A stretch of 64,000 bases of DNA, from positions 2,542,001-2,606,000 of the forward strand of contig NZ_CP045246.1 in assembly GCF_035189165.1 (NCBI RefSeq), written 5' to 3'. Made by a program: the position numbers and the translations under genes. The stretch is from Arthrobacter sp. JZ12 (GTDB lineage Bacteria > Actinomycetota > Actinomycetes > Actinomycetales > Micrococcaceae). Below the pieces are notes generated by a model, which was not told where the DNA came from, did not search any database, and saw nothing but the letters and a program-made list of their open reading frames with translations. This document shows, piece after piece, positions 1 to 64,000 of this stretch (position 1 is its first letter; the number at the start of each line of letters is the position of its first letter).

Positions 1-52
1 GCCTCCCGATGGCATGCCGAAAGCGTCACCCGTGCGTGGGAGCATTAATGCC

Positions 53-1015
53 ATGACCCTCACCGCCTCCATGCCCGCCGCGTTATCGGCTGAGTGGGAG
101 CCGGTGGGCGCTTATTCGCTCCGTGCATCGCTGAACCCACTCCAGTGCGGCCCGCGTGATCCGACCGTAGTTTTCGCCGACGGGGCTGTGTGGCTGGCCT
201 TCCGGAACGACGACGGCGCCGCCACCCTACGGCTCACTCAGCGGGGATCGCTACGCTCATCCGTTGTGCATGCGACCGCGTGGGGCCCCGGGGCGGCTCC
301 GGCTGTGGAATGTGTGCCCCGACTGATCGGGCTGTTCGATGACTGGGACGCCTTTGACTCCCCGGAGTATCAGGAGCGCCTGCCGGAGCTGGCCCGCAAG
401 GGCCGCTATCTTCAGCCGGGCCTGAGGCTGCCTGCCACGGGAAGGATGCTGGACGCCGTCGTGCGCGTCATTCTGGAGCAAAAAGTGACCGGGCTCGAGG
501 CCAAGCGCGCCTGGCGGTACCTGGTGACCCGCTTCGGCGATCCGGCACCGGCTGCGCGAGGCGCTCCGCGGCAGCTGAGACTGCCACCGACGCCCGAGCA
601 GTGGCGGCGGGTTCCGTCCTGGGAGTGGCACCGGGCGGGGGTTGATTCGAAGCGGTCGGCAGCCGCGCTGCGGGCTGCCGGAGTCGCGTCAGGCCTTGAG
701 CGGTTGGCCGCTCTTGATGCCGCCGGCGTCCACGCGGGGCTGTGTTCGATTCCGGGGATCGGTGTGTGGACCGCGGCCGAGGTTCTGCAGCGCACCCATG
801 GCTGCCCGGACTCCATTTCGGTGGGCGACTTCCATTTGGCGGCATTTGTCGGTGCGGCGCTGACCGGGAGGCGTACAGACGACGCCGGGATGCTCGAGCT
901 ACTTGAACCGTGGGCCGGGCAGCGCCAACGCGTGGTGCGCATGCTGTACGCGAGCGGTTTTCGGAAGCAGGCGTTCGGACCGCGGCTGTCGCCGGAGGAC
1001 CACCGGCGGCGTTAG
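53..1015 (+). CDS. DNA-3-methyladenine glycosylase 2 family (AlkA-like)
   Basis: Base-excision repair glycosylase of the HhH-GPD superfamily that removes alkylated bases. The middle of the protein has the alpha-helical glycosylase core (VILEQKVTG), followed by a helix-hairpin-helix segment CSIPGIGVWTAAEVLQR and then VGDFHL, whose Asp fits the catalytic position of the family. The N-terminal ~100 residues are poorly conserved, as in AlkA. I place the start at the ATG at 53 because residues upstream (reading open to 14) look non-coding; the ATG at 14 is the alternative. Single gene; the convergent neighbour is thioredoxin. Fairly sure of family, not of substrate range. Confidence 0.85.
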   Translation: MTLTASMPAALSAEWEPVGAYSLRASLNPLQCGPRDPTVVFADGAVWLAFRNDDGAATLRLTQRGSLRSSVVHATAWGPGAAPAVECVPRLIGLFDDWDAFDSPEYQERLPELARKGRYLQPGLRLPATGRMLDAVVRVILEQKVTGLEAKRAWRYLVTRFGDPAPAARGAPRQLRLPPTPEQWRRVPSWEWHRAGVDSKRSAAALRAAGVASGLERLAALDAAGVHAGLCSIPGIGVWTAAEVLQRTHGCPDSISVGDFHLAAFVGAALTGRRTDDAGMLELLEPWAGQRQRVVRMLYASGFRKQAFGPRLSPEDHRRR

Positions 1016-1173
1016 GCCCGAACCGGCCGTGCCAGTTTGCTCATCTTCTGCGTCTTTGTCTTAGGCATTGAACCGAGACGGTGCTGGGTCGCTGGGCCTT
1101 GGTGGCGCAGGGCTCCAGGGAAGTTGAGCAATCCGGCCCGCCCGCGAGTCAGAACCGGCGCCGCGAGCACGCA

Positions 1174-1216
1174 CGAAGGCCCCGGGTCCCGACGTGATCG
1201 GGAACCGGGGCCTTCG
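1174..1216. terminator. Hairpin terminator between AlkA-like gene and trxA
   Basis: Near-perfect inverted repeat with arms CGAAGGCCCCGGG and CCGGGGCCTTCG around a short loop, located after the trxA stop on the minus strand and after the glycosylase gene on the plus strand. It can serve both convergent genes. No long T-run follows. Confidence 0.65.
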
Positions 1217-1242
1217 ATAAAACCTGCTACGCCAAAAGCCTG

Positions 1243-1635
1243 TTACGCCTGCGCCTGACCGTCAGCCTTGGCCTTGGCCTGCTGCTCGGCCACCTGGGCG
1301 TGAACTTCCTTCATGTCCAGGGCCTTCACTGCCTCAACCAGCTCGCTGAACTGGCTGTTGTTCAGTGCACCCGGCTGCGAAAACACGAGCACCTTCTCGC
1401 GGAACGCCATCAGAGTGGGAATCGAGGTGATACCTGCAGCTGCGGCGAGCGACTGCTCGGCTTCGGTGTCCACCTTCGCGAAGGTGACGTCGGCGTGCTG
1501 CTGGGACACGGCGTCGTACACGGGAGCAAACTGCTTGCACGGGCCGCACCAGTCAGCCCAGAAATCCACGAACACGATGTCGTTCGATTCGATGGTCTCA
1601 GGGAAGGTTGCCTCGGTGATGTCAATGGTTGCCAT
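1243..1635 (-). CDS. trxA: Thioredoxin
   Basis: Small cytosolic dithiol oxidoreductase. The redox motif WCGPCK is at residues 29-34 (Cys30 and Cys33), in the usual FWADWCGPC context, and the cis-Pro region SIPT is present. At 130 aa it is slightly longer than the usual ~108 aa because of a C-terminal Ala/Lys/Gln-rich tail (residues ~113-130), which many actinobacterial thioredoxins have in some form. A -10-like TAGCGT (1647-1642) ends six bases before the ATG, so the mRNA may be leaderless. Monocistronic, ended by the hairpin at 1174-1216. Confidence 0.93.
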   Translation of the reverse strand: MATIDITEATFPETIESNDIVFVDFWADWCGPCKQFAPVYDAVSQQHADVTFAKVDTEAEQSLAAAAGITSIPTLMAFREKVLVFSQPGALNNSQFSELVEAVKALDMKEVHAQVAEQQAKAKADGQAQA

Positions 1636-1641
1636 ACCGTC

Positions 1642-1647
1642 ACGCTA
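1642..1647 (-). promoter_or_regulatory. -10 element of trxA (leaderless type)
   Basis: TAGCGT lies six bases before the trxA ATG, the spacing expected when transcription starts at the start codon. No convincing -35 is visible. Confidence 0.4.
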
Positions 1648-1690
1648 ACGAGTTTCGGGGCGAATGTCGCCTCCTGTTCGCTCAGCGCGA

Positions 1691-1708
1691 GGGTGCTTGG
1701 TACAACAG
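1691..1708 (+). repeat. 18-bp direct repeat, left copy
   Basis: GGGTGCTTGGTACAACAG occurs here and again at 2520-2537; the two copies bracket the lipoprotein gene. Nothing else in the window carries it as far as I can see. Confidence 0.8.
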
Positions 1709-1787
1709 CGTACCGATCGGGCAGCTGACGCAGGAGCCGATGCGGAGCATACTAAAACCTTCGAGGGGTTTCAGGGGAGGACCAGCG

Positions 1788-2513
1788 ATGAATCGGCCAG
1801 TCTTTACGCTAATCGCAGTGGCATTGCTCGTTGCAGGTTGCAGCGGCGGCGCCCCGGATGCTGATCCGACGGAACCGACTTCACCGGAAACAGCCTCCGC
1901 TGCCGAACCATCTCGTTCAGACAGCCCGTCCCCGACGGGTACGCCCTCCACGGCGGCGCCCTCCGCACCAGCGCCGGAAACGACTGAAGCGACAACATCG
2001 CCTCCTGCGCCGTCCCCCTCTCAAGAACCCGCTGACGCAACGGGCTCAGCCGTTTCCCCTCGTGGAAATCTGATCAAACGGCTCGGTGAAAGCGCGGGGA
2101 TCATCGACGGGAATGGTGTGCGCCTGGTCAATTTCGTTGTGAACAGCATCTCGACGAATGTGCAGTGCACTACGGAACTTGCCGTGCCCGCTGAGAACGG
2201 CCTCTTTGTTGCCGTGGACGTATCTGTCCAAACGTCACCTGCTATGGCCGAGCCAGACGCTCTCATTTCCAGCTTCGATATGTCCTCGTCCTGGTTCCGC
2301 GCGATCTCACCGGAGGGTATCTCGTCCAACGCAAGTCCTGACACCTTCGCTTCCCTCGTCTGTCTGGACGATGCGGCGCTGCTTCCAAGCTCTATCGGCC
2401 CAGGCGAAAACGCGCGAGGCGTCGTTTTGCTCGACGTTCAGCATCCCGCAGGAATCCTCATCTTCGAGGACTTCTATACGGGGAGCGCTTGGGAATGGAC
2501 CTATCCCGGATGA
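1788..2513 (+). CDS. Putative lipoprotein with MPT63/DUF4352-like domain
   Basis: Predicted exported lipoprotein of 241 aa. The first 19 residues form a lipoprotein signal peptide ending in the lipobox LVAGC. Residues ~20-85 are a low-complexity linker rich in Pro, Thr, Ser and Ala that would span the cell wall, and the remaining ~150 residues form a folded domain with alternating beta-type sequence and two Cys (VQCTTEL, LVCLDD), similar in style to the immunoglobulin-like MPT63/DUF4352 fold. The ATG at 1788 is preceded by a strong ribosome site (CAGGGGAGG); the frame is open further upstream but that part overlaps the trxA promoter. Function unknown. It is flanked by 18-bp direct repeats. 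Confidence 0.75.
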   Translation: MNRPVFTLIAVALLVAGCSGGAPDADPTEPTSPETASAAEPSRSDSPSPTGTPSTAAPSAPAPETTEATTSPPAPSPSQEPADATGSAVSPRGNLIKRLGESAGIIDGNGVRLVNFVVNSISTNVQCTTELAVPAENGLFVAVDVSVQTSPAMAEPDALISSFDMSSSWFRAISPEGISSNASPDTFASLVCLDDAALLPSSIGPGENARGVVLLDVQHPAGILIFEDFYTGSAWEWTYPG

Positions 2514-2519
2514 GTTGAC

Positions 2520-2537
2520 GGGTGCTTGGTACAACAG
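2520..2537 (+). repeat. 18-bp direct repeat, right copy
   Basis: Identical to 1691-1708, starting seven bases after the lipoprotein stop codon and about 50 bases beyond the 3' end of tRNA-Tyr. Confidence 0.8.
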
Positions 2538-2543
2538 GCAAAG

Positions 2544-2581
2544 CGAAAGGCCCGCACTCGGAGAAGAGTGCGGGCCTTTCG
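2544..2581. terminator. Bidirectional hairpin terminator
   Basis: Perfect inverted repeat with 16-base arms beginning CGAAAGGCCCGCACTC around a six-base loop, between the lipoprotein gene (+) and tRNA-Tyr (-). The stem closely resembles the one at 13538-13579. Confidence 0.85.
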
Positions 2582-2588
2582 TGGCGAG

Positions 2589-2670
2589 TGGCAGATGAGG
2601 GATTCGAACCCCCGTAGGCAGTGCCAGCTGATTTACAGTCAGCCCCCTTTGGCCGCTCGGGTAATCTGCC
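2589..2670 (-). tRNA. tRNA-Tyr (anticodon GTA)
   Basis: On the minus strand the sequence folds as a class II tRNA of 82 nt: acceptor GGCAGAT pairs with ATCTGCC, the anticodon loop is ACTGTAAAT with anticodon GTA, a long variable arm follows, and the T arm contains GGTTCGAATCC. The discriminator base is A; CCA is not encoded. A perfect 7-bp hairpin (2679-2696) sits just upstream in the leader. Confidence 0.97.
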
Positions 2671-2678
2671 GAGAGTCC

Positions 2679-2696
2679 TTGAAGGTTGCCCTTCAA
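2679..2696. other. Hairpin in the tRNA-Tyr leader
   Basis: TTGAAGG and CCTTCAA form a perfect 7-bp stem with a four-base loop, eight bases upstream of the mature tRNA 5' end on the minus strand. It could be a processing feature of the precursor. Confidence 0.5.
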
Positions 2697-2795
2697 AAGA
2701 CCGCCTCCGGATCGCCGTCCGCAGGCAAAACAACTTTACAGAACATCCGGCGCAGAATCGAATCGGCGCCCGGACCCGTTGTTTCCGGGCCGATT

Positions 2796-3029
2796 CTAAG
2801 CTCCTGCGAGGATCCGCCGCTCAAGCTGGGCGTAGAAGCGTTCGGCCTGATCAGCTGTCACCATATTCATGCTTACCGCGTTTTCCAGATCGGCCCGAAC
2901 GCCGTCCAGACGGGCGGAAGCTGCAGCCGACGGCGCTGCTCCCACCCCGGTCAGCGATGCTGCCGCTATCAGCGACCCTGCGACGGCGGAGCGGGCACGA
3001 ACAAAATAGCGACGCGTTTGCGCGGTCAA
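2796..3029 (-). CDS. Small putative secreted protein
   Basis: A 77-aa protein of unknown function. I start it at the TTG at 3029 because AGGAGG lies at ideal distance upstream; the frame is open beyond this but the upstream part overlaps the yajQ start and reads as non-coding. Residues ~1-37 look like a signal peptide: basic N-terminus (RRYFVRARS), hydrophobic stretch AVAGSLIAAASLTGVGA and an Ala-rich cleavage region. The mature part, about 40 residues, is a charged helix (LDGVRADLENAV, ADQAERFYAQLERR). It diverges from yajQ with a 116-base gap. No homologue recognised. Confidence 0.55.
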   Translation of the reverse strand: MTAQTRRYFVRARSAVAGSLIAAASLTGVGAAPSAAASARLDGVRADLENAVSMNMVTADQAERFYAQLERRILAGA

Positions 3030-3145
3030 CGTTTCCTCCTGGGAGTGGATGGGTTTCCACCGTTTCAGGCGCAGGTGAACACATCCTGTCCCGAACCTGT
3101 GAATTAGGCTAGAAGCAGGAAACCCAACCCAAGAAGGAGGCCGCG

Positions 3146-3634
3146 GTGGCCAGCGAATCCACATTCGACGTCGTGAGCAAGGTAGACAAGCAGGAGGTCG
3201 CCAACGCGCTGAACCAGGCGCAGAAGGAGATTGCCCAGCGCTACGACTTCAAGGGCGTCGGCGCGGAGGTCGACTTCAGCGGCGAAAGGATCCTCATGAA
3301 AGCCAACTCCGAAGAGCGCGTGCTCGCGGTGCTCGACGTGCTGCAGTCCAAGATGATCAAGCGCGGCATCTCGCTGAAGTCACTCGACACCGGTGAGCCC
3401 TACGCCTCAGGCAAGGAGTTCCGCCTCGAGACCTCCATCAAGGAGGGCATCGCCCAGGACATCGCCAAGAAGATCAACAAGCTCATCCGCGACGAGGCCC
3501 CCAAGGGCGTCAAGTCCCAGATCCAGGGCGACGAGCTGCGCGTCAGCTCAAAGTCCCGCGATGACCTGCAGGCCACCATGGCGCTGCTGAAGAACTTCGA
3601 CGAAGCTGACCTCCAGTTCGTGAACTTCCGGTAG
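3146..3634 (+). CDS. YajQ family nucleotide-binding protein
   Basis: Member of the YajQ/UPF0234 family, small two-domain ferredoxin-fold proteins; some members bind cyclic di-GMP and others were reported to bind nucleotides or RNA. The family signatures are clear: STFDVVSKVD at the N-terminus, RYDFKG near residue 32, KSLDTGEP around residue 84 and LQFVNFR at the C-terminus. 162 aa is the family length. GTG start preceded by AGAAGGAGG. Single gene followed by a strong hairpin. Whether this copy binds cyclic di-GMP cannot be told from sequence. Confidence 0.92.
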   Translation: MASESTFDVVSKVDKQEVANALNQAQKEIAQRYDFKGVGAEVDFSGERILMKANSEERVLAVLDVLQSKMIKRGISLKSLDTGEPYASGKEFRLETSIKEGIAQDIAKKINKLIRDEAPKGVKSQIQGDELRVSSKSRDDLQATMALLKNFDEADLQFVNFR

Positions 3635-3663
3635 GCAACCGGCGCACCGCACAGCCAACCGAA

Positions 3664-3707
3664 CGACGACGGCGACGCTCCCCTGGGTGGGGGCGTCGCC
3701 GTCGTCG
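3664..3707. terminator. Hairpin terminator after yajQ
   Basis: Arms CGACGACGGCGACGC and GCGTCGCCGTCGTCG are perfectly complementary around a 14-base loop, 30 bases after the yajQ stop. The ACGACGGCG core recurs in the terminators at 22402 and 25080. Confidence 0.8.
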
Positions 3708-3745
3708 TTGGTTGAGCGGGCGGACTACCCCATCCAATCGCTGCT

Positions 3746-3777
3746 TTCAGTGGGATTGTCTAGACAATCCCACTGAA
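3746..3777. repeat. Perfect 32-bp palindrome
   Basis: Each half reads TTCAGTGGGATTGTCT, with no spacer and TCTAGA at the centre. It lies between the convergent yajQ and htpX genes, separate from the yajQ terminator and 41 bases from the htpX stop. The centre TTGTCTAGACAA resembles operators bound by GntR-family dimers. Confidence 0.9.
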
Positions 3778-3817
3778 GCGGCGCACTCAGCGGCCCACAC
3801 AACGACCGGATGGAGCG

Positions 3818-4696
3818 TCAGGCCAGCGGACGGCCTGCCATCCCCTCGAGGCGCGCAATGCGCTGGGCCATCGGCGGGTGGGACGCGAACATCCGCTGCA
3901 CACCGCCGCCGCGGAACGGATTCGCGATCATCAGGTGTGAGGTGTTCACCAGCTGCTGGCTCTGCGGAAGCGGAGCCTGCTGGGTGCCGCGCTCCAGCTT
4001 CCGTAGCGCAGAGGCGAGGGCCAGAGGGTCGCCGGTGAGGCGGGCGCCGTCCTCGTCAGCGTCGTACTCACGGGTGCGTCCGATCGCCATCTGGATCAGC
4101 CCGGCCGCCAGCGGAGCAAGAAAGGCGAGCAGCAGCGCAGCGATCGGGTTGCCGCCAGAGTTGCGGTTGCCGCCCATCATGCCCGTAAAGGCGAACATCT
4201 GCGCCACCGAGGTGATGACACCGGCGACGGCGGCCGCGATGGACCCGGTGAGGATGTCGCGGTTGTAGACGTGCATCAATTCGTGCCCGAGGACACCGCG
4301 CAGCTCCCGCTCATTCAGGATCTGCAGGATGCCCTGGGTGCAGCAAACTGCGGCGTTCTCGGGGTTGCGTCCGGTTGCGAAGGCGTTGGGTGCCAGGGTG
4401 GGCGAGACGTAGAGCCGGGGCATCGGCTTGCCGGCCTTCGCGCTCAGCTCGCGGACAATCCGGTACATGGCCGGCGCCTGCTGCTCGGTGACCGGCACGG
4501 CCTTCATGCTTCGGATGGCGAGCTTGTCGCTGTTCCAGTAGCTGTAGGCAACCGAACCCACACCGATCAGCGCAAAGATCCAGAGAAACGCCGAACTGCG
4601 GGTTGCCGAGGCGATAACCGCACCGAAAATCAGGAAGATCCCCATAAGGGAACCGAAGAGCAGGGCCGTCTTGGCCCCGTTGAAGTGGTTGTGCAC
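3818..4696 (-). CDS. htpX: M48 family zinc metalloprotease HtpX
   Basis: Membrane-bound protease of the M48B family that degrades misfolded membrane proteins. Two hydrophobic segments lie at residues ~10-30 and 34-52. The zinc site GHELMH gives His138, Glu139 and His142, and the third ligand is expected in the EYDADEDGA segment at ~210. Two further hydrophobic stretches (~150-172 and ~185-205) flank the active-site region as in HtpX. 292 aa is the normal length. GTG start with AGGAGA upstream. Confidence 0.95.
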
Positions 4697-4768
4697 CTGT
4701 TCTCCTTGTTGGCTTACCTACCAGTACAACGGCGCTGCCCCGCGCGCTGTTCCGTGGGAACAGCCGCG

Positions 4769-5416
4769 TCAGCGGTCAAGGGCAGTGCACACGCAGGCGC
4801 GATTCCCCTCGCCGTCGACCAGCACCGTGAACGACGGCGCCCGGGAGTCGTCGACGACGGTGCCCCCCGCTGCCACGGCGGCAGCGATCCGTGCTTCCGC
4901 CTGATCGTGCGGCACCCACACGTCGAGATGGAACCGCTGGCGCGGCGTCTCGTGTGCGTCGGTCTGCTGGAACCACAACAGCGGGACTCTTCCGGAGGGG
5001 TCGGTGACGTCGTCGCCGGAAACGTTGTCGGCGTCGCCCGTCAGCAGGGCTGCCCAGAACGGCCCCGCCGCGGCCACCTGCGCCGTGTCGAGTGCCAGTT
5101 CCACTTCGGCGAGCGCCTTAGGCTGGGCGGTGAGGCCCTGTTCCTGAGCGATGGCGCTGATGGACCGTGCGAGCTTCACGTCCCGCTCGGTAAGAGCCCC
5201 GACATCGTGGCTGATCAGCTTGAGGTCAACATATGGATAGGTCAGCGTTACATCCGGATGATGATTGGCGGTTTCGGCCGCTTCGCTGACTGCGGTCAGG
5301 AATCGCATTCCGGCGTTGAAGCTGCCGGTGCGGTATCGCGCGTGGATGCCCTGCGCGAGCTGCCGCCAGTCGTCGAGGCCTGCTTCAAGGATCTGCGTGC
5401 TGGTGAGCTTGTCCAT
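4769..5416 (-). CDS. Pterin-4a-carbinolamine dehydratase fused to a VOC domain
   Basis: Two-domain protein of 215 aa. Residues ~1-95 are a 4a-hydroxytetrahydrobiopterin dehydratase (PCD/DCoH) domain, with the family signature ETANHHPDVTLTYPYVDLKL including the paired His. Residues ~105-213 are a glyoxalase/VOC-like domain (AAAGPFWAALLTGD at its start, RFHLDVWVP in the middle, DGEGNRACVCT at the end). This fusion is known in actinobacteria; its reaction is not established, since aromatic amino-acid hydroxylases are usually absent. A CATACT element ends six bases before the ATG, so the transcript is probably leaderless. Confidence 0.85.
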   Translation of the reverse strand: MDKLTSTQILEAGLDDWRQLAQGIHARYRTGSFNAGMRFLTAVSEAAETANHHPDVTLTYPYVDLKLISHDVGALTERDVKLARSISAIAQEQGLTAQPKALAEVELALDTAQVAAAGPFWAALLTGDADNVSGDDVTDPSGRVPLLWFQQTDAHETPRQRFHLDVWVPHDQAEARIAAAVAAGGTVVDDSRAPSFTVLVDGEGNRACVCTALDR

Positions 5417-5497
5417 GACCCCAGTATGTCCCTAGCTGCCCGCCGAGGTCAGCGCCCGGCGCGGCTCAATGGTTGCGGCCTCGAGCGTCATCAGACC

Positions 5498-6769
5498 TCA
5501 GGGCTCCGGATGCCGTGAGTCGTACTGTCCGAAGCGGGGCTGAAGTCGGGCCAGCAGCAGCACGAGCAGCATGCAGACCATGCCTCCCCACAGCGCGGTC
5601 CAGCCCTCGCCGATCCACTCGGCGAATCCGCCGCCCACCAGCTCGCCCAGCCTGGGTCCGCCCGCGACGACGACGATGAACACTCCCTGCAATCGTCCCC
5701 GCATGGCATCGGGCGTGGCTGACTGCAGGATGGTGCTGCGGAAGACTCCGCTGATCGAATCCGACACCCCGGCCAGCAGCAGGCAGGCGGCCGCCGGGAT
5801 AATCCAGGGACTCATTGCGCCGTCGGACGATTGTCCGGCCAGAATCACCACCAGACCGAATCCGCTGATCGAGGCGCCCCAGCCTACGACGGCCCACTGA
5901 ACCGCCCGACCCTGCCGGTTCACATGACCGAGCGGGCCGGAGAAAAGACCCGACAGGACAGCGCCGAAGGCTGTGGCGGCAAGCAGGATCCCGACGGTCA
6001 GCTCGCCTCCTCCGATGAATGCTGCACCAACGGCGGGAAGCAGCACACGCGGCTGCGCCATCACCATGGCGGCCAGATCGATCAGGAAGGTCATGCGGAC
6101 GTTGGGCCTCGTCCCCAGATAGCGGAAGCCTTCAAGAACGGTGCCGAGGCCCGCGCGGCGGACCGGCCCTTCCGGCGGCATCGCCGGCAGCCGAAACAGC
6201 GCCCACAGCGCTGCGGTGAATGTGACGACGTCGATCGTGTAGGTCCAGCCGTAGCCCACCTGGGCAACCAGGAGACCCGCCAGCATGGGACCCACCGTGA
6301 AGGCGAGCCCGAAGGTGATCATGGACAGCGCGTTGGCCGCGGGCAGCAGCTCCGGGCGCACCAGCCGGGGAATGATCGCGGTCCGTGTGGGCTGGTTGAT
6401 GCCGGCGAAGCCGCTGTGCACGGCGATGAGGCCATAGAGGAGCCATACGTTGTCCGCTCCAGTCCACGCCTGCAGCGCGATGCCGATTGTCGAAGCCCAC
6501 AGCCCGACGGCGGAGAGCAGGGCTACCCGGCGTCTGTCGTGGGCATCGGCCACCGCCCCGCCATACAGTCCTGCGAAGATCAGGGGGACCAGCGCAAACA
6601 GCCCGATCAGGCCTACGTTGAAGCTGGAGCCGGTGATGTCGTACACCTGCAGACTGACGGCGACCAGCGTCAGGTTGGTGCCGATTGCCGACAGTGCCGT
6701 GCCGAAGTACATCCTGCGGAAGGCCGGGCTCTCCTTCAGTGGAGTGATGTCGGCGAGGAGTCTGGGCAC
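5498..6769 (-). CDS. MFS transporter, EntS/DHA3-like
   Basis: Integral membrane exporter of 423 aa with about twelve hydrophobic segments. The N-terminus (SPAFRRMYFGTALSAIGTNLT) and the loop GGAVADAHDRRRV between helices 2 and 3 are typical of the EntS-type major facilitator subfamily, whose members export siderophores or drugs. Helix 11 region has MRGRLQGVFIVVVAGG, also family-typical. No siderophore biosynthesis genes are nearby, so the substrate is unknown. The GTG start is six bases after a TAAGAT element, which fits a leaderless transcript. It diverges from the MBL-fold gene. Confidence 0.88.
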   Translation of the reverse strand: MPRLLADITPLKESPAFRRMYFGTALSAIGTNLTLVAVSLQVYDITGSSFNVGLIGLFALVPLIFAGLYGGAVADAHDRRRVALLSAVGLWASTIGIALQAWTGADNVWLLYGLIAVHSGFAGINQPTRTAIIPRLVRPELLPAANALSMITFGLAFTVGPMLAGLLVAQVGYGWTYTIDVVTFTAALWALFRLPAMPPEGPVRRAGLGTVLEGFRYLGTRPNVRMTFLIDLAAMVMAQPRVLLPAVGAAFIGGGELTVGILLAATAFGAVLSGLFSGPLGHVNRQGRAVQWAVVGWGASISGFGLVVILAGQSSDGAMSPWIIPAAACLLLAGVSDSISGVFRSTILQSATPDAMRGRLQGVFIVVVAGGPRLGELVGGGFAEWIGEGWTALWGGMVCMLLVLLLARLQPRFGQYDSRHPEP

Positions 6770-6775
6770 CGGGTA

Positions 6776-6781
6776 ATCTTA
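6776..6781 (-). promoter_or_regulatory. -10 element of the MFS gene (leaderless type)
   Basis: TAAGAT ends six bases before the GTG at 6769; the identical arrangement is seen for the TetR gene at 11925. Confidence 0.5.
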
Positions 6782-6922
6782 CCGGCCAAGCGGTTACCTG
6801 CAGCAACAACCTGCCTGCCATTCGGGCACCCGCAAAATGATCAGGCGGCTGACTTTCCCCGCCCAAATCACTATGGTTGCAATCAGCCTCACCTGTCTCC
6901 GAGAAGCTCCCGAGGAATCACC

Positions 6923-7663
6923 ATGCTGACCCGCGAAGTCGCCGAAGGAATCCACTGGCTGGAACACGCCCACGTCAACGTCTACTTCGTCGAGCAGGAC
7001 GGACGGGTGATGATTGTCGACGCCGGCCTGCCCGGCATCTGGCCTCGGATCCGCACCGCACTCAAGGAGCTGGGCTTCGACCATTCGGTTGTAGCCCTTG
7101 TGCTGACGCACGGACATTTCGACCATGTGGGGGTGGCTGCCAAACTGCGCAGCCGTTTCCGGGTGCCGATCCTGGTTCACCCCGATGACGCCTACATCGC
7201 CGCCCACCCCTACCGCTACAAGCACGAACTGAACAGACTGGCGGTTCCACTGCAGCACCCGGCCAGCCTGCCCATCCTCGGACGAATGACGCTCGCCGGG
7301 GCGCTGGCGGTCCGCGGCGTTACCGACACACTGCCGCTGCTACCCGGGATGGCATCCAACCTGCCGGGGACACCGGAGGTGCTGCACGTCCCCGGGCACA
7401 CCGCGGGTCATGTTGCACTGCACTTCCCGGACCGCCGGACGCTCATTGTTGGAGATGCCCTGGTGACACTTAATCCCTACACGGGCATCAAGGGGCCGCA
7501 GATCGTGTCGGGAGCAGCGACGGCAGACTCACCCCAGGCAATGGCATCGCTCGACCAGTTGGCCGGACTTCAGGCGGACAGGATGCTGACCGGACATGGT
7601 GAACCCTGGCTCTCCAGTCCCGCCGAGGCTGTAGCGATCGCAAAGCGGATCGGCCCCTCCTAG
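6923..7663 (+). CDS. MBL-fold metallo-hydrolase
   Basis: Metallo-beta-lactamase fold hydrolase of 246 aa. The metal-binding motif THGHFDH is near residue 66, with further ligands in VPGHTAGH (~159), VGDAL (~179) and LTGHGEP (~227), so the full set for a dinuclear site is present. The sequence resembles glyoxalase II-like thioesterases in actinobacteria, but the substrate is not clear. I start at the ATG at 6923 (CGAGG upstream); the frame is open far upstream, but that region is antisense to the MFS gene. A TATGGT -10-like box sits at 6872-6877. Confidence 0.9.
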   Translation: MLTREVAEGIHWLEHAHVNVYFVEQDGRVMIVDAGLPGIWPRIRTALKELGFDHSVVALVLTHGHFDHVGVAAKLRSRFRVPILVHPDDAYIAAHPYRYKHELNRLAVPLQHPASLPILGRMTLAGALAVRGVTDTLPLLPGMASNLPGTPEVLHVPGHTAGHVALHFPDRRTLIVGDALVTLNPYTGIKGPQIVSGAATADSPQAMASLDQLAGLQADRMLTGHGEPWLSSPAEAVAIAKRIGPS

Positions 7664-7668
7664 CGGGC

Positions 7669-8349
7669 TCAGGCGCTCGGTGAAGCCTCCAGCGCGGCGT
7701 CGATCGCCGCCAGCAGCCGGTCGTCGCCGAGAATCCGGAAGTGACCCATCACGTCCAGCTGCACGTTTCTGGCGCCGACCAGTTCGCTGCCGCCGGGGAT
7801 ATGGGGGTCGAACGTCCCGTAGATCGACGTGATGCGCGAGTTCAGGGCGAGATTGGCGCGCAACGCATTCAACGTCCGGTTCCGCGGCGAGAACGCTCGG
7901 AGGCTGGGCAGCAGGGCGAACATCGCATAAACCGAGCCCGAGAACGGTGAGTTGACGGCGATGAGCTGGTGCACTCGTGGGGCTGACTCCGGAAGCGTCA
8001 TGACGTACTTTCCGATCAGCCCGCCCTTGCTATGAGCCAGGAGCACCACGTTGCGGAGGTCGCGTTCGCGCAGGTACTGCGCCACCAGTTCCGCCATCGC
8101 CGGAACGCTGCCACGGTTGTATCCGAGCGCGGTCACCGCATGTACGGGATGCCCGCGCTCGTGAAGGTAGGACGCCACGGGGTGCATGAACTGCCAGGGC
8201 TCATAAATCCCGGGCAGGAGGATCACCGGCGCGCGGTCTCCGGAGAGCTGGCGCTCAGCGTCACCACGGAAGATGAAGCCCCGAACCTGCCAGTAGGCAA
8301 CGTACGCGTAATCGAGAGCCCAGGCACCGCCGCGTCTAAGCAGCTGCAT
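7669..8349 (-). CDS. Alpha/beta hydrolase (esterase/lipase-like)
   Basis: Alpha/beta hydrolase of 226 aa. The oxyanion region reads ILLPGIYEPWQFM, and the nucleophile elbow is AHSKGG, with Ser as the likely nucleophile; a C-terminal VMGHFRIL gives a His suited to the triad. The pattern resembles PGAP1-like or triacylglycerol lipase-like esterases. I prefer the ATG at 8349 (GGGAGA upstream), which overlaps the end of the preceding hydrolase gene by 14 bases; an in-frame ATG at 8397 would overlap by 62. The two hydrolases are co-transcribed and probably translationally coupled. Confidence 0.82.
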   Translation of the reverse strand: MQLLRRGGAWALDYAYVAYWQVRGFIFRGDAERQLSGDRAPVILLPGIYEPWQFMHPVASYLHERGHPVHAVTALGYNRGSVPAMAELVAQYLRERDLRNVVLLAHSKGGLIGKYVMTLPESAPRVHQLIAVNSPFSGSVYAMFALLPSLRAFSPRNRTLNALRANLALNSRITSIYGTFDPHIPGGSELVGARNVQLDVMGHFRILGDDRLLAAIDAALEASPSA

Positions 8350-9091
8350 GGGGGTCTCCCGCCAGGAATCCTCGGGCAGTTTCCTCGGGGCGGCCATACA
8401 TCAGCACATGCGGGACATTCGGCACTTCGACGACTCTGGCACCACGGTTGGTTTCAGCCAGCCGCCGGAGCCAGTCGGCGGGCACGATTGGATCCCGTTC
8501 GCCGCGCATCAGGACCACGGGACAGGACACTTCCGGCAGGACATCCTCAATGCGATGGTTGATCATCGCCGGAAGGGTCCGCAGGTATGGAACCAGGGAG
8601 CGTACGTAGTCGGTGAAAACCATCATGTTCACTGCCGGGGGTTCCCGAAGGGTGTCCTGAGCCAGCCGGAGGGCCTGCATCGCCGCTGAGCGCTCCCGGT
8701 TGTTCACCGTGGGTCCCAGCAGCACCAGCTTGTGCACCAGCTCCGGTGCGCGCGCGGCCGCTTCAGCCGCTACCTGGCAGCCCATTGAGTGCCCAACGAG
8801 CACGACACCGGACAGCCCAAGTCCGTGCAGCGCGGCCACCACAACCTGTCCCAGCTCCGGCACCGAAAGCGCACGGCGCGGGGACGGCGCGAGGCCGAAC
8901 CCCGGCAGCTCGATTGCATAGACCGCATTGTTGCGGGACAGTTCCGCGGCGAGGGGCTGGAAGTACCTTGCGGACACACCGATGCCGTGGACCAGCACCA
9001 CAGGCTGGCCACCGGATCCGGCAGTCCGCACAGTCACCACACAGTTCCCAGCACGCTCCTCGCGTACCTCTTCCCACGGGGCGCGACCCAT
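8336..9091 (-). CDS. Alpha/beta hydrolase
   Basis: Classic alpha/beta hydrolase of 251 aa. VLVHGIGVSARYF supplies the oxyanion hole, GHSMG near residue 100 contains the Ser nucleophile, RGERDPIVP the Asp region and VPNVPHVLMY the catalytic His. This arrangement is like hydrolases of the meta-cleavage product or haloperoxidase type; the substrate is unknown. First gene of a two-gene unit with the second hydrolase, transcribed away from the Fur regulator. Confidence 0.87.
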   Translation of the reverse strand: MGRAPWEEVREERAGNCVVTVRTAGSGGQPVVLVHGIGVSARYFQPLAAELSRNNAVYAIELPGFGLAPSPRRALSVPELGQVVVAALHGLGLSGVVLVGHSMGCQVAAEAAARAPELVHKLVLLGPTVNNRERSAAMQALRLAQDTLREPPAVNMMVFTDYVRSLVPYLRTLPAMINHRIEDVLPEVSCPVVLMRGERDPIVPADWLRRLAETNRGARVVEVPNVPHVLMYGRPEETARGFLAGDPHAAA

Positions 9092-9181
9092 TCACAACAC
9101 CTCTCCGGCTCCTGCGCCATTGAACTTCACATCGATCCGTGCTCTACACCAATTTGTCCAGACTAGCCCCTTAGTCTCGCC

Positions 9182-9204
9182 TTATTATGAATTACTCAAA
9201 ATAA
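9182..9204. promoter_or_regulatory. Fur-box-like inverted repeat before the Fur-catalase operon
   Basis: TTATTATGA and TCAAAATAA form a 9-bp inverted repeat with one mismatch and a five-base spacer. It overlaps a -10-like TATTAT and lies 16 bases before the ATG of the Fur-family gene, which fits autoregulation by that protein. Confidence 0.6.
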
Positions 9205-9220
9205 CTGGTTGACTGTTCCC

Positions 9221-9694
9221 ATGACTCAGCTTCCCCCCGCCCAGGAGATGTGGGCTGCGCCCCTCCGCACGGCGGGACGCAGGGTGACAAAGCAGCGATT
9301 GGCCGTGCTCGCCGCCGTCGAGCGCCTCCCCCACTCAACCGCCGACGACGTCGTCACGGCAGTGCGTGCCGAACTCGCCGACATCAGCGTGCAGTCGGTT
9401 TACGTCGTCCTGTCCGACCTCACTGCCAGCGGGCTGCTGCGCCGGATTGAGCCGCCTTCCTCTCCTGCGCGGTACGAAACGCGGGTGAACGACAACCACC
9501 ACCACGCTATCTGCACCGGGTGCGGCCGAATCGAGGACGTGGACTGTGCTGTAGGCCATGCGCCCTGCCTCACGCCGCACTGGTCACCCGGGTCGAAGCA
9601 GATGACCATCCAGATTGCCGATGTTGTCTACCAGGGCCTCTGCAATGGTTGCCGTGAGGCGGCCCTCGAACACTCCCCCGAACTTCCCGACTAA
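9221..9694 (+). CDS. Fur family transcriptional regulator (catalase-linked)
   Basis: Ferric-uptake-regulator family repressor, probably a peroxide sensor, since it stands 30 bases before a catalase gene as FurA/CatR/PerR proteins do. The N-terminal winged helix contains RRVTKQRLAVLAAVE; the dimerisation domain has NDNHHHAICTGCGRIEDVDC, with metal-binding His residues and a CxxC, and a second CxxC (LCNGC) near the C-terminus for structural zinc. 157 aa from the ATG at 9221; a TTG at 9209 would add four residues. A Fur-like inverted repeat overlaps its promoter. Confidence 0.9.
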   Translation: MTQLPPAQEMWAAPLRTAGRRVTKQRLAVLAAVERLPHSTADDVVTAVRAELADISVQSVYVVLSDLTASGLLRRIEPPSSPARYETRVNDNHHHAICTGCGRIEDVDCAVGHAPCLTPHWSPGSKQMTIQIADVVYQGLCNGCREAALEHSPELPD

Positions 9695-9724
9695 CTCGAT
9701 AAACACCACCAAGAAGGAGAACGC

Positions 9725-11218
9725 ATGATTGCCAACTTCAGCACCACCCAGTCGGGTGCACCGGTTGTTGACGACAGCAACTCGTCAGCACTGGGCCGCG
9801 ACGGCGCCATTCCCCTGACCGACCACTACCTGGTCGAGAAGCTTGCCCAGTTCAACCGTGAGCGCGTCCCCGAGCGCGTTGTGCACGCAAAGGGCGGCGG
9901 AGCCTTCGGCGTTTTCGAGACTACCGAGGACGTCAGCAAGTACACCAAGGCTGCGCTGTTCCAGCCGGGCGTGAAGACCGAAACCCTCCTACGTTTCTCC
10001 TCCGTGGCCGGCGAGCAGGGCTCCCCCGATACCTGGCGCGACCCCCGCGGATTCGCCCTGAAGTTCTACACCAGCGAGGGCAACTACGATCTCGTGGGCA
10101 ACAACACCCCGGTGTTCTTCATCCGCGACGGCATCAAGTTCCCGGACTTCATCCACTCGCAGAAGCGCCTCCCCGGCTCCAACCTGCGCGACGCAGACAT
10201 GCAGTGGGACTTCTGGACCCTGTCCCCCGAGTCGGCCCACCAGGTCACCTGGCTCATGGGCGACCGCGGCCTGCCCGCTTCATGGCGCACCATGAACGGC
10301 TACGGCTCGCACACCTTCATGTGGATCAACGCGGCCGGCGAGAAGTTCTGGGTTAAGTACCACTTCAAGTCCAACCAGGGCCATGAGACGCTCACCGTCG
10401 ATGAGGCCGAGGCGCTGGCAGGCTCGGACGCCGACCACCACATCCGCGACCTGTACGAGAACATCGAGCAGGGCAACTTCCCGAGCTGGGACCTCAAGGT
10501 CCAGGTCATGCCTTATGACGACGCGAAGAACTACCGCTTCAACCCGTTCGACCTCACCAAGGTCTGGCCGCACGGCGACTACCCGCTGATCCCGGTCGGC
10601 AAGCTGACCCTGAACCGCAACCCGGAGAACTACTTCGCGCAGATCGAGCAGGCAACGTTCGCGCCGTCGAACTTTGTCCCCGGTATCGCGGCTTCCCCGG
10701 ACCGCATGCTGCAGGCGCGCATCTTCTCCTACGCGGATGCACACCGCTACCGTGTGGGCACCAACCACGCGCAGCTGCCGGTGAACGCCCCGAAGAACGA
10801 CGTGCGGAACTACTCCAAGGACGGCGCCGCCCGCTTCTTCTTCAACTCTCCGCAGACCCCGGTCTACGCGCCTAACTCCGTGGGCGGACCTGCCGCTGAT
10901 CCGGCACAGTACGGACCGCACGGCGGTTGGGAGAACGACGGCGACCTGGTACGCGCCGCTCACAGCCTCCACGCTGAGGACGACGACTTCGGCCAGGCCG
11001 GCACGCTGTACCGCGAGGTGTTCGACGAGACGCAGAAGGCACGCTTCCTCGAGACCATCACCGGTGCCGTAGGCGGCGTCACCATCGCGGACATCCGCGA
11101 GCGCGCAATCCAGTACTGGACCAACGTCGACGCCGATCTTGGCGCCAAGCTGCGCGCCAACCTGGGCGCCGGCGGCGGCACTGCCGACACCCCGGCAGAG
11201 GCTGCGAACAAGTTCTAG
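9725..11218 (+). CDS. katA: Catalase (monofunctional, heme)
   Basis: Cytosolic heme catalase that disproportionates hydrogen peroxide. The distal His lies in [15 protein letters not shown] (~residue 56), the distal-side core [19 protein letters not shown] and [20 protein letters not shown] follow, and the heme-binding Tyr is in [12 protein letters not shown] (~residue 335). 497 aa matches the small-subunit clade without a C-terminal flavodoxin-like domain. AAGAAGGAG precedes the ATG. It forms an operon with the upstream Fur-family gene and ends in a strong terminator. Confidence 0.97.
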
Positions 11219-11240
11219 CGCACTCAGCCACAGCACAATG

Positions 11241-11271
11241 AAGGGCGGGCCCATCTGGGCCCGCCCTTTTT
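11241..11271 (+). terminator. Rho-independent terminator after katA
   Basis: AAGGGCGGGCCC and GGGCCCGCCCTT form a perfect 12-bp stem with a four-base loop followed by a run of T (TTTTTGTT). Confidence 0.93.
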
Positions 11272-11319
11272 GTTGTCCATCGACCGGTCGGAATTGACGC
11301 CTTCCTCGACCGGAACCCG

Positions 11320-11925
11320 TTATTCCTGCCCGGTGGATGCGCTCACAGCGGTGGTGATCAGCTGCAGGAACTGGTCAACCAGCATGTCCAGGGCCTTGCC
11401 GACCGCCTCCGGGTCATGGTTCAGGACGTAGTCGTACTGGAGCCCGTATAGGCCGGCACTGAATACCCGGGATGCCGTTTCCGCCCGGTCCCGAGCCATG
11501 CCCTGGCTTATCAGCCAGTCGGTGGTGAACGAGTACCAGTACTGGAATTTTTCCACTGCGCTGCCGCGAGGGTGCGGACTGGCGGCGTCCTGCACTGCTG
11601 CCTCGAATTCGAGCCGCTGCAGGTTGCGGTTACGGTCTGCCAGCAGCCACTTCCAGGACTCGAGTATCCAGTTCCGGAACTCCTCCCGGGAGAGTTCCGC
11701 AGGGTTCCCGAGCTTCAGGGTGTCGTGGCGCGCCTCAATGTGCCTGACGATCTCATTGACGAGTTCCTCACGGTTGCCGAAGTGATACACCAGAACGTAA
11801 CTGCTGATGCCCAGGCCGTCGGCCAGCGTTCGGAAACTCAGGCTCGCGAAGGTCTTGTCGAGCAGGTAGTCGACAATCTGATCAAGCAGTTCGTTCTTAC
11901 GTTCCGGTTTGGGAGGGCGCGCCAT
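11320..11925 (-). CDS. TetR family transcriptional regulator
   Basis: 201-aa repressor. Residues ~8-55 hold the TetR helix-turn-helix (LSFRTLADGLGISSYVLVYHFGN); the rest is a ligand-binding helical domain rich in aromatic residues (EKFQYWYSFTTDWL). The gene lies 42 bases downstream of the amino-acid permease on the same strand, but a TAAGAT element six bases before the ATG (11937-11932) suggests its own leaderless promoter. Target genes are unknown; the permease is the obvious candidate. Confidence 0.9.
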   Translation of the reverse strand: MARPPKPERKNELLDQIVDYLLDKTFASLSFRTLADGLGISSYVLVYHFGNREELVNEIVRHIEARHDTLKLGNPAELSREEFRNWILESWKWLLADRNRNLQRLEFEAAVQDAASPHPRGSAVEKFQYWYSFTTDWLISQGMARDRAETASRVFSAGLYGLQYDYVLNHDPEAVGKALDMLVDQFLQLITTAVSASTGQE

Positions 11926-11931
11926 GGCTGA

Positions 11932-11937
11932 ATCTTA
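11932..11937 (-). promoter_or_regulatory. -10 element of the TetR gene (leaderless type)
   Basis: TAAGAT stands six bases before the ATG at 11925. Confidence 0.45.
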
Positions 11938-11967
11938 CCCGCCGGTAGCGCGCCCTCCCTGCTGGGG

Positions 11968-13479
11968 TTACCGTACGCCCCGAGCCGCATCCTCCCGCTC
12001 AGGCTCCGCGGAGCCTTCTACTGCCAACCGCGAATGGGTCCGGCCGTAGGCGAAGTAGATGGCAAAGCCCACCACTAGCCAGATACCGAAGAACACCCAG
12101 GTCACTGTGGCGAGGTTCAGCATGAGGTACAGGCAGAGGATCGCGGACAGCACCGGAAGGATGCTGCCGAACGGAACCCGGAAGGACGGAGTAAGGTCCG
12201 GCCGCTTCCTGCGCAGCACGAGAATGCCGATGCTGACGGCAACGAAGGCGGAGAGCGTACCGATGTTGATCATTTCGGCGAGCAGCTCCACCTCGGTAAA
12301 ACCGGCCAGGAGGGCAACGACGACGCCGCACAGGATCTGGGTGCGTGCCGGGGTGCTGTGCTTGTCGGAGGTGCGGCTCAGGTTCCGCGGCAGAAGGCCG
12401 TCCCGGCTCATGGCGAAGACTACGCGCGCCAGGCCCATGAGCAGCACCATGATGACGGTGGTGAGCCCGATCAGGCTTCCCACCGAGATGATGCCGGCAG
12501 CCCAATCGGCCCCCACGAGCTGGAACGCGGTGGCAAGCGAGGGATTCTCGGAGGCTGCGAGGTCGCGGTACGAGACCATGCCGGTCACGGCGAGGGTGAC
12601 CAGGATGTACAGCACGGTGACCAGCGCCAGTCCGCCGAAGATACCGCGCGGCAGGGTCTTCTGGGGGTTCTTGACCTCCTCGGCCGAGGTTGCCACGACG
12701 TCGAAGCCGATGAAGGCGAAGAACACCAGGGCCGCACCCGAGATGATGCCGGTGAAGCCGTAGACGGCGGGGTTGGCACCGCTGAGGAAGGACAGGAACG
12801 GCTGGGTGGTCCAGCCGCCCTCAAGCTCCGCCGGGGGCTGCGAAGCCGGGACGAACGGGCTGTAGTTCTCACCGTTGACGTAGAAGAAGCCGGCGACGAT
12901 CACAAACAGGACGATCGCGATCTTGATGATGGTGAAGATGTTGTTGACGCGCGCGGAGAGCTTTGTTCCGAGCACCAGGATCAGGGTGAAGATGGCCACG
13001 ATGATCAGCGGGCCCCAGTAGACGGTGATCCCCAGAACGTTGATCTGCGACGGAACGTCGAGGTTCAGGACGGCGAAGAGGTCGCTGAGGTACACGCCCC
13101 AGAACTTCGCGATGACGGCGCCGGCCATCAGCAGTTCCAGGATCAGGTTCCAGCCGATAATCCAGGCAAGCAACTCGCCCATCGTCGCGTAGGTGAACAC
13201 GTACGCGCTTCCCGCCACGGGAAGAGCGGTGGCGAATTCGGCGTAGCACATGATGGCCAGGGCGCAGGTGATGGCAGCCAGTACGAACGAGACTGTCACG
13301 GCTGGACCGGCGTTGAAGGCGGCGGCCTGCGCGCCCACGGAGAAGATGCCGGCGCCGACTGCTACGGCGACGCCCATGATCATGAGGTCCCAGGTGCTTA
13401 GTGACCGCTTGAGTGTGCGGCCCTTCTCACCCGAATCTGCGATCGATTGTTCGATCGACTTGGTACGGAAAAGATTCAC
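11968..13479 (-). CDS. APC superfamily amino-acid permease (CAT-type)
   Basis: Integral membrane amino-acid transporter of 503 aa with about 13 hydrophobic segments. The opening NLFRTKSIEQSI followed by STWDLMIMGVAVAVGAGIF is typical of the cationic-amino-acid-transporter branch of the APC superfamily; GAGIF is the conserved substrate-binding glycine motif of helix 1. GFDVVATSAEEVKNPQKTLP matches helix 6 and the following loop. I start at the GTG at 13479, with AAGGA upstream and the family-typical N-terminus; the ATG at 13497 would add six residues. Substrate not determinable. A terminator separates it from the upstream MMPL gene. Confidence 0.9.
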   Translation of the reverse strand: MNLFRTKSIEQSIADSGEKGRTLKRSLSTWDLMIMGVAVAVGAGIFSVGAQAAAFNAGPAVTVSFVLAAITCALAIMCYAEFATALPVAGSAYVFTYATMGELLAWIIGWNLILELLMAGAVIAKFWGVYLSDLFAVLNLDVPSQINVLGITVYWGPLIIVAIFTLILVLGTKLSARVNNIFTIIKIAIVLFVIVAGFFYVNGENYSPFVPASQPPAELEGGWTTQPFLSFLSGANPAVYGFTGIISGAALVFFAFIGFDVVATSAEEVKNPQKTLPRGIFGGLALVTVLYILVTLAVTGMVSYRDLAASENPSLATAFQLVGADWAAGIISVGSLIGLTTVIMVLLMGLARVVFAMSRDGLLPRNLSRTSDKHSTPARTQILCGVVVALLAGFTEVELLAEMINIGTLSAFVAVSIGILVLRRKRPDLTPSFRVPFGSILPVLSAILCLYLMLNLATVTWVFFGIWLVVGFAIYFAYGRTHSRLAVEGSAEPEREDAARGVR

Positions 13480-13537
13480 GGAAAGAGTGTCCTTCATGAG
13501 GAAAATTGACCGCTCAATCCTAGTGATGCAAGACGAA

Positions 13538-13579
13538 AGGCCCGCATTGGTCTCACTATTCGAGACCGATGCGGGCCTT
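13538..13579. terminator. Hairpin terminator after the MMPL gene
   Basis: AAGGCCCGCATTGGTCTC pairs with the complementary arm ending GATGCGGGCCTT with one mismatch around a six-base loop. It follows the MMPL stop codon on the minus strand. Confidence 0.8.
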
Positions 13580-13590
13580 GCGCCCTGAGG

Positions 13591-16143
13591 CTACTTCCCG
13601 GCGCGCACGGGCTCGGATGTCCGGAGTTCCTGGGCGTCGCCGGCGGCGGTGAGACGTGCGCCTTCCACGTCCACATCCGGCAGGATTCGATCCAGCCACT
13701 TGGGCAGCCACCAGGCGGCCCGGCCCAGCAGGTGCATAGCTGCCGGGATGAGGGTCATGCGGACCACGAAGGCGTCGAGCAGGACACCGAACGCGAGCCC
13801 GAAGCCGATCGGTCGGACCATGGTCAGGTGGGAGAAGACGAAACCGGCGAATACCGAGACCATGATGATCGCGGCGGCTGTCACGACGCGTGCGCCGTGG
13901 CTGAAGCCCACTCGAACGGCTTCCTTCGCCGGACGTCCATGGACGAAGGACTCCCGCATGCCGGAGACCAGGAACATCTGGTAGTCCATCGCCAGGCCGA
14001 ACAGTACGCCGATCAGGATGATGGGCAGGAAGCTCAGGATGGGACCGGGGTTGTTCACACCGAAGACATCCCCGAACCAGCCCCACTGGTAGATGGCAAC
14101 CGTTGCACCGAAGCTGGCCAGGAGCGAGAGCAGGAACCCTGCCGTGGCGATCAGCGGAACCAGGATTGAACGGAAGACCAGCAGCAGCAGGATCAGCGAC
14201 AGCCCGACGACGATGCCCAGGTAGAGCGGCATCGCCTCCATGAGCTTGGCGGATACGTCGATGTTCGCGGCCGTCTGGCCGGTCACCGACACTGTGACAC
14301 CCGTTGCGTCCTCGATGGAGGCCGCCTCCGCACGCAGGTCACGCACCAGGTTCTCGGTGCTCTCACTCGCCGGCCCCTCCTCCGGGAGGACCTGGTAAAT
14401 CGCGGTGCGTCCGTCGTCGCTCATGCCCGCGGGCACCGCTGCGGCGACGTCGTCGACGGCGGCAAGTGCGTCGGCAACGTCAAGCTGGAGGTCAGTGCGT
14501 TCGCCCTCGTCGTCGATTTCGGGCATTTCGCCCACCACAAGGAGCGGACCGTTAGTGCCCTCGCCGAACTCCTCCCCCACGATGCTGTAAGCCCGGTAGG
14601 CGGTAGAGTCGGCCGGTTCGGAACCGCCGTCGGGCAGTCCGACGCGCAGGTCCATTGCGGGCAGCGCAAGCACAGCCAGTGCGACGACGCCGCCAAGGAC
14701 GGTGAGGACGGGCCGGCGGGTGACCGCGCCGCCCCAGCCCCGTCCGGCTGCGTAGGAATCGTCGGCAGTGTGCTCTGCGGCTTCCTGCGCTCCCGCCCCT
14801 TCCGCTTCCGCCTTCTGCCAGCGGCGCTTCGAGATGACCCGCCGGCCCATCAATCCGAGCAGTGCCGGGGTCAGGGTCAGGGCGACGAGCACGGCGACGG
14901 CGACGGTCCCGGCTGCAGACATGCCCAGGATGGTGAGGAACGGCAGGCCCGGAACGGCCAGCGCCGCGAGCGCAATGATGACCGTGATGCCGGCGAAGAG
15001 GACGGCGTTTCCGGCGGTGCCGGTGGCACGGGCAATCGACTCCTGCATCGGCATCCCGCGCAGCAGCTGCGTGCGGTGGCGGTTGACGATGAACAGCGAG
15101 TAGTCGATTCCGACGGCGAGGCCCAGCATCAGCGCGAGGACCGGCGAGATGGAGCTCATCTGGATCACACCGGTGAGGGCGAAGGTGATGCCGACGCCCA
15201 CTCCCACGCCGACAATGGCCATGAGCAGCGGCAGCCCCGCAGCAATGAGGGTGCCGAGCATGACGATCAGGACCAGTGCGGCAACCGCCAGGCCAATGAC
15301 CTCTGCCGGACCGAAGATCTCGGATATGTCAGAGACGATTTCCTTGCTGTACTCGACGTTGACGCCGGTTTCCGCTGCGGGGTCAGCGGCTTCCTGGACG
15401 CCTTCGCGGGTTTCGGGAGTGATTGCGTCGACGGACGAGGTGAACTGCACGCTTGCGACGGCGGTGCTTTCGTCGTCGGACACGAACTGCACGCCGGAGG
15501 ACGCTTCAAGCTGGCGCTCGCCGCGGTCGAGATCGGCGCGCCCGGCTTCGAGCTCTGCCTGTCCCTCCGCGATCTGCTCGCGCTGGGCATCGATCTCGGC
15601 CTGGGCGGCGTCAAGCTGGGCCTCGGTCGCCTCTGCCTGGGGTCCGGGCAGGAACTGCCGGGCCGCCTCGAACTGGGCGCGCTGCTCATCGAGCTGTGCC
15701 TGTCCCTGCTCAAGCTGGGCCTCGCCGTCGCTGAGCTGCTGCGCACCGGCGTCGAGCTCGTCACGGCCGCTCTGCAGTTCCTCGCGGCTGTCGGCAAGCT
15801 GTTGGGCCGTGGCGAAGGGGTTGATCACCGCTTCGACGCCCTCAAGCTCGGCCACATCCTCGAGGGCGGAGCTGACGGCGTCGCGCTGTTCCTCGGTGAA
15901 GGCGCCGTCCGGGTTCTGGAAGACGATGGTGCCCATTCCGCCCACGGCGTCGGGCATGTCTTCCTTCAGCTGGTCGAGGACCCGCTGGGATTCGGTGCCC
16001 GGGATGGTGAAGTTGTTGCTCAGGGTGCCGGAGAAGGCGACGGCGGAGCTTCCCACGGCGACCATGATGGCCAGCCAGGCAGACACTACCCACCAGCGGC
16101 GGCGATAGGCGAAGGAACCAAGTCGGTACAGGAGAAATGCCAT
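13591..16143 (-). CDS. MMPL family RND transporter
   Basis: Large membrane exporter of 850 aa of the MMPL branch of the RND superfamily, whose members export lipids or hydrophobic compounds using the proton gradient. The layout is one N-terminal helix (~17-38), a large extracellular domain, five helices (~275-440), a second extracellular domain and five more helices. GIDYSLFIVNRHR and AMDYQMFLVSGMRE are the two GxDYxxF-type proton-relay motifs. The first extracellular domain has a long heptad stretch of Gln, Glu, Ala, Leu and Asp (~113-215), predicted coiled coil. It sits 18 bases after a TetR gene that probably controls it. Confidence 0.93.
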   Translation of the reverse strand: MAFLLYRLGSFAYRRRWWVVSAWLAIMVAVGSSAVAFSGTLSNNFTIPGTESQRVLDQLKEDMPDAVGGMGTIVFQNPDGAFTEEQRDAVSSALEDVAELEGVEAVINPFATAQQLADSREELQSGRDELDAGAQQLSDGEAQLEQGQAQLDEQRAQFEAARQFLPGPQAEATEAQLDAAQAEIDAQREQIAEGQAELEAGRADLDRGERQLEASSGVQFVSDDESTAVASVQFTSSVDAITPETREGVQEAADPAAETGVNVEYSKEIVSDISEIFGPAEVIGLAVAALVLIVMLGTLIAAGLPLLMAIVGVGVGVGITFALTGVIQMSSISPVLALMLGLAVGIDYSLFIVNRHRTQLLRGMPMQESIARATGTAGNAVLFAGITVIIALAALAVPGLPFLTILGMSAAGTVAVAVLVALTLTPALLGLMGRRVISKRRWQKAEAEGAGAQEAAEHTADDSYAAGRGWGGAVTRRPVLTVLGGVVALAVLALPAMDLRVGLPDGGSEPADSTAYRAYSIVGEEFGEGTNGPLLVVGEMPEIDDEGERTDLQLDVADALAAVDDVAAAVPAGMSDDGRTAIYQVLPEEGPASESTENLVRDLRAEAASIEDATGVTVSVTGQTAANIDVSAKLMEAMPLYLGIVVGLSLILLLLVFRSILVPLIATAGFLLSLLASFGATVAIYQWGWFGDVFGVNNPGPILSFLPIILIGVLFGLAMDYQMFLVSGMRESFVHGRPAKEAVRVGFSHGARVVTAAAIIMVSVFAGFVFSHLTMVRPIGFGLAFGVLLDAFVVRMTLIPAAMHLLGRAAWWLPKWLDRILPDVDVEGARLTAAGDAQELRTSEPVRAGK

Positions 16144-16161
16144 GGTGATGTTCGTCCCGGG

Positions 16162-16776
16162 CTAGAGGGTTGGATGTGAGAAGCCGTCGCGCATCATGGT
16201 CAGCGTGGCGACGATGTGATTTTCGAGGATGTTTGCGGAGGTCTCGTCGGGGTGGTCGCTGGCGGCCCATTCACGCATGGCCGCCTTCGCGCAGGACAGC
16301 AGCGATCCGACAAGCGCGTGGATGTAGAGAGCTGAAGCTTCTCCCTGCAGCCGGTCTTCGACGGCGGCGATGATGCGTGCTTCTGCCCGCTCCCAGGCGA
16401 GCAGCTGGGTCCCCAGCAGGTCAGGGTTGTTGGCAGCCATGCGGAAAAGGTCGCCGCAGTCCTTGAGATTCTCGGCCTTGGTGGTGGCAGCGAGGGCGGC
16501 GATCATCGCGTCCAGGATCGGTTCGTCTCTTGGCCGCGCAGCAAGTTCGGCGGCAGCCCGATCGAGGAAGGCTTCGGTCGAAACGCTGAGCGCCTCTTCA
16601 GGGCTGTGGAAGTAGTTGAAGAAGGTGCGCCGGGAGATGTTGGCGCGTTCGGCTATCTGCTCGGCGGTGAAAGCACCGAGCCCCTCCGAACGCGCCAGGT
16701 CAAGAGCGGCTTGAGCGATGGCGCGTCGGGTATCACGCTTGTTCTGCTCTCGACGGCTCGTCAACTGTTGAGTCAC
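16162..16776 (-). CDS. TetR family regulator of the MMPL exporter
   Basis: 204-aa repressor. The N-terminal DNA-binding domain includes FTAEQIAERANISRRTFFNYFHSPEEAL, a textbook TetR helix-turn-helix with the FFNYF recognition region; the remainder is a helical ligand domain. It is the first gene of an operon with the MMPL exporter, so the ligand is probably an exporter substrate. The GTG start is six bases after a TAGTGT element, and a palindrome covering this element is an obvious autoregulatory operator. Confidence 0.93.
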   Translation of the reverse strand: MTQQLTSRREQNKRDTRRAIAQAALDLARSEGLGAFTAEQIAERANISRRTFFNYFHSPEEALSVSTEAFLDRAAAELAARPRDEPILDAMIAALAATTKAENLKDCGDLFRMAANNPDLLGTQLLAWERAEARIIAAVEDRLQGEASALYIHALVGSLLSCAKAAMREWAASDHPDETSANILENHIVATLTMMRDGFSHPTL

Positions 16777-16782
16777 ATATTT

Positions 16783-16808
16783 ACACTACGTGCAATTTTG
16801 CACGCAGT
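16783..16808 (-). promoter_or_regulatory. Leaderless promoter and TetR operator
   Basis: TAGTGT (16788-16783) lies six bases before the TetR GTG. Overlapping it is an inverted repeat with half-site CGTGCAA, two-base spacer and TTGCACG (16789-16804), extending to ACT and AGT at 16785-16808 with one mismatch. Binding here would block the -10 element. Confidence 0.7.
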
Positions 16809-16833
16809 GCAATGATCGGCCGCGTTGCGTCGC

Positions 16834-17235
16834 TCACATAGGAGCCGTGTCCTTCAGCTCGACGAGCTGGATAAGGTTTCCGCACGTGTCATCAAGAACG
16901 GCGACGACTGCAGTGCCGATGTCCATGGGCTGCTGGGTGAAGACGACACCGAGCCCGGTCAGCCGGTCATATTCGGCTGCAAGGTCGTTCACTGCGAACT
17001 GCGCCAGGGGAATGCCGTCCTCAACCAAAGCATCGCGGTAGGGCTTCACCGCCGGGTGGCCCGCCGGTTCCAGGAGTAGCTCAGGACCTTCCGGCGCTTC
17101 GGGTGATACGACGGTGAGCCAGAAGTCATCCCCAAGAGGGATGTCATGGCGCTTCTCGAAACCCAGCACGTTGGTATAGAAGTCCAGGGCTGCGCGCTGG
17201 TCGTCGACGAAAACACTGGTGAGGGCGATTCTCAT
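16834..17235 (-). CDS. VOC family (glyoxalase-like) protein
   Basis: Vicinal-oxygen-chelate superfamily protein of 133 aa made of two beta-alpha-beta-beta-beta modules: ALTSVFVDDQRAALDFYTNVLGF opens the first, DLAAEYDRLTGLGVVFTQQP the second. Typical of the DUF-like glyoxalase/bleomycin-resistance proteins; the reaction is unknown. Its ATG overlaps the stop of the upstream ArsR gene by four bases (ATGA), so the two are translationally coupled. Confidence 0.88.
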   Translation of the reverse strand: MRIALTSVFVDDQRAALDFYTNVLGFEKRHDIPLGDDFWLTVVSPEAPEGPELLLEPAGHPAVKPYRDALVEDGIPLAQFAVNDLAAEYDRLTGLGVVFTQQPMDIGTAVVAVLDDTCGNLIQLVELKDTAPM

Positions 17236-17513
17236 GGGAGGTTCCTTTCGATGGGCCAGCGACGAGCAATGCCAGCAATGGGTTCTGGGTTGAAGTAATG
17301 GAGCTTGGAGCGCCCACGGCGTTCGGTGGTGACCAGTCCGGCCGCCTCGAGCACAGCGAGATGCTGCGAGATGGCCTGGCGCGTGCTGGTGATGCCATGG
17401 CGCATGGTCAGCACGGTGCAAATCTCGAACAGCGTCCGCCCGTCCCGCGCGGCGAGCTCATCAAGGACGAGGCGCCGTGTCTCGTCGTCGAGCGCCCGGA
17501 ACACGTCTGTCAT
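17232..17513 (-). CDS. ArsR family regulator
   Basis: Winged-helix repressor of 93 aa. The core is MTDVFRALDDETRRLVLDELA, a helix-turn-helix with ISQHLAVLEAAGLVTTE and the wing RRGRSKLHYFN. It lacks the ELCVCDL metal site and has a single Cys, so it likely senses an organic ligand or redox state, not arsenic. The ATG at 17513 is chosen because TATCAT lies seven bases upstream and an inverted repeat just beyond that; the frame is open to 17537. Operon with the VOC gene and divergent from the BART transporter. Confidence 0.85.
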   Translation of the reverse strand: MTDVFRALDDETRRLVLDELAARDGRTLFEICTVLTMRHGITSTRQAISQHLAVLEAAGLVTTERRGRSKLHYFNPEPIAGIARRWPIERNLP

Positions 17514-17520
17514 GCCTCTC

Positions 17521-17547
17521 ATGATAGGCAAGTACACACTTGCATAT
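17521..17547. promoter_or_regulatory. ArsR promoter and putative operator
   Basis: TATCAT (17526-17521, minus) is a -10 seven bases before the arsR-type ATG. GCAAGT and ACTTGC (17528-17543) form a perfect 6-4-6 inverted repeat; counting outer bases it spans 17524-17547 with one mismatch. The position suits repression of arsR and control of the divergent transporter. Confidence 0.6.
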
Positions 17548-17569
17548 CAAGAGGTCTATGGAGCGGCAA

Positions 17570-17575
17570 TAGGCT
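17570..17575 (+). promoter_or_regulatory. -10 element of the BART transporter gene
   Basis: TAGGCT ends six bases before the GTG at 17582, supporting that start codon and a leaderless transcript. Confidence 0.4.
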
Positions 17576-17581
17576 TGGCGG

Positions 17582-18547
17582 GTGCAGATTCAGCAGCTGG
17601 TTGAGACTATGGAGCGGCGGCAGATTGCGCTTTACCTGCTGGCATTGGCCTGCGGAGCTGCTCTCGGAGCAATCTTCCCCGCCCTATCGGGGCCCTTCGA
17701 GTCTTCAATCAATACGGTGTTGGGTCTGCTGCTCTTCGCGACCTTCCTCGGGATTCCCTTCGGGAACATGGGCCGCTCCGTGAAGGACTGGCGATTCATG
17801 GGAGCGATCCTGACGCTGAACTTCCTGCTTGTGCCGCTCGTGGTGTTCGGGCTGTCGCGGTTTGTGGCGGATAACCAGGCCCTGTTGATCGGTGTGCTGC
17901 TGGTGCTGCTGACTCCCTGCGTTGACTATGTGATTGTCTTCTCGGGCCTGGCCGGAGGCGCGAGCGACCGGCTCCTGGCCGCTGCTCCGATCCTGATGCT
18001 CGCGCAGATGGCGCTGCTCCCGCTCTACCTGCTGCTGTTTGCGGGCCAGGGCGTCGTTTCCGAGATCGAGCCCGGCCCGTTCCTCGAAGCGCTGCTCGTT
18101 CTGATCGTTCTTCCACTCATCCTCGCGGCGCTGACCCAGAAGTGGGCCGGGCGGGCGGTTGCGGGACGTACCGTGATGACGATCATGCAGGGAGCCATGG
18201 TTCCGCTGATGATGGCCACGCTCGCCGTCGTCGTCGGCTCCCAGATCGCCCGTGTAGGGCAGGACATCACTTCCCTACTGGCGGTGATTCCGCTGTACGC
18301 GGCGTTCCTCGTGATCATGGTTCCGCTCGGCCTGGCCGTTGCGCGGATGGCGAAGTTGAACCCGCCGTCCAGCACTGCGGTGATCTTCAGCGGGGGGACG
18401 CGTAACTCACTGGTGGTGCTCCCGTTGGCTCTGGCGCTGCCGGAAACCCTGTCCCTGGTCGCGCTGGTCGTGATGACGCAGACCCTCGTGGAACTGATTG
18501 GCATGCTGGCCTACGTCCGGTTCATTCCGCGCCTTATGGCTCGCTGA
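17582..18547 (+). CDS. BART superfamily transporter (bile acid:sodium symporter/ACR3-like)
   Basis: Membrane transporter of 321 aa with about ten hydrophobic segments. TPCVDYVIVFSGLAGG in the fourth helix region and STAVIFSGGTRNSLVVLPLA in the ninth are the two pseudosymmetric core motifs of the bile acid/arsenite/riboflavin transporter superfamily. The first resembles the ACR3 signature TPCxDWV but lacks its usual Cys context, so arsenite efflux is possible and not proven. It diverges from the ArsR-VOC operon and shares its operator region. Start is the GTG at 17582; an ATG at 17609 is the alternative. Confidence 0.8.
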   Translation: MQIQQLVETMERRQIALYLLALACGAALGAIFPALSGPFESSINTVLGLLLFATFLGIPFGNMGRSVKDWRFMGAILTLNFLLVPLVVFGLSRFVADNQALLIGVLLVLLTPCVDYVIVFSGLAGGASDRLLAAAPILMLAQMALLPLYLLLFAGQGVVSEIEPGPFLEALLVLIVLPLILAALTQKWAGRAVAGRTVMTIMQGAMVPLMMATLAVVVGSQIARVGQDITSLLAVIPLYAAFLVIMVPLGLAVARMAKLNPPSSTAVIFSGGTRNSLVVLPLALALPETLSLVALVVMTQTLVELIGMLAYVRFIPRLMAR

Positions 18548-18566
18548 CCCTTCCGTACCAGAGCAC

Positions 18567-19721
18567 CTACCGGATGGGCACGGCCTTGCCCGCCAGCGAA
18601 TTTCCGATCGCACGGTTCACCACCGGGAGACCCGACAGAGCCAGCATCACCCGGCGCAGCACCAGTTCAGCGTTCGACGACGGCAGGAACCACCGCGCCG
18701 CACGCCGGCCCGTCTCCTGCCTGTCCCGGACAACAGGCATCCACTCGCGTTGGTACGCTTCGCACCCCTCGGGGATTGAGGAAGCCTCTGCGAGGTGGGT
18801 GGCCAGGACGCGCGCACCTGCGACGGCGAGCGAAGCGCCCTGCCCTGCGAGCAGCGAAACAGCCTGGCATGCATCACCCACCAGGACAACCCGCCCGCTG
18901 TGCCAGCGGTCCAGGTGAACCTGGGCAACGACGTCGTAATAGAGATCCTCCGGCGCCCGGGCGAGCGCGCGCGGTGCCAGCCACCCGGCCCCGGCGAATT
19001 CCCACTGCAGGGCCGCCCTGCGATCCACGGGCAGGATCGGCGACGGGTCCCGGTGCACCAGGAAGGCCGCCACCCGATTGTCCCTCAACCCGTACAAGCC
19101 GAGCTGGCGGTTCTTGGTATCCGTGAGGGCAAAGCGGCCGCCGACCTGCTCGGCGATTCCGGGATCACTGAACATGTAGGCGGCCGTGTGGAAGCCCAGG
19201 TAGCGGATGAACCGGACCTCAGGCCCGAACACCGCCTCCCGCACGGCCGAATGGATACCGTCCGCGCCCACCAGCAGGTCGGCCTCGACAACGGAGCCGT
19301 CGGACGCAGCGACGCGCACGCCGTCGGGCCCGTTCTCCACCCCCTGCAGGGCAGTGCCATACGCGAGCCGAACGGATGGGGGCAGGATCTGCCGAAGAAC
19401 GGCCTCCAGGTCCGGCCGCATGATGCTGAGCAGCCTGCCGTCCACCAGGTCCGCGAAGCGCTTGAAACTCAGCTTGCCCGTGACGCGGCCTGCGGAATCG
19501 AGGTAGGTTGCCTCCTCAATGGGATACGCACAGGCAAGCAGGGCCGGCAGGATCCCCATGTTCTCCGCGGCGTCATACCCCGGCCCGAAGAAGTCCATCA
19601 TGTAGCCGCTTGTACGCGGGCCGTCGCTTCTCTCGAGGACGGTGATGTCCCAGCCTGCACGGGCGAGGTCACCCGCAGTGGCAAGACCGGCGATCCCGGC
19701 GCCGACGACGATGGCCTTCAC
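18567..19721 (-). CDS. FAD-dependent monooxygenase
   Basis: Class A flavin monooxygenase of 384 aa acting on an aromatic or polyketide-like substrate with NAD(P)H. The dinucleotide-binding motif VGAGIAGLATAGDLARAG is at the N-terminus, the DG motif LVGADGIHSAVR near residue 160 and the GD motif LVGDACQAVSLLAGQGASLA near residue 287. The sequence is closest in style to TetX-like and squalene/PHBH-type hydroxylases. Substrate not deducible. It lies just after the first FprA gene on the same strand, with a 70-base gap. Confidence 0.9.
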   Translation of the reverse strand: MKAIVVGAGIAGLATAGDLARAGWDITVLERSDGPRTSGYMMDFFGPGYDAAENMGILPALLACAYPIEEATYLDSAGRVTGKLSFKRFADLVDGRLLSIMRPDLEAVLRQILPPSVRLAYGTALQGVENGPDGVRVAASDGSVVEADLLVGADGIHSAVREAVFGPEVRFIRYLGFHTAAYMFSDPGIAEQVGGRFALTDTKNRQLGLYGLRDNRVAAFLVHRDPSPILPVDRRAALQWEFAGAGWLAPRALARAPEDLYYDVVAQVHLDRWHSGRVVLVGDACQAVSLLAGQGASLAVAGARVLATHLAEASSIPEGCEAYQREWMPVVRDRQETGRRAARWFLPSSNAELVLRRVMLALSGLPVVNRAIGNSLAGKAVPIR

Positions 19722-19791
19722 GGTTCAATCCTTCCCGATCTTCCGCACGGGAAACAGAGGGACATCGGGTGCCGGATCGAACTGCGGGACG

Positions 19792-21228
19792 CTACTCCCC
19801 GCGGGAGATCGCGATCATCTCCTCACGTGGCACAAGCTTCACGCGCTCGCGGATCAGGTCCGGCAGACTGCCGTCCCCGTGGACGTAGTTAGCGCCGAGC
19901 TTGAGCTCATGGGCATCCAGCTTCAGCCAGCCCTCCCACGTGGTGTAGCGGACGCCGCGCTCCTCGAGGAGGTTGATGATGGCGTCTTCATCCGGGTGTT
20001 CGGCCGGCGGCAGGTTCAACCGGTCCTCCAGCAGGAACCCGATGGTCTCGAGCGCGTCACCCTTGGTGTGGCCGATCAAGCCGACGGGACCACGCTTGAT
20101 CCAACCGGTGCAGTAGATTCCGGGCACCGGGTTGCCGGATTCGTCGATGACCCGCCCACCCTCGTTGGGGATGACGCCGGCGCGATCGTCATAGCCGACC
20201 TCGGGCAGCTCCGAGCCGAAGTAGCCGATCGCCCGGTAGACGGCCTGAACCGGGTAGTCGAGGAACTCTCCAGTGCCCTCCACGGAGCCGGCACCGTTGA
20301 GCCGGGTCCGCTCGAAGCGGATGTTGGCCACCTTGCCGGGTGTCTCCGGCGAATCGGTGATCTCGACCGGGCTGTGGAGGAAGTGGAGGTGGAGGCGGCG
20401 GGATGCCGTGAACTCGGACGGATCCTCGGGCTGCTCAACCAGCCAGTTGGTTAGGGTCTTGACCATGGTCTTGGTCTGGTTGTTGCTGGCGATCTGCTGC
20501 TCGGAAGCCTCGTCGAAGTCGAAGTCCTCCGGGTACAGCACGATGTCGACGTCACGGGAGTGCGAGAGCTCGCGCAGCTCAAGCGGCGTGAACTTCACCT
20601 GAGCGGGACCGCGGCGGCCGAAGACATGCACGTCGGTGACGGGTGAGCGCTTCAGCGCTTCGTAAACGTTCTGGGGAATTTCCGTGACCAGCAGGTCATC
20701 GGCATGCTTGGACAGGACCCGCGCAATGTCCAGTGCGACGTTGCCATTGCCGATGACAGCGATCTCCCGGGCGTCCAGGGGCCAGTCGCGGTCCACGTCG
20801 GGGTGGCCGTCGTACCAGGAGACAAAGTCCGCGCCGCCAAAGGAGCCTTCGAGCTCGATGCCGGGAATGTTGAGGTCGGCGTCCTTCACCGCACCGGTGG
20901 CGAAGATGACCGCATCGTAGAAGGTGCGGAAGTCCGACAGCGTCAGGTCGCGTCCGTAGTTCACGTTTCCAAGGAAACGGATATCACCTCGGTCCAGCAC
21001 CTTGTGCAGGGCAGTGACAATGCCCTTGATACGCGGGTGGTCGGGTGCAACGCCGTAGCGGATCAGGCCGTAGGGCGCTGGGTACTGGTCAAAGAGGTCG
21101 ATCGAGACCTCGAAGTCCCCGCCCTGCACCTCCTGCGACTTGGTCAGGATGTCTGCGGCATAGACACCGGCCGGGCCTGCGCCGATGATGGCGACCCGAA
21201 GCGGACGGGCCGACGTCGTGCTGGACAC
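19792..21228 (-). CDS. fprA: Ferredoxin/adrenodoxin-NADP reductase, FprA type (copy 1)
   Basis: Adrenodoxin-reductase-like flavoprotein of 478 aa that passes electrons between NADPH and ferredoxin. It has the FAD-binding GAGPAGVYAADIL motif at ~14, the APYGLIRYGVAPDH segment at ~52, the NADP-binding GNGNVALDIARVL motif at ~153, and the C-terminal RGPVGLIGHTKGDA. The GTG at 21228 (GAAGAAGG upstream) matches the N-terminal length of the second copy at 35908; an ATG at 21279 is also in frame. The two copies are very similar over their whole length. No ferredoxin gene is nearby. Confidence 0.92.
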   Translation of the reverse strand: MSSTTSARPLRVAIIGAGPAGVYAADILTKSQEVQGGDFEVSIDLFDQYPAPYGLIRYGVAPDHPRIKGIVTALHKVLDRGDIRFLGNVNYGRDLTLSDFRTFYDAVIFATGAVKDADLNIPGIELEGSFGGADFVSWYDGHPDVDRDWPLDAREIAVIGNGNVALDIARVLSKHADDLLVTEIPQNVYEALKRSPVTDVHVFGRRGPAQVKFTPLELRELSHSRDVDIVLYPEDFDFDEASEQQIASNNQTKTMVKTLTNWLVEQPEDPSEFTASRRLHLHFLHSPVEITDSPETPGKVANIRFERTRLNGAGSVEGTGEFLDYPVQAVYRAIGYFGSELPEVGYDDRAGVIPNEGGRVIDESGNPVPGIYCTGWIKRGPVGLIGHTKGDALETIGFLLEDRLNLPPAEHPDEDAIINLLEERGVRYTTWEGWLKLDAHELKLGANYVHGDGSLPDLIRERVKLVPREEMIAISRGE

Positions 21229-21423
21229 TGATGCGCCTTCTTCCCTATGGATAAGCGTGCGGACTTGATGTACGCGCATTAGCGCACAATTTACTATTCT
21301 AAATCCCTCTGCTTCGCGCGTCGAAAAGCAGTGGTGCCGCTCACTGAACCGGGTGGGATGAAATTGGAGAACAGGAGGAACGGAAGGAGGAATAGGAACC
21401 GCCCTGCATCAGTTGGCAAGCTT

Positions 21424-22389
21424 GTGAGCCGTACCCGCGTCGATGTCCCCCGCCCCGCCCGCAGCGAAAACGCGACCGGGATCCTGTTCGGTGTCGGGGC
21501 GTACGGCCTGTGGGGATTACTCCCCCTCTACTTCCTGATCCTGCTGCCTGCCACGGCCGTGGAGATCGTTGCCAACCGGGTGCTGTGGTCGCTGATTTTC
21601 TGTGCCCTGCTGCTCACCGCCCTGCGCTCGTGGAAGTCCGTCCGCGCCGCTCTCGCGAAACCGAAGGTGCTAGGGACCCTGACCGTCGCCGCCCTCCTGA
21701 TCGCCATCAACTGGTTCGTGTACACCTACGGCGTCACCAACGGCCACGCTATCGAGGCGTCGCTCGGCTACTTCATCAATCCGATCGTTTCGGTGTTGCT
21801 TGGCGTACTTGTTCTCCGCGAACGGCTTCGCGCGCTGCAGTGGGCCGCCGTCGCGCTGGGACTGGTCGCCGTCGTCGTACTGGCTGTGGGGTACGGCAAT
21901 GTGCCGTGGATTGCCCTGGCACTCGCGTTCTCATTCGGTTTCTATGGCTTCGTGAAGAAGCGCATCGGCCCAAGCGTGGACGCCGTGGCGAGCCTCAGCA
22001 TCGAGACGGCAGTCCTGACGCCGATTGCTGCCGCAGTGATGATCTGGCTGACCCTCTCGGGCGGAGCGACCCTCCTGACCGAGGGACCCGCACACTTCTG
22101 GATCATGGCTGCCTCCGGCGTGATCACCGCTGTTCCCCTGATCTTCTTCGGCGCAGCTGCGCGCCGGCTGCCGCTGACGACCGTCGGAATGCTGCAGTAC
22201 CTCGCACCGGTCCTGCAGTTCATCCTCGCGCTCACGGTGTTCCGCGAGGAGATGCCGCTCGAGCGCTGGATTGGGTTTGGGTTGGTGTGGGTGGGCCTCG
22301 CGCTCCTCACCGTGGACATGGTCTGGACGGTACGGAAGAACGCGAAGCCCCGCGGGCGCCAACTGCAGGAGCAGCCGGCCAACGCCTGA
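21424..22389 (+). CDS. rarD: EamA family transporter RarD
   Basis: Membrane transporter of the drug/metabolite superfamily. Ten hydrophobic segments are visible; the RarD hallmarks are GILFGVGAYGLWGLLPLYF at the N-terminus, EIVANRVLWSL in the next helix, NWFVYTYGVTNGHAIEASLGYFINP in the middle, and LTTVGMLQYLAPVLQFIL near the end. The frame is open from 21331 with ATG at 21358, but that part is Arg/Asn-rich and unlike the family, so I prefer the GTG at 21424 (321 aa). The start is uncertain because no good ribosome site precedes it. Substrate unknown. Confidence 0.85.
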   Translation: MSRTRVDVPRPARSENATGILFGVGAYGLWGLLPLYFLILLPATAVEIVANRVLWSLIFCALLLTALRSWKSVRAALAKPKVLGTLTVAALLIAINWFVYTYGVTNGHAIEASLGYFINPIVSVLLGVLVLRERLRALQWAAVALGLVAVVVLAVGYGNVPWIALALAFSFGFYGFVKKRIGPSVDAVASLSIETAVLTPIAAAVMIWLTLSGGATLLTEGPAHFWIMAASGVITAVPLIFFGAAARRLPLTTVGMLQYLAPVLQFILALTVFREEMPLERWIGFGLVWVGLALLTVDMVWTVRKNAKPRGRQLQEQPANA

Positions 22390-22401
22390 ACGACTGTCTA
22401 A

Positions 22402-22457
22402 AATAACGACGGCGGCCGTCACCTTCGCGCTCGAAGGTGACGGCCGCCGTCGTTATT
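22402..22457. terminator. Bidirectional terminator between rarD and the APC permease
   Basis: A 26-bp perfect stem starting AATAACGACGGCGGCCGTCA with a four-base loop, between two convergent genes. The arms start with AATAA and end with TTATT, so an A/T tail follows the stem on both strands. Confidence 0.93.
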
Positions 22458-22480
22458 CCCTGCGTACCTGCCTATTTTGT

Positions 22481-24022
22481 CTATTCAGCGATTTCCAGCG
22501 CAGGGGTGTCGTTGCGCAGTGTCTCGCCCCGGAAGAAGCCGGGATGCGTGCGCCGCACCAGGAGCATCACGAGGATGCCCAGCGCGATGATGCCGACGCC
22601 GATCACGAACACCAGACCCACTCCGAAGACCTCCGAACCGCTGCCGAAGGCCGGGTCCCAGCTGTCGACGGCGGTCTGCAGGAAAACGATCACCAGGCCG
22701 ACGCCGCCGAGCAGCGGGGCGAGGAACCGGAAGACGAAGTTCCGCGCGGAGGTGAAAGCCGTGCGGCGGAAGTACCAGACGCAAGCCAGCGCGGTCAGGC
22801 CGTAGTAGAAGCAGATCATCAGGCCGAGGGCCATGATCGTGTCGTTCAGGACGTTGTCGCTGATGATCCGCATCAACGAGTAGAAGCCGGCCGAGATAAC
22901 GCCGGCCACCACCGTGGCGAAGACCGGGGAGCGGAACTTGGGGTGCACCGACCCGAACTTCTCCGGCAGGGCCTTGTAGTAGCCCATGGCCAGCAGACTT
23001 CGTGCAGGCGACAGGAAGGTCGACTGCAGGGATGCGGCGCAGCTGGACAGGACTGCGAGCGAGAGCAGGATGGCGAAGGGGCCCATCACCGGTGCAGCGA
23101 GCGCTGCGAACACGTTCTCGGAGATGTCCGCATTGTTCAGGCCGAGGCCCTCTGTTCCGACGCCGGCAAACATCACCGTGGCGATTGCACCCAGCAGGTA
23201 GATTCCAAGCACAACGAGGGCGGTGACCGCGGCGGCGGCACCGGCGGTCCGCTTGCCGTTCCGGGATTCCTCGCTGACGGTGAGGCAGACGTCCCAACCC
23301 CAGAAGGCGAAGATGGAGAGGGACAGGCCCAGCGCGAAGGACGAGAAGCTGTCAATGGCGAACGGGTTGAACCAGTCCCAGCTGAATGCGATGGAGCCGA
23401 TTGCGGCACCCTGGCTGATCCGGGCGAAGGCAGCAATGACAAACCAGGCCAGCACGGCCACCTGAAGCCCCACCAGAACGTACTGGACCGCCTTGGTGGT
23501 CTTGACGCCACGGCAGGAAACCCAGACTGCGGCACCCACGAACACCAGGCAGGTCAAGATATTGAGCCAGCGGACGCCAGCCAGATCTGCGATGGACTCC
23601 TGGCCGGTGAGCTGGGCGAGGAAGAGATAGAAGAAGTCGACGGCGACGCCTGCCAGGTTGGACAGGACAATGATGTTCGCGGCCAGGAGGCCCCATCCGC
23701 CGATCCAGCCGATGTAGGGACCGAACGCCTTGGTCACCCAGGTGAACGTGGTTCCGCTGTCGGGGGTGTCGGCGTTCAACTCGCGGTAGCCGAGTGCCAC
23801 AAGGAACATCGGGATGAACCCGACGATGAAAATGGCCGGCAGATACACGCCGATGCTCTGCACGGTGGGGCCTAGCGTGCTGGTTAGCACGTAGGCGGGA
23901 GCGATGGTGGAGATACCGATGACAACCAAGGCGAGCAGCCCAAGCTGCCCCGCCTTCAGTCCTTTGCCGGAGAGCCGGCCGGTGCCGTCTGCGGCGCCGC
24001 TTCGCACTTCCGTAGTGCTCAT
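22481..24022 (-). CDS. APC family amino-acid/polyamine permease
   Basis: Membrane permease of 513 aa with about 12 hydrophobic segments. GLLALVVIGISTIAPAYVLTSTLG is the first helix; DSGTTFTWVTKAFGPYIGWIGGWG matches the second-third helix region of the GABA/polyamine branch of the APC superfamily; SIFAFWGWDVCLTVSEESRN corresponds to helix 6. Because gabT and an aminobutyraldehyde dehydrogenase lie 1-3 kb downstream, GABA or putrescine uptake is a plausible role; this is inference. AAGGA precedes the ATG. Confidence 0.88.
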   Translation of the reverse strand: MSTTEVRSGAADGTGRLSGKGLKAGQLGLLALVVIGISTIAPAYVLTSTLGPTVQSIGVYLPAIFIVGFIPMFLVALGYRELNADTPDSGTTFTWVTKAFGPYIGWIGGWGLLAANIIVLSNLAGVAVDFFYLFLAQLTGQESIADLAGVRWLNILTCLVFVGAAVWVSCRGVKTTKAVQYVLVGLQVAVLAWFVIAAFARISQGAAIGSIAFSWDWFNPFAIDSFSSFALGLSLSIFAFWGWDVCLTVSEESRNGKRTAGAAAAVTALVVLGIYLLGAIATVMFAGVGTEGLGLNNADISENVFAALAAPVMGPFAILLSLAVLSSCAASLQSTFLSPARSLLAMGYYKALPEKFGSVHPKFRSPVFATVVAGVISAGFYSLMRIISDNVLNDTIMALGLMICFYYGLTALACVWYFRRTAFTSARNFVFRFLAPLLGGVGLVIVFLQTAVDSWDPAFGSGSEVFGVGLVFVIGVGIIALGILVMLLVRRTHPGFFRGETLRNDTPALEIAE

Positions 24023-24100
24023 GGGGGTCCTTACCTAGATGTAGGGCTGCATGATCGCGGCGCGGGAGCAGGTGGACCACTGTCACCGAGATCACATCTA

Positions 24101-24119
24101 AAACGAATTGCGTTCGTTT
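24101..24119. promoter_or_regulatory. Inverted repeat, possible operator before the APC permease
   Basis: AAACGAA and TTCGTTT form a perfect 7-5-7 repeat in the gap between the divergent permease and DUF2975 genes. A second repeat, AACGA-ATA-TCGTT, is at 24183-24195, and ATCGTTT occurs between them. The shared AACGAA core suggests several sites for one dimeric regulator. Confidence 0.45.
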
Positions 24120-24236
24120 AGTATGGGCCCCCTTCGACCGGAATGCAACAGGAGTCTCATTCTTTATCGACATCGTTTGCTTAACGAATATCGTTATTAA
24201 GGAAGTTCAATAACACCGGCGAAAGGACTGGTTTGA

Positions 24237-24839
24237 ATGGGAAATCTACTGAAGCACGCCGACCGTGGCGCCGCTCTGGGAATTGCGATCATCCTCGCTC
24301 TTGTTGCCGGCACGATCTCCGTAGCTGTCGCCCTCAAGGTCATCGAGCCCGGCCCCACAACTATGAGTGTTCCGCTCAACAACCTGCAGCCACCCGCGCT
24401 GGAACCCGTTCCGGGCGTCGAGGCAGCCTCCTTCTCCACAGCGGAGGTTACGCTGAGCACCCTGACCACTGCTGAAAGCTGGTTATTGGGCGCCGCAACG
24501 GCGTTGGGGTTCCTGGCCGCCATCATTGCCGTGGGCACCGCCGCGTGGCTGGGGTGGCGGATCTTCCGACGGACGCCGTTCACGCGCCGCCTGCCGCTCC
24601 TCATCGCACTCTCCGGTATTGCCATCATGGTCAGCGGTACGGTGGGTTCCCTGCTGCATGCTTTCGGCGTGCATGCCGTGCTCGACAGGATCGACCTGTT
24701 GCCAGCTGATAGGGACGGCACAATCTTCCTCATGGAACTCGATCTCACCCCGCTCGCGGCCGGCCTGGCTGTAGCGCTGGTTGCCGGAGCCTTCGAAACC
24801 GGTTACCGGCTGAAGAGGGACACGGACGGGCTGGTCTAG
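24237..24839 (+). CDS. DUF2975-like membrane protein
   Basis: Hydrophobic protein of 200 aa of unknown function with four predicted transmembrane segments (~12-34, ~83-107, ~120-143, ~168-190). The size, topology and the immediately following small Xre-type regulator match the DUF2975/YoaS plus YozG pairing found in many Gram-positive bacteria. AAGGAAG and GAAAGGA stretches lie upstream of the ATG. The regulator gene starts two bases after its stop codon, so the two are surely co-transcribed. Confidence 0.7.
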   Translation: MGNLLKHADRGAALGIAIILALVAGTISVAVALKVIEPGPTTMSVPLNNLQPPALEPVPGVEAASFSTAEVTLSTLTTAESWLLGAATALGFLAAIIAVGTAAWLGWRIFRRTPFTRRLPLLIALSGIAIMVSGTVGSLLHAFGVHAVLDRIDLLPADRDGTIFLMELDLTPLAAGLAVALVAGAFETGYRLKRDTDGLV

Positions 24840-24841
24840 GA

Positions 24842-25075
24842 ATGGCAGGCAAGGAAATCGAGGACACGGGAATCCATTGCCGCCTCGATGAACTGCTCGC
24901 CGCCCGCGGGATGACGTTGACCGAGCTCGGACGGCGCGTGGACATGAGCATCGTGAACCTGTCGATCCTCAAGAACGACAGGGCGCGGGCCATCCGGTTC
25001 TCCACACTGCGCGCGATCTGCGAGGTGCTCGGGTGCGAGGTGGGCGACCTGCTTGAGGTGCGTAAGAAGGGCTAG
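24842..25075 (+). CDS. Xre-family helix-turn-helix regulator (YozG-like)
   Basis: Compact 77-aa DNA-binding protein that is almost entirely one Xre domain: LDELLAARGMTLTELGRRVDMSIVNLSILKN is the helix-turn-helix with the IVNLSILKNDRARAIRFSTL segment characteristic of the YozG/YoaZ subgroup, and ICEVLGCEVGDLLEV is the family C-terminus. It probably regulates the operon it shares with the membrane protein. Confidence 0.9.
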   Translation: MAGKEIEDTGIHCRLDELLAARGMTLTELGRRVDMSIVNLSILKNDRARAIRFSTLRAICEVLGCEVGDLLEVRKKG

Positions 25076-25079
25076 ACGT

Positions 25080-25121
25080 ACGACGGCGGCCTGCCGGGAT
25101 CCCCGGCAGACCGCCGTCGTT
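25080..25121. terminator. Bidirectional terminator between the Xre gene and gabT
   Basis: ACGACGGCGGCCTGCCGGG pairs with its complement ending CCGCCGTCGT (one mismatch) around a GATC loop, between two convergent genes. Confidence 0.85.
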
Positions 25122-25142
25122 GTAATTGATGCGGGCGAAGGA

Positions 25143-26510
25143 TTACTTCACGGCGCGGATAGCGGCCTCGAGCACGTCGAGGCCGTCGTTCAGGAGCTCC
25201 TCGCCGATGACCAGCGGAGGCAGCAGGCGGACCACGTTGCCGTAGGTGCCACAGGTGAGGATGATGACGCCTTCCTGGAGGCAGGCGGCGGCGATTGCCT
25301 TGGTGGCTACCGCGTTGGGCTCTTTGGTGCCGGGCTGGACGAATTCGACGGCGAGCATTCCGCCGCGGCCGCGCACCTCGCCGATGATTCCGGTTTCCTC
25401 CTGCAGGGCCTTGAGCCGGCCGACCACGATCTCCTCGATCCGGCGGGCGCGGCCCGAAAGGTCCTGCTGCTCCATCGTCTCGATAGCAGCAAGGGCAGCG
25501 GCGCAGGCCACCGGGTTTCCGCCGTAGGTTCCGCCCAGACCACCCGGGTGGACGGCATCGAGCAGGTCAGCCCGTCCCGTCACTGCCGAAAGCGGCATAC
25601 CTCCGGCAATGCCCTTGGCCATGGTGATGAGGTCGGGCACGACGCCCTCGTGGTTCACGGCGAACCACTCGCCGGTGCGGCAGAAGCCTGACTGGACCTC
25701 GTCGGCGATGAACACGATGCCCTTTTCCTTCGCCCAGGCGGACAGCGCCGGCAGGAATCCGTCAGCGGGAACAATGAAGCCGCCCTCGCCCTGTACCGGC
25801 TCGATGATGATCGCTGCCAGCGATTCGGCCCCAATTTGCTTCTCCATCATGGTGATGGCGCGCTTGGCTGCTTCCTCGCCCGTGATCGAGGGGTTTTCCT
25901 CCCGGAAGGGGTAGCTCATGGGCAGCCGGTAGACCTCGGGTGCGAAGGGGCCGAATGTCCCGTCCGGACCCGCCTTGTAGGGCAGCGACTTTGCGGTCAG
26001 CGCCATGGTGAGGTTGGTGCGGCCGTGGTACGCGTGGTCGAACGCGGCAACAGCGGACCGGCCGGTTGCCAGGCGCGCGATCTTGATTGCGTTCTCCACG
26101 GCTTCCGCGCCGGAGTTGAAGAGCACGGTGCGCTTCTCGAAATCGCCCGGGGTCAGCTCGGCGAGCTTCTCGGCGACGGCGATGTAGCCCTCGTAGGGGG
26201 TGACCATGAAGCAGGTGTGCGTGAAGTGCTCAACCTGATCCTTCACAGCGCCGACGACGGCGGGATCGGACGCACCGACGCTGGTCACCGCGATGCCGGA
26301 GCCGAAGTCGATGAAGGAGTTGCCGTCGACATCGTGCACGATGCCGCCGTCGGCGTCGGCAACGTACACCGGCACGCCTGAGGAGACGCCCTTGGCGACG
26401 ACGGCGGAGCGTCGCGCGTTGAGTGCGGTGGATTTGGGCCCGGGGAAGTCGCCCGTGATACGGCGCTTCTGCTCAAGCCGGAACTGCGGCTGGATTGCCT
26501 GTGTTGTCAT
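25143..26510 (-). CDS. gabT: 4-aminobutyrate transaminase
   Basis: PLP-dependent class III aminotransferase of 455 aa that converts GABA and 2-oxoglutarate to succinate semialdehyde and glutamate. The cofactor region VFIADEVQSGFCRTG precedes the PLP-lysine segment DLITMAKGIAGGMPLSA, and GTYGGNPVACAAALA follows, all typical of GabT. The product pairs logically with the dehydrogenase encoded just upstream (26539-27969), giving part of the putrescine-GABA-succinate route. Gap to the dehydrogenase gene is 28 bases, so an operon is likely. Confidence 0.93.
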   Translation of the reverse strand: MTTQAIQPQFRLEQKRRITGDFPGPKSTALNARRSAVVAKGVSSGVPVYVADADGGIVHDVDGNSFIDFGSGIAVTSVGASDPAVVGAVKDQVEHFTHTCFMVTPYEGYIAVAEKLAELTPGDFEKRTVLFNSGAEAVENAIKIARLATGRSAVAAFDHAYHGRTNLTMALTAKSLPYKAGPDGTFGPFAPEVYRLPMSYPFREENPSITGEEAAKRAITMMEKQIGAESLAAIIIEPVQGEGGFIVPADGFLPALSAWAKEKGIVFIADEVQSGFCRTGEWFAVNHEGVVPDLITMAKGIAGGMPLSAVTGRADLLDAVHPGGLGGTYGGNPVACAAALAAIETMEQQDLSGRARRIEEIVVGRLKALQEETGIIGEVRGRGGMLAVEFVQPGTKEPNAVATKAIAAACLQEGVIILTCGTYGNVVRLLPPLVIGEELLNDGLDVLEAAIRAVK

Positions 26511-26538
26511 GGGATGTCCTTTCTGGTGAGCGGCGGAA

Positions 26539-27969
26539 CTAGGCGTCCAGGGCGCTCATGACGTGCTTGATGCGGGTGTAGTCCTCCACCCCGTACATGG
26601 AGAGATCCTTGCCGTAGCCGGAGCTCTTGAACCCGCCGTGCGGCATTTCGGCGGTGAGGAGGATGTGGGTGTTGATCCAGACGGCGCCGAAGTCCAGGTC
26701 ACGGGACAGGCGCATGGCGGTGCCGTGGTCGGTGGTCCAGACGCTGGAGGCTAGCGCGTACTCGACATCGTTGGCCATCTCAAGTGCTTCGTCCTCGGTG
26801 GTGAACTTCTGCACGGTGATGATTGGGCCGAAGGTTTCCTTCTGCACGATGTCGTCGGTCTGCTGCGCGCCGGTGATGATGGTGGCCTCGTAGAAGTAGC
26901 CCTTGTCACCGGAGCGCTTGCCGCCGATGGCGACGGAGCAGTGCGACGGCAACGCGTCCATGACCGCGTTCACGGCATTGAAATGGTTGATGTTGTTCAG
27001 CGGACCGAAGTAGTTTTTCGAGTCGTCGGGATCACCGGTGGTAAGGGTCTTGGTGTGTTCCACCATGGCGGCCACGAGGTCGTCGTGCGCCGAATCCTGA
27101 ACCAGCACGCGGGTGATCGCGGTGCAGTCCTGGCCTGCGTTGAAGAAGGCGAACTCCGCGATCGCGGCGGCCGTCCTCTTTAGGTCGGCGTCTGCGAAGA
27201 CGATTGCGGGCGCCTTGCCGCCCAGCTCGAGGTGGGCCCGCTTGAGGCCCTTCGCCGCGCCTGTCGCGACGGCGATGCCGGCCCGAACTGAACCGGTGAT
27301 GGAAACCATCGCCGGTGTCTTGTGCTCCACCATGGCGGCACCGGTTTCGCCGTTGCCAAGGACCACGTTCAGCACGCCGTCGGGCAGGATGCCCTGGGTG
27401 AGCCTCGCGAGCACGAGCGTGGATTCCGGCGTGGTGTCGCTGGGCTTGAGCACCACGGTGTTTCCTGCGGCAAGCGCAGGGCCGATCTTCCAGATCGCCA
27501 TCATGAAGGGGTAGTTCCAGGGGGTCACCTGCGCGACGACGCCCACGGGCTCCCGGCGTACGTAGGAGGTGTGGCCTTCGAAGTATTCCCCTGCAGACTT
27601 GCCCTCGAGCAGCCGTGCAGCTCCGGCGAAGAAACGCATCTGGTCGGCGCCGACGGCGATCTCCTCGGCCGCGATCATCCCCTTGACCTGCCCGGTGTTG
27701 CGGTGTTGCGCCTCCACCAGTTCCTCGCTGTTGGCCTCGATGGCGTCGGCAAGCTTGAGCAGCATGAGCTGGCGCTGCCCCGGTGTCACGCTCTTCCATG
27801 AGGCGAACGCAGTTTTGGCAGCGGCCATTGCGGCGTCGATGTCCGCCTGCACGGAGACCGGCGACTTCGCCACGACCTCCCCGTTGGTGGGGTTGACGAT
27901 GTCCAGCAGTTCCGTTCCGCTGGGCGTGACGAACTGACCGTTGATGAAGTTCTGCAGCGTAGCGACCAC
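26539..27969 (-). CDS. Gamma-aminobutyraldehyde dehydrogenase
   Basis: NAD-dependent aldehyde dehydrogenase of 476 aa. The catalytic Cys lies in FFNAGQDCTAITR and the catalytic Glu in LELGGKAP; TPWNYPFMM and FGPIITV are the usual cofactor-site motifs. GQDCTA is characteristic of the aminobutyraldehyde (PatD/YdcW) subgroup, whereas succinate-semialdehyde enzymes usually have GQVC; I therefore favour oxidation of 4-aminobutanal to GABA. It begins with GTG after a GGGACGAGAG stretch; a TAGTGT -10-like box is at 28002-27997. First gene of the gabT operon, divergent from a PucR regulator. Confidence 0.88.
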   Translation of the reverse strand: MVATLQNFINGQFVTPSGTELLDIVNPTNGEVVAKSPVSVQADIDAAMAAAKTAFASWKSVTPGQRQLMLLKLADAIEANSEELVEAQHRNTGQVKGMIAAEEIAVGADQMRFFAGAARLLEGKSAGEYFEGHTSYVRREPVGVVAQVTPWNYPFMMAIWKIGPALAAGNTVVLKPSDTTPESTLVLARLTQGILPDGVLNVVLGNGETGAAMVEHKTPAMVSITGSVRAGIAVATGAAKGLKRAHLELGGKAPAIVFADADLKRTAAAIAEFAFFNAGQDCTAITRVLVQDSAHDDLVAAMVEHTKTLTTGDPDDSKNYFGPLNNINHFNAVNAVMDALPSHCSVAIGGKRSGDKGYFYEATIITGAQQTDDIVQKETFGPIITVQKFTTEDEALEMANDVEYALASSVWTTDHGTAMRLSRDLDFGAVWINTHILLTAEMPHGGFKSSGYGKDLSMYGVEDYTRIKHVMSALDA

Positions 27970-28089
27970 AGCTCTCGTCCCTTCTCGATTGAATCCACGC
28001 TGACACTACGTGGTGCCCACCACCCCGCCTAGGTTCCTTCGCACAAGGGTTCATCCGAAGTGTCATGCGATTGCACAAGCTGGCAGTTC

Positions 28090-28095
28090 TATAGT
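28090..28095 (+). promoter_or_regulatory. -10 element of the PucR gene (leaderless type)
   Basis: TATAGT ends seven bases before the ATG at 28103. With the -10 of the divergent dehydrogenase gene (28002-27997), it defines a regulatory gap of about 90 bases. Confidence 0.5.
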
Positions 28096-28102
28096 GGACG
28101 TT

Positions 28103-29524
28103 ATGGCGATCACACTGTCGGCACTGCTGGCGACCCCGGCGTTGAGGCTGCAGCGGGTAGGGACGAGCCCGGTGACAGACGTGCCGGTGCAGTGGGTTGC
28201 CGTCACTGAGCTTGAGGATCCCAAGCCCTTCCTCAGCGGCGGCGAGGTAGTCCTGACCACAGGTCTCCGCCAAAAATCCGCCACCTCGCAGCGCAACTTC
28301 GTCCGGCATGTCCATGCTTCGGGAGCCCTGGCTGTGGGCTTCGCGATCGGCCTGAGCCATGAGACGGTTCCGGCAGCCTTCCTCGACCAGGCGGACGAGC
28401 TCGGGCTACCGGTTTTCCGCGTGCCCTATGAGACCCCGTTCATCGCAATCGGGAAGATCGTTGCTGATTCGCTCTCCGCCGAGCACTACGCCCGGCTGGA
28501 GAACCTGCTCAAGGGACACCAGGTGCTCGCTTCCGCACTGCTCGGCGGCGGGGGGCTCCCCCAACTTCTGCGCGAGCTGGCCGGAATGCTCCGTACCGAG
28601 GTGGCCCTCTCGCAGTACGGCAGCCCCATCTTCGCCACGGGTACGGGAGGCGAGGATTCCCCCGATCGAAGCTGGCACCGGCTTCCTGTGGCCACCGGGC
28701 TGAAGGACCGCTGCACGCTGGCGATTGCCGAACCCTACGAACGCGACGCCATCGTGGACTATGCGCAGAGCCTCATCAGCGTCGAGCTGAGCAACCAGGC
28801 GCGCCGCAGGGCGAGCGACCGTGCCGTCGTCGGGCAGCTGCTGCAGGACGTGGTGCGCGGCACGCTGTCCGGGAATGACGCCGCTGCCCGCCTCGGCAGC
28901 GCAGGCATCGACACTGCCCGGCGGCTGTGCATCGTCCTGGTCGACGTGGCCACGGGGCAGCGCCGCGCGCTGAGGACCCTTCCGGTACCTAGCCGCCAGC
29001 ACGACGCCGTCACTGCAGTCCTCGATGACCGCCTGGTTCTGGCCGTTCCGGAAAGCGACGGGGAGTCGGTCAGCCGCGAGCTCAGCGAGTACCTCCACGG
29101 CGCCGGTTTCACCGCCAAGGTGGGCTTCGGCGGCGGGTATGCGCAGCCAAGCGGACTGCGGTGGAGCTACTTTGAGGCACGGGAGTCCCTGAACAGGGGG
29201 CTGCCGGTCAACAGGCCCGACCGGTTGAGCCTGACCTCGCTGCTCATGGCAAGCGAGGACGTGCCGCTGGCCGATCTGGCGGCCGAAGCACTCGACCCGG
29301 TGGCGGCCTTCGACGCGCGTCACGGAGCCGAACTCATGCTCACCCTCGAGAAGTACCTTGCGCTCAACGGGTCGGTTGCCGCCGTCGCCGATGCCCTGGA
29401 GCTGCACCGGAACACGGTGCGGTACCGGCTGCAGCAGATCGTTGAGCTGACTGGCTACGACCCCACCACCACAGCCGACCGGGTGCACCTCTATCTGGCG
29501 CTGAACGTCCGGAACCTTCGCTAG
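28103..29524 (+). CDS. PucR family transcriptional regulator
   Basis: Regulator of 473 aa. The N-terminal ~120 residues are the purine-catabolism (PucR) domain (TLSALLATPALRLQRVG, FLSGGEVVLTTGL); the middle is a GGDEF-like/CdaR regulatory region; the C-terminal ~60 residues hold the PucR helix-turn-helix (YLALNGSVAAVADALELHRNTVRYRLQQI). Such proteins often activate a neighbouring nitrogen-catabolism operon, here the divergent aminobutyraldehyde dehydrogenase-gabT genes. I start at the ATG at 28103, since the open frame to 28010 runs through the promoter region. Confidence 0.92.
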   Translation: MAITLSALLATPALRLQRVGTSPVTDVPVQWVAVTELEDPKPFLSGGEVVLTTGLRQKSATSQRNFVRHVHASGALAVGFAIGLSHETVPAAFLDQADELGLPVFRVPYETPFIAIGKIVADSLSAEHYARLENLLKGHQVLASALLGGGGLPQLLRELAGMLRTEVALSQYGSPIFATGTGGEDSPDRSWHRLPVATGLKDRCTLAIAEPYERDAIVDYAQSLISVELSNQARRRASDRAVVGQLLQDVVRGTLSGNDAAARLGSAGIDTARRLCIVLVDVATGQRRALRTLPVPSRQHDAVTAVLDDRLVLAVPESDGESVSRELSEYLHGAGFTAKVGFGGGYAQPSGLRWSYFEARESLNRGLPVNRPDRLSLTSLLMASEDVPLADLAAEALDPVAAFDARHGAELMLTLEKYLALNGSVAAVADALELHRNTVRYRLQQIVELTGYDPTTTADRVHLYLALNVRNLR

Positions 29525-29590
29525 CTGCTTCAGAATCCTGGTTTCGCCGGCTCCTGAACCCGGGTCTGGCGCGCCGTCCCGTTCTCTCAA

Positions 29591-29596
29591 TAAGGT
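29591..29596 (+). promoter_or_regulatory. -10 element of the glycolipid-binding gene
   Basis: TAAGGT lies six bases before the ATG at 29603. The same bases could also act as a ribosome site (AAGGTGAG), so the call is ambiguous. Confidence 0.35.
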
Positions 29597-29602
29597 GAGC
29601 GA

Positions 29603-30235
29603 ATGGGTAATCAACTGCATACCAGTCTCCTGCACAGCTGGCAGGGGGTTGACGATCCTGCGCGGCTCGACTCCGCGACCATCAACCTTGAACCCGGAAG
29701 GTTGAGCGCGCACGGAACCTCTCGCACTGACTCGTATGCAATGAGCTGGGCGTTGACCACCTCGGATGGCTGGGTGACCCGCCGGCTCACCGCCACTGTC
29801 CACGGGCACGGCTGGAGCAGGCATATTGAGCTGGAACGTTCAGACGACGGGGCTTGGTCCTGCACTGCCCAGAGCTCCGGGGAGTGCGACCTTCCCGCTC
29901 CCGGCATTGACGATCCCGCACAGCTGGCCGGCGCGCTTGACTGCGATTTGAGCCTTTGCCCGGTTACCAACACCATGCCGATCCAGCGTCTGAACCTGCA
30001 CGCGGAAGAGCTGGCGCCGGCCGACGAAACCTCGGTACTGGTGGCCTGGGTGGAAGTTCCCAGCCTGCGTGTGCTGCCCAGCCGCCAGATGTATAGCCAG
30101 TTGCGGCCCGTCGGTGCTGATCGCCACGGCGTGGTGCTTTTCAGTTCCGATAGTCACGGCTTCACCAGCGAACTACAGGTTGACCGGGAAGGAATTGTGA
30201 TCGACTACCCCGGGCTGGCCACGCGGATCAGCTGA
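29603..30235 (+). CDS. Putative glycolipid-binding family protein
   Basis: Cytosolic protein of 210 aa resembling the putative glycolipid-binding family (PF06475). Its features are a repeated beta-rich layout, AMSWALTTSDGWVTRRLTATVHGHGW, the motif DLPAPGIDDPAQLAGALDCDLSLCPVTNTMPI with paired Cys, and LRVLPSRQMYSQL. Function in bacteria is unknown. No signal peptide. The stop codon abuts that of the convergent sensor kinase gene (TGATCA shared at 30233-30238), with no terminator between them. Confidence 0.78.
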   Translation: MGNQLHTSLLHSWQGVDDPARLDSATINLEPGRLSAHGTSRTDSYAMSWALTTSDGWVTRRLTATVHGHGWSRHIELERSDDGAWSCTAQSSGECDLPAPGIDDPAQLAGALDCDLSLCPVTNTMPIQRLNLHAEELAPADETSVLVAWVEVPSLRVLPSRQMYSQLRPVGADRHGVVLFSSDSHGFTSELQVDREGIVIDYPGLATRIS

Positions 30236-31912
30236 TCATCCCGCGGCACCAGGCTCAACTCCGGGAATGTCCGGAAGCTCGAAAATAAAAGTGGTTCCCC
30301 GTCCGAGTTCGCTTCGGCAGTGGATCCGTCCCCCATGTTCCTCGATGATCGACCGAACAATGGCCAGGCCGAGTCCCACGCCGGGAATCGCCGCCTGGCG
30401 CACAGCCGAGGTGCGGAAGAACTTGGAAAAGACCTCTGCACTGTCCTCCGGACTCATTCCCATGCCCTGGTCCTCCACCTCGCAGACCACGGATCCCGGC
30501 ATGCGCTGGGCGCGGATAGTGACCGTGCCGCCGGACGGCGAATACTTGATGGCATTGGACAGCAGGTTATCGAACACCTGGCCCATTCTGGCCGGGTCGA
30601 ATCGTGCGGTCATGCCCTCCGGCACTTCGCTGACGATTTCGACGCCGGCTTCCCGCCCGCGCGTGTGCATGACCGCCACGGATTCGGCCACGGTGGCACC
30701 CAGATCGGCGGTAACCGGTGAAACCTCAGGCGCTCCGGACGCCGCGGCCAGGAGATCGTCCACAAGGCGGCGCAGGCGCGCGACGTTCCGGGAGATGACG
30801 GTCAGGCCCGTTTTCGTCTCCGGCGGGAGGTCATCGTCGAGCATGATCTCCAGGTAACCCACGATCACGGTCAGCGGAGTCCGCAGCTCGTGGGAGACCA
30901 TGGCCACAAATTCCTCCTTGGCGTTAAGCGCGTTCACCAGCGTGGTCACGTCGTTGAAGGCGACGACGGCACCTTCACGCTTGCCGCTCTCATCCAGCAT
31001 CACCCGGGCTGACGCGGACAGCACGCGCTGGTTCTCACCGGTTCCGATGCGGATGAGGTTGTCGGAATACGTTTCGCCCCTCACGGCCCTGATGGCGGGG
31101 CGTTGATCTTCCGGGATGGGCGTAATGCCGTCGGCCCTGAAAAGGAGCAGATCCTTCTCGGGAGCGTCCTCGCGTCCGGGCGGCATGCCGATGCGGTGGA
31201 TTTCGCGCTGCCTGCGATTGAAGAGGATGTCGTGGCCGTCCGCGTCAATCGCTAGCAGTCCGACGTCGACGGTATTCACCGTCGCGTTCAGCAGCCGCTC
31301 GTTCCGTGCGCTGCGCTGCAGGAGCTGCTGCAGCGAGTGGTCCTTCTCTTCCATTGCCCGCTGCTGGTCCATCATGCTGGCAGTCATGACACGGATGGTC
31401 ACGCCGATGGTGAAGATGATGACGGGCAGCAGCGCGGACTGTGTGAGTTGGGAGGGGTTAACCTCCGCATCCTGCAGGAAGACCGGCACCCAGATGATTG
31501 CGAGCGGCCCCAGCAGGCTCACGGCGAGGGCAAAACGGGGATGAAGTCCTGAAGCGCAGAGCCACAGAACCGGGAACACTGCCAGCAACCCCACCCCGAG
31601 AACCTCGATATCCGCGCCGAACCGGAGCAGGCCGATCGGTATGAAGCTTGCCACGGGAACGATAAGGAACAGTCCGTAGGGCAGTTTGTCCCAGGGAATC
31701 ACCGCGGTAAAGAGAAGGATGGCCGCGGTGAGAATCATCCCCCACTGGTAGGCCGCCCGCTCCCACACCACCGGATGCAGGAAGATCGTGGCGATCGCCA
31801 TCAGCGCCACGGTGATGGGAAGGGGTGCCAGGCTGAGCAGCACTCGGGCGCGCATCGACATCTCATGGAACTGCCGGGTGTTGAAGGTCAGGTAGGACAG
31901 AACGTTGTCCAT
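30236..31912 (-). CDS. Membrane sensor histidine kinase with PAS domain
   Basis: 558-aa kinase. Residues ~25-175 hold six or so hydrophobic segments forming an integral-membrane sensor, 185-205 are a helical linker, 205-325 a PAS-like domain, 330-395 a HisKA domain with the phospho-acceptor His341 in SHELRTP, and 430-545 the ATPase domain with N box (NLLSNAIKYSP), G1 (DQGMGM) and G2 (GVGLGLAIV), all intact. It is transcribed away from the response regulator-PP2C gene with 142 bases between them, so that protein is its probable partner. GAGG precedes the ATG. Confidence 0.93.
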   Translation of the reverse strand: MDNVLSYLTFNTRQFHEMSMRARVLLSLAPLPITVALMAIATIFLHPVVWERAAYQWGMILTAAILLFTAVIPWDKLPYGLFLIVPVASFIPIGLLRFGADIEVLGVGLLAVFPVLWLCASGLHPRFALAVSLLGPLAIIWVPVFLQDAEVNPSQLTQSALLPVIIFTIGVTIRVMTASMMDQQRAMEEKDHSLQQLLQRSARNERLLNATVNTVDVGLLAIDADGHDILFNRRQREIHRIGMPPGREDAPEKDLLLFRADGITPIPEDQRPAIRAVRGETYSDNLIRIGTGENQRVLSASARVMLDESGKREGAVVAFNDVTTLVNALNAKEEFVAMVSHELRTPLTVIVGYLEIMLDDDLPPETKTGLTVISRNVARLRRLVDDLLAAASGAPEVSPVTADLGATVAESVAVMHTRGREAGVEIVSEVPEGMTARFDPARMGQVFDNLLSNAIKYSPSGGTVTIRAQRMPGSVVCEVEDQGMGMSPEDSAEVFSKFFRTSAVRQAAIPGVGLGLAIVRSIIEEHGGRIHCRSELGRGTTFIFELPDIPGVEPGAAG

Positions 31913-32054
31913 GATGCCTCGCGCTCCTTAGCTCCGATGCAGCGGATAGACCAACTCTATAGAGCGGGTCCGACAGGCCGCATTCCAGCACGCCCCGCCG
32001 TCGTCGGGCGACCCTTTCTGTCCCCCGGCGTCCGGTTATGGGTTAAATGGGGTC

Positions 32055-33176
32055 ATGACCGCATCAGCCCCGGCCCGCCGCGCCCTTGTCGTAGAAGACG
32101 ATGCGGACATCCGATTTCTGCTCGTCAGCGTGCTCAAGCGTGAGGGATTCGCCGTGGACGAAGCGGCAACGGTACAGGAGGGCGTGGAGCTGGCACGCCG
32201 GGGAGTGGACCTCATCACCCTCGACGTCAACCTCCCGGATGGCAGCGGGCTGGACGCCTGCGCCCAGATCCGACCGATCTCCGACGCCTACATCCTCATG
32301 ATCACGGCCCGTGGCAGCGAGATGGACCGCCTAAACGGGCTGGACACCGGAGCAGACGACTACATTGTCAAGCCCTTCAGCCCGCGCGAACTCGTGGCAC
32401 GCATCAACTCCCTCTTCCGGCGGCAGCACCGGCTGCAGGTGGCGAACAAGGCCGCCAGCGAAGCTGACGCGGATGAGCGGCGCCGCGCCGCGCAAGTGCA
32501 ACAGAGTCTCCTGCCGCGGCAGGGCCTCACACTGGGTGATTACGACGTCGCGGGCCGGTTCCGGCCTTCGCGTGCGGTGGGCGGTGACTTCTTTGACTGG
32601 TATCCCACGCCGGAGGGCATGCACTTCACGGTTGCAGACGCTATGGGCAAGGGAATGGGCGCAGCGCTCGTCGCGGCCACGGTACGTGCCGTGCTGCGCT
32701 CGACCTCCGAGGAAGCCGACCTGGAGGCGGCCTTTGCGGGTGCTGCCGCTTCGCTTGATGCCGACCTTGAGCGCGCGGGTTCCTTCGTGACCCTCGTTCA
32801 CGGCCGGCTCTCCACGGCCGACGGCGGTGTGGACCTGATCGACGCAGGACACGGCCTGGCCCTGCACGTCCGTGCTGACGGTTCCTGGACGCGTCCCGCC
32901 GCGGGCGGTGTTCCCCTTGGAACGGTGCCCGGGTGGAAGTGGCAAGCCGCACGAGTGACCTTGGCTCCGGGCGACGCGCTCGCCATGATCAGCGACGGCC
33001 TGCTTGACTTGTATGAATCTCTTGATGAATTCGCAGGCGCAGCCGCGCGCATCATCGCCGCAACGGACTCCGCCGAGCTTGCCTGCAAGGAGCTGCTGAT
33101 GCTCGGTGAGGATCCAAGGGTTGAGGACGATGTTACGGCCGTGGTGGTCCGCAGGCTCGGGAAGGTCGGGGAATGA
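32055..33176 (+). CDS. Response regulator with PP2C-type phosphatase output
   Basis: 373-aa two-domain protein. Residues ~9-122 are a receiver domain with the acidic pocket EDD (14-16), phospho-acceptor Asp57 in LITLDVNLP and Lys106 in VKPFSP. After a charged helical linker (123-150) comes a SpoIIE/RsbU-like PPM phosphatase (~165-370) with metal-site motifs GGDFFDW, VADAMGKGMGAAL, ISDGLLD and DDVTAVVV, so it should be active. Such proteins dephosphorylate a STAS protein when the receiver is phosphorylated. The likely substrate is encoded two genes downstream. Its stop overlaps the GT2 start (ATGA). Confidence 0.94.
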   Translation: MTASAPARRALVVEDDADIRFLLVSVLKREGFAVDEAATVQEGVELARRGVDLITLDVNLPDGSGLDACAQIRPISDAYILMITARGSEMDRLNGLDTGADDYIVKPFSPRELVARINSLFRRQHRLQVANKAASEADADERRRAAQVQQSLLPRQGLTLGDYDVAGRFRPSRAVGGDFFDWYPTPEGMHFTVADAMGKGMGAALVAATVRAVLRSTSEEADLEAAFAGAAASLDADLERAGSFVTLVHGRLSTADGGVDLIDAGHGLALHVRADGSWTRPAAGGVPLGTVPGWKWQAARVTLAPGDALAMISDGLLDLYESLDEFAGAAARIIAATDSAELACKELLMLGEDPRVEDDVTAVVVRRLGKVGE

Positions 33177-35125
33177 GTGTTTTCTGGGTGAGGTTGCTGG
33201 TGGTCCTCACCGTGATTCTCGGTGTGAACTACATTGCCTGGCGCTGGCTGGAGTCCCTCAACTGGGCCGCCTGGTGGATTGCGGTTCCGCTGGTTATCGC
33301 CGAGACCTACAGCCTGATCGACGTGGCCCTGTTCGGGATGACCGTCTGGAAGCTCAAGCGCCGCACTCCCCCGGAGCCGCCTGCGAATGCAACCGTCGAC
33401 GTCTTCATCACCACCTACAACGAACCCGTGGACATGGTGCTCAAGACCGCCAAGGCTGCGCAGCGCATCACCTACCCGCACAACACCTGGATCCTTGACG
33501 ACGGCGCGCGCCCGGAACTGCAGGAAGCAGCCGAACGGCTGGGAGTCGGCTACATCACGCGTGGACCGGAGTGGGCCAACCGCCCCCGCCATGCCAAGGC
33601 CGGCAATCTGAACAACGCGCTGATGTCGACGACGGGTGAGTTTCTGCTCATCCTCGACACCGATCAGGTGCCCGATCCACGCATCCTGGACCGCACGCTC
33701 GGATACTTCAACAACCGGCGCGTCAGCCTGGTTCAGACCCCGCAATACTTCGTGAACGTTCCCGAAGACGATCCTCTTGGTAGCCAGGCACCGCTGTTCT
33801 ACGGCCCGATCCAGCAGGGTAAGGATGGGTGGAACGCGGCGTTCTTCTGCGGCTCCAACGCCGTGCTCCGCAGGGAAGCGCTTATGCAGCTGGGGCTCTC
33901 CGGCTACGTCAAGGAAGTCGAGCGCGCAGTCAACACTGCTTTGAAGTCAGCTCGGGCGGCCGTTCGCCGTGCCCGCTCCTCACCGGAAGCAGCGAACCCG
34001 CTGGTCACGCAGCTCCTCAATGACGTCGACGAAGCCATCACGAAGGCGCACGCAGACAAGGCCGCCGGTGCCCCGCTGGCCGAGGTGACCTACCGCGTGC
34101 GCCGGTCGGTGGACCGCGCAGTACAGCAGATGGTTGCTGCCGACATGTCGGCAATGGAAGCGGATCTGGCGGAAATTGCCGCACTGGACCTCGCCGTCGA
34201 ACCCGGTGTTGCGGTCCCGGACCTGGACGACGCCGTCGAAAAGCTTTCCGAGCGCCAGTGGTCGCCGCTGGGCGCGCTTGAGTCCGTACAGGCGGTTCTT
34301 GATGCGATCTCCATCGACCGCGACGACGAGGCCCAGCCGGTCATGCCGCTCGCCACGATTTCCGTGACGGAAGACATGGCAACCTCCATGCGGATGCACG
34401 CGATGAAATGGCAGAGCGTCTACCACCACGAGGTCCTTGCCTACGGCCTTGCGCCCGAGGACCTGAAGACGATGCTCACGCAGCGCCTGCGCTGGGCCCA
34501 AGGAACCATCCAGGTGCTGCTGCGCGAGAACCCTCTGGTTAAGAAGGGCATGTCCATCGGACAGCGGCTCATGTACTTCGCAACGATGTGGAGTTACCTG
34601 AGCGGCTTCGCCGCAGTGGTCTACTTCGCGGCCCCAATCATCTACCTGACGCTCGGCATCCTTCCGGTCACCAGCCTGAGTTTCGACTTCTTCATCCGGT
34701 TCCTGCCGTTCATGATCGTGAACCAGCTGCTGTTCGCCGTGGTGGGACGCGGCGTAAGCACCTGGCGCGGCCAGCAGTACAGCCTTGCGCTGTTCCCGAC
34801 ATGGATCAAGGCCTGCACCACCGCGGCACGCAATGTGTGGTTTGGGCGGCCGCTCGGTTTCGCGGTGACGCCCAAGGCGCGTCAGGACGGTGGTCCGAGC
34901 TGGAGCCTGATTCGGCCGCAACTGATCGTGATGGTCCTGCTTGCTGTCGCTTCGGTGGTTGGAATCATCCGGCTGTGGACCGGACACAACGAGCCGTTGG
35001 GAACACTGGTCAATATCTTCTGGGTTGTGTTCGACCTGATTGTTCTGAGCGTGCTGATCAAAGCCGTGAAATACGAGGGATTCGTTCCCGAAGAGGAGAG
35101 GAGTGCTGATGCAGTTCACGATTGA
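33173..35125 (+). CDS. Membrane GT2 glycosyltransferase, cellulose-synthase-like, with insertion
   Basis: Processive-type family 2 glycosyltransferase of 650 aa, probably making an extracellular polysaccharide. Two N-terminal helices (~5-25, ~33-55) lead into the catalytic domain: DVFITTYNEP, LDDG (108-111), LDTD (161-164), FFCGSN (224-229), TED (399-401) and QRLRW (437-441), all present as in BcsA. Four or more helices follow (~470-500, ~508-526, ~580-602, ~615-632). Between FCGSN and TED there are about 155 extra residues, rich in Ala, Glu, Arg and Val and predicted helical, where BcsA has roughly 25. No PilZ domain is seen. It overlaps genes on both sides in the signalling operon. Confidence 0.92.
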   Translation: MSVFWVRLLVVLTVILGVNYIAWRWLESLNWAAWWIAVPLVIAETYSLIDVALFGMTVWKLKRRTPPEPPANATVDVFITTYNEPVDMVLKTAKAAQRITYPHNTWILDDGARPELQEAAERLGVGYITRGPEWANRPRHAKAGNLNNALMSTTGEFLLILDTDQVPDPRILDRTLGYFNNRRVSLVQTPQYFVNVPEDDPLGSQAPLFYGPIQQGKDGWNAAFFCGSNAVLRREALMQLGLSGYVKEVERAVNTALKSARAAVRRARSSPEAANPLVTQLLNDVDEAITKAHADKAAGAPLAEVTYRVRRSVDRAVQQMVAADMSAMEADLAEIAALDLAVEPGVAVPDLDDAVEKLSERQWSPLGALESVQAVLDAISIDRDDEAQPVMPLATISVTEDMATSMRMHAMKWQSVYHHEVLAYGLAPEDLKTMLTQRLRWAQGTIQVLLRENPLVKKGMSIGQRLMYFATMWSYLSGFAAVVYFAAPIIYLTLGILPVTSLSFDFFIRFLPFMIVNQLLFAVVGRGVSTWRGQQYSLALFPTWIKACTTAARNVWFGRPLGFAVTPKARQDGGPSWSLIRPQLIVMVLLAVASVVGIIRLWTGHNEPLGTLVNIFWVVFDLIVLSVLIKAVKYEGFVPEEERSADAVHD

Positions 35126-35441
35126 GGACAGGGGCACCTACACCGAGGTGATCGCCAACGGTCGGCTCAACATGGTCTCGGCGCCAACCCTTCGCTCGAC
35201 GGTTGACGAGGCCGTCGGAGCGGGCAGTCGGCACATTGTGGTCAATCTTGCCGCGACCGAATTCATGGATTCCTCCGGCCTCGGCGCGCTGATCGGCTGC
35301 CTGAAGGTGGCGCGGCAGGCCGGTGGAGACCTGCGGATTGCCTGCGTACAGCAGCAGGTGCGTATGGTCCTGGAGCTCACCAACATGAACCGCGTCCTCG
35401 CTCCGTACGACACCGTCGAAGAGGCGTTCGCCAATGACTGA
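35109..35441 (+). CDS. STAS domain anti-sigma-factor-antagonist-like protein
   Basis: Single STAS domain of 110 aa (RsbV/SpoIIAA type). The phosphorylation loop FMDSSGLGALIG contains Ser55 at the conserved position. In partner switching this Ser is phosphorylated by a GHKL kinase and dephosphorylated by a PP2C phosphatase. The ATG at 35109 is favoured by GAGGAGAGGAG immediately upstream (GTG at 35103 is in frame). It overlaps the GT2 gene by 17 bases and the ATPase gene by eight, so all four genes are translationally coupled. Confidence 0.93.
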   Translation: MQFTIEDRGTYTEVIANGRLNMVSAPTLRSTVDEAVGAGSRHIVVNLAATEFMDSSGLGALIGCLKVARQAGGDLRIACVQQQVRMVLELTNMNRVLAPYDTVEEAFAND

Positions 35442-35865
35442 GAGCGAACTCCAGCGGCGCTTCGAGGCGGACGCCCGGCCAGAGGCGATCAATGACCTCC
35501 ACGATGAGCTGGACCGGTTCTGGCACGGCCTCGACGAGGTCCCGTTCGAGGACCAGATGGCGTTCACCACGGCGGTGATCGAGGCGGCGTCCAACGTCGT
35601 CGAACACGGAGTCCCGCTGGATGGTGGGCTGCGCCTCGGGGTTGAGTTGAGCGCCACCCCCACCAGGCTCCAGGCACGAATCCTTGAGATCAATGCGGCA
35701 GCACACCCCGATCCCCTGTCCAGTGCGGGGGACAATCCTGGGGATGCAGAGTCGGGACGAGGGCTGTTCCTCATCAATGCCCTGGTCACCACGGTGACCG
35801 TGGAACGCCAGGGCAACACCAATGTCTGGGTGCTGTCCAGGGAATCCGGTACGCACAAGCACTAG
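35434..35865 (+). CDS. GHKL ATPase, RsbW-like, with degenerate G1 box
   Basis: 143-aa protein of the anti-sigma kinase (HATPase_c_2) family. The N box is intact (AVIEAASNVVEH, Glu50 and Asn54) and so is the G2 box (SGRGLFLI, ~107-114). The G1 box, normally DxGxGxDP-like, reads EINAAAHPDP: the adenine-binding Asp is Asn87 and both Gly are replaced by Ala and His. ATP binding may be weakened or lost, so it may act as a binding partner instead of a kinase. Last gene of the RR-GT2-STAS operon; no sigma factor is near. Confidence 0.87.
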   Translation: MTESELQRRFEADARPEAINDLHDELDRFWHGLDEVPFEDQMAFTTAVIEAASNVVEHGVPLDGGLRLGVELSATPTRLQARILEINAAAHPDPLSSAGDNPGDAESGRGLFLINALVTTVTVERQGNTNVWVLSRESGTHKH

Positions 35866-35907
35866 CTTCGGCGTACCGGAACCCCGGCCGGCCCGGTGAC
35901 GGCCCGG

Positions 35908-37374
35908 CTAGCTCCGGGACTGGGCGTCGACCCCGGCCTGCGTTTTGCTGAGCGCGCCGCGGGAAACTGACACCATGTCCTCGCGCGGAACCACCTTGAT
36001 GCGCTCGCGGACCACGCCGTCGATCTCGGTCGCGGCGTCGCCCAGCGCACGTTCGTGCGCGTCGAGCGCAAGCCAGCCCTCCCACGTGGTGTACTCGACA
36101 CCGCGTCCGGTCAGCAGCTCGACGACGGCGTCGTCGGACGGGGAGCTTGCCGCCGGCAGGTTCTCCAGGTCTTCCAGCAGGTAGGTAACGGTTTCCAGTG
36201 CGTCTCCCTTGGTGTGACCGATCAGGCCAACCGGGCCGCGCTTGATCCAGCCGGTCGCGTAGATTCCCGGCACATGGGCGCCCGAGGCATCCAGCACGCG
36301 TCCGCCGTCGTTAGGGATCACGCCACGCCTGTGGTCGAACTCGACCTCGGGAAGGGCGGAGCCGAAGTAGCCGACAGCGCGGTAAACGGCTTGTACGGGA
36401 TAGTCGATGAACTCTCCGGTGCCGACTGCGTTGCCCGTGCCGTCGAGCTCGGTGCGCTCGAACTTGATGCCCGTGACCTTCCCGTCCTCGCCCAGCACCT
36501 CGACGGGGTTGTGGAGGAAGTGGAGGTGAAGCCTCCGGGAGGCGGTGAACTCTGCAGGGTCCTCCGGCTGCTCGGCGATCCAGTTAGTCAACGTGCCGAC
36601 CATGGTCTTGGTCTGATTGTTCGTCTGGATCTGACGGTCCGATTCAGCGTCGAACTCGAAGTCCTCCGGGTAGAGCACAATGTCAACGTCGCGGGAGTGC
36701 GAAAGTTCGCGCAACTCAAGCGGCGTGAACTTGACCTGGGCCGGACCGCGGCGGCCAAAGACGTGCACGTCGGTGACCGGGGAGTTCTTCAAGCCCTGGT
36801 AGACATTGTCCGGAATCTCGGTGACCAGCAGGTCCTCGGCGTGCTTCGAGAGCATGCGGGCAACGTCGAGGGCCACGTTGCCGTTGCCGATCACGGCGAT
36901 TTCCCTCGCCTCCAGCGGCCACTCCCGGGGAACGTCGGGGTGCCCGTCGAACCATGAGACAAAGTCAGCGGCGCCGAAGGAGCCCTCGAGCTCAATGCCG
37001 GGGATGTTGAGGTCGGCGTCCTTGATCGCACCGGTGGCGAAGATGACGGCGTCGTAATGGGTGCGCAGGTCCTCCATGGTGAGATCGGTGCCGTACTCCA
37101 CGTTGCCGAAGAAGCGGATGTCGCCGCGGTCCAGCACCTTGTGCAGGGCGTTGACGATGCCCTTGATGCGCGGATGGTCCGGGGCCACGCCGTAGCGGAT
37201 GAGCCCGTAGGGCGCAGGATAGCGGTCGTAGAGGTCGATGCTGACCGTGAGTTCTCCCGATGCCACCGGAGCAGACTTGGTGAGGATGTCGGCGGCATAG
37301 ACGCCCGCCGGGCCGGAGCCGACGACGGCGACGCGCAGCGGACGGTTCAGGGAGAAGGTGGACGGTTGCGACAC
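35908..37374 (-). CDS. fprA: Ferredoxin-NADP reductase, FprA type (copy 2)
   Basis: Adrenodoxin-reductase-like flavoprotein of 488 aa, very similar to copy 1 at 19792, with the same GSGPAGVYAADIL, APYGLIRYGVAPDH, GNGNVALDVARML and RGPVGLIGHTKGDA motifs. It is the last gene of the leftward sulfate assimilation cluster, 87 bases after cysG, which suggests that it reduces the ferredoxin used by the sulfite reductase at the head of the cluster. GTG start with AAAGGAA upstream. The leader contains repeats of GTTCAGTGC (complement strand GCACTGAAC). The C-terminus differs from copy 1 (longer, ends KTQAGVDAQSRS). Confidence 0.93.
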   Translation of the reverse strand: MSQPSTFSLNRPLRVAVVGSGPAGVYAADILTKSAPVASGELTVSIDLYDRYPAPYGLIRYGVAPDHPRIKGIVNALHKVLDRGDIRFFGNVEYGTDLTMEDLRTHYDAVIFATGAIKDADLNIPGIELEGSFGAADFVSWFDGHPDVPREWPLEAREIAVIGNGNVALDVARMLSKHAEDLLVTEIPDNVYQGLKNSPVTDVHVFGRRGPAQVKFTPLELRELSHSRDVDIVLYPEDFEFDAESDRQIQTNNQTKTMVGTLTNWIAEQPEDPAEFTASRRLHLHFLHNPVEVLGEDGKVTGIKFERTELDGTGNAVGTGEFIDYPVQAVYRAVGYFGSALPEVEFDHRRGVIPNDGGRVLDASGAHVPGIYATGWIKRGPVGLIGHTKGDALETVTYLLEDLENLPAASSPSDDAVVELLTGRGVEYTTWEGWLALDAHERALGDAATEIDGVVRERIKVVPREDMVSVSRGALSKTQAGVDAQSRS

Positions 37375-37386
37375 GGCTGTGTTCCT

Positions 37387-37435
37387 TTGCTGTAGTTCAG
37401 TGCTCGAAAGTTCAGTGCTTGCTGTAGTTCAGTGC
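37387..37435. repeat. Short direct repeats upstream of fprA copy 2
   Basis: TTGCTGTAGTTCAGTGC occurs at 37387-37403 and again at 37419-37435, with a shorter GTTCAGTGC at 37410-37418 between them. They fill the gap between cysG and fprA and could be tandem regulator sites or slippage products. Confidence 0.8.
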
Positions 37436-37461
37436 AGTGCAGCTCTGGGATGAAGAAATGG

Positions 37462-38679
37462 CTAGTGCCAGGACGGTGAAAGGGCGACGACGTCGCCCAC
37501 CACGATCACGGCCGGGGACTTTACGGCGCGTTCCTCGGCGAGGTCCGCGATGGTGTCCAGGGTTCCGGTGGTCACGCGCTGCGATTCCATCCACCCGTTC
37601 TCGATTATGGCTACCGGTGTGGAGGATGCACGCCCTCCGGCTACGAGCGATTCGGCGGAGCGGCGCAGCAGCGATACACCCATCAGAAGGATGAGCGTGT
37701 GGTCGCTTCCCTGCGGGATCATCCCCACCTGCTGGGTGATGTCCTCGTGCCCGGTGATGACGCTGAAGCCCTTGGCCACTCCGCGGTGGGTGACGGGGAT
37801 ACCGGCAGCCGCAGGCACGGAAATGGCCGAGGTGACGCCGGGGACAACCTCGACGGGGATGCCATGATCCCGGCAGTAGGCTTCCTCCTCACCTCCGCGG
37901 CCCAGCACGTAGGGGTCGCCGCCCTTCAGGCGGACAACCTGGTTCCCGAGCAGCGCCTGCTCGACGAGGATGCGGTTGATCTCGTCCTGCGGGACCGGAT
38001 GGTGGCCCGGCAGCTTGCCGACCTCGATGACCTGAACCTCCGGTCCGAGCCCATCGAGCAGCGACCGTGGGCCGAGCCTGTCGGCGACGACGACGTCGGC
38101 CATCGCCAGCAGGCGCCGTCCGCGGACGGTGAGCAGCCCGGCGTCGGCCGGTCCCCCGCCGACGAGCGCGACGGAGCCGACGGCGCTCTCCCCTGTGGCA
38201 CGCTCGGGCCGCCGGTGCCGGCGCAGCGGGAGCTCGCCCGATTCGAGGGCTGCCGCGACGCCGTCGCGCAGGGCTGCTGCCCGCTTCGGGTCTCCGTTCG
38301 TGTTGACTGCAACCGTCACATCGTCGATTCGGGCGACAGCCGGTACCCACGCGGTCGAGGCTGCCGGGTCCCCACCCTTGACGCACCAGATACGGGCGGC
38401 CTCGGTTTCCGCAGCCACAAGGTCCTGCACCTCCGTGGATCCGGAATGGGCCAGAACCAGCCAGGCGTCCTCGAGATCAGCGGACCGGTACTCGCGCTGC
38501 TGCCAGTCAAGCCGGCCCGCGGCTGCTGCTTCGGCGATGTCCTCGCAGGCGTACGGGGCTACCACGGTGACGAGCGCGCCGTCTTCGAGCAACGCTGGAA
38601 TCCGGCGTGCGGCGACGGGTCCGGCACCGACAACGAGCACTTTGCGCCCGTTGAGCTGCAGTCCAAGGTGATAGGTCAT
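37462..38679 (-). CDS. cysG: Fused siroheme synthase (CysG-type)
   Basis: Two-part enzyme of 405 aa. Residues ~1-150 are a Met8p/CysG-B-like precorrin-2 dehydrogenase domain (KVLVVGAGPVAARRIPALLEDGA, NAD-binding), and ~165-400 are a uroporphyrinogen-III C-methyltransferase domain (VALVGGGPADAGLLTVRG, VRLKGGDPYVLGRGGEE, PGVTSAISVPAAAGIPVTHR). With the chelatase SirB at 45277 it completes siroheme synthesis for the sulfite reductase. Its start overlaps the ABC permease stop by four bases. Confidence 0.93.
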   Translation of the reverse strand: MTYHLGLQLNGRKVLVVGAGPVAARRIPALLEDGALVTVVAPYACEDIAEAAAAGRLDWQQREYRSADLEDAWLVLAHSGSTEVQDLVAAETEAARIWCVKGGDPAASTAWVPAVARIDDVTVAVNTNGDPKRAAALRDGVAAALESGELPLRRHRRPERATGESAVGSVALVGGGPADAGLLTVRGRRLLAMADVVVADRLGPRSLLDGLGPEVQVIEVGKLPGHHPVPQDEINRILVEQALLGNQVVRLKGGDPYVLGRGGEEEAYCRDHGIPVEVVPGVTSAISVPAAAGIPVTHRGVAKGFSVITGHEDITQQVGMIPQGSDHTLILLMGVSLLRRSAESLVAGGRASSTPVAIIENGWMESQRVTTGTLDTIADLAEERAVKSPAVIVVGDVVALSPSWH

Positions 38680-39521
38680 CGTGAACCTCCGATGAGCAGG
38701 CCGCGGCGACGCAGCAGGCGCCGTTCAATCGGCCCGAAGACAAGCACTTCAATGACGACGCCGACCACCAGAATGAGGAGGATCGTTGCCAGGACGCCGC
38801 CGACGTCGTCCAGTTCCCTCCCCCGCTGCAGCAGCGTTCCCAGGCCGAGCCCGAGATCCTGGCCGCCGGCGATAATTTCGGCGGCCATCAGGGCGCGCCA
38901 GCAGAACGCCCAGCCCTGCCGCAGGCCCGAGATGTAGGCCGGCAGGGCGGCGGGCAGAACGATGTGCAGGGCGGTATCCAGCGTTCCGGCTCCCAGAACC
39001 CGTCCCACCTTCCGGTGGAGGGGTTGAATCTGGTCGACGCCGGCCAGCAGCCCGTTGACGATGGCCGGCACCGCGCCGGTGAGGACAACGAAGTACACGG
39101 TGGCATCGGTCACCCCGAAAAAGAGGATGGCCAGCGGCACCCACGCCACAGTCGGCAGGGTAAGCAGGAAGGTCATGTAGGGCGCGACGGCGGCCCGCAG
39201 CCAGGTCGACGCTGACAGCACCAGCGCGAGCGCGGTGCCGGCAAGCACCGAAAGCAGGAATCCGGGGATACCGCGGCCCAGGCTGGTCGCGATGCCCTGC
39301 ACTACCTCGCCTGAGGCCCAGAATTTTCCGAGAGCGGCAAAAAGATCCATAGGACCGGTGCCGCCACCGATCGAACTTGCAAAGCCCCAGACGGTGAGTA
39401 CAACGAACAGAGTGACGAGCGGCGCAAGCATCAACAGAACACTCCGACCCGGCGCCCGCAAGGATCCATTGCGGACGGGGCGGGGTTGAGCCAAACGTTC
39501 AGCTAACTGCGGCAAGGCCAT
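38676..39521 (-). CDS. ABC transporter permease (SsuC/TauC-type)
   Basis: Integral membrane subunit of 281 aa with about six hydrophobic segments. The family helix-loop that contacts the ATPase reads GAGTLDTALHIVLPAALPAYISGLRQGWAFCWRALMAAE, a clear EAA-type loop of the nitrate/sulfonate/taurine permease group. The ATG at 39521 has AGGGAGG six bases upstream; the ATG at 39542 is less likely. It sits between ABC ATPase and cysG in the sulfur cluster, so the substrate is probably a sulfur compound; no binding-protein gene is present. Confidence 0.85.
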   Translation of the reverse strand: MALPQLAERLAQPRPVRNGSLRAPGRSVLLMLAPLVTLFVVLTVWGFASSIGGGTGPMDLFAALGKFWASGEVVQGIATSLGRGIPGFLLSVLAGTALALVLSASTWLRAAVAPYMTFLLTLPTVAWVPLAILFFGVTDATVYFVVLTGAVPAIVNGLLAGVDQIQPLHRKVGRVLGAGTLDTALHIVLPAALPAYISGLRQGWAFCWRALMAAEIIAGGQDLGLGLGTLLQRGRELDDVGGVLATILLILVVGVVIEVLVFGPIERRLLRRRGLLIGGSR

Positions 39522-40230
39522 GCACCTCCCTATGCAGGACACCCCGGATGGTCTCGGCCAGGGCGGCGCCGGCTACAGCGTCATGGCGCTGCACGTCCGA
39601 TACCTCCCATTGACCGGCGATTGAACCGTCGTCGGACGCAAGCAGCACCACACGCTGGCCCAGCCGGATGGCTTCGCGGACGTTGTGGGTGACAAGGACA
39701 ATCGTGCGGCCGGTGGCGCGCCAAATATCCTCCAGCTCGTCATGCAGAAAGTCACGTGTGATCGAATCGAGTGCGCTGAAAGGTTCATCCATCAGGAGCA
39801 GCGTCCGGTTCTGGGCGAGCGCACGGGCCAGGGCAACGCGCTGCTGCATGCCGCCGGAGAGCTGGTGCACCAGCCGGTTTCCCGCCTCGGGAAGCCGAAC
39901 CGTGCGGAGCAGCTCCGCGGTCCTGGCTGCGCGTTCGGAGCGTGGGACGCCTGCGAACTTCAACGCCAGGGAGACGTTGCCCGCTGCGCTCAGCCAGGGC
40001 AGGAGCGCAGACTCCTGGAACATCACCGCGGCCGGCGGGGCCGTCACGATTCCCGAGTCGGCGCGGTCGAGGCCGGCGATGATGTTGAGCAGGGTCGACT
40101 TGCCGGAACCGGAGCCTCCCACCAGACACAGGAACTCACCCTCGGCGATCGACAGGTTCAGCCCGGCGAAGACCGGGGTGCCCCCGAAGTTCTTCGTCAG
40201 GTTCGAGACCTCGACGATCGGGGCGCTCAT
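39499..40230 (-). CDS. ABC transporter ATP-binding protein (SsuB/TauB-type)
   Basis: Cytosolic ATPase subunit of 243 aa. Walker A is GGSGSGKST (~38-46), the signature LSGGMQQR (~123-130), Walker B LLLMDEPFSALD (~143-154) and the switch His is in VLVTHNVREA. The order and pattern match the nitrate/sulfonate/taurine family. The permease start lies inside its 3' end (23-base overlap), and cysN ends 15 bases upstream. Probable importer of sulfate or an organosulfur compound. Confidence 0.9.
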   Translation of the reverse strand: MSAPIVEVSNLTKNFGGTPVFAGLNLSIAEGEFLCLVGGSGSGKSTLLNIIAGLDRADSGIVTAPPAAVMFQESALLPWLSAAGNVSLALKFAGVPRSERAARTAELLRTVRLPEAGNRLVHQLSGGMQQRVALARALAQNRTLLLMDEPFSALDSITRDFLHDELEDIWRATGRTIVLVTHNVREAIRLGQRVVLLASDDGSIAGQWEVSDVQRHDAVAGAALAETIRGVLHREVHGLAAVS

Positions 40231-40245
40231 GGCGTCTGGAGCTTG

Positions 40246-41616
40246 CTAGATGTCATAACGTTCGTCCTCGCGGGCCGACAGTTCCAGGTGGTCTGTTTCC
40301 ACCAGGCCTGCGGCCAGGGTGTTGCCGTCGGAGGGGTCGATGACCAAAAATGCTCCGGTACGGCGGAAGTTCACGTAGTTGTCCACGGGCAGCGGTGCTG
40401 CCAGGCGGATGTGGACGGTCCCGATGTCGTTGAGCTCAAGGCCCGACGCCGGTTGATCGGCGAACGTTGACAGATCCAGCTTGTTGATGACCTGGCGAAC
40501 CAGTCCCTGGACCGTCTTGCTGCCGTGCTTGATGAGGAGCCGTGAGCCCTCCTTCAGCGGCTTCGGCGACAGCCAACAGAGAGCGGCATAGAGGTCCTGG
40601 GTGGGTTGGGGAAGGCTCGCGCCCGTGCCGGCCTCGGCGAGGAGGTCTCCGCGGGCGATATCGATGTCGTCAGCAAGGCGCAGGACCACGGACTGCGGCG
40701 CGAACGCCTCCAGAAGCTCCTGTCCGGCGAAGTCGATTCCGGTCACGGTGGTGACACGTCCGGACGGCTGGACGGTGACGGCGTCGCCCACCCGGATGGA
40801 CCCGGCAGCAACCTGACCGGCGTATCCGCGATAGTCGCGGTAGGTATCCGCGTCGAGGCCGGGAGCCACCGCGCCCTGCGGCCGGATCACGGTCTGGACA
40901 GGGAACCGGAAGGCCTCGATGTCGGTTTCCAGGTCGGCAAGTGCGGGCAGCTGTTCCAGCAGCTCCAGGAGCGAGGGACCCGAGTACCAGGGAGTCTTGT
41001 CCGAGCGGTCCACCACGTTGTCGCCCTCCAGGGCGGACACGGGGATGACGGCCGGCGCATCGACCCTCAGATCCCGGGCGGCCTGCGTGAGCTGCGCCTC
41101 GACGTCGCGGAAGACGTCCTCGCTGTAGTTCACGAGATCGATCTTGTTCACCGCAACGATGATGTGTGCCACGCGCAGCAGCCGCGCCACGGCGAGGTGG
41201 CGCCGGGTCTGCTCCAGCACGCCCTTGCGTGCATCGATGAGTACGACGACGGCGTCGGCCGTGGACGCGCCCGTCACCGTGTTCTTGGTGTACTGCACGT
41301 GACCCGGCGTGTCGGCCAGGATGAAGGTGCGGTTCGCGGTGGCGAAATAGCGGTAGGCGACATCGATCGTGATGCCCTGCTCGCGCTCAGCGCGCAGACC
41401 GTCGGTCAGCAGGGCAAGGTCCAGGCCTCCCCGTTCCCCGCCGAAACCACGCTCCGCGGAGGTGCGGGCAACGGCGTCGAGCTGGTCCGCAAGGACGGAC
41501 TTGCTGTCATGCAGGAGGCGGCCCACCAGGGTGGACTTGCCGTCGTCGACGGAGCCGGCGGTGGCAAAGCGGAAAAGCGTGGAATGCTCGAGGGCAGTTC
41601 CGACTGCTGGGCTCAT
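40246..41616 (-). CDS. cysN: Sulfate adenylyltransferase subunit 1
   Basis: GTPase subunit of ATP sulfurylase, which activates sulfate to adenosine phosphosulfate with CysD. 456 aa, elongation-factor-like: P-loop AGSVDDGKST, switch region EREQGITIDVAYR, G3 DTPGH, G4 NKID (VNKIDLV), then beta-barrel domains 2 and 3. It lacks a fused APS kinase domain, which agrees with an APS reductase in the same operon. The ATG shares one base with the cysD stop codon (TAATG). Confidence 0.95.
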   Translation of the reverse strand: MSPAVGTALEHSTLFRFATAGSVDDGKSTLVGRLLHDSKSVLADQLDAVARTSAERGFGGERGGLDLALLTDGLRAEREQGITIDVAYRYFATANRTFILADTPGHVQYTKNTVTGASTADAVVVLIDARKGVLEQTRRHLAVARLLRVAHIIVAVNKIDLVNYSEDVFRDVEAQLTQAARDLRVDAPAVIPVSALEGDNVVDRSDKTPWYSGPSLLELLEQLPALADLETDIEAFRFPVQTVIRPQGAVAPGLDADTYRDYRGYAGQVAAGSIRVGDAVTVQPSGRVTTVTGIDFAGQELLEAFAPQSVVLRLADDIDIARGDLLAEAGTGASLPQPTQDLYAALCWLSPKPLKEGSRLLIKHGSKTVQGLVRQVINKLDLSTFADQPASGLELNDIGTVHIRLAAPLPVDNYVNFRRTGAFLVIDPSDGNTLAAGLVETDHLELSAREDERYDI

Positions 41617-42683
41617 TAGAAGTACCCGTCTTTCTTGCGGTCTTCCATCGCGGCTTCGGAGATCCGGTCATCTGCCCGGGTGGCGCCGCGTTCGGTAAGT
41701 GTGCTGAGGGCGACTTCCCTCACTACTGCTGCCACGTCCGTGGCATCGGATTCGACGGCGCCGGTGCAGGACATGTCACCGACGGTGCGGTAGCGGACCA
41801 GGCGGGTCTCGACGGTCTCCTGCCCGGTGGGCTGGGACACCTCGCCGACCGCCCGCCACATGCCGTCGCGGCGGAACACCTCGCGCTCATGGGCGTAGTA
41901 GAGGCCCGGCAGCTCGATGTTCTCCCGCTCGATGTAGCGCCAGACATCCAGTTCGGTCCAGTTGCTGATCGGGAACGCCCGAACATGCTGGCCCACCGTG
42001 TGGCGCCCGTTGTACAGGTTCCACAGTTCCGGCCGCTGGTTCCGCGGATCCCACTGCCCAAACTCGTCGCGCAGGCTCAGGATGCGTTCCTTTGCCCGAG
42101 CCTTGTCCTCATCCCGGCGGCCGCCGCCGAACACGGCGTCGAACCGGTTCGCATTGATCGTGTCCAGCAGCGGAACGGTCTGCAGCGGGTTCCGGGTGCC
42201 ATCAGCACGCTCGGCAAGCTCACCGCGGTCGATGTACTCCTGAACGGACCCGACAACCAGCCGGACACCAAGCCGCTCAACCGTGCGGTCGCGGAACTCG
42301 ATCACCTCGGGGAAGTTGTGTCCAGTGTCGACGTGCAGCACCGGGAACGGAACCTTGCCCGGCCAGAACGCCTTCGTGGCAAGGTGCAGCATGACCACAG
42401 AGTCCTTGCCGCCGGAGAACAGCAGCGCGGGCCGCTCGAACTCAGCAACGACCTCGCGGATAATGTGGATCGCTTCGGACTCGAGTGCGTCGAGGGAACT
42501 GAGCCGCTTCGCCGGCGCTTCGCGGCTCACGGCTGCCGAGTCCGATGCCGCCCCGGGAGTGGCATCGGGCCTGTCGGAGCGGGACGCGTTGCTGCTTGCA
42601 GCATCGCCGTCCCGCGCAGGGGCGGGGGCGGCATCGGACTCGGCCGCCAAGGTGAGATCGAAAGTACCTGTTGAATGGCTCAT
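41616..42683 (-). CDS. cysD: Sulfate adenylyltransferase subunit 2
   Basis: Catalytic subunit of ATP sulfurylase, 355 aa. The PP-loop LLFSGGKDSVVMLHL is intact, followed by HVDTGHNFPEVIEFRD and GGRRDEDKARAKER, all CysD-typical; the C-terminus ends in KDGYF as in the family. It has an extra ~55 residues at the N-terminus, rich in Ala, Ser, Asp and Pro and probably disordered, compared with the usual ~300 aa. The ATG at 42683 overlaps the cysH stop by four bases; the open frame further upstream is antisense noise over cysH. Confidence 0.93.
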   Translation of the reverse strand: MSHSTGTFDLTLAAESDAAPAPARDGDAASSNASRSDRPDATPGAASDSAAVSREAPAKRLSSLDALESEAIHIIREVVAEFERPALLFSGGKDSVVMLHLATKAFWPGKVPFPVLHVDTGHNFPEVIEFRDRTVERLGVRLVVGSVQEYIDRGELAERADGTRNPLQTVPLLDTINANRFDAVFGGGRRDEDKARAKERILSLRDEFGQWDPRNQRPELWNLYNGRHTVGQHVRAFPISNWTELDVWRYIERENIELPGLYYAHEREVFRRDGMWRAVGEVSQPTGQETVETRLVRYRTVGDMSCTGAVESDATDVAAVVREVALSTLTERGATRADDRISEAAMEDRKKDGYF

Positions 42684-43426
42684 TGGTGGATTCCGCACTC
42701 TGTCTTCGCTAGGCCGGCCCAGCGGCCGGCTCTTGGGTCTTCTCCTGGGGCTACCGGCCGGGTACAGGGTTTGCAGCCAATGGACGGGTAGCCGTTGGGC
42801 AGCAGCATGTTGACGGGAACCTGGTGTTCGCCGGCGTAGTCGAGGAGCTGATCGAAGGTCCACGGTGCCAGCGGGTTGATCTTTACCAGGTTGTGCACAC
42901 GGTCCCAGGTGACCAGGGGCGTGTTGGTCCGGGTGGGTGCCTCGTCGCGGCGGACTCCGGTAAACCAGACCTCGTACCCGGCAAGGGCCTTCTTCAGCGG
43001 GTCCATCTTGCGAAGCGCGCAGCACTGGGCGGGATCACGGCTAAACAGGTCCTTGCCGAACTGGGCGTCCTGTTGGGTGACGGTCAGTTCGGGCTGGACC
43101 TCGACAATGTTGACGTTGAGCTGCTCGGCTACTTCGTCCCGGGTGATGTGGGTTTCGGTGAAGTGGTAGCCGGTCTCGAGGAACAGTACGTCGATGCCGG
43201 GGAACTGCTGCGAGACCAGGTGCGGGAGGACGGCGTCGGCCATGGAGCAGGCAACCGCGGCCTGGGTGAGGTCGAAGTTGCGGGCTACCCAGGCAATCAC
43301 CTGGTCAGCGGTTGCGTCCCAGCCGAGTTCCTCGGCGCCTGCGGCGGCTAGGGCCTTGAGCTCCTCGTCGGAGCGGCGGGTCTGGACAGCGACACTGTCA
43401 ACGACACTGTTTGCGCTCAGGCTCAC
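42680..43426 (-). CDS. cysH: Adenylylsulfate (APS) reductase
   Basis: Reduces APS to sulfite with thioredoxin. 248 aa. Two Cys pairs (AQCCALRK and GCKPCT) bind a [4Fe-4S] cluster, which marks the APS-type over the PAPS-type enzyme, and the catalytic Cys is in the C-terminal ECGIH. EVWFTGVRRDEAPTR is the substrate-binding core. The GTG at 43426, with GGAAGGAG upstream, overlaps the sulfite reductase stop by four bases; an ATG at 43459 is possible. Confidence 0.94.
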   Translation of the reverse strand: MSLSANSVVDSVAVQTRRSDEELKALAAAGAEELGWDATADQVIAWVARNFDLTQAAVACSMADAVLPHLVSQQFPGIDVLFLETGYHFTETHITRDEVAEQLNVNIVEVQPELTVTQQDAQFGKDLFSRDPAQCCALRKMDPLKKALAGYEVWFTGVRRDEAPTRTNTPLVTWDRVHNLVKINPLAPWTFDQLLDYAGEHQVPVNMLLPNGYPSIGCKPCTRPVAPGEDPRAGRWAGLAKTECGIHQ

Positions 43427-45168
43427 TGCAGCACTCCTTCCTCGGCACGGTGCGCCCACTGGGCGAAGGTCTCGTTGTCCTGGCGGCCGGCAGCGTAACT
43501 GCGCACGACGCGCTCAACGTAGTCGGGCAGATTATCGGCGGTGACCTTCAGGCCGCGGATGGTCCGGCCGAGTCCCGCTTCCTCGCGGTCGACGGCAGCC
43601 AGCCCGCCGCCGAGGTGCACCTGGAAGCCGGGGGTGGGGTCGCCGTCGGGCGTTGGAAGCATCATGCCCTTCAAGCCGATGTCCGCGGTCTGGATGCGCG
43701 CGCAGGAGTTGGGGCAGCCGTTGATGTGGAGGGCGATCGGCTGGGTGAGGGTGCCGTCGTCGACCAGATCCGCGAGGCGGGTTTCGAGCTCGGCAATAGC
43801 GGTGGCCGCCGTTGCCTTGGTCTCCACGATGGCCAGCTTGCAGAACTCGATGCCTGTGCACGCGATGGTTGACCGGCGGAACAGGGACGGCCGGGCGGAG
43901 AGGCCCAGTGCGTCGAGCTCGCTCACGAGCGATTCCACGCGGTCCTTCTCGACGTCGAGCACCACGAGTTTCTGGTGCGGCGTGGTGCGCAGGCGGGTGG
44001 AGCCATGGGCCTCGATGGCGTCCGCGAGGGAGGTCAGGATGCTGCCGGAGACCCGTCCCACGGTCGGTGCGACGCCGATGAAGAAACGGCCGTCCTTCTG
44101 CTCGTGGATGCCTACGTGGTCGCCCGGCGTCGGGGGCTTGGGCGCGGCGGGTCCGTCAGGGAGGGCGAAGCCGAGGTACTCGTCCTGGAGTACCTGGCGG
44201 AACTTCTCCGTCCCCCAGTCATTCAGCAGGAACTTCAGGCGTGCCTTGGTCCGCATGCGACGGTAGCCGTAGTCACGGAAGATGCTGGTCACACCAAGCC
44301 AGACCTCGGCGGCGACGTCGGGCGCCACGAAGACGCCGAGACGTTCCGCGAGGCGGGGATTGGTGGACAGACCGCCGCCCACCCAGAGGTCGTAGCCGGC
44401 GCCGAGTTCGGGATGAACCACGCCAACCAACGCGAAGTCGTTGATCTCATGGACAACGTCCTGGCTGGGATGGCCGGTGATCGCGGTCTTGTACTTGCGC
44501 GGCAGGTTCGCAAGCTCGGGGTCCCCGATGAAGCGTTCGCTCAGCTCGTGGATGAGGGGCGTCGGGTCGATGATCTCGTCCTTGGCGATTCCGGCCACGG
44601 GCGAACCAAGGATGACGCGCGGAACATCGCCGCAGGCTTCGGTGGTGGACAGGCCTACGGCTTCGAGCCGGTTCCAGATCTCCGGAACGTCCTCCACCCG
44701 GACCCAGTGCAGCTGGATGTTCTGGCGGTCGGTGATGTCCGCCGAGTCGCGTGCGAACTCCGTGGAGATTTCACCGATGACGCGCAGCTGCTCGGTGGTG
44801 AGGGCGCCGCCGTCGATGCGCACGCGGAGCATGAAGTACTTGTCTTCGAGTTCGTGCGGTTCCAGCGTGGCCGTCTTGCCGCCGTCGATCCCCTGCCTGC
44901 GCTGGGTGTAGAGGCCCCACCAGCGGAACCGGCCGTGCAGGTCCGTGCTGTCGATCGCGTCGAACCCACTCTTCGAGTAGATCTGCTCGATACGTTCACG
45001 GACGTTGAGGCCGTTGTCCTCCTGCTTCCAGGTTTCGTTGGCATTCAGGGGCGTGGTGCCATCGACCTTCCACTGGCCGTGCGGCTTGGTTGCCGGCCTG
45101 CCCGGCTTCCCCGCCCGTTGGGTGCGGGCGTTGGCGGGTGCTGCTTCGGTCGCGACTGAACTCGTCAT
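43423..45168 (-). CDS. sir: Ferredoxin-dependent sulfite reductase (NirA/Sir type)
   Basis: Siroheme enzyme of 581 aa that reduces sulfite to sulfide with six electrons. DRQNIQLHWVRVED is the siroheme-binding motif of the first half, and ACTGIEFCKLAIVE plus NGCPNSCARIQTADIGLKG supply the four Cys for [4Fe-4S]-siroheme. Tyr87 (WGLYTQR) and Cys179 (ACGDVPR) are at positions that are covalently linked in the mycobacterial homologue. Sulfite, not nitrite, is inferred from the cysH-cysD-cysN genes that follow. The ATG at 45168 is six bases after a good -10 element. Confidence 0.94.
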   Translation of the reverse strand: MTSSVATEAAPANARTQRAGKPGRPATKPHGQWKVDGTTPLNANETWKQEDNGLNVRERIEQIYSKSGFDAIDSTDLHGRFRWWGLYTQRRQGIDGGKTATLEPHELEDKYFMLRVRIDGGALTTEQLRVIGEISTEFARDSADITDRQNIQLHWVRVEDVPEIWNRLEAVGLSTTEACGDVPRVILGSPVAGIAKDEIIDPTPLIHELSERFIGDPELANLPRKYKTAITGHPSQDVVHEINDFALVGVVHPELGAGYDLWVGGGLSTNPRLAERLGVFVAPDVAAEVWLGVTSIFRDYGYRRMRTKARLKFLLNDWGTEKFRQVLQDEYLGFALPDGPAAPKPPTPGDHVGIHEQKDGRFFIGVAPTVGRVSGSILTSLADAIEAHGSTRLRTTPHQKLVVLDVEKDRVESLVSELDALGLSARPSLFRRSTIACTGIEFCKLAIVETKATAATAIAELETRLADLVDDGTLTQPIALHINGCPNSCARIQTADIGLKGMMLPTPDGDPTPGFQVHLGGGLAAVDREEAGLGRTIRGLKVTADNLPDYVERVVRSYAAGRQDNETFAQWAHRAEEGVLQ

Positions 45169-45174
45169 GGAAAG

Positions 45175-45204
45175 ACAGTAGGACCGCCCTCGGAGCGCCT
45201 TCAA
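45175..45204 (-). promoter_or_regulatory. Promoter of the sulfate assimilation operon
   Basis: TTGAAG (45204-45199) and TACTGT (45180-45175) with an 18-base spacer, ending six bases before the sir ATG. The mRNA probably begins at or next to the start codon. Confidence 0.6.
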
Positions 45205-45276
45205 AGGTTCGGCAACACCCGTTCACGTGGCGACACCGCGCGTCACAAACCGGTCAAATCCTTGACGAAGCGGCCG

Positions 45277-45981
45277 TCACCGTGCCAGCTGCACGCACGC
45301 CTCATCGAAGCGGTCCAGTGCGATCTGCGCGAGCACCGGATCGGGCAGCAGCGGCTCCGTCACGGTGGCGGACCCGGCCTTGCCAAGCTGGTCATGGAAA
45401 TATCCCGGTGCGAGCAGGTAGGAGGCAATCGCCGGCGATGCTGAACCGTTCTGCAGCTGCGCGACGGCGTCCGGAACGGAGGGCTTTGCACTTGCCCCGT
45501 ATCCCGCCATGATTCGCCCCGGATGCAGCTCGGCGAGCTGGCCCACCAACCGCTCGACATCCTCGGCCGCCGACGGATCCGAAGAGCCTGCGGCAGCCAG
45601 CACGACGTCGTCGTCCGGTTTCACGCCCGCTTCCTCCAGGCGCCGGCGGAGCAGGGCGGCGAGCCGCGGGTCCGGCCCCAGCGGAGCCGAAGCAACAGTG
45701 TCCGGCCGGCTCTGCACTGCCTCGGCGATGTCCACCTTCACGTGGTAGCCGACGGATAGCAGCAGCGGCACAATGACGGCGGGCCCATCGGGTAGGGCAG
45801 CCACCACCTCCGGCAGGTTCGGTTCCTGAACATCGACATACGCTTCACGAATGTCGAGCTCGGGCCGGAGCGCACGCATCTCATCGCGCATCCGGTTAAC
45901 TGCGGCCTGCCCCTCAGCACTGCTGGTTCCGTGCGAGCACGCGATCAGGACGGGAAGCTTGGATGTCTGCATGTTGGCCAT
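45277..45981 (-). CDS. sirB: Sirohydrochlorin chelatase
   Basis: Inserts ferrous iron into sirohydrochlorin, the last step of siroheme synthesis. 234 aa containing two CbiX-like halves: the first has LIACSHGTSSAEGQAAVNRM with the catalytic His and VPLLLSVGYHVKVDI, the second ends in LLAPGYFHDQL. The neighbouring sulfite reductase needs siroheme, and cysG supplies the precursor. The 108-base gap before sir contains an extra promoter, so sirB may be read separately. It diverges from the TRIC-like gene. Confidence 0.9.
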   Translation of the reverse strand: MANMQTSKLPVLIACSHGTSSAEGQAAVNRMRDEMRALRPELDIREAYVDVQEPNLPEVVAALPDGPAVIVPLLLSVGYHVKVDIAEAVQSRPDTVASAPLGPDPRLAALLRRRLEEAGVKPDDDVVLAAAGSSDPSAAEDVERLVGQLAELHPGRIMAGYGASAKPSVPDAVAQLQNGSASPAIASYLLAPGYFHDQLGKAGSATVTEPLLPDPVLAQIALDRFDEACVQLAR

Positions 45982-46034
45982 TGAAGCACCCGCCTGCGAC
46001 TATTGACACTTGTGCCCCGTAACGCAGTAACCCC

Positions 46035-46670
46035 ATGAGCGCAGCCCTGATCCTTGACCTGGTCGGCGTTTTCTTCTTCGCCGTCTCGGGTTCGCTCCTC
46101 GCTGCGCGCAAAGGTTTCGACATCATCGGCTCGCTGCTGCTGGCCTCCCTGGCCTCGCTGGGAGGCGGGGTCGCGCGGGACCTGATCATCGACGTCGAGC
46201 CCGTTGCCTTCTACAACCCCCTCTACCTTGCCCCGCCGCTCTTGGCCGCGGTGTTGGTGTACTTCCTGATCTCGCATATTGAGCGGGTGAGCACCCTCCT
46301 GGTGCTTTTCGACGCCGGCGGGCTGGGCCTGTTCTGCATCGTCGGTGCACTGAAGGCAGTCAATGAGGGGCTCAATCCGGTGGCGGCGATCCTGCTCGGA
46401 GTGACCACCGCCGTCGGGGGTGGGCTGCTGCGTGACGTCGTCGCCAATGAAGTGCCGGCACTGTTCAGCGGGGAACTGTACGCCCTGCCCGCGTTCCTAG
46501 GGGCCACCCTGACGGTGGCGCTCGCGATGCTGGACCTCTTCAATGTGGTGACCGGCGTCGTCGTTGCTGCGCTGGTGTTCATCCTCCGGGTGCTGGCGTG
46601 GAAGGCGGGTTGGCATGCTCCGCTGGCGGCGCGGGGAACGGGTCCCGCGGAGCAGCCGCCTGCGGGATAG
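46035..46670 (+). CDS. TRIC cation channel family protein (UPF0126)
   Basis: Membrane protein of 211 aa with about seven hydrophobic segments. Each half contains the family signature: AVSGSLLAARKGFDIIGSLLLASLASLGGGVARDLI and, in the second repeat, AVGGGLLRDVVANEVPALF, the GGG(V/L)xRD motifs typical of UPF0126/YicG and eukaryotic TRIC channels. Probable potassium or glycine channel; physiological role not known here. A TTGACA -35-like box is at 46003-46008. Confidence 0.9.
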   Translation: MSAALILDLVGVFFFAVSGSLLAARKGFDIIGSLLLASLASLGGGVARDLIIDVEPVAFYNPLYLAPPLLAAVLVYFLISHIERVSTLLVLFDAGGLGLFCIVGALKAVNEGLNPVAAILLGVTTAVGGGLLRDVVANEVPALFSGELYALPAFLGATLTVALAMLDLFNVVTGVVVAALVFILRVLAWKAGWHAPLAARGTGPAEQPPAG

Positions 46671-46707
46671 GATTGGAGCATCCCCCTCAACACCACCTGG
46701 AGCCACT

Positions 46708-47133
46708 GTGACCGAGCTGTTCCTGGAGAAATTCCGCGCTCTCGTACCCAACTACTTTGACGAGCCGTGGGTCCCGGAAGACGGCCTGTCGGAAGAGGAA
46801 CTGGCTCAGCTTAGCGAAGGCCAGGACTTCCCGCTCCCGATGGCCCTGCGTGAGTTCTACCTCGCCGTGGGCGCGTCCGAAGACATCATGGAGGCGTTCC
46901 ACTATGTGTGGGATCCGGACGAGCTGGAGATTGAGGACGGCTTCCTGCTGTTCATGGAAGACGTGGACGAGAAGTTCGTGTGGGGCCTGAAGGCCGACCA
47001 GCTAAACGTCCCCGACCCAATTGTGTGGCGCCGTAATAACGCCCGCGGATCCTGGAAGAACGAGGAAGGCACCTTCAGCGAGTTCATGCTGGACATGTTC
47101 GACTGGGTCTTCGAAGACGAAGAAGCCGAATGA
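46708..47133 (+). CDS. SUKH-like (SMI1/KNR4) protein
   Basis: 141-aa acidic protein with the look of a SUKH-superfamily domain: LPMALREFYLAVGASEDIMEAF matches the helix-turn region at the start of the fold, and GFLLFMEDVDEKFVWGLKADQL the central strands with the conserved Trp. Many SUKH proteins are immunity proteins to secreted toxins; no toxin gene is visible. The GTG at 46708 has CTGGAG upstream, and TAGGAT (46668-46673) is a plausible -10. It overlaps the HIT gene by four bases. Confidence 0.65.
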   Translation: MTELFLEKFRALVPNYFDEPWVPEDGLSEEELAQLSEGQDFPLPMALREFYLAVGASEDIMEAFHYVWDPDELEIEDGFLLFMEDVDEKFVWGLKADQLNVPDPIVWRRNNARGSWKNEEGTFSEFMLDMFDWVFEDEEAE

Positions 47134-47603
47134 CCTGGGTACACCATGCGCCGGACGGGTACGAGTGCCCGTTCTGCGATCTGGCCTCCGGCGAGTTCAG
47201 GTTCGCGTCCAACCTCTGCGAGCCCGGTGACCTCATCTACTCGGATGACCTGGTGCTCGCATTCATCGCCTCCCATGGGTTCGAGCCGCACCCCGGTCAC
47301 GTGCTGGTGACGCCCCGGGCCCACTATGAGCTGCTGTATGAACTGCCCGACGACGTCGCCGGCCGCATCATGACGGTCTCCCGCGACATGGCCATCGCCA
47401 TCAAGCGGGCCTGGGAGCCCGACGGCGTCTCAACCCGCCAGCACAACGAGCCGGCCGGTAGCCAGCACGTGTGGCACTATCACCAGCACGTTCTGCCCCG
47501 CTGGCACAACGACGGCTTCTACTTCACGCCGAAGCGCCCGATCGTGGACCCGGCCGTGCGGGCGCGGAAGGCTGCCGAGCTGCGCGCGGCGCTGGGTTTG
47601 TAG
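47130..47603 (+). CDS. HIT domain protein
   Basis: Histidine-triad nucleotide hydrolase-family protein of 157 aa. The N-terminal CPFCDLASGEF gives a zinc-type CxxC as in HINT proteins, and the catalytic motif VWHYHQHVLPR holds the HxHxH triad near residue 117. It likely acts on adenylated or nucleotidyl-amidate metabolites in the cytosol. The ATG overlaps the stop of the SUKH-like gene (ATGA), giving a coupled pair. Confidence 0.9.
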   Translation: MTWVHHAPDGYECPFCDLASGEFRFASNLCEPGDLIYSDDLVLAFIASHGFEPHPGHVLVTPRAHYELLYELPDDVAGRIMTVSRDMAIAIKRAWEPDGVSTRQHNEPAGSQHVWHYHQHVLPRWHNDGFYFTPKRPIVDPAVRARKAAELRAALGL

Positions 47604-47677
47604 CCCCGCCCGCATTGCTCGCAGAGGGGCTTCCGAACGCACGTAGGATGGCTGCGTAGTCCGAAATTGGGGGAAAC

Positions 47678-47989
47678 GTGCGTCTTGCATCACTAATCCT
47701 GGCATCTCTGCCGATCATCCTGCTCACCGTTTTTCTCGCTGTCCTGTTCAGCGTGAAAGGTCCCGAAGGCTTCGGTGTCCTCGTTTACATGCTTGAGGCG
47801 AGCGTTCTCTTTCTGGCCCTCAGCGTTACTGCGGTGGTGCTGGCCTTCCGAAAGCGTCCCGTCTCTGCACTGGACATTCCGGCGCGCGTACTCAGCATAG
47901 TTTCGGTCGTGATCATGGTGCTTCCGGCCGCGGGCGGGGTCCTGCTCTTTGGTCTCTTGATCTCCTCGATGACGGGTGCCCGTTTATAA
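47678..47989 (+). CDS. Small membrane protein, function unknown
   Basis: 103-aa hydrophobic protein with three predicted transmembrane helices (~5-27, ~35-57, ~68-96) and a short basic loop (FRKRPVS). No family recognised. The GTG start follows GGGGGAAAC, and TAGGAT at 47645-47650 is a likely -10. Confidence 0.6.
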   Translation: MRLASLILASLPIILLTVFLAVLFSVKGPEGFGVLVYMLEASVLFLALSVTAVVLAFRKRPVSALDIPARVLSIVSVVIMVLPAAGGVLLFGLLISSMTGARL

Positions 47990-48013
47990 GCCCGCCCGAG
48001 CCTAACGCGGCCG

Positions 48014-49117
48014 CTAGACGTCGCGGTCGACCACAGCCCTTGCGAAGCTGGCCAACGCATCCTTGACCGTGCTCTCCGGCAAGGGGTCGAGGGCGCGGAC
48101 GGCGTCGTCCGCCCACTGCTGGGCAACTGCCCATGCCCGCCTGGTCACTTCGTGCTCACGTAGCGCTTCGACCGCCTCGGCGAGCGCCTCGTCCGAGGTG
48201 AGATCGCCGTCGACGAGGTCCAGCACCCGACGGGCGGACTGGTCCCCGGAAGCGACAGCCTGGCGCAGAAGCAGCACGGGCAGCGTAGGCACACCTTCGC
48301 GCAGGTCGGTCCCCGGGGACTTCCCCGACTTGGCCTTCAGGCCCGTGACGTCGATAACGTCGTCGGCCAACTGGAACGCCACGCCGACCTTCTCCCCGTA
48401 GGAGACCATCACATCGATGGCCGATTGGGGCGCGTCAGCGAAGATCGCGCCGAGCTGCCCGGACGCGGCAACGAGCGAGCCTGTCTTGTCGGCAATCACC
48501 GAGAGGTAATGCTCCACGGGATCCTCGCCGTCCTGCGGGCCCACGGTCTCGTGCAGCTGCCCCAGGCACAGGCGCTCGAAGGTGCGTGCCTGAATGCCGA
48601 GCGCCCGGCTTCCCAACTCCGAAACCAGGATGGAGGCACGCGCGAAGATCAGGTCACCGGTCAGGATCGCGACCGAATTGCCCCAGACCTCGTGCGCAGT
48701 CGGCGCTCCACGCCGGTACGGCGCGGAATCCATCACGTCATCGTGGTACAGCGTGGCCAGGTGGGTCAGTTCGACGACGACGGCGGCAACCACCACTTCG
48801 GCCTTGCTTGCGTCCCCGAGGTGTGAGGCGAGGATGGTCAGCAGTGGACGGATTCGCTTGCCGCCTGCCTCGACGAGGTGGCGGGAGGTGGCATCAGCGA
48901 GCGGATCGGAACTCGCAATGGCTTCGCGCAGCTGCTTCTCGACCTTCGCCAGGCAATTGGAGACGGCCGGGCCAAGCTCCGGATCCTCGGCGATCATCGC
49001 GAAACCCGCTGGCAGGCGCAGCCCCGTGGCTATGACGCCGGTGCTGGTGTCCAACTCCTCGACGAGCGGGCGAGCGTGGCCAGCACTGGTCCAGCTGGTG
49101 TGGGGGGAATCCGTCAT
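48014..49117 (-). CDS. Long-chain polyprenyl diphosphate synthase
   Basis: Builds the isoprenoid side chain of menaquinone by chain elongation from farnesyl or geranylgeranyl diphosphate. 367 aa. The two aspartate-rich motifs are LYHDDVMD (~123) and QLADDVID (~250); GGKRIRP near residue 85 binds the pyrophosphate. The gene lies downstream of menG-menJ on the same strand, which supports a role in quinone synthesis. The ATG is seven bases after a TAGGCT element whose TAG is supplied by the first copy of a 55-bp tandem repeat. Confidence 0.9.
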   Translation of the reverse strand: MTDSPHTSWTSAGHARPLVEELDTSTGVIATGLRLPAGFAMIAEDPELGPAVSNCLAKVEKQLREAIASSDPLADATSRHLVEAGGKRIRPLLTILASHLGDASKAEVVVAAVVVELTHLATLYHDDVMDSAPYRRGAPTAHEVWGNSVAILTGDLIFARASILVSELGSRALGIQARTFERLCLGQLHETVGPQDGEDPVEHYLSVIADKTGSLVAASGQLGAIFADAPQSAIDVMVSYGEKVGVAFQLADDVIDVTGLKAKSGKSPGTDLREGVPTLPVLLLRQAVASGDQSARRVLDLVDGDLTSDEALAEAVEALREHEVTRRAWAVAQQWADDAVRALDPLPESTVKDALASFARAVVDRDV

Positions 49118-49124
49118 GGGTCTA

Positions 49125-49130
49125 AGCCTA
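49125..49130 (-). promoter_or_regulatory. -10 element of the polyprenyl synthase gene
   Basis: TAGGCT lies seven bases before the ATG at 49117 and is half inside the first 55-bp repeat unit. Confidence 0.4.
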
Positions 49131-49306
49131 TCGGGCGAGGGGCCCGGCGCGAGCGCAGCGAGTGTTGGGAGCCCGATAGGCGCTATCGGGCGAGGGGCCC
49201 GGCGCGAGCGCAGCGAGTGTTGGGAGCCCGATAGGCGCTATCGGGCGAGGGGCCCGGCGCGAGCGCAGCGAGTGTTGGGAGCCCGATAGGCGCTATCGGG
49301 CGAGGG
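49128..49306. repeat. 55-bp tandem repeat, three and a quarter copies
   Basis: Three identical 55-bp units start at 49128, 49183 and 49238, followed by 14 bases of a fourth (49293-49306). Each unit begins CTATCGGGC and ends GCCCGATAGGCG; at each junction GCCCGATAG-GCG-CTATCGGGC can form a 9-bp hairpin with a three-base loop (49171-49191, 49226-49246, 49281-49301). The array fills the entire gap between menJ and the polyprenyl synthase gene. Confidence 0.97.
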
Positions 49307-49307
49307 A

Positions 49308-50579
49308 CTACTGGTTGCTCGTTGCCGGTACGAGCTTCTCGAGAACGGCAATCAGCCGGTCCTCGACACCCTTCGTCGAGGTTGCGGACGTATCCGTCAG
49401 GTTGGCTAGCATCCGAACGACAAAACGCATGAGCACGGGGATGGGCATGCCGGTACGCAGTGCGAGTCGCAGGATCGCGGGCTTGCCGATGAGCCCGGCG
49501 AAAATCCGGCCCAGCGTGAAGTGACTCCCCCATTGGTCGCGAACGTACGGCGCATAGCCGGCCAGCACGTCGTCACGCAGCCGTCCCCCGGAAAGCGACC
49601 GCTCGATGAACTCGGCGGCATACCGCGCGGACTCCATGGCGTACGAGATTCCCTCGCCGTTGAAAGGCGACACCATTCCGCCCGCATCTCCAAGCAGCAG
49701 CAGGCCGGGTGAGTAGTGGGGGGTCCGGTTGAAGCCCATTGGCAGGGCGGCGCCGCGAATCTCCCCCACCTGGTTCTCTTCGACGAAGCCCCAGTCTTCG
49801 GGCATTCCTGCGGTCCAGTCGCGCAGCACCTGCTTGTAGTCCAGCTTCCCGAACGACGCCGAGGAGTTCAGGATCCCCAGCCCCACATTGGCGGTGCCAT
49901 CTCCCACTCCGAACACCCAGCCGTAGCCGGGCAGCGGATTCCCGGACTTGTCGGGCAACTCCAGCCATCCCTCCATCCAGGGATCCTCGTGGCGGGGACT
50001 GTTGAAGTAGGTCCGTACCGCAACGCCGAGGGGCCTGTCGTCCCGCTTAGCCATTCCGAGACTGACTGCCGTGCGCGTGGAGTTCCCGTCAGCAGCCAGC
50101 ACGACGTCGGCGCTCAGCGTCTTCTTCTCGCCTGTGCGGCGCCCATTGGGCGCGAGGACATTCACGACGACGCCGGTCACCCGGCCGGTGTGATCTCGCA
50201 CCGCTTCGGTGACGGAGTGGCCTTCGAGGATCTGCGCGCCCGCCGCGCGCGCGTGCGATGCCAGCTGCTCGTCGAAACCAAGCCGGGTCCGCACCAAACC
50301 GTAGGACGGGAAGTCGGACAGCTCAGGCCAGGGCAGCTCAAGGGTGCGGCCGCCGGCGATGAGGCGCAGCCCCTTATTGCGGCGCCAGCCCAGATCCTCG
50401 CCGTGCGGCAGTCCGAGCAACTGGATCTCCCGGACTGCGCGCGGCGTGAAGCCGTCTCCGCAGACTTTTTCCCGGGGGAAGAAGGTCTTCTCGACGACGG
50501 TGGTCTCGATCCCGGCGGAGGCAAGGTAGTAGGCGGCGGTGGAACCTGCGGGGCCAGCCCCGATGATGAGGACCGACAC
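49308..50579 (-). CDS. menJ: Geranylgeranyl reductase family protein, menaquinone reductase-like
   Basis: FAD-dependent oxidoreductase of 423 aa related to MenJ, which saturates one isoprene unit of menaquinone. IIGAGPAGSTAAYYLASAG binds FAD; EKVCGDGFTPRAV is the PxCxG-type region of geranylgeranyl reductases; LLLLGDAGGMVSPFNGEGISYAMESA is the GD motif. GTG start directly after the menG stop codon, so the pair is co-translated. Quinone linkage rests on its neighbours menG and the polyprenyl synthase. Confidence 0.88.
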   Translation of the reverse strand: MSVLIIGAGPAGSTAAYYLASAGIETTVVEKTFFPREKVCGDGFTPRAVREIQLLGLPHGEDLGWRRNKGLRLIAGGRTLELPWPELSDFPSYGLVRTRLGFDEQLASHARAAGAQILEGHSVTEAVRDHTGRVTGVVVNVLAPNGRRTGEKKTLSADVVLAADGNSTRTAVSLGMAKRDDRPLGVAVRTYFNSPRHEDPWMEGWLELPDKSGNPLPGYGWVFGVGDGTANVGLGILNSSASFGKLDYKQVLRDWTAGMPEDWGFVEENQVGEIRGAALPMGFNRTPHYSPGLLLLGDAGGMVSPFNGEGISYAMESARYAAEFIERSLSGGRLRDDVLAGYAPYVRDQWGSHFTLGRIFAGLIGKPAILRLALRTGMPIPVLMRFVVRMLANLTDTSATSTKGVEDRLIAVLEKLVPATSNQ

Positions 50580-51344
50580 TTAGTGGGCAGCCCGAGTGCT
50601 GCGGCGGCGACCGCGCGTCTGGGAGCCTGCCGCCGTCGTCGTCGGTGTTGCCTCAGGCTTGGTTGCCCGATGGACCGCGACAATCCCACCGTTGAGGTTC
50701 CGGTACGCGACCGATTCCCAGCCGCTCTGAGTGATCCAGGAGGCCAGTTCGTCCTGGTTTGGCCAGGCGCGGATGGACTCGGCGAGGTAGACGTAGGCAG
50801 CGGGGTTGGAACTGACCTTGGTGGCAATGGCGGGCAGGGCGCGCATCAGGTATTCGGTATACATGGTGCGCCACAGCGGGATGGTGGGCTGGGAGAACTC
50901 CGCGATGACCAGTCGACCGCCGGGCTTGGTGACCCGCAACATCTCCTCAAGCGCCTTGGTGGGACGGTCAACGTTGCGCAGCCCGAACGAGATGGTGCAC
51001 GCATCGAAGGAGTTGTCGGCGAACGGGAGATTCGTGGCGTCGCCGGCGATGAAGTCGATGTCGGGGCGTCGGCGCTTGCCCACCCGGAGCATGCCGAGTG
51101 AGAAATCGCACGCCACCACGCGGACACCGGCATCAGCGAAAGGCTCGCTCGAGGTGCCGGTGCCGGCAGCGAGATCCAGGACGCGGTCGCCCTTGGCAGC
51201 GTCAACAGCCTCCACCACAACCTTGCGCCACCGGTGCGTCTGCCCGAGTGAGAGGACGTCGTTGACAACGTCGTATTTCGGGGCCACGTCGTCGAACATG
51301 GCAGCAACTTCGTCAGGACGCTTATCCAGGGATGCGCGATTCAC
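50580..51344 (-). CDS. menG: Demethylmenaquinone methyltransferase
   Basis: SAM-dependent methyltransferase (UbiE/MenG family), last step of menaquinone synthesis. 254 aa. It has [20 protein letters not shown] at the N-terminus, the SAM motif [26 protein letters not shown] and the family signature [18 protein letters not shown]. The C-terminal ~25 residues are a basic Thr/Arg tail longer than usual. GTG start. The next gene menJ begins at the end of this one. Confidence 0.93.
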
Positions 51345-51446
51345 CCGGATATTGTCTCAAACAATGTTCACGCCTCAAATGCGGCCGTCGTCCCACCTGA
51401 TACAAGCCTCAGCACAGCGGCGAACAGCGGGGCTCCGGGGCGGGAG

Positions 51447-51452
51447 TACGCT
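51447..51452 (+). promoter_or_regulatory. -10 element of menF
   Basis: TACGCT ends eight bases before the ATG at 51461, close to leaderless spacing. Confidence 0.35.
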
Positions 51453-51460
51453 AGTGCATC

Positions 51461-52813
51461 ATGAGCAATCCGTCCCCTGCTGCAGTGGCGATCCCGCTGA
51501 GCCAGGCACCGACCCTTCGAAGTGTCACTTTCGAACGGGGCGATCTCCAGCTGAACACGGGCCTCCTCGAATATGTGGTGCGCGGCGACGTGCACACCTG
51601 GATCCGACGTGGCGAAGGCATCGTGGCCTTCGGCGAGGTCGCACGGTTCACGACCGACGGGCCCGGCCGCTTCCAAACCGCGCAGGAATGGTGGCACTCC
51701 GTCGTCAACAGCGCCGACGTCGTCGATCCCGCCCCGCAGCCCGGCACCGGCCTGCTGGCCTTCGGATCCTTTGCCTTCTCCAAAACCTCCCGCCATCCGT
51801 CCCGCCTGATCGTGCCGCAAATCGTAGTGGGCAGCAGGGACGGCCGCAGCTGGTTGACCTACATTTCGGACGACGGCGACGCGGACCTCAGTGCCTCCGC
51901 CGCCGAAGCTGCGCTTGCCGCTTACCTCGAAGAGGTGGAACCGGAGCGCAAGCCCTGTACCGGCGACCGGCTGGCTCCCGGGGTCCTCACCGAGGAACAG
52001 TGGATGAACGCCGTTAGCCGTGGCGTCGCGCACATCCGTGAGGGCGAACTGAGCAAGCTGGTACTGGCCCGTGACGTTGTGGCCGAGCTCGGTTCACCCG
52101 TTTCAACAGCGCAGGTGCTGCGCGAGCTCGCGATCAGGTACTCAGACTGCTGGACCTACTCTGTGGACGGTCTCATCGGCTCCACCCCGGAGATGCTGAT
52201 CAAGGTTGAGAACCGGACTGCGCGCGCCCGGGTGCTCGCCGGCACGCTGGACCGTTCCTCGGCACCCGCCGGGGAGATCGGCTACGCAGAGCGGACCCTC
52301 GCCGGCTCGGAGAAGCAGCAGTACGAGCATGAGTTGGCCATCGATTCACTCACGCGTCAGCTCGAGCCCTTCACGCAGAGCATGACCTCCCATAGCGAGC
52401 CCTTCGTGCTGGAGCTGCCCAATGTCTGGCATCTCGCCTCGGATGTCACCGCCGAACTGTCGCCCGACAGCGAGGGCAACGTGCCGTCGTCGTTGGTTCT
52501 GGTGGACGCGCTTCACCCCACCGCCGCTGTCTGCGGTACCCCCACGACGGTTGCGGGAGAGCTCATCCGTGAGCTCGAGCACCTCGAGCGCGGCCCCTAT
52601 GCGGGACCGGTGGGCTGGATGGACGCGCAGGGCAACGGGGAATGGGGCATCGCCCTCCGCGGCGCCGTGGTCGAAACGCCTACTAGGGTGCGGATGTACG
52701 CGGGATGCGGCATTGTCGAAGCTTCGCAGCCGTCCGCGGAACTGGCCGAGACATGGAGCAAGTTCCGTCCCATGATCGAAGCCCTGGGACTGCGTACTCC
52801 TTCCAGACCCTAA
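51461..52813 (+). CDS. menF: Isochorismate synthase
   Basis: Converts chorismate to isochorismate, first step of menaquinone synthesis. 450 aa in the chorismate-binding superfamily: LVLARDVVAELGS in the middle, STPEMLIKVENRTARARVLAGT, the catalytic stretch LPNVWHLASDVTAEL and the C-terminal PTTVAGELIRELEHLERGPYAGPVGWMD with YAGCGIV. MenF is distinguished from salicylate or anthranilate synthases by context: it is divergent from menG. The gene may be regulated with the menG-menJ side, since the two starts are 116 bases apart. Confidence 0.88.
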   Translation: MSNPSPAAVAIPLSQAPTLRSVTFERGDLQLNTGLLEYVVRGDVHTWIRRGEGIVAFGEVARFTTDGPGRFQTAQEWWHSVVNSADVVDPAPQPGTGLLAFGSFAFSKTSRHPSRLIVPQIVVGSRDGRSWLTYISDDGDADLSASAAEAALAAYLEEVEPERKPCTGDRLAPGVLTEEQWMNAVSRGVAHIREGELSKLVLARDVVAELGSPVSTAQVLRELAIRYSDCWTYSVDGLIGSTPEMLIKVENRTARARVLAGTLDRSSAPAGEIGYAERTLAGSEKQQYEHELAIDSLTRQLEPFTQSMTSHSEPFVLELPNVWHLASDVTAELSPDSEGNVPSSLVLVDALHPTAAVCGTPTTVAGELIRELEHLERGPYAGPVGWMDAQGNGEWGIALRGAVVETPTRVRMYAGCGIVEASQPSAELAETWSKFRPMIEALGLRTPSRP

Positions 52814-52885
52814 TTCCGCTCAGGCTTAGCTGCTGGTTACCAATAGGCAAAACCTGTAGCCTGTGATGCACATCTCTATTACAGC

Positions 52886-52891
52886 TACAAT
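52886..52891 (+). promoter_or_regulatory. -10 element of the amino-acid ABC operon
   Basis: TACAAT stands 42 bases before the ATG at 52934, followed by an imperfect inverted repeat (52890-52906, AATC to GATT) that might be an operator. Confidence 0.4.
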
Positions 52892-52933
52892 CATCGATGA
52901 CGATTTATTACTCCGTTCAAGTTGAGGTACTCC

Positions 52934-53746
52934 ATGTTCTCGAAAATCTCCAGGTCGCTTGCCGTAGCGGCGATCGGCACCCTTGCCCTGACCGCATGCG
53001 GCGGCGGCGGCTCCGAGTCCGGTGAAGGCGGCGGTAGCGAAGCGGCGGGCGGCTCCGAGCTGAACCTCGTTTCCGAGGGCACGCTGACCGTATGCTCGGA
53101 CGTCCCCTACGAGCCGTTCGAGTTCGAGGAGAACGGGGAGTACACCGGCTTCGACATCGACATCATGCGCGAGATCGCCACCGGTCTCGACCTCGAACTG
53201 CAGGTACAGGATGTCGGATTCGACGGCCTGCAGTCCGGCGCGGTGCTGGCAGCGGGACAGTGCGACGTCGGCGCAAGCGCTATGACGATCACCCCTGAGC
53301 GCGAGGAGAACCTCACGTTCTCCGATCCCTACTACGACTCGCTGCAGTCCCTACTGGTACCCGCCGACGGCGACATCGCCACTCTCGATGACCTTGCCGG
53401 CAAGGCGATCGGTGTGCAGCAGGGCACTACCGGCGAGCAGTACGCCCGCGACAACGTCCCCGCGGACACCGAAGTAATCGCGTTCCCCAGCGACGCCGAA
53501 CTGTACCCCGCCCTGCAGGCAGGAAATGTCGCGGCTATCCTCCAGGACCTCCCGGTCAACCTGAACCACACGCAGGAGGGCGACTTCACCATCGCCGAGG
53601 AGTACCAGACCGACGAGCAGTACGGCTTCGCTTTCCCCAAGGAGGGCAGCGAGGCACTCGTTGAGGCTGTCAACACCCAGCTTGCCGAACTGCGCGAGAG
53701 CGGCCGCTACGACGAGATCTACAACACCTACTTCGAGGAGCAGTAA
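52934..53746 (+). CDS. Amino-acid ABC transporter substrate-binding lipoprotein
   Basis: Extracellular binding protein of 270 aa, anchored by lipid. Signal peptide ends in the lipobox LTAC (Cys18 region), followed by a Gly/Ser/Glu-rich linker. The mature domain is of the polar amino-acid family (SBP_bac_3): LTVCSDVPYEPFEFEENGEYTGFDIDIM, QCDVGASAMTITPEREENLTFSDPYY and GKAIGVQQGTTGEQYA. GAGGT lies five bases before the ATG; a TTG four codons upstream is less likely. First gene of a three-gene importer operon. Confidence 0.92.
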   Translation: MFSKISRSLAVAAIGTLALTACGGGGSESGEGGGSEAAGGSELNLVSEGTLTVCSDVPYEPFEFEENGEYTGFDIDIMREIATGLDLELQVQDVGFDGLQSGAVLAAGQCDVGASAMTITPEREENLTFSDPYYDSLQSLLVPADGDIATLDDLAGKAIGVQQGTTGEQYARDNVPADTEVIAFPSDAELYPALQAGNVAAILQDLPVNLNHTQEGDFTIAEEYQTDEQYGFAFPKEGSEALVEAVNTQLAELRESGRYDEIYNTYFEEQ

Positions 53747-53760
53747 CCTCTCAACGGATG

Positions 53761-53792
53761 TGCGGCAGTTCCAGCTTCCTGGAACTGCCGCA
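53761..53792 (+). terminator. Intra-operon hairpin after the binding-protein gene
   Basis: TGCGGCAGTTCCAG and its perfect complement form a 14-bp stem with a CTTC loop and no T-run. It likely allows partial read-through or protects the upstream mRNA, giving more binding protein than permease and ATPase. Confidence 0.75.
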
Positions 53793-53828
53793 GCCGTGTT
53801 CGCCTCCTGAAAGACAGGTAGAAAACAC

Positions 53829-54614
53829 GTGAAACCCACCACCCGCAAGCGTCTCTTCCGGGGTGTTCTGTACGCGATCTTCGTCATCGCCGTCGTAGTC
53901 GTTGTGCTCCTCGCTGACTGGAAAGCCATCCGGTCCAACTTCTTCGACCTCGACGTCGCAGCCGAGGCCTTCCCCGCCATCATCACCACGGCCGCGAAGA
54001 ATACGATCCTCTACACAATCATCGCCTTCATCGGCGGACTGATCGGCGGTCTCATTCTCGCGTTGATGAAACTCTCACCCGTGGGCCCCTACCGCTGGGT
54101 AGCCACGGCCTACATCGAGCTGTTCCGCGGCCTGCCGGCGCTTCTCGTCATCTTCGCCTTCGCGTTCGCCGTGCCCATCGCTTTCCAGTGGCGTCCGCCG
54201 GGCGGCAACGCCGGAGCAGGCTTGATTGCGCTGATCGTTGTGTCGTCGGCCTATATTGCCGAGACAATCCGCGCCGGCATCGAGGCTGTTCCAAAGGGCC
54301 AGGTGGAGGCTGCACGCTCACTGGGCATGCGTCCGTCCTGGACTCTGGTCTCCGTGGTGCTGCCCCAGGCCTTCCGGATCATCACTCCCCCGCTGACCAA
54401 TGAACTGGTCATCCTGATCAAGGACACGTCGCTGCTGTTCATCGCGGGCATGGCGCTTGCGGACCGCGAGCTCACCACCTTTGCGCGTGACCTGACCTCA
54501 TCGCAGGCGAACTCCACGCCGCTGGTCCTCGCAGCGCTCATGTACCTGGTGATCACCCTCCCGCTGACCCAGCTGGTTGCCAAGCTGGAACGCCACAACA
54601 AGAGAGGCCGATAG
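53829..54614 (+). CDS. Amino-acid ABC transporter permease
   Basis: Membrane subunit of 261 aa of the His/Glu/Gln/Arg/opine family. One N-terminal helix (~12-30) plus about five further helices; the EAA loop reads EAVPKGQVEAARSLGMRPSWTLVSVVLPQAFR. ALILALMKLSPVGPYRWVATAYIELFRGLPALLVI is the family signature helix 2-3. GTG start with GACAGG upstream. It is followed by the ATPase gene with three bases between. Confidence 0.92.
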   Translation: MKPTTRKRLFRGVLYAIFVIAVVVVVLLADWKAIRSNFFDLDVAAEAFPAIITTAAKNTILYTIIAFIGGLIGGLILALMKLSPVGPYRWVATAYIELFRGLPALLVIFAFAFAVPIAFQWRPPGGNAGAGLIALIVVSSAYIAETIRAGIEAVPKGQVEAARSLGMRPSWTLVSVVLPQAFRIITPPLTNELVILIKDTSLLFIAGMALADRELTTFARDLTSSQANSTPLVLAALMYLVITLPLTQLVAKLERHNKRGR

Positions 54615-54617
54615 ACC

Positions 54618-55370
54618 ATGGCCGCCCAGCTGCCTGCCGACGTACCCGCCATCGAGGTCCGCGAGCTCCACAAGTCCTACGGCGAGAACGAAGTTCTCAA
54701 GGGAATCGACTTCCACGTTGACCAGGGCGAGGTGGTTTGCGTCATCGGCCCATCGGGATCGGGTAAGTCCACCCTCCTGCGTTGCGTGAACCGACTCGAG
54801 GAGCCTACCTCCGGGACCATCATGGTGGAGGGCGTTGATATCACGAACGAGGACACCGACCTGGACAAGGTGCGTACCCGCATCGGCATGGTGTTCCAGC
54901 AGTTCAACCTCTTCCCCCACCTGAGCGTGCTCCGTAACCTGACCCTGGCTCAGATCCGCGCAAAGAAGCGGAAGAAGTCCGAAGCGGAAGAAATTGCCCG
55001 GCGGAACCTCGCCAAGGTGGGGCTCGCCGACAAGGCAGACGCCTACCCCTCCCAACTCTCGGGCGGGCAGCAGCAGCGCGTTGCGATTGCCCGGGCCCTG
55101 TCCATGGACCCGGACATGATGCTCTTCGACGAACCCACCAGCGCACTCGACCCCGAACTGGTGGGCGACGTGCTCGATGTCATGCGGCAATTGGCCCGCG
55201 ATGGCATGACCATGATGGTGGTCACCCACGAGATGGGATTCGCCCGCGAGGTCGGTGACCGGGTTGTCTTCATGGATGGCGGGGTTGTGGTTGAGCAGGG
55301 CGACCCACGGGAAGTGTTGGGCAATCCGCAGCACGAGCGGACGCGCAGCTTCCTGTCCAAGGTCCTGTGA
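54618..55370 (+). CDS. Amino-acid ABC transporter ATP-binding protein (GlnQ-type)
   Basis: ATPase of 250 aa. Walker A is GPSGSGKST, the Q-loop [13 protein letters not shown], the signature [15 protein letters not shown], Walker [16 protein letters not shown] and switch His [10 protein letters not shown]; this set identifies the GlnQ/HisP subgroup for polar amino acids. Third gene of the importer operon; substrate probably glutamate, glutamine or a related compound. Confidence 0.94.
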
Positions 55371-55472
55371 ATGGTTTTGTAAATGTGATGTAGAAACTAT
55401 TTGCGGGCGGGTAGGTGCGTGGGAAGATGAATCGCATCTACCCGCCCGGTCTCACTTACCCTTGGGATTCTC

Positions 55473-56891
55473 ATGTCCAAGCTCGTCGCCACCGGACGTC
55501 CGCGCCTGAGGGCGCGCCTCGCTGCGGTCGCCGTCCTCTGTCTTTCGCTTCTCACGGGCTTGCTGACCGCGCCGCCGGCCACGGCAGCGCTGCCCATCAC
55601 CAATCCGAACAACGTGCAGGTGCTGGTCACCAAGACACGCCCCCTGAACCCGCTGCGCTACGTTGCACCCGACCTGGTGGCCTACCCGGGCACCGGACAC
55701 TTGCTGCGGCGCGAAGTCTCGGGGCAGCTGCAAAGCCTTTTCGCCGCAGCCAGCCGCGCGGGCGCACCGCTCGCCGTAATCAGCGGCTACCGCTCCTACG
55801 ATCAGCAGGCCGCTCTCTACAACTCCTACGTGGCGCAGTACGGCCAGGCCGTTGCTGACACCATTTCCGCCCGCCCCGGCCACAGCGAGCACCAGACGGG
55901 CCTGGCCGTCGACGTCGGGAACGCCAACGGCTCCTGCGGGCTCGGTGCCTGTTTCGCGGACACCGTAGGCGGTCGCTGGGTTGCAGCCAATGCACACCGC
56001 TACGGGTTCATCATCCGCTACCCAAACGGTTACCAGGGCACCACGGGCTACACCTTCGAACCGTGGCACCTGCGGTACGTGGGCCGGTCCGTTGCCACCG
56101 AGATGAGGACCCGCGGGATCCCGACCATGGAGCACTACTACAACGGCTCCAACCCCTCCATCACGGCACCTTCCGACCTAGTCGCCGCTGACGCCACCGG
56201 CACGCTGTGGACCTACCCGCCGAACTACCTCAACGGTTTCCGCCCGCGGGCTCGGCTCGGCGGCGGTTGGTCAACGCTGAAAGCCGGCTTTAACACCGAC
56301 TGGAACGGCGACGGCATCCAGGACATCCTCGCCCAGTGGAATGACGGCCGACTGACCCTGTACCGCGGCCTCTTCGGGCGCGGTTTTCAGGCGCCGGTGC
56401 AGATCGGACACGGGTGGCAGAACTTCGACATCGTGGTCGGACATTGGGTTCGTGGAAGCCGGTATCCCTCCGTGGTGGCCAAGGACGGCTCCGGCAATGT
56501 CTGGCACTACCCGAACACCAGTGGGCTGGGCTTCGCTGCAGCCGGAATCTCGCGGATCGGTAACGGCTGGGGCGATATGAGGCTCACCATGGCGGACTGG
56601 GACCGCGACGGAAACCAGGACCTCCTTGCCACCCGGTCCAACGGACAGCTCATGCTTTACCGCTCCAACGGAGTGGGACGGTTCATGAACGAGCCAACCC
56701 GGGCCATCGGCCAAGGTTGGCAAGCCATGGACAGCATGAAAGCCATCTCCGGCTTCCAGGGGCCAGGCTCCTACGGACTTCGGGCGCGCACCGCCACCGG
56801 AGACCTTCGGTACTACCCGATGCCGGGCAACCGGTGGGGTGCCGCAAGTTCCATCGGTCAGGGCTGGGGCAGCTACCGGATGTTCCGCTGA
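55473..56891 (+). CDS. Secreted M15 D,D-carboxypeptidase (VanY-like) with FG-GAP repeats
   Basis: Secreted protein of 472 aa. Signal peptide ~1-38 ends near PATAA. Residues ~85-210 are an M15B peptidase domain: SxHxxGxAxD motif SEHQTGLAVD (His140, Asp147) and EPWHLRY (His199) hold the zinc site. After it come ~250 residues with FG-GAP/VCBS-type repeats (DWNGDGIQDILAQWNDGRL, DWDRDGNQDLLATRSNGQL), likely a beta-propeller binding calcium. The enzyme should trim D-Ala from peptidoglycan; the repeats may bind wall or sugar. It follows the ABC importer by 102 bases. Confidence 0.9.
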   Translation: MSKLVATGRPRLRARLAAVAVLCLSLLTGLLTAPPATAALPITNPNNVQVLVTKTRPLNPLRYVAPDLVAYPGTGHLLRREVSGQLQSLFAAASRAGAPLAVISGYRSYDQQAALYNSYVAQYGQAVADTISARPGHSEHQTGLAVDVGNANGSCGLGACFADTVGGRWVAANAHRYGFIIRYPNGYQGTTGYTFEPWHLRYVGRSVATEMRTRGIPTMEHYYNGSNPSITAPSDLVAADATGTLWTYPPNYLNGFRPRARLGGGWSTLKAGFNTDWNGDGIQDILAQWNDGRLTLYRGLFGRGFQAPVQIGHGWQNFDIVVGHWVRGSRYPSVVAKDGSGNVWHYPNTSGLGFAAAGISRIGNGWGDMRLTMADWDRDGNQDLLATRSNGQLMLYRSNGVGRFMNEPTRAIGQGWQAMDSMKAISGFQGPGSYGLRARTATGDLRYYPMPGNRWGAASSIGQGWGSYRMFR

Positions 56892-58550
56892 CTAGCGCTC
56901 CATCGCAGCGAGCACTGCGGACCTCACCTGAGCGTGAAGGTTCCGCAGGCCGTTGCGGTCAGTCCTGACCTCCACCACCGAGCGTCCGCGCACCGGTGCC
57001 TCCAGCACAGCGTCAAGTTCATGTACGGTCGCCACCATGCGGTGCGGGACGCCGTATCCGGCGGCCAACGCGGCAAGATCCGCGGCGTGCGGCGTACCGA
57101 ATAGACGTTCGACGGCGGGGCCGTAACGTTCCAAAGTGGCCGGCTCCCCGTGCTCAAGCAGCCCGAAAATGCCTCCCCCGGAATCATTGAGTACCACGAT
57201 CTGCAGGTCCGGTTCCTGTTCACCGAGGCCCAGCAGGAGGCCGCCGGCGTCGTGCAGGAAGGTCAGGTCGCCGAGCAGGAGACGGGTGGGAATTCCGGCG
57301 GCAAGCGCTATACCGGAGGCTGTCGAGATGGTGCCGTCGATGCCCGCTAGCCCCCGGTTGGCGTAGACCTCCAGCGGATGCCAGTCGCCGGAAGCCATCA
57401 GATCGACATCCCGGATGGGGTTGGACGAGCCCAGCACCAGGTTTCCGGTGGTGTTCTCCCAGACCGCATCAGCGACATGCAGGCCGGTCAGGCCCGGCTC
57501 CTGCGCCAGATGCAGCTGAAGGGCAGCCTCCGCACGGGCGCCGGCCTCCCGCCATTCCTCCAGCCAGCCGTCCGGCCCGGTGCCGGCGAACGCCAACAAC
57601 CCCCCGAGCGTGTCAATCAGTTGTTCGCTGCGCCTCCCCTCCTCGAACCAGGCCTGCGACTCGGGTGCGTAGAGAGCACGCTCAATATCCGTCCGAGCGA
57701 GCAATGCCGCCACCGGCCTCGAAAGGGTGGGACGGCCAAACACCACAACGCGCTCAATCCGCGGAGCGAACCGGTCAAGAAGCAGGCGGTATGCCCCGAT
57801 CGCGGAGGAGCCAAAGCGCGCGTTCGACGACGGCTCGGCCAATAGCGGCAGGCGCAGGTGCTGCGCGAACACCGCAGCGATCTCCCCCGCGCCGTGGCCG
57901 GCGATCACCACCGTACGGGAGGGCTTCGCTGAAGCCGGGGACGCCGTCGTCGTCGTTCCTTCCGCCACCGGCTCAGGGAACGGTTGCCGGCTACCGGCAG
58001 CAGGAACGCGTGCGCCGCCGTCGTCCGAGGGAACAAGCGGGTCGCGGAACCCCAGATTGACCTGCACGGGCCCCGCGGGTCCGGAGTTTCCCTGCGCTTG
58101 GGCGAGCGCCGCGGCCAACACCGTCTCAGGATCGGACCCCGCCGGGATGTCGACGGCGGCCCTCACATGTTCACCGAACAGGCCCGCCTGGCGGGTGGTC
58201 TGGTTGGCTCCGGTTCCGCGCAGTTCCGCCGGGCGGTCCGCGGAGAGGACCACGAGCGGCACTCCCGCGTGGTTGGCCTCCATCACTGCGGGCAGCAGTT
58301 CGCCGACGGCGGTTCCGGAGGTAGTCACGACGGCGACCGGCCGCTCGGATCCCAGCGCAAGGCCCAACGCGGTGAAGCCCGCTACCCGTTCATCCACTCG
58401 GACATGCAGCCGGATCTCCCCGCGCTCGGCGGCTTCGGCGAGCGCATACGCCAACGGCGCGCTCCTCGATCCCGGTGCTACAACCACATCGGTCACGGAA
58501 TGGGCGCTGAGTACCGCTACGACCGTCCGGGCGCTTTGGATCGAATTCAC
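56892..58550 (-). CDS. menD: SEPHCHC synthase MenD
   Basis: Thiamine-diphosphate enzyme that joins isochorismate with 2-oxoglutarate in menaquinone synthesis. 552 aa from the GTG at 58550, chosen for AAGGATGGGA upstream and because the family usually starts within a few residues of SARTVVAVL. PGSRSAPLAYALAEA is the MenD N-terminal signature, RVDERVAGFTALGLALGS contains the ThDP-activating Glu, and GDLTFLHDAGGLL with NDSGGGIFGLLEHGEP is the ThDP-metal site. Divergent from phoX. Confidence 0.94.
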   Translation of the reverse strand: MNSIQSARTVVAVLSAHSVTDVVVAPGSRSAPLAYALAEAAERGEIRLHVRVDERVAGFTALGLALGSERPVAVVTTSGTAVGELLPAVMEANHAGVPLVVLSADRPAELRGTGANQTTRQAGLFGEHVRAAVDIPAGSDPETVLAAALAQAQGNSGPAGPVQVNLGFRDPLVPSDDGGARVPAAGSRQPFPEPVAEGTTTTASPASAKPSRTVVIAGHGAGEIAAVFAQHLRLPLLAEPSSNARFGSSAIGAYRLLLDRFAPRIERVVVFGRPTLSRPVAALLARTDIERALYAPESQAWFEEGRRSEQLIDTLGGLLAFAGTGPDGWLEEWREAGARAEAALQLHLAQEPGLTGLHVADAVWENTTGNLVLGSSNPIRDVDLMASGDWHPLEVYANRGLAGIDGTISTASGIALAAGIPTRLLLGDLTFLHDAGGLLLGLGEQEPDLQIVVLNDSGGGIFGLLEHGEPATLERYGPAVERLFGTPHAADLAALAAGYGVPHRMVATVHELDAVLEAPVRGRSVVEVRTDRNGLRNLHAQVRSAVLAAMER

Positions 58551-58609
58551 CGTCCCATCCTTGCACTGTTGGCTAGAACACAGGCTCCACAACTCAACGA
58601 TTGGTCCTC

Positions 58610-58642
58610 ATTCACCTGCCGTTTACCCACCGGTACCCCTGC
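58610..58642. promoter_or_regulatory. PHO-box-like direct repeats before phoX
   Basis: Three consecutive 11-base units, ATTCACCTGCC, GTTTACCCACC and GGTACCCCTGC. The first two match the pattern of the actinobacterial PHO box (GTTCACC-type repeats at 11-base spacing) bound by PhoP. It stands 60 bases upstream of the phoX start. Confidence 0.6.
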
Positions 58643-58701
58643 GGAAAGCCTCCAGTGGAACCCTCGGATGCGACAGTTCAACACTGGAAGGCCAAACTCC
58701 C

Positions 58702-60744
58702 ATGACCATTGAATCCCGCCGTCGGTTCCTGCCCATGCTCGACCATGTCAAGGGCAAGCGCAGCGCCGTCACCTGTGCGCTGAAGTGCGACAACGCCTGC
58801 GCCAAGGACGTCTGCAACACGTCGAACAACAGCTACATGCGCGACATCATCTCGGCGGAGTACTCGCGCCGCAGCATGCTGGGCGTCGGTGCCGTCGGGG
58901 CGCTGACCCTGCTCCTCGGCGGCAACGCCGTAGCCCAGGCTCCCTCTGCCCAGGGCCTCTCCCCCGCAGCCAAGGCGGGCGGCCGTCTGCAGTTCTCCCC
59001 GATCGCCCCCGTTGAATCCACGGTGGACGCCTTCACCGTGCCGAAGACCTACTCGTGGGAGCCGGTCATCCGCTGGGGCGACCCGTTGTTCAACGACACC
59101 CCGGACTTCGACATCAACAACCAGACACCTGAAGCTCAGGCCGGCCAGTTCGGTTACAACAACGACTACCTGGACATCCTGCCGCTGGACAAGAAGAACA
59201 CCCGCGCTGTGCTCGTGGCCAACCACGAGTACACCAACGAGGGCATCATGTTCCCCCCGACCATGGATCCGGCCACCGTTCGCGCCATATCGAAGAACGC
59301 CCACGGCATGGGTGTCGTTGAGCTGGAACGCAAGGCGGAAGGCTTCCCGTGGAAGTACGTCCGCGGAGCCAAGCTGAACCGCCGTATCACCATGTCCACG
59401 CCGTTCACCCTGACCGGTCCCGCAGCCGGCACCGACCTGGTCAAGACCGTTGCCGATTCCGAGGGACGCACCGTTCTGGGTACGCTGAACAACTGTGCCG
59501 GTGGAACCACTCCCTGGGGCACCATTCTCTCCGGCGAGGAGAACTTCAACGGATACTTCAAGGTGGGAACTCCGACGGCTGAGCAGCGCCGCTACGGCCT
59601 CACCAGCACCGACCCGGGCCGCGGCTGGCATCTGGACGAGGAGCGCTTCGACGCCACCGCTGAAGGCTACGAGAATGAGCCGAACCGCTTTGGCTGGATT
59701 GTCGAACTGGACCCGATGGATCCCAACTCCACCCCCGTGAAGCACACCGCCCTGGGCCGGTTCAAGCATGAAGGCGCGAACGTTCGGGTCAATGCCGACG
59801 GTCACGTTGTGGCCTACATGGGCGACGACGAGCGTTTCGACTACCTGTACAAGTTCGTTTCCCGAGACAAGTACATCGAGGGCAACCGCGAGCACAACAA
59901 AACCCTCCTGGCCAACGGTGACCTTTTCGTTGCCCGTTTCCAGGGCGACTCTGAGGGTGAAATCGACGGATCGGGCGCAGTGCCGTCCGACGGCTCCTTT
60001 GACGGCTCCGGCGAGTGGATTCCGCTGACCCGCGACGGCCGAAGCGCGGTACCCGGCATGACCATCGAACAGGTACTCGTCTACACCCGACTCGCCGCTG
60101 ACAGGGTTGGCCCCACCAAGCTGGACCGCCCCGAGGACGTCGAGCCCAACCCGGTCACAGGCAAGGTCTACGTCGCCTGCACCAACAACTCCAACCGCGG
60201 CAAGGGCTCCAACGCGAAGGCTGACGAGACGAATCCCCGCAACGAGAACCGCGACGGCCACATCATCGAGATCACCGAGACGAACAACGACGCCACGGCA
60301 TCGACCTTCAACTGGAACTTGCTGATGCTCTGCGGTGACCCCGCACAGGGCGACGTCACCTACTTCAGCGGCTTCCCGGTGGACCAGGTCTCCCCGATCT
60401 CCTGCCCCGACAACCTGGCCTTCGACTCCGCGGGCAACCTGTGGATCTCCACCGACGGCGCTTCTTCCGGCATCGGCTACAGCGACGGCTTGTTCAAGGT
60501 CAGCCTCGAGGGCGCAGATCGCGGCAAGGTGGAGCAGTTCCTCGCGGTTCCGGGTGACGCCGAGACCTGTGGTCCGGTCATCCACGACAAGGAAGGCATG
60601 GTCTTCGTCGCCGTTCAGCACCCGGGCGAGGACGGCACGTGGGGCGCTCACACCTCGCTGTTCCCCTATGACGGAACCCCTGCTCCCCGCCCGTCGGTGG
60701 TCCAGGTCTTCCGCGGCAAGAACGGCAAGGGCCTGCGCAAGTAG
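58702..60744 (+). CDS. phoX: PhoX family alkaline phosphatase
   Basis: Exported calcium/iron-dependent phosphatase of 680 aa (DUF839). The Tat signal SRRSMLGVGAVG is at residues 55-66, preceded by a long N-region with four Cys (CALKCDNACAKDVC at 25-38), as is usual in PhoX. The mature domain has NHEYTNEG, GEENFNGYF, RFKHEGANV and DRPEDVEPNPVTG with the acidic metal ligands of the family. ATG at 58702 with AAGG upstream; the open frame further upstream is antisense to menD. A PHO-box-like site precedes it, so it should be induced under phosphate starvation. A hairpin terminator follows. Confidence 0.92.
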   Translation: MTIESRRRFLPMLDHVKGKRSAVTCALKCDNACAKDVCNTSNNSYMRDIISAEYSRRSMLGVGAVGALTLLLGGNAVAQAPSAQGLSPAAKAGGRLQFSPIAPVESTVDAFTVPKTYSWEPVIRWGDPLFNDTPDFDINNQTPEAQAGQFGYNNDYLDILPLDKKNTRAVLVANHEYTNEGIMFPPTMDPATVRAISKNAHGMGVVELERKAEGFPWKYVRGAKLNRRITMSTPFTLTGPAAGTDLVKTVADSEGRTVLGTLNNCAGGTTPWGTILSGEENFNGYFKVGTPTAEQRRYGLTSTDPGRGWHLDEERFDATAEGYENEPNRFGWIVELDPMDPNSTPVKHTALGRFKHEGANVRVNADGHVVAYMGDDERFDYLYKFVSRDKYIEGNREHNKTLLANGDLFVARFQGDSEGEIDGSGAVPSDGSFDGSGEWIPLTRDGRSAVPGMTIEQVLVYTRLAADRVGPTKLDRPEDVEPNPVTGKVYVACTNNSNRGKGSNAKADETNPRNENRDGHIIEITETNNDATASTFNWNLLMLCGDPAQGDVTYFSGFPVDQVSPISCPDNLAFDSAGNLWISTDGASSGIGYSDGLFKVSLEGADRGKVEQFLAVPGDAETCGPVIHDKEGMVFVAVQHPGEDGTWGAHTSLFPYDGTPAPRPSVVQVFRGKNGKGLRK

Positions 60745-60772
60745 CCCCCAAGCCGGGATAACCCTGAGCGAC

Positions 60773-60806
60773 AGCCGGAGGACGCAGGAAACTGCATCCT
60801 CCGGCT
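60773..60806 (+). terminator. Hairpin terminator after phoX
   Basis: AGCCGGAGGACGCA and TGCATCCTCCGGCT form a 14-bp stem (one G-U type mismatch) with a six-base loop, 29 bases after the phoX stop. Confidence 0.75.
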
Positions 60807-60838
60807 GCTGCCGGCAAGTCCGCCGCTGTGTCCCGCCG

Positions 60839-61831
60839 TTAAGTCCCGCCAGTCAGCACCCGATGCACACGCTGTAGGCGGTCCAGCCACCACTGCGTAC
60901 CTGCCGGTGACGCCGCATGGCGTTCGAGGAGTTCTTCCGAAACCGTCACCCGCCGCGGTTCCAGCAACCCGTCAACGGGCGCCAGTGGGCGGTCCGTCAC
61001 GTCGCCCTCCATCAGGGCCAGCGTCCCAAGACCGCACGCGTACCGCAGCTCCGGCAGCGACGCGGCCAGCGCCACGCCGGCACTGATTCCCACCGACGTA
61101 TCCAGTGCTGAACTGACGACGGCGGGTAGCCCCGATCGCGCGACGATGTCCAACGCACGCCGCACCCCGCCCAGCGGCGCCACCTTCACGATCAGCAGAT
61201 CGGCCGCGTCCTCGCGCGCGACCCGCAGCGGGTCCTCCGCCTTGCGGACGCTTTCATCCGCGGCGATCAGCACCGGTACGCTCCGCCTGCGCAGCTCGAG
61301 TCGAACCCGCCGTAGACCATCCAGGTCAAGGACCGGCTGCTCGGCATACTCAAGGTCGAAGTCTGCGAGGCGCTCCAGTGCCTCCAGCGCCGCATCCGTA
61401 GTCCAGCCGCCGTTGGCGTCAACGCGCAGCTTGGCGGCAGGAAGGAGGCGGCGCACCTCGGCCACGCGCGCGACGTCGTCGTCCAGGTTCTGCCCGCACT
61501 CAGCGACTTTGATCTTGACCGCTTCCACGGCGCCGAAGCGAGCAAGCACCCGTTCGACGCCGGCAGCCTCCACCGCGGGCACTGTTGCGTTGACTGAAAC
61601 CGCGCTCCGTACCGGAGCGGTGTGCCCGAGCCAGGCCGCTTCCAGGCCTGCCTGAAGCCAGGCAGCCGCCTCAACGTCGTCGTATTCGGGGAAGGGCGAG
61701 AACTCGCCCCAACCGGCCGGGCCCCGCAGCAGCAGCGCCTCCCGATGAGCCACCCCCCGGAACCGGACGCGCATGGGCAGGGAGACAACCCGCGCTGATT
61801 GCAGAACCTGTTCGAGGGATGGCAACTCCAT
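60839..61831 (-). CDS. menC: o-Succinylbenzoate synthase
   Basis: Enolase-superfamily dehydratase in menaquinone synthesis, 330 aa. The catalytic lysine is in AVKIKVAE, metal ligands in RVDANGGW, EYAEQP and IAADES, and the second lysine in LIVKVAPLGG. The other menaquinone genes on the minus strand (menD, menG, menJ) share its orientation, but phoX lies between. menB and menE are not in the window and may lie beyond its end. Confidence 0.93.
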   Translation of the reverse strand: MELPSLEQVLQSARVVSLPMRVRFRGVAHREALLLRGPAGWGEFSPFPEYDDVEAAAWLQAGLEAAWLGHTAPVRSAVSVNATVPAVEAAGVERVLARFGAVEAVKIKVAECGQNLDDDVARVAEVRRLLPAAKLRVDANGGWTTDAALEALERLADFDLEYAEQPVLDLDGLRRVRLELRRRSVPVLIAADESVRKAEDPLRVAREDAADLLIVKVAPLGGVRRALDIVARSGLPAVVSSALDTSVGISAGVALAASLPELRYACGLGTLALMEGDVTDRPLAPVDGLLEPRRVTVSEELLERHAASPAGTQWWLDRLQRVHRVLTGGT

Positions 61832-61968
61832 GCGTTCAGGCTATCCATAACGGGTACTCAAGAAATCTCCAAGCCTCTCGAGTGATCCTTTCCGCCATGG
61901 GGACTGCGCTGGGGACTGCACTGTAAATCACATTCGGAGCTGGTGCTCCGCGAAGGAAAGGAAACGTG

Positions 61969-63951
61969 ATGGGTTCTCACAATCACGTTGGTCCCGGCCG
62001 TTCCGGCTGGATGACGCGAGGGCGCGTCTCCGGTTTGCTCGCTGGAACCACCACGCTGGCGCTTGCCGCGGGCGGAGCAACGGTTGTCATGGCAGCCAAC
62101 CCACCGACTGGCCCTGGAAATATCGAGATCTTCGCCAAGCGCGACATGGTCGCGATCGAGGGCTACACAAGCCAGGCGGGCGAGAAGGCGGTCATCAAAG
62201 TCACCCGCGGCGACCAGGTCATCGGCACAGCCAGCGGCGTCGTCGATGACACCGGTTTCCTGGAGGTCAACCACCCCGGCGGTTCGTGCTGGGACATCGT
62301 CACGCCGAACATCACCGGCGGCGACGTGGTCACCGTCGAATTCCCTGACGGCAGCGGCGACGGCGCGGTCACAGGATCGGCCATCATCACCAAGGTGTCC
62401 CGGGAGGACTCGGCGGCCACTCCGGAGGCTGGCGACGTAGAGGGCAAGGTCATCGTCACAGGTACATACGGACCGGACGTCGACACCAGCAAGTTCGGTG
62501 TCGAAATCGTCAATCCGGACATGCGGGACATGGGCATCGGCGAACGTGCCATCGGCTGGCCGGACGATGAGGTACCGGCTGGCTACACCGTAGAAGGCAA
62601 GGCGGAAGCAGGCACGTTCACGGTGACCTACGGGTTCTTCTCGAAGGCCGAGACCGATGCTGCCTTCGCCGGTGATCCGTCCGTGGCCAGCTGGCAGGCC
62701 GAACCAGTCGGCGTCGAGGCACAGCTTGGCCTCACCATTTCCGAATTCAAGGAGATCGACGGCCCGGGCTTCGGTGGCTGCCCTGCAGGTCCAGCCGGCC
62801 AGGCGCCCAACGCTCCAACGAACGCATTCGCCAGCGCTGCGGGCAACGGTGGCATCAACGTCACCTGGAACAAGGCCACTGTTCCCGCCGACGCCCCACC
62901 CATCACCGGTTACCAGGTGATCGCCGAGGACACCGCCCTTGGCCAGGAAGTCAGCCTGAAGGTGGGTTCGGAAGCCACGAACGCTACGCTGCGCGGTCTC
63001 GTTGACAAGCAGGTCTATCCCGTCAAGGTAGTAGCCCTCAACGGTCAGTCCAGCACCGCCGCGGGAGCGGGCAGCGTTACGGTCACTGCGGGGGCAGTGA
63101 ACACGGCTACTCCTCCGACTGCGCCGGGCAACGTGGCTGTCAAGGATGGTTCCCTCGCCGGGTCCGCCGACGTCACGTGGACCGCCGCAACCGCCAACGG
63201 TTCAGCGGTGACCGGATACAAGGTCGAGGCGCTCGACTCCGCCGGAACCGCGGTGAAGACCGTCGAAGCCGCAGCCGGAGCGACCACGGCAAAAGTTGAA
63301 GGACTTACTCCGGGCACTGCATACAGCTTCGTCGTCACTGCACTGAGCGCCGCAGGAAACACCCCTGCCGCGGCTGTGAATTTCACCGTCGTCCAGGCCG
63401 ACCTCAAGGCACCGACCGCGCCTACCGTCGTCCGCACGACTACCGGCAATGGCAGCGTCACTGTTGAGTGGCAGCCCGGCGTTGCGGCGAACACCCCGAT
63501 CACCGGTTACGTCCTGACGGCTACCCCCTCAACCGGCACTCCGGTTGAGGTCAAGACGGAGGCCGCTGCCCGCACCGCGACCGCGAGCGGACTGACCAAC
63601 GGCACAAGCTACTCGCTGAAGCTAGTCGCAACCAGCGCCGGCGGAGACAGCCCGGGGGCAACCTTCTCCGCAGGTGCCTCGGCAACCGTGACACCGGCAG
63701 ACCAGCTCACAGGCACCGCGGAGTTCCGGTCGGACCGACGTGAGTGGCGGCTTGGAGGCAGCGCCAGCATCACCGCCAACAACACCATCACCGCAACGAA
63801 CGCAAGCGGCACAACGATCGGGACGGCCACCGTTGCCGCGGACGGAAGTTGGACCATCCGGACCCGGAACTCGACCGTCCCGTTCACATCCACTATCAAG
63901 CTGACCTCGTCGGCGGGCGGTAGCGCGACCATCTCGGCGACGTCCAGGTAA
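61969..63951 (+). CDS. Secreted fibronectin type III domain protein
   Basis: Large exported protein of 660 aa of unknown function. Signal peptide ~1-43 (basic start, hydrophobic GLLAGTTTLALAAGG, AMA-type cleavage near VVMAAN). Residues ~45-280 form a unique domain with one Cys pair. Three fibronectin-III modules follow (~285-375, ~383-470, ~478-570), each with a conserved ITGYQV/VTGYKV/ITGYVL strand, then a beta-rich C-terminal domain with GTTIGTATVAADGSWTIRT, as in adhesin-type Ig-like repeats. No LPXTG sorting signal. The ATG at 61969 or the GTG at 61966 is the start; GAAGGAAAGG is upstream. Confidence 0.85.
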   Translation: MGSHNHVGPGRSGWMTRGRVSGLLAGTTTLALAAGGATVVMAANPPTGPGNIEIFAKRDMVAIEGYTSQAGEKAVIKVTRGDQVIGTASGVVDDTGFLEVNHPGGSCWDIVTPNITGGDVVTVEFPDGSGDGAVTGSAIITKVSREDSAATPEAGDVEGKVIVTGTYGPDVDTSKFGVEIVNPDMRDMGIGERAIGWPDDEVPAGYTVEGKAEAGTFTVTYGFFSKAETDAAFAGDPSVASWQAEPVGVEAQLGLTISEFKEIDGPGFGGCPAGPAGQAPNAPTNAFASAAGNGGINVTWNKATVPADAPPITGYQVIAEDTALGQEVSLKVGSEATNATLRGLVDKQVYPVKVVALNGQSSTAAGAGSVTVTAGAVNTATPPTAPGNVAVKDGSLAGSADVTWTAATANGSAVTGYKVEALDSAGTAVKTVEAAAGATTAKVEGLTPGTAYSFVVTALSAAGNTPAAAVNFTVVQADLKAPTAPTVVRTTTGNGSVTVEWQPGVAANTPITGYVLTATPSTGTPVEVKTEAAARTATASGLTNGTSYSLKLVATSAGGDSPGATFSAGASATVTPADQLTGTAEFRSDRREWRLGGSASITANNTITATNASGTTIGTATVAADGSWTIRTRNSTVPFTSTIKLTSSAGGSATISATSR

Positions 63952-64000
63952 CTCCGCTTACCACCAGACGCAGCCACCGACAGACCGGATCCGTCCGTAC

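Follow-up and report, generated by a model that had tools for sequence, protein, structure and literature searches.

A candidate phospho-switch for an insert-bearing glycan synthase conserved with its STAS and GHKL partners across Actinobacteria

What does a partner-switching cassette control when no sigma factor is encoded in its neighbourhood? The question is raised by a locus of Arthrobacter sp. JZ12 that lies in a 64,000-nt stretch of contig NZ_CP045246.1 (the window), where a phosphatase, a STAS protein and a GHKL ATPase share an apparent operon with a family 2 glycosyltransferase (GT2). An earlier prediction made from this DNA (the original prediction) read the locus as a linear chain running from a divergent sensor kinase through phosphatase, STAS protein and ATPase to the synthase. 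Open reading frames and Pfam matches bear out the five genes as real, intact and positioned as that prediction had them (Table 1). The reading frames of the PP2C and GT2 genes overlap by 4 nt and those of the STAS and GHKL genes by 8 nt, and the GT2 and STAS frames share 17 nt (counting from the ATG at 35109). A profile search of the genome found one stand-alone STAS protein and one stand-alone GHKL protein, and the receiver-fused PP2C is the strong SpoIIE match of the genome. A second GHKL-like match (G000:C1:1103881, E 0.31) was dropped, as it overlaps a longer called ORF on the opposite strand; a second SpoIIE match, at 1112480, lies by reading in a 270-aa ORF, after which comes a protein-kinase-like ORF.

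Table 1 Features of the locus (positions are those of the window)
Feature	Position	Strand	Evidence
Membrane sensor histidine kinase (HK), 558 aa	30236..31912	-	Pfam HisKA + HATPase_c
Receiver fused to SpoIIE-type PP2C phosphatase, 373 aa	32055..33176	+	Pfam Response_reg + SpoIIE
BcsA-like processive GT2 (glycan synthase), 650 aa	33173..35125	+	Pfam Cellulose_synt, Glycos_transf_2
Codons of GT2 insert (aa 242-392), candidate docking domain	33896..34348	+	Alignment break + predicted helices
Stand-alone STAS protein, 110 aa	35109..35441	+	Pfam STAS, 69 bits
Stand-alone GHKL protein, putative STAS kinase, 143 aa	35434..35865	+	Pfam HATPase_c_2, 42 bits

The PP2C matches the Pfam SpoIIE model at 107.6 bits and its metal-site motif positions are intact, as they fully are in 101 of 105 aligned PP2Cs. 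Residue S55 of the STAS protein (codons 35271-35273) aligns with the first Ser of the DSSGLG motif of SpoIIAA (1auz), which we take to be the phospho-site, and this position is kept in 108 of 113 STAS proteins; the five without it come from exactly the five loci at which neither GHKL nor PP2C was found nearby. The GHKL protein retains E50 and N54 of the N box (E/N in 109/109 GHKLs, with GRG or GWG in 108/109) and has E85 at the position of the G1-box Asp. This Asp is present in 62 of the 109 GHKLs and missing in 47, that of the window among them, making kinase activity of the GHKL doubtful in this lineage. The RsbW model scores the window GHKL at 17 bits, against a cut-off of 145, and a sequence search of the PDB found no solved anti-sigma kinase (SpoIIAB-type) for it. 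Of the RsbU-RsbV-RsbW cascade originally proposed, the SpoIIE-type phosphatase and the Ser-bearing STAS protein stand, and the third member is a HATPase_c_2 protein with an altered G1 box.

The strongest clue, absent from the original prediction, lies in the GT2 itself, which has no PilZ match (Pfam, E<=0.01) and carries a helical insert. BcsA, whose E. coli structure (9b8v) is the top Foldseek match of the GT2, has a PilZ domain. The GT2 shares catalytic motifs and membrane fold with BcsA and plant CesA: the DDG, DxD, TED, QxxRW and FxVTxK motifs are invariant or nearly so in 64 aligned relatives, with no exception for DDG, DxD, TED, R438..W441 and residues F563, V565, T566 and K568 of FxVTxK. 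Its score against the model for UDP-forming cellulose synthase (TIGR03030) is 361 bits, below the curated cut-off of 699. The insert comprises ~150 residues between the FCGS and TED motifs and appears as an alignment gap against E. coli BcsA (query 241->393, chain 447->449), which lacks it; plant CesA holds its class-specific region in the same gap, and we know of no STAS partner for that region. A three-helix bundle, one further short helix and linkers of low confidence are predicted for the insert, with no match among solved folds at E<=0.001 (best Foldseek E 0.092) and a best E of 0.032 in a profile search of PDB sequences, taken as no match. Its conservation is poor (0.53 versus 0.82-0.84 for the GT2 core), which counts against the reading we favour below. 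Where the window GT2 has 171 residues, insert-less GT2s have 20-21 (50/50), and the insert-bearing GT2s form one group (100/99) in a tree built with 30 of the 50 insert-less rows and leaving out two of 20 chosen insert rows (L043 and L245).

Across Actinobacteria, GT2, STAS and GHKL genes are conserved as a module, mostly accompanied by a PP2C. Loci were classed by motif and score, and neighbours found with HMMs built from the module's own proteins, an approach that could overlook distant STAS or GHKL proteins. Of 120 distinct loci with an insert-bearing GT2, 106 have STAS and GHKL genes within 4 kb (105/119 plus L220, whose GT2 is broken across two reading frames and was scored with tblastn; three loci present in both sets were merged), and 102 of 119 have a PP2C. 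None of 50 insert-less loci, a subset of a longer list of matches, has STAS or GHKL within 3.5 kb. These locus counts leave out ~20 further genomes with a full-length match in the class search. Separately, we note a PP2C 2.3 kb from one insert-less GT2 (L166) and a STAS match ~11 kb from another (L156). Across 149 Micrococcaceae genomes, STAS was found in 25/25 genomes with an insert-bearing GT2 versus 4/124 others (Fisher 1.5e-24, ignoring kinship); L200, L243 and L253 were left out of the genome-wide searches. Gene order in relatives, examined as the original prediction had suggested, recurs far above chance, ruling out a chance neighbourhood. Conservation, co-occurrence and an insert confined to the GT2 class that has these partners together uphold the central claim, the link between a GT2 and a partner-switch cassette without a sigma factor.

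The five-gene chain does not hold up as a unit. An HK homologue lies near just 6 of 43 loci in one set and 12 of the best 80 of at least 545 relatives, and a receiver-fused PP2C occurs in 10 of 32 loci in one set and 24 of those best 80, with the relatives beyond the best 80 possibly including insert-less GT2s (in this set, rows for 17/80 loci were left out of A2 and for 50/80 out of A3). Because both are found at few loci, the input is variable around a core of PP2C, GT2, STAS and GHKL; the sensor kinase and receiver are lineage-specific, the kinase being the probable input in this lineage only. In four loci (L040-L043) the PP2C sits downstream of the gene set instead, and the link therefore survives rearrangement. 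A sister subtype of five loci keeps the insert, lacking some of its segments, and a phospho-dead STAS, with GHKL and PP2C not found nearby.

Some loci count against the reading we favour. Six insert-bearing GT2 loci have neither STAS nor GHKL nearby. Relatives whose locus lacks the GT2, which the original prediction had named as contrary evidence, do exist in part: two genomes of the same genus (G099 and G116) have an HK/RR-PP2C-STAS-GHKL arrangement uninterrupted by a GT2, in surroundings that resemble those of this locus in part, each carrying an insert-bearing GT2 elsewhere in the genome. Four further genomes of the set gave no GT2 match: G034, G102 and G133, which carry the cassette, and G121, which carries STAS-GHKL. 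Neither PP2C nor HK was seen in L315, 13 kb upstream of the G079 locus.

We propose, with a probability of roughly 0.57, that the locus encodes a switch acting on a cell-surface beta-glycan synthase independently of c-di-GMP, with the unphosphorylated form of STAS docking on the insert to activate the enzyme. In the presence of a signal, presumably sensed here by the divergent kinase and relayed to the PP2C through its receiver, the PP2C would remove the phosphate from Ser55 of STAS. Unphosphorylated STAS would then dock on the helical insert leading into the TED catalytic motif and activate or complete the synthase, whose product may be a beta-glucan; with the signal off, GHKL would phosphorylate or sequester STAS and the synthase would idle. 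Gene order and co-occurrence by themselves would fit contact and co-regulation alike. Retention of STAS in the subtype without GHKL points to STAS as the contact, and for the same reason the originally proposed order, from STAS through the ATPase to the synthase, is not favoured. Further, and with confidence somewhat short of even, we suggest that these enzymes constitute an actinobacterial class of c-di-GMP-independent beta-glycan synthases with a built-in STAS docking domain near TED. In this view STAS would activate the enzyme as one of its subunits and the kinase/phosphatase pair would be a removable layer of control, as suggested by the phospho-dead STAS of the sister subtype.

It is possible, though unlikely, that the insert is bound by GHKL rather than STAS, which would keep the synthase inactive until unphosphorylated STAS pulls GHKL away. 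This arrangement would match classical switch logic with the synthase replacing the sigma factor, the insert segments missing from the GHKL-less subtype could be the GHKL contact, and the loss of the G1 Asp from many GHKLs is easier to reconcile with a binding protein than with a kinase. Co-variation of the insert with GHKL is also as strong as that with STAS (partial r 0.47 and 0.44, respectively, across 103 complete loci). The values for the membrane part of the GT2 are only somewhat lower (0.30 and 0.36), which weighs against our preferred reading, and as such distance co-variation is weak and not specific we use it as a hint only. Against GHKL as the binder, the five GHKL-less loci keep the insert together with a STAS whose usual phospho-site is lost, which argues that STAS has a role without GHKL.

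Slightly less probable still is that the cassette controls another target, such as a sigma factor, and merely shares an operon with the GT2. Although the original prediction was right that the neighbourhood encodes no sigma factor, the genome contains one unlinked SigB/F-like ORF (187 bits, cut-off 234) beside which no anti-sigma gene was seen. Such factors are enriched in insert-GT2 genomes (14/25 versus 27/124 others, p 0.001), a finding at odds with our preferred reading, and G034, G102 and G133 hold the cassette without a GT2. The association is significant but incomplete, which is why we retain the sigma factor as a possible target: 11 of the 25 insert-GT2 genomes lack the factor at E<1e-30, 27 genomes carry it without an insert-GT2, and G034, G102 and G133 lack it too at that threshold. 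Nor does a distant target give a reason for the partnering to be limited to insert-bearing GT2s. This strict insert-STAS association would be equally unexplained were the insert an oligomerisation element resembling the plant class-specific region, with the cassette acting elsewhere (on precursor supply, export or turnover), which we consider improbable. In its favour, soybean CesA3 (8vht) has 136 residues between the matches of aa 238 and 397 of the window GT2, and a review links the plant region to assembly or auxiliary proteins (PMC8306620).

The switch we favour, with STAS acting on the synthase, is reminiscent of SiaABCD of Pseudomonas aeruginosa, in which a phosphatase and a kinase control whether SiaC, a small STAS-like partner, is phosphorylated, and SiaC, when unphosphorylated, binds a helical stalk of the cyclase SiaD and activates the enzyme (PMC8457831); by analogy, STAS may do likewise here. 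As described there, the SiaABCD partner is a DUF1987 protein and its target a diguanylate cyclase, whereas here a true STAS protein has a linked GT2 as its candidate target. HsbR-HsbA-HsbD of P. aeruginosa (PMC8457831, PMC5085249) and BgrV-BgrR of Sinorhizobium meliloti (PMC8457831) are likewise cases in which a partner-switch STAS regulates an enzyme and not only a sigma factor, but in the accounts cited their output is c-di-GMP, with no insert-bearing glycan synthase. In Vibrio fischeri, the PP2C response regulator SypE controls SypA, a STAS protein on which biofilm polysaccharide depends; SypA is active when unphosphorylated, its S56A form escapes inhibition by SypE, and its mechanism is stated as unknown (PMC4517449). 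SypE combines kinase and phosphatase in one protein, whereas the kinase-like GHKL is separate here, and the sections of that paper drawn on report no linked insert-bearing GT2. Finally, HmpUVW of Nostoc punctiforme is a sigma-less partner switch tied to polysaccharide and Anabaena all4160 a natural STAS-glycosyltransferase fusion, although both, as reviewed, involve another glycosyltransferase context and are not actinobacterial (PMC8256260). We recognised no prior description of the GT2-STAS-GHKL module in the open-licence full-text literature.

The targets of SypA and, as regards its direct target, HmpV are stated as unknown in the sources cited (PMC4517449, PMC8256260), hence the interest of a candidate one. 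In many culturable actinobacteria, one operon encodes a sigma-less switch together with its candidate target, which includes a candidate docking domain, and natural controls exist in the insert-less synthases, the kinase-less subtype and the genomes in which cassette and synthase are held apart. If our reading is correct, a partner switch would act directly on a processive polysaccharide polymerase, turning sugar-polymer production on and off, and a phospho-switch would provide an alternative to c-di-GMP/PilZ control of surface glycans.

All five ORFs of the module are intact and lie where the original prediction had placed them (see table). Adjacent frames overlap by 4 nt (PP2C/GT2), 17 nt (GT2/STAS) and 8 nt (STAS/GHKL). 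GT2 has no PilZ match in Pfam and scores 361 bits against TIGR03030, below the cut-off of 699. We note that a Glycolipid_bind protein is encoded just past the kinase gene, with no second copy in 92 other loci, and that one of two ferredoxin-NADP reductase-like ORFs of one type lies directly 3′ of the module.

Features of the module, its flanks and related loci (G, genome; L, fetched locus)
Feature	Location	Strand	Assignment
HK	window 30236-31912	-	HisKA/HATPase_c (Pfam)
RR-PP2C	window 32055-33176	+	Response_reg + SpoIIE (Pfam)
GT2	window 33173-35125	+	Cellulose_synt/Glycos_transf_2 (Pfam)
STAS	window 35109-35441	+	STAS (Pfam)
GHKL	window 35434-35865	+	HATPase_c_2 (Pfam)
Kinase-side neighbour	window 29603-30235	+	Glycolipid_bind (PF06475; Pfam)
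ORF	window 19792-21279	-	ferredoxin-NADP reductase-like, by reading
ORF 3′ of module	window 35908-37374	-	ferredoxin-NADP reductase-like, by reading
Glycoside hydrolase genes	L127:10922-13449		GH26; GH16 with ricin-type lectin (Pfam, L127 only)
SigB/F-like ORF	G000:C1:513236-513820 (L271)		sigma regions 2, 3, 4
Cassette, G034	L311		RR-PP2C, STAS, GHKL
Cassette, G102	L312		RR-PP2C, STAS, GHKL
Cassette, G133	L313		RR-PP2C, STAS, GHKL
Cassette, G121	L314		STAS, GHKL

GT2 aligns to E. coli BcsA in two pieces, with residue 241 matching chain position 447 and residue 393 matching position 449; between the FCGS and TED motifs lies an insert of ~150 residues (aa 242-392) that was absent from the original prediction. 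Because soybean CesA3 (8vht) has 136 residues between the matches of window aa 238 and 397, the insert occupies the same gap as the plant class-specific region. That region is assigned a role in assembly or with auxiliary proteins in an excerpt of PMC8306620. Conservation is lower in the insert than in the core (mean majority fraction 0.53 vs 0.82 and 0.84; 43 sequences). In an AlphaFold2 model of GT2 (64 sequences, mean pLDDT 78.9), three long helices span 234-268, 276-297 and 302-337 and are followed by a shorter helix (365-379); pLDDT falls below 50 at 338-363 and 381-396. Predicted alone, the insert forms a three-helix bundle with short helices (mean pLDDT 75.7), and it has no match among solved folds at E<=0.001.

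When 149 genomes of the family, 347 of the order and 396 of the phylum were searched with GT2, the matches were of two kinds, those that span the insert and those that skip it; 50 fetched insert-less loci have 20-21 residues in place of the window GT2's 171. The insert-bearing GT2s group together (100/99) in a maximum-likelihood tree built from 53 core sequences; within this group a kinase-less, STAS-only subtype is one branch (100/99) and all other members another (100/98). Among 119 distinct insert-bearing loci, whose named part is the best 80 of at least 545 relatives, STAS and GHKL both lie within 4 kb of GT2 in 105 and PP2C is present in 102; five of the remainder have STAS only, one GHKL only (L255), two are at a contig edge and six have neither, and L220, tallied separately with GT2 split over two frames and STAS, GHKL and PP2C present, brings the total with STAS and GHKL to 106 of 120. 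L220 lies on a plasmid of Pseudarthrobacter sp. NamE5, and its STAS, GHKL and PP2C genes lie upstream of the split GT2. Within 3.5 kb, 112 of 115 STAS and 109 of 110 GHKL placements are downstream of GT2 on the same strand; PP2C is mostly upstream (downstream in L040-L043), and some loci have extra copies. STAS and GHKL are both absent within 3.5 kb of GT2 at all 50 insert-less loci, one of which (L166) has PP2C. Named hosts among the matches listed include Arthrobacter, Kocuria, Pseudarthrobacter, Sinomonas, Rhodococcus, Gordonia, Mycobacterium, Nocardioides, Cellulomonas, Microbacterium and Clavibacter.

Signal input is variable. A divergent HK homologue is near 6 of 43 first-set loci and 12 of 80 named loci, and PP2C carries a receiver in 10 of 32 and 24 of 80, respectively (the named loci being the best 80 of at least 545 relatives). 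Since HK and receiver are found at a minority of loci, they represent one lineage's way to feed the switch; of the predicted five-gene unit, PP2C, STAS and GHKL beside GT2 hold up, whereas HK and receiver vary by lineage.

Insert-bearing GT2 occurs in 25 of 149 Micrococcaceae genomes (27 with a GT2 match minus the insert-less G086 and G106) and STAS in 29 (E<=1e-8), that is in 25 of 25 genomes with insert-GT2 vs 4 of 124 without (Fisher 1.5e-24, kinship ignored). Relatives lacking GT2 at the locus, which the original prediction had named as a counter-case, do exist. G099 and G116 belong to the window's genus; in both, HK, RR-PP2C, STAS and GHKL stand without GT2 in between, beside kinase-side ORFs that read like the window's, but GT2 is present on another contig. 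Four STAS genomes (G034, G102, G133 and G121) have no GT2 match at all (E<=1e-20) and therefore point against an exclusive link between cassette and GT2; there either the synthase was lost or the cassette output differs. In the window's own genome STAS and GHKL each occur once as a stand-alone protein (a second STAS match is part of a 547-aa frame, and 13 other GHKL matches are in 403-1099-aa frames), and the RR-PP2C is the single strong match to SpoIIE. The SigB/F-like ORF of this genome scores 187 bits, below the cut-off of 234; the match leaves out model positions 1-26, and none of the called ORFs next to it is an anti-sigma gene. Orthologues (E<1e-30) are present in 14 of the 25 insert-GT2 genomes vs 27 of 124 others (p 0.001), an association that is real on paper; 11 full or split modules are without that sigma.

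Window STAS S55 aligns with the first Ser of SpoIIAA DSSGLG, the phospho-acceptor. Of 113 aligned proteins, 108 have Ser here (106 DSSG, 2 DSTG); the other five (three GASG, two SPSG) are exactly those of the STAS-only loci L059, L060, L127, L128 and L129, which are without nearby GHKL or PP2C. Because these five form one clade, they represent a single event or a few rather than five. The GT2 inserts of this clade are shorter (offset 134-141 vs about 171-190) and are without the segment carrying the RDWSPLGAL motif. Of 105 PP2C proteins, 101 have the full set of motif positions, and the GHKL N-box Glu and Asn are kept in 109 of 109. The G1 Asp of GHKL ATPases is expected to contact adenine; at this position 62 of the 109 have D, 27 A, 16 E (including window E85), 2 H and 1 G, and the last has a gap, which makes kinase activity uncertain in the window's lineage. 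E85, like the Ala of 27 relatives, may mean that the nucleotide site is modified or that the protein is a non-catalytic anti-partner.

Partner switches with an enzyme as target (SiaC-SiaD, HsbA-HsbD, BgrV-BgrR; PMC8457831) or with a link to polysaccharides (SypE-SypA, PMC4517449; HmpUVW, PMC8256260) are already known, as is the STAS-glycosyltransferase fusion all4160 (PMC8256260), according to excerpts of these papers. A search of open-licence full text found no earlier description of a GT2-STAS-GHKL-PP2C module.

The most economical reading is that STAS is the partner of the synthase, because it is found in all 25 Micrococcaceae genomes with insert-GT2 and is kept where kinase and phosphatase are absent, then without the phospho-Ser. 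In this the STAS-only proteins resemble the S56A form of Vibrio fischeri SypA, which escapes SypE (PMC4517449, excerpt). A lone, always-unphosphorylated STAS is easier to understand as activating the synthase than as inhibiting it permanently. STAS would dock on the GT2 insert, and could thereby position the TED segment, since the insert runs straight into this catalytic motif; SiaC-SiaD, in which the unphosphorylated partner sits on a helical stalk, offers a structural precedent (PMC8457831, excerpt). The STAS-GT2 contact, its polarity, the product and the signal are inferred. GH26 and GH16 genes adjoin the insert-bearing GT2 of L127, and ORFs in L059, L060 and L128 read as similar; this neighbourhood of the kinase-less subtype hints at a beta-glucan product.
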